The notes beneath the pieces are model-generated. The model was given only the letters and a program-made list of their open reading frames with translations, was not told the DNA's origin and ran no database searches. The position numbers and the translations under genes are program-made. From IMG/VR virus record IMGVR_UViG_3300001533_001524, positions 1 to 22,875 of that record: a stretch of DNA of 22,875 nucleotides. One strand, written 5' to 3'. This document shows, one piece after another, positions 1 to 22,875 of the stretch; positions within the stretch are counted from its first letter, which is position 1; each line of letters begins with the position of its first letter. Source of the stretch: a virus.

Positions 1-1
1 T

Positions 2-1195
2 CATAAACAGGATATTGAAAGCAAACTTGAAAAAGGTGAAATTAGTGAAGCCGAAGAAATAGTTGAACGATTTAAACTGAAAAAATTTACAGAGGAAGAG
101 GGTTTGGATTTAGGAAATGAAAAAACCCTTTCCAAACTTAAAGAAGTTTTTGAGACAAGTAACGAATCATTGATACAGTTTTCCGGTGCTTTAGGTGAAT
201 TTTGGAATGACCAGTTAGTGCGTGGTGGGTTTGTGGCTTTGCTTGCCCCTGAAAAGAGGGGAAAAACCGGATGGTTGCTTGAGTTTATGATGAGGGCGGT
301 TAATCAAAACAGAAAAGTAGCTTTTTTTCAGGCAGGTGATATGACAGAAAACCAACAATTAATGCGAATGTGTATTTACCTTGCTAAAAAATCAAACAAA
401 GAAAAATATTGTGGAGTGCAGTATATACCTGTTTTAGATTGTGTAAAAAACCAAAATGATACTTGTGAAAAAGCTATTCGTGCTTGTAATTTTGGTTTTA
501 CCAATATGGCAGACAGTGAAATACGAAAAGAATTAACCAAAGAAATTTTAATTGAGGCACATACTGATTACCCTAAATATAAAAACTGTTACAACTGTGT
601 CGAATGGTATAAAAAACCAATTGGTTCAGTGTGGTTTAAAAAAGTTGATTTAGGCGATCCTTTAGATTATAAAGAAGCAGAAAAATATTTTAGCAGGTTT
701 TTTGTGGAAAACAACAGACAGGTTAAATTATCTACTCACGCTAACAGTACATTATCTTTAGGTATGATGGATACTATTCTAAATAAGTGGGAATTGAAAG
801 GGTTTAAACCTGATATAATTTTAGTTGATTATCCTGATATTATGTTAGGTGATAATCGATTACAACCGAGGGATAGAGAAAATGAAAAGTGGAAAGGTTT
901 AAGGCGGATGAGTCAAGAAAGAAACGCTTTGGTAATAGCCCCGACACAAGCTGATGCAGATAGTTATGAAAGGGATACTTTAGCTTTAAAAAACTTTTCA
1001 GAGGACAAAAGAAAATATGCACACGTTACAGCAATGTTTGGATTAAATCAAGATAGTAAAGGCAGGGAAAAACAATTAGGAGTTTTAAGAATTAACCAAT
1101 TAACGGCACGTGAAGATGATTTTGTAATTAGTAACACAGTAAAAGTAATCCAGCGACTTCAGATTGGGAGGTCTTTTTTAGGTAGTTTTTATTAA
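2..1195 (+). CDS. DnaB-like replicative helicase / RecA-fold ATPase, 5' end outside window
   Basis: The frame is open from position 2 with no stop, so the gene is cut by the window edge and the TTG at 104 is not its start; 397 residues are visible. The C-terminal ATPase domain has a P-loop APEKRGKT (visible residues 82-89, Ala where the first Gly usually stands) and a Walker B strand DIILVDYPD. Between them lies a cysteine-rich insertion (C147, C155, C162, then C196-x2-C199) that could bind zinc. The sequence after Walker B (GLRRMSQERN, then APTQAD) fits DnaB/KaiC-type phage helicases, which unwind DNA at the fork. Its place beside clamp, clamp-loader and polymerase genes supports this role. 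A non-hexameric RecA-like ATPase is the main alternative. No primase domain is visible. Confidence 0.75.
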   Translation, partial: HKQDIESKLEKGEISEAEEIVERFKLKKFTEEEGLDLGNEKTLSKLKEVFETSNESLIQFSGALGEFWNDQLVRGGFVALLAPEKRGKTGWLLEFMMRAVNQNRKVAFFQAGDMTENQQLMRMCIYLAKKSNKEKYCGVQYIPVLDCVKNQNDTCEKAIRACNFGFTNMADSEIRKELTKEILIEAHTDYPKYKNCYNCVEWYKKPIGSVWFKKVDLGDPLDYKEAEKYFSRFFVENNRQVKLSTHANSTLSLGMMDTILNKWELKGFKPDIILVDYPDIMLGDNRLQPRDRENEKWKGLRRMSQERNALVIAPTQADADSYERDTLALKNFSEDKRKYAHVTAMFGLNQDSKGREKQLGVLRINQLTAREDDFVISNTVKVIQRLQIGRSFLGSFY

Positions 1196-1216
1196 ATAAA
1201 TTTAAAATTAAAAATC

Positions 1217-1447
1217 ATGTTAGTTAAAACAAACGAAAAGTCAAAAACAGGTCAGGATGTTTACGAAAACGCTTTGACAGGTAAAAGAGCAGTATTAAGT
1301 ATGCACGATTTTGAACCATCACATCGTAAACAATTAAGGCATAGGGAAACACTTATCGATAAAGTAAAAACAAATCGTAAACGTACTCGTGGCAGACATA
1401 TTTACTACCAGCACATTGACGGCAAAACAATTAAGCATTTACAGTAA
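1217..1447 (+). CDS. Small basic hypothetical protein (76 aa)
   Basis: The ATG follows an A/T-rich leader 21 nt after the helicase stop, so the gene is probably co-transcribed with it. The protein is very rich in Lys, Arg and His, especially the second half (KTNRKRTRGRHIYYQHIDGK), which suggests nucleic-acid binding. No family is recognised. It has no cysteines and no hydrophobic segment. The about 138 nt after it hold no gene, only a promoter candidate, so it is the last gene of the helicase transcript. Confidence 0.6.
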   Translation: MLVKTNEKSKTGQDVYENALTGKRAVLSMHDFEPSHRKQLRHRETLIDKVKTNRKRTRGRHIYYQHIDGKTIKHLQ

Positions 1448-1497
1448 AAAAGGTATTTTTGTATTAAATAAAAAATATAAAAATAAATATAAAAAAG

Positions 1498-1528
1498 TTT
1501 GCAAAAAGAAAAATTATTTGTAGCTTAG
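1498..1528 (+). promoter_or_regulatory. Bacteroidetes-type promoter candidate upstream of the 1586 gene
   Basis: TTTG (1498-1501), 19 nt, then TAGCTTAG (1521-1528). This matches TTTG-N19-TAnnTTTG at all but one fixed base. It lies in a 138-nt gene-free gap. The stretch from about 1490 to 1550 closely resembles the promoter candidate upstream of the SSB gene, including a shared AAAATTATTT block between the elements and a TGTAAAACA block after the -7 element. Confidence 0.55.
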
Positions 1529-1585
1529 TGCTTTCAAATATGTAAAACAGTATGTTTTAATAATCATTTTAAAATTTAACAGATT

Positions 1586-2137
1586 ATGGCAAAGAAAAAA
1601 GATGAAGTGAAATTCAAAAAAGCTGATTTGGTTTCAGCTTATGATGAATTTGATGAAGTGGTAGAGGGTATTGAACCGCCTATTAACCATGCAAAATTAT
1701 CACTAAAAGAATTTGAAGAAGAATTGCATGATGCATATGTAGAACTTTCTTTAGGTGAAGATGATGAGTACACCGAAAAAACCCAAAAAACTTTTGACGG
1801 GCTGATTGAAAAATACGGTAAAGAAGTAATCCACTCAGATGAAGAAGAGGAGGAGGAGGAAGATGAACCGGAGCCAGCACCTAAACCGGTAAAAAAGGAA
1901 ACAAAAAAAGCACCGAAAGAAGAAGTAAAAAACCCGTACACACGGGTAGATGCCTTGATGGAGGCATTAAATGAAAAACCTAAAACTATGAAAGATTGGG
2001 CTGCTGAAGCTGAAAAGCTGTTTGTTAAAAACGAAGGTAAAAACAAACCTTCAAACTTTTCAAAAGAAAATTTAACCGTTGAATTCCTTGTTAAACTTGC
2101 AGAAGTTTACAATCTTGGAATAGTGCCGTTGGTTTAG
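1586..2137 (+). CDS. Hypothetical protein with acidic/Lys-Pro linker (183 aa)
   Basis: Starts at ATG after a 138-nt gap that contains a promoter. Three parts are visible: a charged helical N-terminal part (about 1-82); a low-complexity linker (about 83-115) with a run of Glu/Asp then Pro/Lys; and a C-terminal globular part (about 116-183) beginning NPYTRVDALMEAL, which resembles a small helical or winged-helix fold. No enzyme motif is seen. The own promoter and following terminator suggest a single-gene, probably well-expressed unit. The acidic run echoes the tail of the SSB at 13697, so a role in binding replication proteins is possible but only inferred. Confidence 0.65.
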   Translation: MAKKKDEVKFKKADLVSAYDEFDEVVEGIEPPINHAKLSLKEFEEELHDAYVELSLGEDDEYTEKTQKTFDGLIEKYGKEVIHSDEEEEEEEDEPEPAPKPVKKETKKAPKEEVKNPYTRVDALMEALNEKPKTMKDWAAEAEKLFVKNEGKNKPSNFSKENLTVEFLVKLAEVYNLGIVPLV

Positions 2138-2160
2138 ATTTGGTTTTCATTTGTTGTAAA

Positions 2161-2191
2161 ATAGGGGGCAGTAGAAATGCTGCTCCCTTAT
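2161..2191 (+). terminator. Stem-loop terminator after the 1586 gene
   Basis: ATAGGGGGCAG (2161-2171) pairs with CTGCTCCCTTAT (2180-2191) around an 8-nt loop, with one G-U pair and one bulged T. It sits 23 nt after the stop codon at 2137 in a gene-free gap. The 3' flank is A/T-rich but lacks a long T-tract, so termination strength is uncertain. Confidence 0.55.
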
Positions 2192-2207
2192 TAAAACGTA
2201 TTTCTAA

Positions 2208-2978
2208 ATGATTTTAAACAGGTTGGGAAACAAAGAAAAATTAGCAGGTAAAATAATCCGGCATTTTCCAAAACATGATATTTACATGGAGCCATTCTTT
2301 GGTAGTGGTTCAATATTTTTCAGTAAACCAAAAGTAAAGTATAATTTCCTAAATGATTTGGATGATGATGTTTACAACTTGTTCAGGCAATTAGTAGATA
2401 ACAAAGAAGAATTGATTCATTGGTTGGAAAGAGTACCGGTTACACACACCCAATTTGTAGAATGGGGAAAGGGTAAACGTGAAAAAACAGATGTATTAAA
2501 TGCTATTCGGTTTTTAATTATCAGTAATTACGGTTTATACGGCCAACCGGTTACCATGCGAACAAGTGCAGTAAATCCACGAAAACAAATACTTGAGCAA
2601 ATTGATTTTACACATCTGTATTTAAAAGATGCTCAATTTTTACATTGTGATTTTAGGTTGTTTTTTAACAGGGTTGATTATAAAACAAATAAAAATAAAT
2701 GTTTCTGTTATTGTGATCCACCATATTTAACTACTGGCAGCAATTACTCTGCTAATTTTACCGAACAGGATAGTTTAGATTTATTTGAGGCATTGGAAAA
2801 CAGCGGTATTAAATGGGCTATGTCAGAGTTTAATCATCCTTTTATTCTTGAACAGGCTGAAAAAAGAAACTTACACATACTTCGAATAAGTGAACGTAAA
2901 AACTTGAAAAACAAACGTATTGAAATATTAGTGATGAATTACAAAAACACTAAAACATTTTTTAACTTAAATGATTAA
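2208..2978 (+). CDS. dam: DNA adenine methylase, D12 class (Dam-like)
   Basis: Transfers a methyl group from S-adenosylmethionine to N6 of adenine in DNA. The order of motifs is that of the D12 class: an N-terminal RLGNKEKLAGKI segment, the AdoMet-binding motif EPFFGSG (residues 28-34), NDLD (49-52), and the catalytic DPPY (170-173) in the context CYCDPPYL. The length of 256 aa is normal for Dam. It opens the transcript after the hairpin at 2161-2191 and is 2 nt from the next gene. In a phage it probably modifies viral DNA to resist host restriction or marks it for replication or packaging. The recognition site cannot be read from the sequence. Confidence 0.9.
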   Translation: MILNRLGNKEKLAGKIIRHFPKHDIYMEPFFGSGSIFFSKPKVKYNFLNDLDDDVYNLFRQLVDNKEELIHWLERVPVTHTQFVEWGKGKREKTDVLNAIRFLIISNYGLYGQPVTMRTSAVNPRKQILEQIDFTHLYLKDAQFLHCDFRLFFNRVDYKTNKNKCFCYCDPPYLTTGSNYSANFTEQDSLDLFEALENSGIKWAMSEFNHPFILEQAEKRNLHILRISERKNLKNKRIEILVMNYKNTKTFFNLND

Positions 2979-2980
2979 TC

Positions 2981-3187
2981 ATGTCAACAAAAAGAATATT
3001 ACAGTTAACACATGAACAAATAGAAACACTGAAACGTGTTTTGTATTATGTGTACGATAAAAAGTTAGAGATGATAAAAGAAAACACTAAAATCTTTTCT
3101 GAGGATGAAAAAGGAACTATCATTGATAATGCAAACAAGTATTTTGATTTGGCTGATGCAATAGAACAAGGAACTCTTGACGTGTAA
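2981..3187 (+). CDS. Small helical hypothetical protein (68 aa)
   Basis: Starts 2 nt after the methylase stop, so translation is probably coupled. The sequence is predicted mostly helical, with heptad-like hydrophobic spacing (LTHEQIETLKRVLYYVYDKK). No known family is recognised, and it has no cysteine pairs or membrane segment. The next gene follows after 4 nt. Confidence 0.6.
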   Translation: MSTKRILQLTHEQIETLKRVLYYVYDKKLEMIKENTKIFSEDEKGTIIDNANKYFDLADAIEQGTLDV

Positions 3188-3191
3188 AACT

Positions 3192-3737
3192 ATGAAACCA
3201 CTATGCATCTTTGAAACACCAAAGGCAAAAAGCAGTTCTGATGTTTTGGTAGATAGGATAGATGATATTCTAATACCAAAATTAACAGCTTTTAATTTTC
3301 GTAGTTCAATCGTTTACCTTAAAGAATTTGGAATTACTCCAATGCTTTCTGTACAAAAGAAAAGTAAAAGGGGAAATCCTGTTTTTGTATTGCCGTGGAT
3401 TCGTCCTTTTAGCACAAATAAAAATGCAGCAAGGGTATTAAACGACTACCCACGTTTAAACGTGGTAAAACGGCTTAAAAATGCCTCAGACAAAGAAAAA
3501 ATAGAGGGTATGTTTGCGCTGGTACAAAAGTTTCATTTATACTTTCTTGTATTAATGCAGAAAACCGATGATTTGTACTGGATAGATAAATACGAAAACA
3601 TCCCTTTGGAGTTTTGGAAAACTACCTACCGGCAAAAAGACTTGCCGAAAGACAGGATACATTTTCCGGATTATAAAGAGTTTAATTTTGGAAAAGAAAA
3701 AGAATTTAGGAAACTTTTAAATGAATTTACACTATGA
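3192..3737 (+). CDS. Hypothetical phage protein (181 aa)
   Basis: The ATG at 3192 is preferred to the TTG at 3177, which would overlap the upstream gene. The protein is mixed alpha/beta with many aromatic residues and Lys/Arg; no catalytic motif was recognised. It lies between a Dam methylase and the sliding clamp and overlaps the next gene by an ATGA. The segment GNPVFVLPWIRPF and the ending RKLLNEF look like a folded single-domain protein. Function unknown. Confidence 0.6.
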   Translation: MKPLCIFETPKAKSSSDVLVDRIDDILIPKLTAFNFRSSIVYLKEFGITPMLSVQKKSKRGNPVFVLPWIRPFSTNKNAARVLNDYPRLNVVKRLKNASDKEKIEGMFALVQKFHLYFLVLMQKTDDLYWIDKYENIPLEFWKTTYRQKDLPKDRIHFPDYKEFNFGKEKEFRKLLNEFTL

Positions 3738-3925
3738 AAACTGATGAAGAAAGATTAATTGAAGCAATAGAAAAAATTGCAAAAGAAAATTTACCGGCAT
3801 TTTTAAAAGGTGATAAAGTATTACTTCCTTTAAACAGCGTTTGGGAGGGTGGTTTTATAGCAGGGTATATTAATCGAATGCGATTTGAACTTAAAAAATC
3901 AAAAAATAGTAAAAATGAAAATTAA
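3734..3925 (+). CDS. Small hypothetical protein (63 aa)
   Basis: Its ATG overlaps the upstream stop (ATGA at 3734-3737), and its 3' end overlaps the start of the clamp gene at 3915. The N-terminal 45 residues look folded (EERLIEAIEKIAKENLPAF then GGFIAGYINRMRFEL). The last part is Lys/Asn-rich and may just reflect the overlap. No family recognised. Confidence 0.55.
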   Translation: MKTDEERLIEAIEKIAKENLPAFLKGDKVLLPLNSVWEGGFIAGYINRMRFELKKSKNSKNEN

Positions 3926-4955
3926 TAAAACCGAATTAATGAATGCGCTGGAGGTTGTAAAACCCGGTCTTTCAACAAAAGAAATTATCGATCAAACCAC
4001 AAGTTTTGCTTTTAAAGGCAACCGGGTTTACACTTACAATGATGAAATTAGCATCACTACTAAAACACCCGATTTAGGTTTTGATGGGGCTATTAAAGCA
4101 TCTGAACTGTTTGATTTTCTAAAGAAAGTCAAAAACGATGAAATTGAAGTAAATTTCGATGATGAAACAAACGAAGTGGTTTTAAAAGCTGGCAGGGCAA
4201 AGGTAGGGTTTACACTTGCCAATGAAATAGTTTTGCCTTTAGAAGAGGAATTGTCAGAAAAAGATGAATGGAAAAAACTACCTAAACGTTTTCTTTCAGC
4301 TATCAGGTTCACCATTCCATGTGCCTCAAACGATATGTCAAATCCTAAAATAACCTGTGTACACCTAAAAAGTACAGGGTTTGCAGAAGCTACCGATAAT
4401 TTCAGGATAGCTCAGTTTGACATGAAAAGAAAAATGCCTGTTAAAGATACCATCATTCCTGCAAGTTCACTGAAAGAAGTGTTAAAACTATCACCTACCC
4501 TTGTTTCACAAGGCAAAGGCTGGCTGCATTTTAAAAATGAAAATGATGTGTTAATTTCATGCAGGGTGTTTGATGAAAAGTTTGTGGAAGTACAACCTGT
4601 AATTGACCATACAGAAGAAGGTATTCTGTTTGATTTTCCTGAAACTTTACCGGAAATACTTGAAAAAGCTGAAATTTTCACAAAGAGCCAATCCAAACTT
4701 TCAGATGATGAAAAAGTGGATGTAATAGTAAATGATAAAAAACTAATGGTTCATTGTCAGTCAGAAACAGCATGGTTTAAAGAAAGCGTTTCCATTAAAG
4801 ATTACACAGGGGAAAACTTTACTTTTTCAATTACACCGTACTTGTTAAAGTTTATTCTTGAACAAACCAATACGTGTATGATTATGAGTAATATGTTGCG
4901 GTTTGAAGGGAAAAATTGGGTTTATGTTTCATCATTAAGTAGTGAAGTAGAATAA
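3915..4955 (+). CDS. dnaN: DnaN-like DNA sliding clamp (beta clamp)
   Basis: The ATG at 3915 (MKINKTELMNALEVV) is preferred to the TTG at 3885. The 346-residue length is close to that of bacterial beta clamps (about 366), and the repeating helix-plus-beta-strand pattern agrees. The N-terminal domain shows the typical order: KTELMNALEVV, FKGNRVYTYNDEISI, then the helix ASELFDFLKKV and strands ending KVGFTLA. The C-terminal part again shows the helix and strand order and ends WVYVSSLSSEVE, not the usual M-P-x-R/L tail. The clamp would ring DNA and tether the polymerase at 8538; the clamp loader at 10579 would load it. Sequence divergence is high, so this rests on pattern and context. Confidence 0.72.
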   Translation: MKINKTELMNALEVVKPGLSTKEIIDQTTSFAFKGNRVYTYNDEISITTKTPDLGFDGAIKASELFDFLKKVKNDEIEVNFDDETNEVVLKAGRAKVGFTLANEIVLPLEEELSEKDEWKKLPKRFLSAIRFTIPCASNDMSNPKITCVHLKSTGFAEATDNFRIAQFDMKRKMPVKDTIIPASSLKEVLKLSPTLVSQGKGWLHFKNENDVLISCRVFDEKFVEVQPVIDHTEEGILFDFPETLPEILEKAEIFTKSQSKLSDDEKVDVIVNDKKLMVHCQSETAWFKESVSIKDYTGENFTFSITPYLLKFILEQTNTCMIMSNMLRFEGKNWVYVSSLSSEVE

Positions 4956-4971
4956 TTTAAAAATATAACAA

Positions 4972-5235
4972 ATGAGAGTAATAGCAATCGAAAGTATTAA
5001 AGATGGTGTGATGAGAAGTTATGGTGAAGGGGAATATATAGGAGATAGAATTCCTGATATTGATCCTTTTAATGAAGTAAAATTGAAAAACCCGTGTATT
5101 AAATTAGATTCAGGAAAGTATATTTGGGGTTTTCAGTGTTGGTGGGGTAGTGTTGAAAGTGTTCGGAAAAAATATAAAGATGGTATTAAAGAAAAAATTA
5201 TAGTAGATGTTGATGAAAACATTTTACCACTTTAA
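4972..5235 (+). CDS. Small hypothetical protein (87 aa)
   Basis: Starts 16 nt after the clamp gene behind an A/T-rich leader. It is beta-rich and begins MRVIAIESIKDGVMRSYGEGEYIGD; a Trp-rich segment GKYIWGFQCWWGS lies near residues 48-60. No catalytic motif is seen. It reads as a compact accessory protein of the kind common between phage replication genes. Function unknown. Confidence 0.6.
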   Translation: MRVIAIESIKDGVMRSYGEGEYIGDRIPDIDPFNEVKLKNPCIKLDSGKYIWGFQCWWGSVESVRKKYKDGIKEKIIVDVDENILPL

Positions 5236-5249
5236 TAATTTAAAACTAA

Positions 5250-6059
5250 ATGAAAAAAATAATTTCATTAGGGTTAGGTGTGCAGAGTACTGCTCTTTAT
5301 TATATGTCATCTTTAGGGGAATTGCCGAGGGCTGATATGGCTATATTTGCTGATACAGGGGGTGAAAAAACAGATACATTAGAATATCTTAATTACCTTT
5401 TAAACTGGCAAAAAGAAAACAATGGAATTCCTATTTATGTAGCGAACTATAAAAACTTAAAAGAGGATTTAAAAACTTCAAAAATGAGTTTAATTCCTGC
5501 TTTTTATAAAGATAAAGATGGTAAAAACGGAATGCTTAGGAGAAGATGTACTTCTAATTATAAAATTAAACAAATCACTAAAAAATACAGGGAAGTTCTT
5601 AATTTAAAAAATAAACGTTTTCCTAAAACAGAAATATGGATTGGTATAAGTCACGAAGAAAAACACCGAATGAATATACCAAAAGAAAAATGGAAAGTTC
5701 ATTTGTATCCTTTTTGTGGATATAGAGTTTATCCTAATGGAAAAACAGAAAGAATAGAAAATGCAGAAATTAAAACCCGATCCTATATTAATGAATACTA
5801 CATAAGTAAAAATTTACCAATTCCTGTAAAATCAAGTTGTGTATTTTGTCCTTTTATGTCTGATTATAGTTGGAGGGAATTAAAGTTAACCGATCCGGAG
5901 GGGTTTAAAATAGCTTGTGAAACAGATGAATTAATAAGGGGTTACGGCAATAGTTTTTTGCATGTATCATGCACCCCTTTAAAGGATTTAAAGTTTAGTG
6001 AAAAGAAAAAAGGGTTTTTTGATGATTTAGGAAATTGTTCTGATTATTGTAATATCTAA
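5250..6059 (+). CDS. PAPS-reductase-like / adenine nucleotide alpha-hydrolase PP-loop protein
   Basis: The N-terminus SLGLGVQSTAL (residues 6-16) matches the PP-loop of the PAPS reductase/ATP sulfurylase-like superfamily, which splits ATP or related nucleotides at the alpha phosphate. FADTGGE (33-39) and RRRCTSNYKI (97-106) fit the conserved later motifs of that group. Cysteines C197-x2-C200 (SSCVFCPF), C241, C263 and C267 could bind an iron-sulfur cluster or zinc. Phages often carry such genes near DNA-metabolism genes, where roles in base modification or sulfur transfer have been suggested. True sulfate reduction is unlikely given the context. The substrate cannot be read from the sequence. 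Confidence 0.72.
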   Translation: MKKIISLGLGVQSTALYYMSSLGELPRADMAIFADTGGEKTDTLEYLNYLLNWQKENNGIPIYVANYKNLKEDLKTSKMSLIPAFYKDKDGKNGMLRRRCTSNYKIKQITKKYREVLNLKNKRFPKTEIWIGISHEEKHRMNIPKEKWKVHLYPFCGYRVYPNGKTERIENAEIKTRSYINEYYISKNLPIPVKSSCVFCPFMSDYSWRELKLTDPEGFKIACETDELIRGYGNSFLHVSCTPLKDLKFSEKKKGFFDDLGNCSDYCNI

Positions 6060-6068
6060 TTTAAAGGT

Positions 6069-6278
6069 ATGAAAAGATTTAGAGTAAAAAATGAAAGTAA
6101 TTTTACGGTTTTTAGGTCAAACTCATTACTTAAATGCGTTGATTATGTAAGGACACACGAACCCGGATTAAATGTTTGTTACATTGATGATGTAGTTGAT
6201 GATATTGAGGTGGAAGCAGATGAAGTTTTAAAGGCGTATGATGAAAGAGAGTATTATTTGGATTTACAAGCATTTTAA
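6069..6278 (+). CDS. Small acidic hypothetical protein (69 aa)
   Basis: Begins at ATG 9 nt after the PP-loop gene and ends 3 nt before the next gene. It is acidic in its second half (DDVVDDIEVEADEVLKAYDE). The basic, beta-rich start MKRFRVKNESNFTVF resembles other short phage proteins here that begin MK(R/K)(F/Y). No family is assigned. Confidence 0.5.
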   Translation: MKRFRVKNESNFTVFRSNSLLKCVDYVRTHEPGLNVCYIDDVVDDIEVEADEVLKAYDEREYYLDLQAF

Positions 6279-6281
6279 ATT

Positions 6282-6611
6282 ATGAATCATAAACAAAAAA
6301 TGACGTATAAGCAGCGAATGAAGTTGTCAGTACTTCAATACAAAAGGATGATTGAAGAAAAGCGGGGTCACAACTATGAATACTGGAATGAAGAAAAACA
6401 TAATCTGTTATTAAAAAATGGCTGGCAGTTGGTTGATTTTTCTTTGTACAACAACAGTTATTACGATAAATATGCTACACTAAGGGAAGATATAGCTAAA
6501 CATGAAGTGGAAGTTTTGCGAAGTACCGGACATTACGCTCGGATAGTTTGTGGGTATTCAAAAAATATTCAAAAGATTAAAATGTATTCTGTAATATATA
6601 AACAAAAATGA
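6282..6611 (+). CDS. Hypothetical protein (109 aa)
   Basis: Begins 3 nt after the preceding stop and overlaps the next gene by ATGA. It is basic, with an N-terminal helix (KQRMKLSVLQYKRMIEEKRG) and a Tyr-rich second half. No motif of a known enzyme is visible. It is probably soluble. Function unknown. Confidence 0.55.
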   Translation: MNHKQKMTYKQRMKLSVLQYKRMIEEKRGHNYEYWNEEKHNLLLKNGWQLVDFSLYNNSYYDKYATLREDIAKHEVEVLRSTGHYARIVCGYSKNIQKIKMYSVIYKQK

Positions 6612-6859
6612 AAATTAGTAAATTCATAGCAATACTTATCTTGTTTGTAGTTATAATGAATTCAATACTTACATGGCAAGCTAATATAAAACGTAGAAAA
6701 GCGATCAAAAGGATGCAAATTCAATTGGTTGAACTTTCACAACTTTCTTTTACTAATGGTTGGTTACTTGGGTCTCAATTTTCTTTTTTTAATGATTCAA
6801 TTAGTTGGGAAAAACAATTAGAAAAAGATAGTATTAATTTTGCAAAAAGGTTTGAGTAA
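6608..6859 (+). CDS. Small membrane-anchored protein (83 aa)
   Basis: The start overlaps the upstream stop (ATGA). Residues about 4-24 form one hydrophobic segment (FIAILILFVVIMNSIL), followed by a basic patch NIKRRKAIKRMQ, which places the rest in the cytoplasm by the positive-inside rule. A helical C-terminal domain follows. It could be a membrane anchor for phage machinery, as spanin-like or superinfection-exclusion proteins are, but nothing in the sequence settles this. It overlaps the exonuclease gene by 1 nt (TAATG). Confidence 0.55.
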   Translation: MKISKFIAILILFVVIMNSILTWQANIKRRKAIKRMQIQLVELSQLSFTNGWLLGSQFSFFNDSISWEKQLEKDSINFAKRFE

Positions 6860-8067
6860 TGTCAGGATTTTTCACAGTTAAAGAAACACAATCACAACAC
6901 CGGCCAGGTGGTAAAGTGTTATCATGTCATAGCTGCGGTTTATACCGTAAAGCTAATTCACCTAAAATGAAACCTTTTGGAAACTTTAAAAAAGGGATTA
7001 TGAACATAGGTAGTGTGCCTGATACTATCGATGATGAAAAAGGTAAACAATGGCAGGGAGCATCTGGTAAATATCTGAAAAACATTTACAATAAATTAGG
7101 TGTGGATTTGTTTGAAGATTGTGTAAACTTAAATGCTATTAATTGTTATTCTGGAAAACTGCCTAAACCATTTGAAATTGATTGTTGCAGAAGAATAGTG
7201 TTAAATGCAATAGAGCAGTACAAACCTAAAGTGATTATCCTGTTTGGCGATTACCCACTTAAATCAATTATAGGTAACCGGTGGAAAGATTCACTTGATG
7301 GAATTGTAAAGTGGCGTGGGTGGACTATACCAGATCAGGATTTAAAAACGTGGGTTTGTCCTACTTTAAATCCTACTTATGTAATGCGAATGGAAAAGAA
7401 TAGGGGGGTTGAACGTGTATTGATTGAAGATTTGGAAAGGGCTTTTTCCAAAGTGAACGAGCCTTTTCCTTATTTTAAAGAACCTGAAATTATTACACTT
7501 GAAAATGATTTGAGTGTACTCGATACAATTCCACCATTAAGTATAGTTGCTTTTGATTATGAAACCACAGGATTAAAACCTCATGCAAAAAGTCACCGAA
7601 TAGTTTCTGCTTCGGTTGCAGTAAATGAAAACAAAGTGTATGTTTTCTTAATCCCAAACAAAGCAAAGGATAGAGAGCCTTTAAAAAGATTGTTGAAAAA
7701 TAAACTTATTAAAAAGATAGCTCAGAATATGAAGTATGAATTAGCATGGAGCAGGGAAATTCTTAAAACTACTGTAAGGAATTGGCATTGGGATACTATG
7801 CTGGCTACTCATGTACTTGATAATAGAAAAGGAGTAACAGGATTGAAGTTTCAGGCATACGTGCAGTTTGGTATTGTAAATTATAACAGTACCGTTGACA
7901 AGGCTTTAAAAGCACCTGAGAGCAACAATCTAAACAGTATTATGGAATTCATTAAGAAACCTAAAAACAGGGCTGAAATGCTTAAATACAATGCTCTGGA
8001 CAGTATTTTTACATACCGGTTATTTTTATTACAGCAGGAAAAGTTTAATTCACTATTACCTTTTTGA
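6859..8067 (+). CDS. UDG-like domain fused to DnaQ/PolA-type 3'-5' exonuclease
   Basis: Two domains in 402 residues. Residues about 15-195 resemble family 4/5 uracil-DNA glycosylases: C23-x2-C26, the NxxxC segment around C96, and C109/C110 fit the four [4Fe-4S] ligands. The active-site block is altered: the usual GEAPG appears as GSVPD (51-55) and the HP motif as NP (171-172). Residues about 225-395 are a DEDDy proofreading exonuclease: Exo I DYET (D233, E235), Exo II QNMKYE (N290, E294), DTML (D312), Exo III Y377-x3-D381. This is the proofreading half of a phage PolA whose polymerase half is the separate gene at 8538. UDG-exo-pol fusions in one chain are known in phages. Whether the UDG part is catalytic is doubtful; it may only bind DNA. 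Confidence 0.82.
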   Translation: MSGFFTVKETQSQHRPGGKVLSCHSCGLYRKANSPKMKPFGNFKKGIMNIGSVPDTIDDEKGKQWQGASGKYLKNIYNKLGVDLFEDCVNLNAINCYSGKLPKPFEIDCCRRIVLNAIEQYKPKVIILFGDYPLKSIIGNRWKDSLDGIVKWRGWTIPDQDLKTWVCPTLNPTYVMRMEKNRGVERVLIEDLERAFSKVNEPFPYFKEPEIITLENDLSVLDTIPPLSIVAFDYETTGLKPHAKSHRIVSASVAVNENKVYVFLIPNKAKDREPLKRLLKNKLIKKIAQNMKYELAWSREILKTTVRNWHWDTMLATHVLDNRKGVTGLKFQAYVQFGIVNYNSTVDKALKAPESNNLNSIMEFIKKPKNRAEMLKYNALDSIFTYRLFLLQQEKFNSLLPF

Positions 8068-8069
8068 TT

Positions 8070-8381
8070 ATGAAAAAGTATGCAGCATTTGATGGGATTA
8101 ATATGGAGTATGAACAATTCGGTACAATTGAAGAAGCTCGTGAATGGTTGGAAGAAGGGTTTCTTATTGATGGTGAAGGATACCATCCTGATTTAAAAGG
8201 TTGTAGAATATTCAAGTTGTTTGAAACCGTGGATTATGAAGTGGTTGATAAAAAGTCAAATTACAAATATGACTATGAAGATGATGCTCCTGAAGGGCAT
8301 GAGGAGGAAGCATGGCCTTATAGTACAGAATTTGATGAAGTTTGGAAACATAAATTTGTGCCGGTAAAAGAAGAAAAATGA
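8070..8381 (+). CDS. Acidic hypothetical protein (103 aa) between the two PolA parts
   Basis: The ATG at 8070 is preferred to TTG 8064. The protein is very acidic (DYEDDAPEGHEEEA near residue 67) and starts MKKYAAFDGINMEYEQF. The start and the T-x-EEA motif resemble the protein at 10126, so the two may belong to one family of small phage proteins. It lies between the exonuclease and polymerase genes and could be a connector or regulator, but there is no direct evidence. No enzyme motif. Confidence 0.55.
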   Translation: MKKYAAFDGINMEYEQFGTIEEAREWLEEGFLIDGEGYHPDLKGCRIFKLFETVDYEVVDKKSNYKYDYEDDAPEGHEEEAWPYSTEFDEVWKHKFVPVKEEK

Positions 8382-8491
8382 AAACACAAAAAGAAACTGT
8401 ATCAAGAGAACATGCTATTTTTTTATTGGCACAACATGCGCATATTTTAGGATGGTTTCAATTTACAAATAAAGAATTAGAAGGTTTTTAA
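8378..8491 (+). CDS. Very small ORF (37 aa)
   Basis: The start overlaps the preceding stop (ATGA at 8378-8381), the same coupling used throughout the module. It fills most of the otherwise empty gap before the polymerase. The product MKTQKETVSREHAIFLLAQ... ends ELEGF and is predicted helical. It has no known family. Support is positional only. Confidence 0.45.
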   Translation: MKTQKETVSREHAIFLLAQHAHILGWFQFTNKELEGF

Positions 8492-8537
8492 AAAGAAATG
8501 ATTTAGTAAAAAATCCAAAAGTAGTAAATACAATAAA

Positions 8538-9926
8538 ATGAATACAGATACTAAATTTGCATACGAATTACTTCACGATGGTATTTTAGCTTTAGCGGAA
8601 GCTGAAAAAAACGGTTTACGAATTGACGTAGATTACATTAAAAAACAGAAAAAAGAAATTTCTGAAAAAATAAAATTACTGGAGCAGGAAATTTACGATA
8701 GTAAGTTTTATAAAGATTGGAGTAAAACTACTACTAAAACAGTTAACATTTACAGCGGTCAGCAATTAGGAAATTATCTTTACAAAACAAAAGGGTTAAA
8801 AATCAGAAAAGAAACCAAAGGAGGTGAGGGTAGTACTGATGAAGAAGCTCTAAGGCTTTTAAACATTCCTGAATTAAACACTTTGCTTGAAATTAAAAAG
8901 CTGAAAAAAGTACGTGATACTTATCTTGCACAGTTTGAACGTGAAACAATAAATGGTTGGATTTATCCTTTCTATAATTTGCATAATGTAGTCAGTTTCA
9001 GAGGCAGTTCAAATTCCCCAAATTTTCAAAACATACCCAAACGTGATAAAGAATCAATGCAGATTACACGCAGGGCAATTTATCCACGTAAAGGACATCA
9101 GTTATTGGAATTGGATTACAGTCAGCTTGAAGTCAGAATTGGGGCGTGTTATTCGGGAGATAAAAAACTGATTGATGATATACTACATGGGGATATGCAC
9201 CGTGATACAGCAATAGAATTATTTAAGATTAGAAACTTTGATAAAGCTGAACCTACTCACAATATGTTAAGGCAAGCTGCAAAAGGAGCTTTTGTATTCG
9301 CTCAATTTTACGGTGATTATTATAAAAATTGTGCGATTAATTTAGTTGAAAATTGGGGTAAATTATCAAAAAGTGTGTGGAAAACAGGGCAGGGAATTGA
9401 TTTTGAGGATAGAAAACTTTCTGACCATTTAATAGAACAAGGTTTAACCAGTTTTAAAAAGTTTGAAAAGCATGTACAAGAAGTAGAATACAACTTTTGG
9501 AAAAAACGGTACAAAACGCATGACAGGTGGCGTGAAAACCTTTGGAAAGAGTATCAGGAAAATAGCTATATTACCAGCAAAACAGGGTTTACTTTTCAGG
9601 GAATTATGAAAAGAAATGATGTAACGAATTATCCTGTACAGGGTGCGGCGTTTCATTGTTTGTTGTGGAGTTTAATCGAGGGTACTAAAGCTCTGAAAAG
9701 AATGAAAATGGATTCAGTTATCGTAGGACAAATACACGATGCAGTGATTTTTGATGTTAATCCTAAAGAACTGAAAAAATTGGTTAAAATTATGCAATGT
9801 ATTATGTGTAATGATGTACGTCAACATTGGCCGTGGATTACCGTTCCATTGGAGATAGGTGCAGAATTGTGTCCGGTGGATGGTAGTTGGGCTGAAAAAG
9901 AGGAAATTGAAATTAACAAGTTATGA
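8538..9926 (+). CDS. polA: Family A DNA polymerase, polymerase domain only
   Basis: The protein of 462 residues holds the palm, fingers and thumb of PolA without an exonuclease domain. Seen: the thumb-to-palm block SFRGSSNSPNFQNIP (residues 153-167); motif A LELDYSQLEVR (D193, E198); motif B R245-x3-K249 to FYG (257-259), with one residue more than E. coli PolA between Lys and Tyr; motif C GQIHDAVIF (H400, D401), with Ala where E. coli has Glu. Both metal-binding aspartates are present, so it should be active. It would be the replicative polymerase, with proofreading supplied by the 6859 protein. The ATG at 8538 follows an A-rich leader, and the stop overlaps the next start. Confidence 0.92.
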   Translation: MNTDTKFAYELLHDGILALAEAEKNGLRIDVDYIKKQKKEISEKIKLLEQEIYDSKFYKDWSKTTTKTVNIYSGQQLGNYLYKTKGLKIRKETKGGEGSTDEEALRLLNIPELNTLLEIKKLKKVRDTYLAQFERETINGWIYPFYNLHNVVSFRGSSNSPNFQNIPKRDKESMQITRRAIYPRKGHQLLELDYSQLEVRIGACYSGDKKLIDDILHGDMHRDTAIELFKIRNFDKAEPTHNMLRQAAKGAFVFAQFYGDYYKNCAINLVENWGKLSKSVWKTGQGIDFEDRKLSDHLIEQGLTSFKKFEKHVQEVEYNFWKKRYKTHDRWRENLWKEYQENSYITSKTGFTFQGIMKRNDVTNYPVQGAAFHCLLWSLIEGTKALKRMKMDSVIVGQIHDAVIFDVNPKELKKLVKIMQCIMCNDVRQHWPWITVPLEIGAELCPVDGSWAEKEEIEINKL

Positions 9927-10114
9927 AAGATTTAATTGAATCGCTTGAAACCAGAAAACAATACATTGAAGAATATTATAATCCAAATGATAGAAAAATA
10001 GCTTTATTTGAAGTTGAAACATTACTGAAAATAGTAAACAAACATTCAGGCAAAAAACCTAAAAGAATTAGGAGTAACAGAAAAACAAAAGGATTTTTTA
10101 ATCAATCAAATTAA
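9923..10114 (+). CDS. Small basic hypothetical protein (63 aa)
   Basis: Start overlaps the polymerase stop (ATGA at 9923-9926). A helical first half (LIESLETRKQYIEEYY) leads into a basic tail KKPKRIRSNRKTKGF that could contact nucleic acid. No family recognised. Translational coupling to the polymerase suggests a related role. Confidence 0.5.
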   Translation: MKDLIESLETRKQYIEEYYNPNDRKIALFEVETLLKIVNKHSGKKPKRIRSNRKTKGFFNQSN

Positions 10115-10125
10115 AATTTATAGAT

Positions 10126-10332
10126 ATGAAACGATTTTTGTTATTTGAAGGATTGGAGTATTATCCATCTGGAGGGGTGTATGATTTTGTTGCCTCTTTT
10201 AATACTTTAGAAGAGGCTCAAAACCAACCAAATGAAAATATTGATTGGCAAAATATTCTTGATTTAGAAACAGGTAAAAAATATAAAAAAATTCCATATT
10301 CTGATATATGGACTGAATTATTAAATTTATAA
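10126..10332 (+). CDS. Small hypothetical protein (68 aa)
   Basis: Starts 11 nt after the previous gene. The N-terminus MKRFLLFEGLEYYPSGGVYDF and the TLEEA motif resemble the 8070 protein, and a DLETGKKYKKI segment follows. It is probably one of a family of short alpha/beta phage proteins. Function unknown. Confidence 0.55.
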   Translation: MKRFLLFEGLEYYPSGGVYDFVASFNTLEEAQNQPNENIDWQNILDLETGKKYKKIPYSDIWTELLNL

Positions 10333-10337
10333 ATAAT

Positions 10338-10574
10338 ATGGAAAAAAGAAAAGTAGAACCAGAAACAGCATTTATTGTTGACAGGGAAAACATCTCTGTA
10401 CATAATGTAGTGATGAGTAAACGTTTTTATGCAGCTTGTGCAGCAATGCAGGGAATATTAGCAAACGAACAATTAAGGATAACAATTTTAGCGGATGAAA
10501 GAAATGGACATCCAAACTTAATTGGAATTGCTTATGAGTATGCAGATGAACTCTTAAACAAAGAAAACCAATAA
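10338..10574 (+). CDS. Small hypothetical phage protein (78 aa)
   Basis: Five nt separate it from the gene before, and four nt from the clamp loader. It contains the helical segment RFYAACAAMQGILANE and ends in a helix AYEYADELLNKE. I recall similar short proteins in many phage genomes (a helix with AMQGLLAN, then a C-terminal helix with YADALL), all of unknown function. It is probably cytoplasmic. Confidence 0.55.
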   Translation: MEKRKVEPETAFIVDRENISVHNVVMSKRFYAACAAMQGILANEQLRITILADERNGHPNLIGIAYEYADELLNKENQ

Positions 10575-10578
10575 CAAA

Positions 10579-12540
10579 ATGATCTATCAGAAGCATCGTC
10601 CAAAAACATTTGATGAAGTAAAAGGAAACAGGGATGTAGTGGCAGCATTAAAAGCAATGTTAAAAACACCTGAAACAATGCCTCATTCCTTTTTATTTCA
10701 TGGCCCAACAGGTACGGCCAAAACAACCTTAGCAAGAATTGTAGCTAATGAATTAGGTTGTAGTGAAAACAACATCATTGAAATTGATACAGCGCAGTTT
10801 AGAGGGATTGATACTATTCGTGATTTACGAAAAAACATTCAGTACACACCTTTAGGTGGTGGTAAACGTGTTTATATAATTGATGAATGTTTTGTTAAAG
10901 GTACAAAAATTAAATTAAGCAATGGAAATAGCAAATCAATAGAAGATGTTTCAGTGGGTGATTCTGTTTGTAATTTAACTGGAAATGGAAAAGTAACAAA
11001 CACTTTTGTAAATAAAGTAGATTTACAAAGAGTTGTAAAAGTTACTCTTTCAAATAAACAAACAATCACGTGCTCATGTGACCATTTGTTTTATACTAAT
11101 AAAGGATGGGTTAAAGCAAAAAACCTTGAAAATTGTTTTGTGTATTCTAATATTAGTTGTAATTTTGTGGGTAACATTAAATTAGAAAAAACACAAAAGT
11201 ATGAAAACAGAAATGAGACCTTGCCCTATCTGCAAAACACTGTTTGTTTATTACTTGAACAGAACAGCAAAAAACAACAAGAAAGTTTGCAGCAGGAAAT
11301 GTGCGGATATATACAATGCACAGAACAGAGTAGGGAAAAAATGGAAAAAAGAATCCCGACTAAAATTATCACAATCCAGAAGAACGCTTTTAATGGAAAC
11401 AGAGAGGGGAGAGCAAATACGCAAAACACATTCCCTTCGTATGCAAATAAAAAACCCAGCAAAGAATCCAAAGACAATCCAAAAAGCAAAACAAACAAAA
11501 AGGATAAATGGAACATTGCATATTTGGAAAGGAACAAGGGGGGGCAATGGGAAATTAACACAACCACAAATACTTTTAGCAACAGCTTTAGGTTGGGAAA
11601 TGGAATTTCCAATAAAAACAGGACACAACCAAAAAGATTTGTCTGGATTTCCTACTTGTTACAAAGTAGATTTGGGGCAGCCGAATTTAAAAATAGCGAT
11701 AGAAGTAGATGGCAAATTACACAATTGGAAGCAACAGAAATTAAAAGACTTAAAAAAAGAAAAAAAGTTAAAAGAATTGGGGTGGAGAGTGTTGCGTTTT
11801 ACAAACAAGGAAATAATGACAGATATTTCAAAAGTGTTATTGGTGATAAAGAAAGAAATCAAGGGTTTGTAGAATTATATGATTTTGAAGTAGATTCCCA
11901 TCCTTCTTATTTTGCAAATGGAGTTTTAGTACATAACTGTCACAAAATTACAAGTGATGCTCAAAACGCTTTTTTAAAGATACTTGAGGATACACCGAAA
12001 CACATTTACTTTATCCTTTGTACAACTGATCCACAAAGTTTATTACCTACTGTAAAAGGAAGGTGTAGTCAGTTTCAAACAAGTGTATTAACTGATAAGG
12101 TAATGGGGGAATTGTTATCTGAGGTTGCAGAAAAAGAAGGGGTTACACTTGATGAAAAACTAATAGAAACCATTACAGAAAGCAGTCAGGGACACCCACG
12201 CAACGCTTTAACCATACTTGAACAAGTATTGCAAGTACCTGAAAAAAGGCGTTTAAGGGCTGCTAAAAAAGCCTCTGAGGAAAAGTCTGAAAGTATTGCA
12301 CTGTGCAGGGCTTTAATGTACAGGAAAAGCTGGAAAGAAGTTTCAGCTATATTAAAGGGTTTAAAAGGACAAGACCCTGAAAGCATCCGGAGAGTAGTTT
12401 TAGGTTATGCAACAAGTGTACTGTTAAACAAAGATGATGGGAATGCTTTTGCAATCCTTGAATGTTTTGAAGACCCCACGTATAACATCGGATTTCCAGG
12501 AATTGTGCTTGCGTGTCAAAGAGTTTTAAATTACGAATAA
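10579..12540 (+). CDS. dnaX: Clamp loader ATPase (DnaX/RFC-like) precursor containing an intein
   Basis: The 653-residue precursor would give a 303-residue mature AAA+ clamp loader after removal of a 350-residue intein. N-extein (1-103): MIYQKHRPKTFDEVKG is the classic DnaX start, with Walker A GPTGTAKTT (42-50). The intein splits the Walker B/DExH motif after YIIDE; the C-extein resumes at C454 with CHKITSDAQNAFLKILED, then sensor 1 (FILCTTDP), KGRCSQF and sensor 2 GHPRNAL. Joined, the motif reads IIDECHK, which fits DnaX. The zinc-binding CxxC module of bacterial DnaX is absent. It opens and loads the clamp at 3915. Splicing is required for ATP hydrolysis, because the intein lies in the catalytic motif. 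Start is ATG at 10579. Confidence 0.92.
   Translation: MIYQKHRPKTFDEVKGNRDVVAALKAMLKTPETMPHSFLFHGPTGTAKTTLARIVANELGCSENNIIEIDTAQFRGIDTIRDLRKNIQYTPLGGGKRVYIIDECFVKGTKIKLSNGNSKSIEDVSVGDSVCNLTGNGKVTNTFVNKVDLQRVVKVTLSNKQTITCSCDHLFYTNKGWVKAKNLENCFVYSNISCNFVGNIKLEKTQKYENRNETLPYLQNTVCLLLEQNSKKQQESLQQEMCGYIQCTEQSREKMEKRIPTKIITIQKNAFNGNREGRANTQNTFPSYANKKPSKESKDNPKSKTNKKDKWNIAYLERNKGGQWEINTTTNTFSNSFRLGNGISNKNRTQPKRFVWISYLLQSRFGAAEFKNSDRSRWQITQLEATEIKRLKKRKKVKRIGVESVAFYKQGNNDRYFKSVIGDKERNQGFVELYDFEVDSHPSYFANGVLVHNCHKITSDAQNAFLKILEDTPKHIYFILCTTDPQSLLPTVKGRCSQFQTSVLTDKVMGELLSEVAEKEGVTLDEKLIETITESSQGHPRNALTILEQVLQVPEKRRLRAAKKASEEKSESIALCRALMYRKSWKEVSAILKGLKGQDPESIRRVVLGYATSVLLNKDDGNAFAILECFEDPTYNIGFPGIVLACQRVLNYE
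10888..11937 (+). mobile_element. Intein in clamp loader Walker B motif (350 aa)
   Basis: Block A begins with Cys1 (CFVKGTKIKLSNG). GDSVCNLTGNG follows, then block B ITCSCDHLFYTNKGW with H66 as the catalytic His; the usual TxxH Thr appears as Ser63. Blocks F and G (YDFEVDSHPSYFANGVLVHN, residues 331-350) end in His349-Asn350 and are followed by the +1 Cys of the extein. All residues needed for splicing are present. The splicing parts are about residues 1-100 and 328-350. The part between is not a normal in-frame endonuclease: in the intein frame it is a polar Lys/Asn/Gln-rich chain, while the +1 frame encodes the endonuclease at 11201. The target, a highly conserved replication ATPase motif, is typical for inteins. 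Confidence 0.93.
11201..11872 (+). CDS. Homing endonuclease (Vsr/EDxHD-like) nested out of frame inside the intein
   Basis: A 223-residue protein in the frame one base ahead of the intein. It has its own ATG at 11201 behind an A-rich leader (AAAACACAAAAGT), like other starts here, and its own TAG at 11870-11872. N-terminus: a zinc-finger-like C8-x2-C11...C30-x3-C34. Next comes a NUMOD3-like DNA-binding stretch (GKKWKKESRLKLSQSRR, 45-61). The C-terminal nuclease domain (about 150-215) is Vsr/DUF559-like: KVDLG (D157), IAIEVDGKLH (E168, D170, H174), then ELGWRVLRFTNKEI. The order agrees with EDxHD-type homing endonucleases, first known from fractured genes with split inteins. It would cut intein-less clamp-loader genes so that the intein is copied in. 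Confidence 0.87.
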   Translation: MKTEMRPCPICKTLFVYYLNRTAKNNKKVCSRKCADIYNAQNRVGKKWKKESRLKLSQSRRTLLMETERGEQIRKTHSLRMQIKNPAKNPKTIQKAKQTKRINGTLHIWKGTRGGNGKLTQPQILLATALGWEMEFPIKTGHNQKDLSGFPTCYKVDLGQPNLKIAIEVDGKLHNWKQQKLKDLKKEKKLKELGWRVLRFTNKEIMTDISKVLLVIKKEIKGL

Positions 12541-12551
12541 AAATTAAAGTT

Positions 12552-12863
12552 ATGTTAGGATTTTTTCCAACCAAAGAGGATAGGTTAAAAAGGGTATGTG
12601 TACATTTAAGGAATTGGTTTAATCCAATTAAAATAGAAACAAGAAAAATAAAATCATATTATCCAAGTACATTAAAAGTAACAACTTATTCTTTTCCTGT
12701 TGTAAAATGTGCAGAGATTGAAGTAAACAAAAAAGTTGCAGGGTTTCATGTTTATACAGAGGATGGGATGATAATAATTAAAAATGAAACCAGCGAATAT
12801 AAATTTCCACCTGAAATGTTAGGTAGGGTAATTAAAGGATTTAATAATAAAATCAAAATTTAA
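12552..12863 (+). CDS. Hypothetical protein (103 aa)
   Basis: The ATG at 12552 is chosen over a GTG at 12513 inside the clamp-loader gene, because it sits behind a leader (TAAAAATTAAAGTTATG) identical to that before the 13141 gene. The protein is basic at the N-terminus and then beta-rich (TLKVTTYSFPVVKCAEIEVNKKVAGFHVYTEDG is one continuous strand-rich region, read in pieces). No catalytic motif or known family was recognised. Confidence 0.55.
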   Translation: MLGFFPTKEDRLKRVCVHLRNWFNPIKIETRKIKSYYPSTLKVTTYSFPVVKCAEIEVNKKVAGFHVYTEDGMIIIKNETSEYKFPPEMLGRVIKGFNNKIKI

Positions 12864-12868
12864 TCAGA

Positions 12869-13129
12869 ATGGAGATGGTAGCAAAAACAAAAAGAAAAGC
12901 AAGTCAGGAAAATGAACTTGTAAATGATGGTGATAAAGTATGGATTACAATTTCCAGAAACGTCAATTTGGGGAACTACGAAAGCTATAAACTTGATGCA
13001 GGTTTTAGCCGTACTATTCAGGATGGGGAAGACCCTATGGAACTATTAGCTGAAGCAGAAGCAGAACTTTCTGTGTTTGTGAATAAAAAAGCAAGAGTGT
13101 TAAAAAAGAAAAGAACAAGAACAAATTAA
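12869..13129 (+). CDS. Conserved-type small phage protein (86 aa)
   Basis: Starts 5 nt after the previous gene. The core KVWITISRNVNLGNYESYKL, followed by DAGFSRTIQDGED, looks like a group of small phage proteins found near recombination genes, recalled from many phage genomes and without known function. The C-terminus is basic (KKARVLKKKRTRTN). Its partners here are the 13141 protein, SSB and RecA, so it may assist recombination. That link is inference. Confidence 0.6.
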   Translation: MEMVAKTKRKASQENELVNDGDKVWITISRNVNLGNYESYKLDAGFSRTIQDGEDPMELLAEAEAELSVFVNKKARVLKKKRTRTN

Positions 13130-13140
13130 AAATTAAAGTT

Positions 13141-13623
13141 ATGAATTACGAAAGGGACATGAACATTGACGAATCGGCACTGGATGTAGAATGGTTAGAA
13201 CAATCCAGTCTTGTAATGAAATATGCAAGGCACGAAGCCGAAGCTGAAAAAGCTAAAGATTTATCAAAAGAAAACCTTGATTTAGTTAGAGCTAAACTTG
13301 ACAAGGATGTAAGGTCAAATCCTGAATCTTATGGTATTGAAAAAATAACCGAAACAGTTGTTTCCAATACTATTATCACGCAAGACGAATACCGTACTGC
13401 TTATGCAGTTTACCTTGAAGCCAACTTCAATTACAGTTTGGCTAAAAATGCTATGAAAGCAGTAGTACAAAGAAAAGACGCTCTTGAAAACCTTGTAAGG
13501 CTGCATGGACAGAATTATTTTGCAGGGCCTAAAATTCCACGAGATATTACAAAAGAACGATTGAATCGGGATGCTACAAGGGAAGCTAACAATAAGAAAG
13601 TCAAGCGTTTAAGAAAAAAATAA
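13141..13623 (+). CDS. Helical phage protein of a recombination neighbourhood (160 aa)
   Basis: The start follows a 17-base leader identical to that at 12538-12554. The protein is mostly helical, with segments EAEAEKAKDLSKENLDLVRAK and AVVQRKDALENLVRLHGQNYF, and ends in a basic tail KKVKRLRKK. The N-terminal pattern IDESALDVEWLEQ and the segment GQNYFAGPKIPRD match, from memory, a phage family seen next to RecA/Sak4-type recombinases and SSBs. A recombination-mediator role like that of T4 UvsY is possible but unproven. Its neighbours are SSB (13697) and RecA (15020). Confidence 0.65.
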   Translation: MNYERDMNIDESALDVEWLEQSSLVMKYARHEAEAEKAKDLSKENLDLVRAKLDKDVRSNPESYGIEKITETVVSNTIITQDEYRTAYAVYLEANFNYSLAKNAMKAVVQRKDALENLVRLHGQNYFAGPKIPRDITKERLNRDATREANNKKVKRLRKK

Positions 13624-13640
13624 AATTTTATTAAAAAAGT

Positions 13641-13671
13641 ATTTAAAAACAAAATTATTTTAGTACATTGC
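13641..13671 (+). promoter_or_regulatory. Promoter candidate for the SSB gene
   Basis: In the 73-nt gap before SSB, ATTT (13641-13644) is followed after 19 nt by TACATTGC (13664-13671), a weak form of TAnnTTTG. The spacer carries AAAATTATTT, and TGTAAAACA follows at 13674-13682; both blocks are shared with the better promoter at 1498-1528. This suggests the two genes are controlled together. Confidence 0.45.
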
Positions 13672-13696
13672 ACTGTAAAACATTAATTTTAAGAAA

Positions 13697-14674
13697 ATGA
13701 AAAGAAAAAAAATGAGCGCAGGAAAAAGCCGTTTTAGAGGCCGTATTAAAGAAAATACCAAAAAACGTAAAAGGGGTTCAGCTTATGGTTATTTAATAAT
13801 TCCTCAAGGAGTAAAGGTGTTTAATCCAGAACCGGATACTACGGTTAAGATGGATATTATGCCGTATGAAGTAACCGACAAAAAACATCCTGATTCACCA
13901 ATAGCGGAAGTAGGTGAACTGTGGTACAAACGTCCTTTTAAAATTCATCGTGATGTAGGTGTGGATAATGACAAAGAAGTTTGCCCTACTTCATTTGGTA
14001 AAAAATGCCCTATTTGTGAATACCGGACAAAATTGCTTAGAGAAGATGGTGATAAAAAAGAAGCTGATGCTTTGAAACCGAGTAACAGAAACCTTTATGC
14101 GATTATTATTAAAGGTAAAAAGGGTGAGGATAAAGTACACCTGTTTGACTTTTCAGATCATCATTTTCAAAAGGTTTTTGAAGAACAACTTGCAGACCTT
14201 TATCCAGATGAATTTGAAGTATTCCCAGACCATCAGGAAGGGTACACAGTTGCAGTAGTGTTTGCAGAGGATACTTATAAAGGTTGGAAATTTCCAAAAC
14301 CTACACGTTTTGACTTTCTGGAAAGAAAAGAACAATACGAAGATGATATTCTGGATAGTGTACCAAAACTTGATGAATGTCTTGCTGTATTGTCTTATGA
14401 GGAACTTCGTGCAAAATTCTTTGAAATTGAGGAAGATGACGATGAAGAGGAAGAAGAACAACAGGTTAGAAAAACCAGAAAACCGAAAGTAGAAGAGCCG
14501 GAAGAAGAAGAGGATGAACCCGAAGATGAGGATGATGAGGAGGATGAAGATGATTACGAAGAAGAGGAGGATGAGGACGATGATGACGACGAGGAAGAAG
14601 AAGAGGAAGAGGAGGAACCCGAACCCCCTAAAAGAAAACGTAAAGTATCAAGTACCACAAGACGGAGAAGATAA
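13697..14674 (+). CDS. ssb: Single-stranded DNA-binding protein, gp32-like, zinc-containing
   Basis: Coats single-stranded DNA at the fork. Residues about 1-28 are basic. The core has a His-Cys-Cys-Cys set, H84-x11-C96-x7-C104-x2-C107 (KIHRDVG, then VCPTSFGKKCPICEYR), spaced as in the T4 gp32 zinc site. The DNA-binding core runs to about residue 240. The tail, about 245-310, is very rich in Asp/Glu, as in SSBs that recruit partner proteins. The last residues are basic (PPKRKRKVSSTTRRRR), which is unlike the plain acidic tip of bacterial SSB. At 325 residues it is similar in length to gp32. It has its own promoter and is followed by the RHH and recA genes. Met6 is an alternative start. Confidence 0.85.
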   Translation: MKRKKMSAGKSRFRGRIKENTKKRKRGSAYGYLIIPQGVKVFNPEPDTTVKMDIMPYEVTDKKHPDSPIAEVGELWYKRPFKIHRDVGVDNDKEVCPTSFGKKCPICEYRTKLLREDGDKKEADALKPSNRNLYAIIIKGKKGEDKVHLFDFSDHHFQKVFEEQLADLYPDEFEVFPDHQEGYTVAVVFAEDTYKGWKFPKPTRFDFLERKEQYEDDILDSVPKLDECLAVLSYEELRAKFFEIEEDDDEEEEEQQVRKTRKPKVEEPEEEEDEPEDEDDEEDEDDYEEEEDEDDDDDEEEEEEEEEPEPPKRKRKVSSTTRRRR

Positions 14675-14676
14675 CT

Positions 14677-15042
14677 ATGGTAATTCTGAGTAAACAATTA
14701 AAAAAGAAAAGAGGAAGCGGTGTTACTATGATAGGAACTTATGTTCCTAAAAGGGTAGCATCCCTTCTTTCTTTATATTGTCTGGCACATGGTAAAACTA
14801 AAACTTCTATCGTTAAAAACCTGATAAATGAATGGGTGGATAGCAATGTTAAAGACAATGAGGATGAACTACTTGAACTTATTGCTCAACGTGCTTTTGA
14901 AAGCTGGAGCAATAATGTAGAAAAAAGAAAAAGCTGGAAAGACTTTGTAGGAAATTTAGAAAAAGAATTAGAAAAGAATTATTTAGAAAATCATAGTGAA
15001 ACCATTATTAAATTAATTCATGGTAAAAAGAACGAGAACTAA
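14677..15042 (+). CDS. Ribbon-helix-helix-like protein (121 aa)
   Basis: Two nt separate it from the SSB stop. The segment from about residue 20 (TYVPKRVASLLSLYCLAHGK, then TKTSIVKNLINEWV) has the strand-helix-turn-helix pattern of the RHH/CopG-type DNA-binding fold. A charged helical C-terminal half follows and may oligomerise. Its 3' end overlaps the recA start by 23 nt. It might regulate the SSB-RecA cluster. The fold assignment is by pattern only. Confidence 0.55.
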   Translation: MVILSKQLKKKRGSGVTMIGTYVPKRVASLLSLYCLAHGKTKTSIVKNLINEWVDSNVKDNEDELLELIAQRAFESWSNNVEKRKSWKDFVGNLEKELEKNYLENHSETIIKLIHGKKNEN

Positions 15043-16072
15043 AGTTAGCCTTGAAGCACAGATAAAAAACAGGGTATCCAAAAAACCGGTTAAAAAACCT
15101 GAATTTGAAGGTAATGATGAAATAATGATTTTAACTGGTTCAACTCTGTTGGATTTAGCTATCAGTGGTGGGCGTAAACGTGGTGGGGGAATACCCGGCG
15201 GTATTATGGTTGTAGGATACGGGCCATCAGGTACAGGCAAAACAGTTCTTGCTTGTGAAGTAGCAGGTTCTATTCAAAGGGCAGGTGGTGAATTAAAATA
15301 CCGTGATTCAGAAGCAAGGTTAGATGCTGGGTTTGCCAAACTTTTTGATTTGGATTATGAAAACATTGATTTAACACGCCCTAATATTATTCCTGATGCT
15401 TTTCAGGATTTATATAAATGGGAAGTGGATAATACAGTAATCAATGGGTACATAATTGATTCGCTTGCTGCTCTTAGTACCTCTATGGAAATGGATAATG
15501 ATGCAGGGGATAAAATGGGAATGCGTAGGGCTAAAGAATTTTCAGAACACTTACGTAAATGTGCAAGGGTAATTAAACAAAGAAACCTAATATTATTCTG
15601 TACCAATCAAATACGTGAAAACGCTGATGCAGGATTGTATTCCAGAAAAGAAGTAAACCCCGGTGGTAAAGCTATTGAGTTTTACTCCAGTTTAATTTTA
15701 CGGTTTACTTCGTTTAAAAAAATACGGAATGAAGTAAAAGTAAAAAACAAAATTGTAAAAAGGGTAGTTGGTATAGAAGGGGTTATTGAAGTGGATAAAA
15801 GCTCCATTTGGAAACCACACAGAACCGCCAATATTTCAATTTATTTTGACTATGGTATAGATGACATTAGGGAAAATTTAAAGTTCATTAAAACGTACAC
15901 AGGGGCTACTGTGTACTATGTAAATAAAACCAAATTAAGTCCCGCTATTGAAAAATCGATTGAAATGGTAGAGCAGCAAGACCTTGAAGAGGAACTGAAA
16001 AATCAGGTTATTGATTTGTGGATGGAGATTGAAAGTAAATTTGAAACAGAACGTAAACCAAAGAAGAGATGA
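15020..16072 (+). CDS. recA: RecA/UvsX-like recombinase
   Basis: Forms filaments on single-stranded DNA and carries out strand exchange. Walker A is GPSGTGKT (residues 68-75), the catalytic DSEARLD block is near 96-102 (E98), Walker B YIIDS lies at 144-148, the NQIRE region of loop 2 at 196-200, and NPGGKAIEFYSS at 213-224. These follow the RecA order at normal spacing. At 350 residues it is the size of bacterial RecA and a little shorter than UvsX. The start at 15020 overlaps the RHH gene by 23 nt, and the first 30 residues are basic, so a later start is possible. The stop overlaps the next start. RecA would act with the SSB and the SbcCD complex. Confidence 0.9.
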   Translation: MVKRTRTKVSLEAQIKNRVSKKPVKKPEFEGNDEIMILTGSTLLDLAISGGRKRGGGIPGGIMVVGYGPSGTGKTVLACEVAGSIQRAGGELKYRDSEARLDAGFAKLFDLDYENIDLTRPNIIPDAFQDLYKWEVDNTVINGYIIDSLAALSTSMEMDNDAGDKMGMRRAKEFSEHLRKCARVIKQRNLILFCTNQIRENADAGLYSRKEVNPGGKAIEFYSSLILRFTSFKKIRNEVKVKNKIVKRVVGIEGVIEVDKSSIWKPHRTANISIYFDYGIDDIRENLKFIKTYTGATVYYVNKTKLSPAIEKSIEMVEQQDLEEELKNQVIDLWMEIESKFETERKPKKR

Positions 16073-16242
16073 AAGTAACAGTATTTTGGAAAAACTATGA
16101 GGGTTCATCAAACTTTGTTTGCGATTCAAAACAAGTAAACGATAAATTCTGTAAATTATATGGAACAGGTAACGGTGATTTTAAAGAAGAAACCCTGATA
16201 AACCTGAATGAAATACGGTTTATAATCTTTAGTGGGGAATGA
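16069..16242 (+). CDS. Small hypothetical protein (57 aa)
   Basis: ATG overlaps the RecA stop (ATGA), and its TGA overlaps the next ATG at 16239, so it is tightly coupled on both sides. The product begins MKVTVFWKNYEGSSNFVC and ends NEIRFIIFSGE, a beta-rich pattern. No known family. The double ATGA overlap makes it credible despite its size. Confidence 0.6.
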   Translation: MKVTVFWKNYEGSSNFVCDSKQVNDKFCKLYGTGNGDFKEETLINLNEIRFIIFSGE

Positions 16243-16484
16243 AAAAGCAAAACATTACTCAATGGTTAGAGTGGCGTTACCCTGACCTGTTCCGTAATTT
16301 TAGAAGATTTGCAAGGGAACATGAATTATACTGTCCGGATAACGGAATACACGGTCAGGATTTTACGCTGCTTATTAAAATTATTAAAGATTACTTTTCA
16401 GAGTTTGGTTTAAACTATAAAAGTTTATGGCTTGATAAAGCAATGAAAAAAGGATTTGCACATATTAATATTTTATTGAGATGA
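16239..16484 (+). CDS. Small hypothetical protein (81 aa)
   Basis: Coupled to the genes on both sides by short overlaps. The protein is aromatic and basic (TQWLEWRYPDLFRNFRRFAR) and helical, with a second helix FTLLIKIIKDYFSEF. No catalytic motif. It lies in the RecA-RuvC cluster, so an accessory role there is possible. Function unknown. Confidence 0.6.
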   Translation: MKKQNITQWLEWRYPDLFRNFRRFAREHELYCPDNGIHGQDFTLLIKIIKDYFSEFGLNYKSLWLDKAMKKGFAHINILLR

Positions 16485-16732
16485 TACATACCAAAACAAA
16501 AGAAATTCCAATTGATGTGCTTGAAAAAAGTGAATTGGATATTATGCGAAGGGTAAAGTTACAGGCTGCAATAGAATTAATCGAACATTTTAATGATGCT
16601 GATTTAGATGCTGTTTTTAACATACAGGTAATCGATCCACGGGATAAAATTGCAGACAACTATCAAACAGATGTATTTAAACGATTGGTTAATTTAGGAC
16701 TTGTAGAAATAAAATTAAGCATAGAAGTATGA
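16481..16732 (+). CDS. Small hypothetical protein (83 aa)
   Basis: Overlaps the genes before and after (16481-16484 and 16729-16732). It is helical, with KSELDIMRRVKLQAAIELIEHF near residues 16-37, and carries no cysteine and no membrane segment. The overlap with RuvC suggests they are translated together. No family recognised. Confidence 0.55.
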   Translation: MIHTKTKEIPIDVLEKSELDIMRRVKLQAAIELIEHFNDADLDAVFNIQVIDPRDKIADNYQTDVFKRLVNLGLVEIKLSIEV

Positions 16733-17286
16733 AAAGAGTACGAAAACAAAGCACAGTAGGTAGTTTAAACATTCTTGCTTGTGACCCTTCACTTACAGCA
16801 TTCGGGTTTGCAGTAGTAAATGTAACCGGTGCAGTTTTGGAAACAGGATGTATTAAAACTGAACCACAACACAAAAAATTACGAACACGTGTAGGTGATG
16901 ATAGGTGTAGGCGAATTTCAGAATTAAATAACCAACTGCTTACTGTAATTAAAAAACACAACGTGCAGTACATAGTTAGTGAACAGCCTCACGGCAGTCA
17001 ATCCGCTGTATCTGCTGTAATGGTAGGAATTACACTTGGAATAATCCAAACCCTTTCAGATACCTTAAACATCGGTGTAGAATGGTATAGTGAAGGGGAT
17101 GCTAAAAAGGCTTTACTGAATAAAAACTCAGCCAGTAAAAAAGAAACTATTGAAGCTATTAAACAGCTTTACTCTTTAAAATGGGATAATGTAAAATACA
17201 AAGATGAAGCTATTGCTGATGCTTTAGCGGTTTTTAATGTAGCAATGAAACAAAGTAATGTGTTAAAATTAATGGCAGTAAAATGA
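16729..17286 (+). CDS. ruvC: RuvC-like Holliday junction resolvase
   Basis: Cuts four-way DNA junctions. The RNase H-fold catalytic acids are all in place: D19 in LACDPSLTAFG, E85 in VSEQPHG, and D159 and D164 in KDEAIADALAVF. The spacing and the length (185 residues versus about 173 in E. coli) are normal. The AxDAxA-type C-terminal motif is typical of RuvC. It follows RecA in a coupled series and would resolve recombination intermediates or branched phage DNA before packaging. The first 12 residues are basic and could be an extension. Start by ATGA overlap. Confidence 0.88.
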   Translation: MKRVRKQSTVGSLNILACDPSLTAFGFAVVNVTGAVLETGCIKTEPQHKKLRTRVGDDRCRRISELNNQLLTVIKKHNVQYIVSEQPHGSQSAVSAVMVGITLGIIQTLSDTLNIGVEWYSEGDAKKALLNKNSASKKETIEAIKQLYSLKWDNVKYKDEAIADALAVFNVAMKQSNVLKLMAVK

Positions 17287-17435
17287 AAAAAGTAATCGGT
17301 TGGATTTTAGTATGTGTTGGAATATTGATATTATTTAGCCTTGCTATTCCTTTTATTGGAATTTGGAATGTCTTACTGTTGCTTTTTATATTTATAACAA
17401 TCCCATTAGGAATATATTTAATAGAAACAAAATGA
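17283..17435 (+). CDS. Small two-segment membrane protein (50 aa)
   Basis: ATG overlaps the RuvC stop and the TGA overlaps the next ATG at 17432. Two hydrophobic segments are visible: residues 4-24 (VIGWILVCVGILILFSLAI) and 26-47 (GIWNVLLLLFIFITIPLGI). Only short polar ends remain. The basic N-terminus MKK suggests N-in, C-in insertion. It could be a holin-like or small regulatory membrane protein; nothing decides between these. Confidence 0.6.
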   Translation: MKKVIGWILVCVGILILFSLAIPFIGIWNVLLLLFIFITIPLGIYLIETK

Positions 17436-17713
17436 AAAAATTATTTGCACAAGGAGAATTTGTCTTAAATGATAAAAACGGTAATCCTATTCATGTAGGG
17501 GATACTGTTAAAATCACACGCCCTGCTTTTACAATACCAAAAACAAATGATTGGGGAGATTATGAAGTAAATGTAGAAGCATTAGAAGTAACAGGTCAAG
17601 TAAGAATTCACCTATCCAAAGGAATTGCAGTTATTGATGATTTTGGAGGTAAATATTTTCCTACTGTTACAAAAAACGCTTTAACCCCTTATGTTTGGGA
17701 ATTAATAAAATAA
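17432..17713 (+). CDS. Small beta-rich hypothetical protein (93 aa)
   Basis: The ATG at 17432, coupled to the previous stop, is preferred to the TTG at 17363. The protein is beta-rich, with a GNPIHVGDTVKITRP segment reminiscent of small SH3-like or KOW-type barrels, though no family can be assigned. It is the last gene before the promoter and RNA at 17715. Function unknown. Confidence 0.55.
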   Translation: MKKLFAQGEFVLNDKNGNPIHVGDTVKITRPAFTIPKTNDWGDYEVNVEALEVTGQVRIHLSKGIAVIDDFGGKYFPTVTKNALTPYVWELIK

Positions 17714-17714
17714 A

Positions 17715-17746
17715 TTTGGAAAGTATAAAATAATACCTTAATTTTG
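17715..17746 (+). promoter_or_regulatory. Strong Bacteroidetes-type promoter upstream of the structured RNA
   Basis: TTTG (17715-17718), 20 nt, then TAATTTTG (17739-17746). Every fixed base of the TTTG/TAnnTTTG consensus is present; it is the best promoter in the window. It starts right after the stop at 17713. Transcription should begin near 17751-17753, which is exactly where the first RNA helix begins. Confidence 0.72.
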
Positions 17747-17750
17747 TTCG

Positions 17751-18175
17751 TATGATATACGTGGTTTTAAATATAAGATTTTTTAGTTCTATTTCTTTAT
17801 TGAAGGGAATAACGTGTATCATAGATAAGCCTGTTTGCATTTTTGCAGATGGGCTTATTGCATTTAAAAATTTATCATTAAGGTTATGTTCGATATCTTT
17901 CCTTGCAATATTCGGATTCGCTAAAAAGATGGGAGCTTTCGCACACCGTTACAAACTCGTAAAAGTTTCTGCTCTGGTGAACACTTCCAACAGAAGACCT
18001 GATGTGTTGAGTTATCATGTAATGTGCTTAGGGATGGTTTTGTGTGTATGTAAGGCTTGTATCAGTAACGAAGATAAGGATAGATAATCCTATATTATCT
18101 ATTCCTCTAAAGCTGGTAAATCCACTGATTCCATAGTATCAGGGATAGAAAGTGTTTTGGTTAAAATTTAATTTT
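17751..18175 (+). ncRNA. Structured RNA of unknown class (about 425 nt)
   Basis: This 470-nt gap (17714-18183) has no credible gene but a chain of strong helices. Found by hand: 17751-17762 with 17812-17823 (12 bp, one wobble), enclosing 17791-17798 with 17803-17810 (8 bp, loop ATTG); 17825-17839 with 17844-17858 (15 bp, loop TTTT, three wobbles); 17953-17957 with 17964-17968; long-range CGTTAC 17947-17952 with GTAACG 18065-18070, closing a multibranch domain; 18078-18088 with 18094-18105 (11 bp, one bulge). The helix nearest the promoter begins at the expected transcription start. A T8 run at 18172-18179 may mark the end. No tmRNA, RNase P, 6S or group I intron signatures were seen. It could be a free RNA or a very long leader of the sbcC gene at 18184. 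The 3' boundary is uncertain. Confidence 0.72.
18078..18149 (+). promoter_or_regulatory. Competing helices at the 3' end of the RNA (possible switch)
   Basis: TCTATTCC (18098-18105) can pair with GGATAGATAAT just upstream (18078-18088) as part of an 11-bp hairpin. It can instead pair with GGGATAGA downstream (18142-18149; 8 bp, one G-U). The two pairings exclude each other, as in attenuators and riboswitches. This is a structural observation; no ligand or signal is known. Confidence 0.4.
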
Positions 18176-18183
18176 TTTTGAAT

Positions 18184-19224
18184 ATGATTAACAAAATTTC
18201 GATACAAAATTTTCAATCCCATAAAAATACTGAATTGCATTTTGACAAAAGTGTAAATGTAATCATCGGTAGTAGTGATAGTGGAAAAACAGCAATCATC
18301 AGAGCTTTACGATGGTTAATGTGGAACAAACCTGGTGGTGATTCTTTTCGTAGTTATTGGGGTGGGGATACGGTTGTATCTGCTAAAATAGACAAAACTG
18401 TTATTAGCAGAAGCAAAGGTAATTCTAATCTTTATGAGGTTGATGATACTCCATTTACAGGTTTTGGTACAAACGTACCCGATGAAATCCAAAAGGTTTT
18501 TAACATTTCAGAAATTAATCTTCAACAACAGCTTGATACACCGTTTCTTTTAACTGAAAGTCCGGGCAATGTAGCAAAGCATTTTAACAAAATTGCTAAA
18601 CTCGATAAAATTGATACTGCTACAAGTGAACTTAAAAGAAAGATTAATTCTATCAACACTACAATACGTGTAAAAGAGGAAAAGCTAAACAGCTATCAGG
18701 AAACTTTATCCACTTTTCCAGACCTTGATTTAGTTGAGGTTAAACTTGAGGATATTGAGGATTTAGAAATTAAACGAAACACTTTATCCAAAGATATTAG
18801 TTCATTAACACGGTTAATTGACAACATTAAAATAGTTAGGGAAAAGATTGAAGTGGTTCAATCAGAATTAATCTATGAAGATAAAATTAATAAATTAATT
18901 GAATCTGTAAATCAACGTGAACAGAAAAAACAGAAAGCTAATTCTTTACTTTCTATTTTAAATTCTATTGAAACTTTAGAACAGGAAATTACTGAAAAAG
19001 AAAAATTAACTGGTTTAGAAAGCAAGGTTAACAGTCTTATTGAATTAACAGGGGTTAAACGTACCAAATTAACCGTTGTAAACGCTTTAACTGTTTTAGT
19101 AGGTAAAGTGCTTACTATTGAAACAAAGTTGCTTAAAACGCAGGAAAATGTTTCTGTATTAAAGGAAAAATTTCATAAAGAAATGGGTGCAGTGTGTGTT
19201 TTGTGTGGAAGTAAATTAAAATAA
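18184..19224 (+). CDS. sbcC: N-terminal half of SbcC/Rad50-like ATPase, ending in a zinc hook
   Basis: ATG at 18184 is preferred to TTG 18178. The N-terminus MINKISIQNFQSH and P-loop GSSDSGKT (29-36) are typical of SbcC/Rad50; the Q-loop region (NLQQQLDTPFLL) lies near 112-123. A long coiled coil (about 140-330) follows. The protein stops right after CVLC (C338-x2-C341), the zinc-hook signature, with only GSKLK behind it. A whole Rad50 would continue into a returning coil and a second ATPase half; that half is the separate gene at 20718. Together with SbcD (19358) they would form a DNA-end-processing complex. The RNA at 17751 lies directly upstream. Confidence 0.88.
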   Translation: MINKISIQNFQSHKNTELHFDKSVNVIIGSSDSGKTAIIRALRWLMWNKPGGDSFRSYWGGDTVVSAKIDKTVISRSKGNSNLYEVDDTPFTGFGTNVPDEIQKVFNISEINLQQQLDTPFLLTESPGNVAKHFNKIAKLDKIDTATSELKRKINSINTTIRVKEEKLNSYQETLSTFPDLDLVEVKLEDIEDLEIKRNTLSKDISSLTRLIDNIKIVREKIEVVQSELIYEDKINKLIESVNQREQKKQKANSLLSILNSIETLEQEITEKEKLTGLESKVNSLIELTGVKRTKLTVVNALTVLVGKVLTIETKLLKTQENVSVLKEKFHKEMGAVCVLCGSKLK

Positions 19225-19230
19225 AACTAA

Positions 19231-19392
19231 ATGGAAAAGTTTAACAATTTTTTACGTAAGTATGAATGTGCAACAGAGGATTTATGTGATACGTGCTACT
19301 GGTCAAATGGGGAAATGTGTATCCGGCAATTATTAACTAAAGAAGAAATTAAAGAACATGAAGAAAAACATAAAGCAAGCAAAAAATCCTGA
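19231..19392 (+). CDS. Small cysteine-rich (zinc-binding) protein (53 aa)
   Basis: Seven nt after the sbcC N-half stop. It has four cysteines, C13-x5-C19-x2-C22-x7-C30, in a compact block (CATEDLCDTCYWSNGEMC) that would suit a zinc site, followed by a charged helix LTKEEIKEHEEKHKASKKS. Its 3' end overlaps the SbcD start by 35 nt. It sits between the zinc-hook half of Rad50 and SbcD, so it may belong to that complex. No family recognised. Confidence 0.6.
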   Translation: MEKFNNFLRKYECATEDLCDTCYWSNGEMCIRQLLTKEEIKEHEEKHKASKKS

Positions 19393-20227
19393 TGCTATTC
19401 TTTGTAGTGATTTTCATTTACGTGAGGATACTCCAATTTGCAGAACAGATGATTTTTGGGAAGCACAATGGAAAAAAGTAGATTTTGTTTCTGAATTGCA
19501 AAAGAAACACAATTGTCCGGTATTTCATGCAGGGGATTTGTTTCATCATTGGAAACCCTCGCCTTATTTACTTTCCAAAACAATCGAGCATTTACCTGAT
19601 GATTTTTATACTGTTTACGGCAATCACGATTTACCACAACATAGTATAGAATTAAAAGAAAAGAGTGGGATTTACACTTTGTGGCAAGCTAAAGCATTAA
19701 AAATATTTCAACAGGGGCATTGGAATAGTTTACCTGATGATATAAGTTGTGAAATAAAAGGAAAACAAGTTTACGTTTGGCATGAATTTGTTTATACAGG
19801 TAAAGAACTTTTTCCGGGGGCAGAAGGAAGAGCAAGGTCTATCATGGAAAAATATAAACAGTTTGATTTAATTGTAACCGGCGATAATCATCAGAGTTTT
19901 GTTTATCCTTTAGATGGCAGGTTGTTAGTTAATCCCGGTTCACTAATGAGGCAGGAAGCAGGGCAAATAGATTTTAAACCTTCTGTTTATTTGTGGTTTG
20001 CAAAGGATAATTCAGTTGAAAGGGTTTATTTACCAATTGATGAAAACGTAGTTTCCCGTGAACACATTATAAAAGTAGAAGAAAGGGATGAACGAATGGA
20101 TGCTTTTATCAGTAAATTAAATGATGATATACAAACAACATTAAGTTTTGAGGAAAACATTAAAAGATTTTTGGCTAAGAACCGAATGAGAAAACCAGTT
20201 AAAGATATAATAAACAGTGTACTTTAA
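19358..20227 (+). CDS. sbcD: SbcD/Mre11-like nuclease
   Basis: A calcineurin-type metallophosphoesterase of 289 residues. Metal-ligand motifs in order: SDFH (D18, H20), HAGD (D60), GNHD (N89-D91), VWHEF (H142) and GDNH (175-178; the usual GHxH first His is replaced by Asp). NPGS follows at about 192-195. This is the Mre11/SbcD core; the C-terminal capping and Rad50-binding helices are short (about 235-289). It would cut DNA ends and hairpins together with the split SbcC. The start overlaps the small cysteine-rich gene in another frame. The replacement in the last motif also occurs in some phage enzymes as I recall, but its effect here is unknown. Confidence 0.85.
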   Translation: MKKNIKQAKNPDAILCSDFHLREDTPICRTDDFWEAQWKKVDFVSELQKKHNCPVFHAGDLFHHWKPSPYLLSKTIEHLPDDFYTVYGNHDLPQHSIELKEKSGIYTLWQAKALKIFQQGHWNSLPDDISCEIKGKQVYVWHEFVYTGKELFPGAEGRARSIMEKYKQFDLIVTGDNHQSFVYPLDGRLLVNPGSLMRQEAGQIDFKPSVYLWFAKDNSVERVYLPIDENVVSREHIIKVEERDERMDAFISKLNDDIQTTLSFEENIKRFLAKNRMRKPVKDIINSVL

Positions 20228-20240
20228 AACTAATTTAAAA

Positions 20241-20483
20241 ATGAGAACAAGAAAAATGAGACAAGAAAGTTTTCCGTTAAGGACAGAGATTGAAAATGAT
20301 GTAGTAGCTTTTAACAATGTGTTAAAACGTGGAATCAAATGTATGCCGTTGTATGAGTTACTATGCAACTGCCATCCTCTTTATCGTGCTGATTATGCAC
20401 GTAAACTTCAAAAAGAAGACCGTATAAGTGAAACTGTAATGAAAGAATTTACATCAAAACAACCGTTACACGAAACAATTTAG
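20241..20483 (+). CDS. Small hypothetical protein (80 aa)
   Basis: ATG at 20241 is preferred to GTG 20217, which overlaps sbcD. The protein has a basic N-terminus MRTRKMRQ and a helical body with several cysteines (IKCMPLYELLCNCHPL), and it ends TSKQPLHETI. It is one of two small genes between SbcD and the C-half of Rad50. No family recognised. Confidence 0.55.
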   Translation: MRTRKMRQESFPLRTEIENDVVAFNNVLKRGIKCMPLYELLCNCHPLYRADYARKLQKEDRISETVMKEFTSKQPLHETI

Positions 20484-20485
20484 TT

Positions 20486-20728
20486 ATGAAAGAACAAGAA
20501 TTATTTGAATTAAAAGAGGAAATTGAAGAATCTAAACAAGAGTTAGCTGAACTGAAAGGTGAAAAACAAGCATTGATGAAAAGGTTAATTGAGGAATGGG
20601 GCTGTAAAACAACCAAAGCAGCCAGAAAAACACTTGATGAAATGAAAACTGAATTGGAAACAATCACTTCTAATATTAACAGTGGTTTAGAAGAACTTGA
20701 ATTAATGCTTGAATCGAATGGAAACTAA
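20486..20728 (+). CDS. Coiled-coil protein between sbcD and the Rad50 C-half (80 aa)
   Basis: Nearly the whole sequence is heptad-repeat coiled coil rich in Glu, Lys and Leu (FELKEEIEESKQELAELKGE near residues 6-25), with one Cys at about 40. It starts 2 nt after the previous stop and overlaps the 20718 gene. The C-half of Rad50 has a much shorter coil (about 65 residues) than the N-half (about 190). So this protein could supply part of the missing return coil, or pair with it; that is inference. Confidence 0.65.
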   Translation: MKEQELFELKEEIEESKQELAELKGEKQALMKRLIEEWGCKTTKAARKTLDEMKTELETITSNINSGLEELELMLESNGN

Positions 20729-21329
20729 AACCGTCAGGGCTAAATTAGAACGTTTTAAAGGGGCTAAAGAATCAGTAATGAAAAACATTAGCTCTACCGG
20801 CAAAGAGCTTGCAGAGGTGCGTAAAAGCCTTAAATACCATGAACAGGCAAAAGAAGTGATTAAGCAGGTGGGTTTAGCTACCCAACAGCAATTACAATAT
20901 CACATCAGCGATATTACAACACTTGCACTTGAAAGTATTTTTGACAACGCTTATAAGTTAGAAGCTGAATTTGTTGAACGAAGGGATAAAACAGAATGTG
21001 ATTTGATGTTTGTACGTGATGGGGAGTATTTAGACCCCATCACTGCAAGCGGTGGGGGTGCAGTTGATGTGGCTTCTTTTGCTTTACGAATTGCAAGCTG
21101 GAGTATGGAATACCCACGTTTACGAAATGTGATTATCCTTGATGAACCTATGCGTTTTCTTAGTGAAGATTTACAGGAAAAAGCAAGTAAAATGATTAAA
21201 GAATTATCCGATAAGTTAGGAATCCAATTTTTGTTAATCACGCATGAGCAAGAATTAACTACTTATGCAGATAAAGTATTTGAAGTAAGAATTAAAAAAG
21301 GAATTAGTAAAGTAATTGAAAAACAATAA
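20718..21329 (+). CDS. sbcC: C-terminal half of SbcC/Rad50-like ATPase
   Basis: ATG at 20718 is preferred to TTG 20709. After a coil (about 1-65) come the ABC signature SGGGAVD (111-117), Walker B VIILDEP (138-144), the D-loop region MRFLSED and the switch His in LLITHEQE (H176). These are the second-half elements of SbcC/Rad50; no P-loop and no zinc hook are present. It must combine with the 18184 product, which brings Walker A and the hook, to form an ATPase site. Splitting at the hook keeps each half a natural folding unit. The genes are separated by about 1.5 kb holding SbcD and three small genes, so a recent single frameshift is excluded. Confidence 0.87.
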   Translation: METKTVRAKLERFKGAKESVMKNISSTGKELAEVRKSLKYHEQAKEVIKQVGLATQQQLQYHISDITTLALESIFDNAYKLEAEFVERRDKTECDLMFVRDGEYLDPITASGGGAVDVASFALRIASWSMEYPRLRNVIILDEPMRFLSEDLQEKASKMIKELSDKLGIQFLLITHEQELTTYADKVFEVRIKKGISKVIEKQ

Positions 21330-21333
21330 AACT

Positions 21334-21525
21334 ATGTTAGCAGATAAAAGAGAATTAAATATGCAGTTTCACAGGGAAACAGGAATACGAATTGATTCAA
21401 ATACTATTTCAGATTCGGTGATTGAGTATGAAGTTGGTAAAGATGATAGTATTGAATCTGCTTATATCAGTGAAAATTTAGAAAAGTATATTAATTGGTT
21501 AGAAGAAAAACTTACTAAAAAATGA
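21334..21525 (+). CDS. Small acidic hypothetical protein (63 aa)
   Basis: ATG at 21334 is preferred to the TTG at 21316, which lies inside the Rad50 C-half gene. It starts 4 nt after that stop and overlaps the next start. The protein has a helical C-terminus YISENLEKYINWLEEKLTKK and is acidic overall. No family recognised. Confidence 0.5.
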   Translation: MLADKRELNMQFHRETGIRIDSNTISDSVIEYEVGKDDSIESAYISENLEKYINWLEEKLTKK

Positions 21526-21797
21526 CATGGAATTATAGATTATTAGCATTTGACGATGGAGATGATAAATATTTTCAAATCCATAGTGTTTACTATAAAA
21601 AAGACAAACCAGTATTATTTAGTACTACCGGTGCTGTTGTAGGTGGAAATAGTATTGATGGTATTATTTCTGAAATTAACCGGTTTAAAAAAGCATTAAA
21701 TGAACCTATTTTGCATTCAGGAGATAAATTTCCACAAGAGTTTAATTACGATGAATGGATTAAAACTAAAAAAAATGAAACGTCCACTACTAAATAA
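21522..21797 (+). CDS. Hypothetical phage protein (91 aa)
   Basis: ATGA overlap with the previous stop. The sequence MTWNYRLLAFDDGDDKYFQI, with a YDEW segment near the C-terminus, recalls a family of small proteins seen in phages and Bacteroidetes genomes, of unknown function. Its last 23 nt overlap the start of the broken gene at 21775. Confidence 0.6.
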   Translation: MTWNYRLLAFDDGDDKYFQIHSVYYKKDKPVLFSTTGAVVGGNSIDGIISEINRFKKALNEPILHSGDKFPQEFNYDEWIKTKKNETSTTK

Positions 21798-21933
21798 ACA
21801 AGAACGTTGATATTTAAAATATTTACCTAAAAGCACCTACGCCTGTTTTCTAAAACTATTCCTTACTCGTAGATTGTTTTTACGTGAATTACAAAGAGCG
21901 TTTACAGGGTATTATAAAAAGAAAGGGAAATGA
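21775..21933 (+). pseudogene. Small gene broken by an in-frame TGA
   Basis: ATG at 21775 opens a frame that continues 53 codons to a TGA at 21931-21933, overlapping the next start at 21930 in the ATGA style used across the cluster. A premature TGA at codon 12 (21808-21810) interrupts it. The downstream part reads as a normal basic protein (YLKYLPKSTYACFLKLFLTR, then RLFLRELQRAFTGYYKKKGK). TGA ends many genes here, so recoding is unlikely. A single base change (CGA, AGA or TGG to TGA) or a sequencing error would explain it. Confidence 0.55.
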
Positions 21934-22160
21934 TTAAATCTGAATGGAAACCAAAGAAAAACCGAATTGATATTCTTAATAATTTACCACATGGAGCTTT
22001 AACTAAAATTGCTGATAAAGTAGGATGTACTAATACAAATGTTTTACTTGTTTTAGAAGGCAAAAGGGGTGATAATTTTGGGATAATTAAAGAAGCTGAA
22101 ATGGAAGCTGCTATCAATATTTGGAAAACAAGATTTTGTAAATTTAAAAGTGAGTTATGA
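21930..22160 (+). CDS. Helix-turn-helix protein (76 aa)
   Basis: The ATGA overlaps the end of the broken frame. The segment from about residue 15 (ILNNLPHGALTKIADKVGCT, then NTNVLLVLEGKRGDN) shows the two-helix pattern of an XRE-type DNA-binding domain. It is followed by a helical end (IIKEAEMEAAINIWKTRF). Likely a small transcription regulator. There is no sign of its target; it overlaps the lipoprotein-like gene at 22157. Confidence 0.6.
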   Translation: MIKSEWKPKKNRIDILNNLPHGALTKIADKVGCTNTNVLLVLEGKRGDNFGIIKEAEMEAAINIWKTRFCKFKSEL

Positions 22161-22483
22161 AAACAAAAGTATTTGTATTACTGTTAGGATTATTCTTTGG
22201 TTGTTATCCGGGTAAAATGGTATCTACCGGTTACCTTGTAACAGTAGAAAAAGGCAGAAAAACGAATGTTGAAAGATTTAAAACATCTGCGGAAGTAGAT
22301 AGTTTCGTTTTTCTTAAAACAAATTTAAAAATAAATACAGATTGTATAATAGGTGAAAAACTGCCTTTTTATTTTTTTCAGAATGATGTGTTTTTTATCT
22401 ATGTAGAACAACAAGGGGTTTATCAAAAAAAGGAAAAAGGAAAAAGTAAGTGGCGTGTTTATGATGAAGAATTGATTGAATAG
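22157..22483 (+). CDS. Putative secreted or lipid-anchored protein (108 aa)
   Basis: MKTKVFVLLLGLFFGC is a basic start, a hydrophobic core and a Cys at residue 16. This resembles a lipoprotein signal peptide, but the lipobox (FFGC) is not ideal. The rest is beta-rich and basic (KKEKGKSKWRVYDEE). Phage lipoproteins of this size often act in superinfection exclusion or lysis; here that is only a suggestion. It is the last + strand gene of the series, and the next gene is on the - strand. Confidence 0.55.
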   Translation: MKTKVFVLLLGLFFGCYPGKMVSTGYLVTVEKGRKTNVERFKTSAEVDSFVFLKTNLKINTDCIIGEKLPFYFFQNDVFFIYVEQQGVYQKKEKGKSKWRVYDEELIE

Positions 22484-22512
22484 AAAAACCGGGGCATTCA
22501 ACAATACCCCGG
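22484..22512 (-). terminator. Rho-independent terminator for the - strand gene
   Basis: Read on the - strand, CCGGGGTATT pairs with AATGCCCCGG (10 bp, one G-U) around a GTTG loop (22489-22512), followed directly by five T (22484-22488). On the + strand the inner stem is weaker and no T-tract follows, so it serves mainly the - strand gene 22555-22776. Confidence 0.75.
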
Positions 22513-22554
22513 CTCAATCAATCTTAAAATCCCACAGTTATGAAAAACAAAAAA

Positions 22555-22776
22555 CTATTTTGCAGCGACAAGAATTAACGCATCGAAAATCTCATCAATA
22601 ATTTCATAAACCAATGGCAAATGTTCTGCCGGTATTTTTTCTTTCAGTTTTTCCAACACTACGTTATCCATTAACGATATTGCAGGGCCATCCAATGCTT
22701 CGGCTATACCTTTAAGCACAATCAATTTGTCTAATAACTTCTCCTGTTCAGGAGTTAAAAATCCTTTTCTTTCCAT
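22555..22776 (-). CDS. Small acidic helical protein, - strand (73 aa)
   Basis: The only convincing - strand gene. The product starts MERKGFLTPEQEKLLDKL and is helical with many Leu, Ile and Glu; it ends LILVAAK. I recall similar proteins in Bacteroidetes phages, of unknown role. It has a strong Shine-Dalgarno (AAGGAGGT, 6 nt from the ATG), unlike every + strand gene, plus its own promoter candidate and terminator. It thus looks like a separate transcription unit, possibly a moron expressed at other times than the + strand genes. No hydrophobic signal or enzyme motif. Confidence 0.7.
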   Translation of the reverse strand: MERKGFLTPEQEKLLDKLIVLKGIAEALDGPAISLMDNVVLEKLKEKIPAEHLPLVYEIIDEIFDALILVAAK

Positions 22777-22782
22777 AATGTT

Positions 22783-22790
22783 ACCTCCTT
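22783..22790 (-). promoter_or_regulatory. Shine-Dalgarno of the - strand gene
   Basis: On the - strand AAGGAGGT ends 6 nt before the ATG at 22776. It is a full anti-16S match. No + strand gene in the window has one, which makes this start unusual and confirms the choice of ATG. Confidence 0.8.
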
Positions 22791-22807
22791 TTAAATAAAT
22801 TAATGAT

Positions 22808-22839
22808 TAAATTTAATGGAATTCTAAATGAAAACCAAT
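22808..22839 (-). promoter_or_regulatory. Promoter candidate of the - strand gene
   Basis: On the - strand ATTG (22839-22836) is followed after 20 nt by TAAATTTA (22815-22808). This matches TTTG/TAnnTTTG with one mismatch in each box. The resulting leader of about 25 nt would carry the Shine-Dalgarno. Confidence 0.4.
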
Positions 22840-22875
22840 TTTTTGTACCTATTTCTTTTTCTGATTTGTTTGGAA
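22828..22875 (+). CDS. Start of a + strand gene with hydrophobic N-terminus, cut by window end
   Basis: ATG at 22828 opens 16 codons to the window edge (MKTNFLYLFLFLICLE). The basic start and hydrophobic core look like a signal peptide. The TTCTAAATG start context resembles that of the methylase at 2208. It would be divergent from the - strand gene. Too short to identify. Confidence 0.35.
   Translation, partial: MKTNFLYLFLFLICLE

Follow-up and report, generated by a model that had tools for sequence, protein, structure and literature searches.

Here, we analyze a clamp-loader locus in a virus fragment from the IMG/VR collection; the fragment in its entirety, 22,875 bases, is referred to as the window. 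Replication and repair genes are present in the window. A family A DNA polymerase is split into an ORF in which a uracil-DNA-glycosylase is fused to a 3'-5' exonuclease (6859-8067) and a polymerase ORF of its own (8538-9926), and an SbcC-like ATPase is apparently split into an N-terminal half (18178-19224) and a C-terminal half (20709-21329), between which lies an SbcD-like phosphoesterase (19358-20227). The gene at 10579-12540 encodes a DnaX/delta'-like clamp loader. An intein at 10888-11937 interrupts this gene at Walker B, and inside the intein a second ORF occupies the +1 frame. The features of the locus are:

10579 to 10887, plus strand: N-extein of the clamp loader (DnaX/delta'-like AAA+ ATPase; Pfam DNA_pol3_delta2 / AAA), ending ...VYIIDE at Walker B, where empty-site relatives read DE-C/V-H.
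10888 to 11937, plus strand: class 1 intein of 350 aa, with Cys1, His66 and His349-Asn350, followed by a +1 Cys.
10888 to 11157, plus strand: N-terminal half of the predicted Hint domain, residues 1-90, outside the overlap (AlphaFold pLDDT ~97; Foldseek matches to gp41-1, DnaB and RecA inteins).
11160 to 11200, plus strand: A-rich stretch 5' of the nested ATG, without a Shine-Dalgarno sequence, as at all other gene starts in the window.
11201 to 11872, plus strand: nested ORF for a predicted homing endonuclease of 223 aa, in the +1 frame relative to the intein, with an ATG start and a TAG stop at 11870-11872.
11222 to 11302, plus strand: N-terminal zinc-finger-like CxxC...CxxxC of the endonuclease (C8, C11, C30, C34), 4/4 Cys invariant in alignment A1.
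11561 to 11869, plus strand: predicted catalytic domain of the endonuclease, DUF559/Vsr-like, with invariant residues, I-Bth0305I as the top PDB fold match and profile matches to 3hrl and 3r3p.
11201 to 11757, plus strand: intein-frame reading of the overlap, a stop-free, ~190-aa linker predicted to be disordered (pLDDT ~48 for residues 105-290; identity 0.18).
11767 to 11871, plus strand: dual-coded segment, comprising the endonuclease C-terminus (GW..LRF onward) and the intein C-terminal half before block F; predicted structured in the intein frame and conserved at 0.31-0.34.
11872 to 11937, plus strand: intein C-terminal splicing blocks F and G (ELYDFEV...VHN), identified by TIGR01443 and profile.
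11938 to 12540, plus strand: C-extein of the clamp loader, starting CHKIT; the predicted spliced product has 303 aa.

A first-pass annotation made from the letters alone had proposed the intein with these coordinates, phase and splicing residues, as well as the nested ORF with its start, stop and +1 phase, and all of these are borne out. The intein matches Pfam Intein_splicing (3e-9) and NCBIfam, and C1, H66 and N350 are invariant in 75 relatives. In structure prediction, for which rows from annotated phage records were excluded from the alignments, the intein frame adopts a Hint fold formed by residues 1-90 and ~291-350 with pLDDT mostly >90, matching gp41-1 and other inteins, and a disordered stretch (pLDDT near 48) connects the two halves. 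The element, thus, has the residues and the predicted fold of a class 1 intein of the Hint superfamily, and splicing is predicted. Two details of the first-pass annotation need correction. The C-terminal splicing segment after the TAG has 22 residues rather than 23, and the C-terminal half does not begin at the TAG, as the folded part starts earlier, at ~residue 291-294, inside the overlap. One uninterrupted ORF runs from the N- to the C-extein in every locus with both halves, which sets the element apart from split inteins and fractured genes. In canonical full-length inteins, the endonuclease is in frame with the splicing domains; here and in all intein-borne relatives, it is in the +1 frame.

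The nested ORF matches DUF559 (5e-12), and its putative catalytic residues D157 (11669), E168 (11702), D170 (11708), H174 (11720) and D183 (11747) are invariant in 71 sequences. The AlphaFold model has a mean pLDDT of 93.9. Ranked against solved folds, I-Bth0305I and 3hrl are closest, followed by TnsA and Vsr, and profile searches agree; the Foldseek E-values are modest (0.005 at best) because the catalytic domain alone matches. With this catalytic fold and the D, E, D, H, D residues, the nested product is predicted to be an EDxHD/Vsr-type endonuclease, in line with the earlier description as Vsr-like. The NUMOD3-like part of that description does not hold, as a Pfam search at E 0.01 detected NUMOD3 in 0/75 members; the conserved features include a short NPM motif.

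Several lines of evidence support the earlier idea that the DNA is held open in two frames. First, if the endonuclease amino-acid sequence is kept and its synonymous codons are sampled according to usage in the remainder of the gene, ~20 intein-frame stops are expected at this locus and 0 are seen (P(no stop) ~10^-12), while the third frame contains the stops previously listed at 11202, 11214, 11256, 11331 and 11361 plus further ones. An open frame in the same phase was sought in 14 other window genes and found in 0/14. Second, 83 distinct loci, which are not independent tests because the sequences share ancestry, have 0 intein-frame stops across the endonuclease compared with 11.0 expected from codon usage and 7.7 expected when synonymous codons are shuffled within each gene. 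Third, stops in the +1 phase are possible only where an NNT codon precedes a codon beginning with AA, AG or GA. T-ending codons occur at 0/4465 of these positions and at 2755/10851 elsewhere, and each amino acid tested shows this avoidance (F, Y, H, N, D and C together, 0/502 vs ~0.6). In a free-standing relative of the endonuclease (L031), the frame that is open elsewhere contains nine stops.

This strict avoidance of host-frame stops also bears on an explanation in which a self-splicing, ORF-containing RNA intron interrupts the gene and the clamp-loader frame is open incidentally. EDxHD/Vsr endonucleases are known from phage introns (PMC3943268) and group II introns (PMC12350094), which would fit an intron. 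However, an intron does not need an open host frame, the intein residues are invariant in all relatives, and the Hint fold is predicted with high confidence; an RNA intron is, therefore, very improbable. As for the phase, the other out-of-frame phase carries a different constraint, because a Met followed by a residue encoded only by codons starting with A forces a TGA, and this combination is present in 74/83 endonucleases. In the +1 phase, a silent T-to-C change removes every forced intein-frame stop, and this is probably why the phase is fixed at +1.

In comparisons of related pairs, changes in the endonuclease frame fall mainly at third positions, and amino-acid identity is higher in the endonuclease frame than in the overlapped intein frame. 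By these substitution patterns, the endonuclease frame is under purifying selection. The invariant endonuclease residue Arg199 is encoded by AGA/AGG in 63/80 cases compared with 411/1096 of the other arginines (raw counts from loci that share ancestry). This skew fits a need for the residues that it creates in the intein frame and suggests that the intein frame is also under selection. Because of its pLDDT of ~48 and identity of 0.18, most of the overlap appears to be merely an open, unstructured loop for the intein. By contrast, the last 35 residues of the overlap are, according to the models and conservation, coded for structure twice.

The proposal that the endonuclease is expressed apart from splicing is supported by its start signals. 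A strong Shine-Dalgarno sequence lies near the nested ATG in 53% of loci if the best of several candidate ATGs is taken, and in 40% for the first ATG alone, compared with background values of 7% for internal endonuclease ATGs and 6% for the host frame, i.e., an ~eightfold enrichment at the nested start. Several loci combine a strong Shine-Dalgarno sequence with a stop codon directly 5' of the nested ATG. The alternative is a programmed +1 frameshift from the intein frame, generating an N-intein-endonuclease fusion and no separate protein. A frameshift would explain why the phase is always +1 and why some loci lack a clear start signal. In L024, L058 and L096, however, the first codon of the open endonuclease frame is itself an ATG with a strong Shine-Dalgarno sequence, leaving no space for an upstream shift, and in the window it opens just 15 nt before the ATG at 11201. 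The missing Shine-Dalgarno sequence at 11201 is uninformative because no window gene has one. The enrichment and the frames that open at the ATG favor internal initiation over frameshifting, indicating that the endonuclease would be translated separately, and we consider a frameshift unlikely. In L042 (4001-4513) and L047 (4001-4456), the endonuclease frame extends 34-37 bases beyond the intein 3' end into the C-extein, so that the last endonuclease residues would be encoded by the target gene.

The first-pass annotation had suggested a search for the same double-frame layout in related phages, and three partly overlapping searches recovered it in ~190 loci in total, not all of which are distinct contigs. 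With the window's endonuclease alone, a scan of viral contigs gave no relatives; a five-sequence profile was required. With this profile, viral contigs yielded 211 relatives, of which 80 were kept, and prokaryote contigs yielded 40. In 97/98 loci from this endonuclease-led search, the same second frame is open across the endonuclease inside a longer host ORF, and both splicing halves were located in nearly all loci, the few gaps being truncated contigs. The sole exception is L031 (3356-3982), which lies on a phage contig 5' of a helicase-like gene and has no surrounding intein. The frame-blind intein searches used an exact DNA pattern and the clamp-loader subset, an alignment of 24 N-terminal splicing domains being too diverse. 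At DE^CFPAGT sites, 62/63 complete inteins have an endonuclease or its remnant in +1 and the remaining one is an empty mini-intein, while 33/36 clamp-loader intein loci have a +1 endonuclease. In the latter scan, L331 had a miscut boundary and is on the same contig as L007, which has a +1 endonuclease; L361 and L363 are either truncated or something other than inteins. Among the ~96 complete inteins from the frame-blind scans, 0 have the endonuclease in frame and 0 in +2. Small inteins of 141-188 aa (L219, L243, L332, L337, L338, L356 and L360) keep endonuclease remnants in +1, as expected from element decay in the deletion stages of a homing cycle.

These surveys address two further explanations. 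In one, sequencing or assembly indels displaced a normal in-frame endonuclease, and two compensating indels could indeed yield the pattern in a single record. However, the exact phase is common to the ~190 loci, including the independently sequenced isolates CP-T1, 1.088.O, MR14 and phi673, and the codon avoidance in the intein frame spans the whole overlap; the homologues refute an artifact, the probability of which is negligible. In the other, also raised by the first-pass annotation, the endonuclease is a recent insertion or relic in a passively open intein, i.e., an evolutionary intermediate between the in-frame and split states. In other lineages, the endonuclease is indeed an in-frame domain or a free-standing gene located between split halves. 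Against an intermediate, the catalytic residues are invariant, the endonuclease frame appears to be under purifying selection, and a single phase is kept throughout a deep tree, in many phages and in two host-gene superfamilies. Moreover, none of the ~190 loci is an in-frame or split relative that might be a recent source of the nested layout. An intermediate state is, therefore, highly unlikely, and an endonuclease gene stably overprinted on the intein is the reading that we retain. The layout is present in the cultured Vibrio phages CP-T1, 1.088.O, K391 and 104E43.1, Pseudomonas phage MR14 and Corynebacterium phage phi673; 7/7 cultured-phage records examined have an annotation for the host gene but none for the nested one. 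Thus, the layout, which is conserved in far more than 100 further phage sequences, is widespread and has apparently gone unrecognized.

Both clamp loaders and SF2 helicases (ResIII, DEAD and SNF2 types) serve as host genes, and in each of them the intein is inserted at Walker B, DE^C(H). In the endonuclease tree, the window belongs to a supported group whose elements lie in clamp loaders (24) or helicases (3), from which we conclude that changes of host gene occur but are few. Of 80 matched uninterrupted clamp-loader relatives, an intein-free Walker B was located in 74, and close intein-free relatives of the window read DEVH or DECH at this motif. Vibrio phages CP-T1 and vB_VchM-138 provide an occupied and an empty allele, respectively: their helicases are ~96% identical, and the former has exactly a 1059-bp intein extra. 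The junction reads GATGAG^TGCCAT in CP-T1 compared with GATGAA-GCTCAT in vB_VchM-138, giving Cys and Ala, respectively, as the +1 residue. We infer that this Ala-to-Cys difference may reflect co-conversion during homing, and the pair is consistent with the predicted cleavage of an intein-less allele. Because DUF559 is a broad nuclease family, the target specificity is putative.

The architecture, its conservation, the codon avoidance, the fold predictions and the precise insertion come directly from the sequence. Altogether, these findings support, with a probability of roughly 90%, that the locus is a mobile class 1 intein on which a separate homing endonuclease gene is overprinted in the +1 frame. 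From the sequence, the structure models and the compared alleles, we infer that the intein splices and homes and that the nested ORF is translated into a DNA-cleaving enzyme, as follows. Read-through of the clamp-loader frame would produce a 653-aa precursor, in which the two splicing halves would fold together around a disordered loop of ~190 residues, and the intein would then excise itself to leave the 303-aa clamp loader. Separate initiation at the ATG at 11201 on the same mRNA would yield the 223-aa EDxHD/Vsr-type endonuclease. In co-infecting phages with an intein-less allele, this protein would recognize the sequence that encodes Walker B, GAYGAR^TGYCAY, and cut nearby. Repair would copy the whole element in, and the +1 codon would become Cys where it was previously another.

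This element resembles several known systems and differs from each of them. As in canonical PI-SceI-type inteins, the Hint halves are interrupted, mobility would be at the DNA level, and there is decay to mini-inteins; however, in those inteins the endonuclease is within the intein polypeptide, whereas here it is a separate, overlapping +1 gene. Dassa et al. 2009 are said to have described free-standing EDxHD/Vsr endonuclease genes between split-intein halves, referred to as fractured genes. These share the phage setting, the endonuclease superfamily and an endonuclease that is its own protein, but in our case the intein is contiguous and predicted to splice in cis, and the endonuclease overlaps rather than separates the halves. 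I-Bth0305I (3r3p), the EDxHD endonuclease of a group I intron and our top structural match, has the same catalytic fold and motif but is encoded by an RNA intron and has other DNA-binding domains. In 2025, out-of-frame HNH insertions without a splicing domain were reported in phage methylases (PMC11855218). Like the present element, the ShiLan domain and Pacc40 in that study involve an out-of-frame endonuclease ORF in a host gene that is kept open. By contrast, theirs is an HNH endonuclease, in the third frame for ShiLan, there is no detectable splicing domain, and the insertion is predicted to be retained in the protein, while the endonuclease described here is of the DUF559/Vsr type and is accompanied by a complete splicing domain. 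The literature that we found on out-of-frame or overlapping endonucleases in inteins comprised only the ShiLan paper and one genome announcement, and it contained no earlier cis-splicing intein whose endonuclease overlaps it in a different frame. A preprint from 2025 that deals with inteins of actinobacteriophages ("non-canonical architecture") may bear on priority, especially because phi673 has an actinobacterial host.

A 2020 review recognizes only full-length, mini and split inteins (PMC7765530). We consider it likely that the elements described here represent a fourth configuration that is common in phages, i.e., a contiguous, cis-splicing intein that is permanently overprinted, in a fixed phase, by an independently translated endonuclease gene, in which some of the DNA specifies folded protein twice, once per frame, and a single family has spread among the Walker B motifs of unrelated ATPase families. 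This configuration would add an architecture to the accepted set of in-frame, mini and split inteins, and it suggests that one stretch of DNA can encode both splicing and homing and yet express them as separate proteins, so that the dose of the endonuclease could be set by its own start site. The loci also constitute an extensive natural collection of long overlapping genes in which a simple rule determines the possible phase, which may be useful for studies of overprinting, and they represent a whole gene family overlooked by annotation. Because the target would be the Walker B codons of core replication ATPases, its choice would explain the jumps between otherwise unrelated genes, and the same target may serve endonuclease engineering.

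Follow-up and report, generated by a model that had tools for sequence, protein, structure and literature searches.

Genomic context

The DNA analyzed, referred to as the window, is a linear virus record from IMG/VR with a length of 22,875 bases. Based on Pfam and PHROGs matches across the whole window, the encoded proteins form a replication and recombination module: a DnaB-like ATPase, an adenine methyltransferase, a sliding-clamp-like protein, a UDG/exonuclease fusion, PolA, a clamp loader with an intein, RecA, RuvC, and SbcC-like and SbcD-like proteins. The same module was present in many IMG/VR contigs, in which identity to the SbcD-like protein reached about 58%. Three of these relatives sit in bins named Bacteroidota, Bacteroidetes, or Bacteroidales, and the host is therefore most likely a Bacteroidota bacterium. 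Bacteroidota phages are abundant and little studied, and the RNAs described from them are few.

The module also shows some unusual gene arrangements. A single ORF at 6859-8067 (+) combines a uracil-DNA-glycosylase-like domain with a 3'-5' exonuclease domain in one fusion; the PolA polymerase domain has its own ORF downstream. At 18184-21329 (+), the SbcC-like protein is divided into separate N- and C-terminal genes with an SbcD-like phosphoesterase gene between them, and this order (SbcC N-part, SbcD-like phosphoesterase, SbcC C-part) is common to the relatives.

A 470-nt non-coding gap

The phage fragment is densely coded. After gene assignment, the largest unassigned interval of the 22.9 kb was 17714-18183 (470 nt); the runner-up was 156 nt, leaving this interval as the sole non-coding gap longer than 160 nt. 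It begins immediately after the stop codon that ends the 17432-17713 gene and reaches to the SbcC-like start codon at 18184. Two reading frames are relevant here:

17752-18087, + strand: ORF of 111 codons, not regarded as a gene (coding score -0.15 bits/codon; no Pfam or PHROGs match)
18184-19224, + strand: SbcC-like ATPase, N-terminal part (PF13476, PHROG 77, PHROG 16465), which opens the SbcC/SbcD-like block

The score of the 111-codon ORF was the lowest in a comparison with 38 genes, nearly all of which scored positive, and the remaining frames of the gap also scored negative. None of the six read-through frames of the gap matched a Pfam or PHROGs family, and a back-translated search with the ORF found no relative in IMG/VR or GTDB genomes. 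A preliminary description of this DNA had placed a region of about 425 nt between two coding blocks and had discounted the ORF as a protein gene, and both statements were borne out. The gap is non-coding, as supported by each of these measures.

Promoter and candidate 3' end

Three features mark the ends of the gap:

17715-17746, + strand: Bacteroidota-type (sigma-ABfr) promoter, TTTG-N20-TAATTTTG, an exact consensus match
17750-17753, + strand: expected transcription start, predicted from the -7 element and coinciding with the base of the first helix
18172-18179, + strand: T8, a candidate 3' end and the only 8-T run on the + strand of the window

The Bacteroides promoter consensus comprises a -7 element, TAnnTTTG, and a TTTG near -33 (PMC7366714). 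The site at 17715-17746 is of this type and not of the sigma-70 type. By itself, the motif is weak evidence, because five consensus sites with spacers of 16-22 were observed in the window against 2.7 expected. The gap had earlier been said to lie behind the best promoter in the window; the consensus match stands, but the superlative does not, since the window contains four exact sites at spacing 17-23, this one included, and three of them lie on the + strand. Between 17747 and the window's end, no further exact promoter was found on the + strand; the SbcC-like block would therefore need either this promoter or read-through from upstream.

The placement of the two end features is less easily obtained by chance. 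When the gap was shuffled 20,000 times with dinucleotides preserved, a promoter with the full consensus fell within the first 20 nt in 0.15% of shuffles and a T8 within the last 25 nt in 0.66%, while both together occurred in none, figures which serve as a guide only because the features were picked after inspection. T8 lies 11 nt past the last stable hairpin, and for this reason it is not a textbook terminator; a terminator scan of the 3' end also found no canonical one. The SbcC-like start codon follows 4 nt after T8, and the region upstream of it is the most U-rich among all genes of the window. T8 and this U-rich region are more in keeping with the 3' end of an RNA than with a site for ribosome binding.

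Predicted fold

The + strand of the gap was predicted to fold into the following elements:

17752-17822, + strand: domain I, an 11-bp helix (17752-17762/17812-17822) around two AU-rich hairpins; an inverted repeat
17824-17859, + strand: UUUU-loop hairpin of 16 bp (17824-17839/17844-17859) with four G-U pairs; pair probability 0.97
17892-18063, + strand: domain II, a branched core of about 170 nt with two closing helices and two inner arms
17947-17952, + strand: CGTTAC, 5' half of a possible pseudoknot, complementary to 18065-18070
18065-18070, + strand: GTAACG, 3' half of the possible pseudoknot, complementary to 17947-17952
18077-18106, + strand: 12-bp hairpin interrupted by one bulge; the inner 8 bp have a pair probability of 0.97 and the outer 4 bp of 0.58
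18107-18160, + strand: 3' hairpin of 7 bp, an internal loop, and 9 bp with one bulge; pair probability 0.88-0.99

The helix that closes domain I had a pair probability of 0.97 and its inner hairpins 0.70 and 0.47; the closing helices of domain II had 0.77 (17892-17896/18059-18063) and 0.89 (17901-17907/18049-18055). The multi-helix structure of the preliminary description is predicted here too, and the + strand helices that it listed were recovered with small corrections: its 12-bp helix at the predicted 5' end is 11 bp long, and its 15-bp TTTT-loop hairpin is 16 bp long. Helices of at least 16 bp arose in 5 of 400 shuffles. The long-range CGTTAC/GTAACG pairing fared less well. The complementarity exists, but this 6-bp loop-to-linker pairing is absent from the predicted fold, has a chance of about 3% per such loop/linker pair, and competes with an alternative in which 18068-18072 pairs with 17747-17751 (P 0.40); it is weak as evidence.

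The + strand folded better than its shuffles, with z-scores of about -2.7 to -3.0 across three estimates (-2.7, with 2 of 100 shuffles; -2.8; and -3.0, with 2 of 400). Its fold energy was -106.9 kcal/mol versus -70.3 kcal/mol for the reverse strand (z -1.1), a difference matched in 18 of 400 shuffles. Tiles across the window had a mean z of -0.8 (SD 1.3), and one coding tile reached -4.1 and another -3.0. Folding alone is thus suggestive only, because a few coding tiles attain an equal or lower z.

Searches for known families and homologues

Nothing in the stretch reached the gathering threshold of any family in Rfam 15, and a permissive threshold gave sub-threshold matches attributable to chance. 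The top one, BSnc120, scored 22.5 bits against a cut-off of 114 and was also taken as chance. The Rfam models for GOLLD, ROOL, OLE, RNase P, tmRNA, 6S, and introns had no match, in agreement with the earlier statement that the region lacks the hallmarks of tmRNA, RNase P RNA, 6S RNA, and group I introns. Group I and II introns, OMEGA RNA, retrons, and tmRNA were each considered and set aside, as no model matched and no partner gene was seen. The 22.9-kb window, which may be an incomplete fragment, contained no tRNA or tmRNA.

Sequence comparison with phage and plasmid collections (blastn against INPHARED and PLSDB) returned short chance pieces only, as did blastn against the whole records of 49 relatives, where again only short pieces matched. 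Exact 16-18-mers gave 0, 10, 8, and 18 matches in IMG/VR, none of them similar beyond the pattern. Among about 150 loci from relatives, nhmmer detected no homologue of the element; its best match (locus L018, E 0.029) lies inside an apparent HNH/endonuclease VII-type gene and was taken as chance, and PF02945 had no match in the window. Antisense matches of the element to the rest of the window were at most 20 nt long and AT-rich.

Single-sequence covariance models of the core (R1) and the 3' domain recovered, among the relatives, only the window itself. In 395 Bacteroidota genomes, these models gave one 24-bit match, which had many broken pairs and was taken as chance, and in 395 genomes from a single class they gave none. 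A blastn search of 395 genomes gave four short matches to different pieces of the element, one of them an apparent terminator hairpin like that at 17824-17859. Overall, no homologue was found in IMG/VR, INPHARED, PLSDB, the sampled Bacteroidota genomes, or the roughly 150 lineage loci, a result to be read with the points that E-values of single-sequence models are rough, that the nearest relatives are distant, and that records very close to the window possibly fall outside the searched set. A fast-evolving homologue could exist in a closer, unsampled phage.

The same slot in relatives

Across about 150 loci from this phage lineage, the position ahead of the SbcC-like gene is occupied by protein genes or consists of just a few bases. 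One of these loci, L002, is an example: its upstream ORF stops 11 bases ahead of the SbcC-like start. The relatives retain the operon of SbcN, phosphoesterase, and SbcC C-terminal part without such a leader. Their long gaps showed no similarity to that of the window, and the gaps upstream of SbcN are mostly protein-coding. The element thus appears to be absent from the orthologous operon in relatives, and a leader private to this phage would still fit.

One relative has a long gap of its own. The IMG/VR contig that is also the source of L002 contains, at L016:18102-18583, an interval of 482 nt that lacks ORFs of 50 codons; this gap has a z of -4.7 against mononucleotide shuffles and is dissimilar to the element of the window.

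A putative stand-alone RNA and its alternatives

The reading we prefer, with a probability of roughly 0.4, is that the gap is a small RNA gene, predicted to encode a non-coding RNA of about 425-430 nt which most likely acts in trans. Transcription by the main RNA polymerase of the host would begin near 17750, driven by the promoter at 17715-17746, and the non-coding transcript, about 425-430 nt long, would end at T8 (about 18172-18179). The fold of the RNA would comprise a double domain at the 5' end, a branched core, and a pair of 3' hairpins. The RNA would most likely serve in trans as a structured partner that binds a protein or nucleic acid of the phage or the host during the replication/recombination phase, whose genes flank it. 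Some transcripts probably continue into the SbcC-like operon. We infer all three of transcription, the 3' end at T8, and action in trans.

We favor this reading because the only gap above 160 nt carries a promoter and a T8 at its ends (0/20,000 shuffles), because the expected start meets the base of the 11-bp helix, and because the + strand has a z of about -3 versus -1.1 for the reverse, with no coding signal and no Rfam family. Counted against it are the lack of a homologue, the roughly 150 lineage loci without the element, the overlap of its z with those of coding tiles, and the lack of a textbook terminator. The simplest account would be that a cassette of promoter, structured RNA, and U-run was gained by this phage or evolved too fast to trace.

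It is also possible, if less probable, that the SbcC/SbcD-like operon from 18184 has this structure as a long leader at its 5' end, which controls the operon in cis, for example by ending transcripts at T8 before the start codon versus letting them continue, or by folding over the start region. Such a leader would explain the anatomy of the element almost as well: the SbcC-like start codon is only 4 nt past T8, and over 33 nt the 16-bp hairpin shares 91% identity with what appears to be a host terminator hairpin (in one Bacteroidota genome). The leader reading stays close because there is no other exact promoter downstream. However, relatives hold the same operon without it, no riboswitch or leader family was matched, and 430 nt is long for a leader. 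We lean slightly toward the stand-alone RNA over the operon leader because of T8 and because the SbcC-like gene has an unusual, U-rich start region. The element is plausibly an RNA confined to this phage, either stand-alone or a leader.

We consider it unlikely that the gap has no functional RNA and consists of recently acquired or decayed AT-rich DNA with chance hairpins and a chance promoter. The element is private to this phage, phage DNA is AT-rich, equal or better folding is seen in a few further tiles, and the promoter consensus is only modestly in excess (5 versus 2.7). On the other hand, the phages of this lineage are so packed that a 470-nt non-coding stretch is conspicuous, the promoter and T8 are placed at its two ends, and its six read-through frames hold no remnant of any protein family.

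A DNA element that works through its hairpins, for example an origin of replication or a site of recombination, is very improbable. The gap is set among replication and recombination genes and its AT-rich flanks carry inverted repeats, but the strand bias of the fold favors RNA over a DNA cruciform, in which G-U pairs (28 of the 136 in the + strand fold) would be disfavored; in addition, the direct repeats amount to three short two-copy families and form no iteron array. Least probable is a small protein gene of 111 codons, whose open frame with an ATG at 17752 scores below every gene of the window, begins at the very start of the expected transcript, and has no match in Pfam, PHROGs, IMG/VR, or genomes.

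Comparison with known systems

Judged from its sequence, the element resembles an orphan intergenic phage RNA. Like GOLLD and ROOL, it is phage-encoded, intergenic, and non-coding, with several predicted helices. GOLLD and ROOL are larger (GOLLD often >800 nt), usually lie near tRNA arrays, and have covariation support and solved cage structures (PMC12286853); in contrast, the window element is about 430 nt long, has no tRNA in the window, matches neither Rfam model, and is a single sequence. Intergenic Bacteroides sRNAs such as GibS have a start site and a 3' end as the only marks of the gene (PMC7366714), and the element shares their promoter type, with the exact consensus at 17715-17746. 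It differs from them in being phage-borne, about 430 nt long, devoid of a canonical terminator, and known from sequence alone. The layout of promoter, leader, and operon with a T run ahead of the start codon also recalls structured 5' leaders and riboswitches, although no such family matched and the same operon in relatives is without the element.

The preliminary description had suggested a further large phage RNA. The non-coding region, the promoter in front, the fold, the absence of a known family, and a T8 at the far end agree with this, whereas a new class does not follow, as there is no second example. Such a claim needs at least one. No homologue turned up in the collections searched, and with none there is no covariation or conservation. 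We regard as somewhat doubtful the proposal of an undescribed class, namely a multi-domain Bacteroidota-phage RNA of about 430 nt with its own promoter in the recombination block, acting in trans and represented by one sample. The present worth of the element is that of a lead from a single sequence without relatives, rather than an established RNA class. A 430-nt non-coding cassette kept where free space is nearly absent would be a good candidate for a protein-binding phage RNA.

A clamp-loader intein

A separate feature of the window concerns the clamp-loader gene at 10579-12540 (+), which contains an intein at about 10888-11937 (Intein_splicing PF14890). Inside the intein, in a different frame, lies a 223-aa ORF at 11201-11872 (+) that encodes a nuclease domain of the DUF559 (Vsr-like) type (E 5e-12). 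Just ahead of this nuclease ORF, at 11137-11167, the Bacteroidota promoter consensus is matched exactly (TTTG-N19-TAATTTTG), and the tile over the start of this ORF (11181-11610, +) has the lowest folding z in the window, -4.1. This arrangement looks like a clamp-loader intein whose homing endonuclease is encoded out of frame and has a promoter of its own, and it may be at least as interesting as the orphan RNA.
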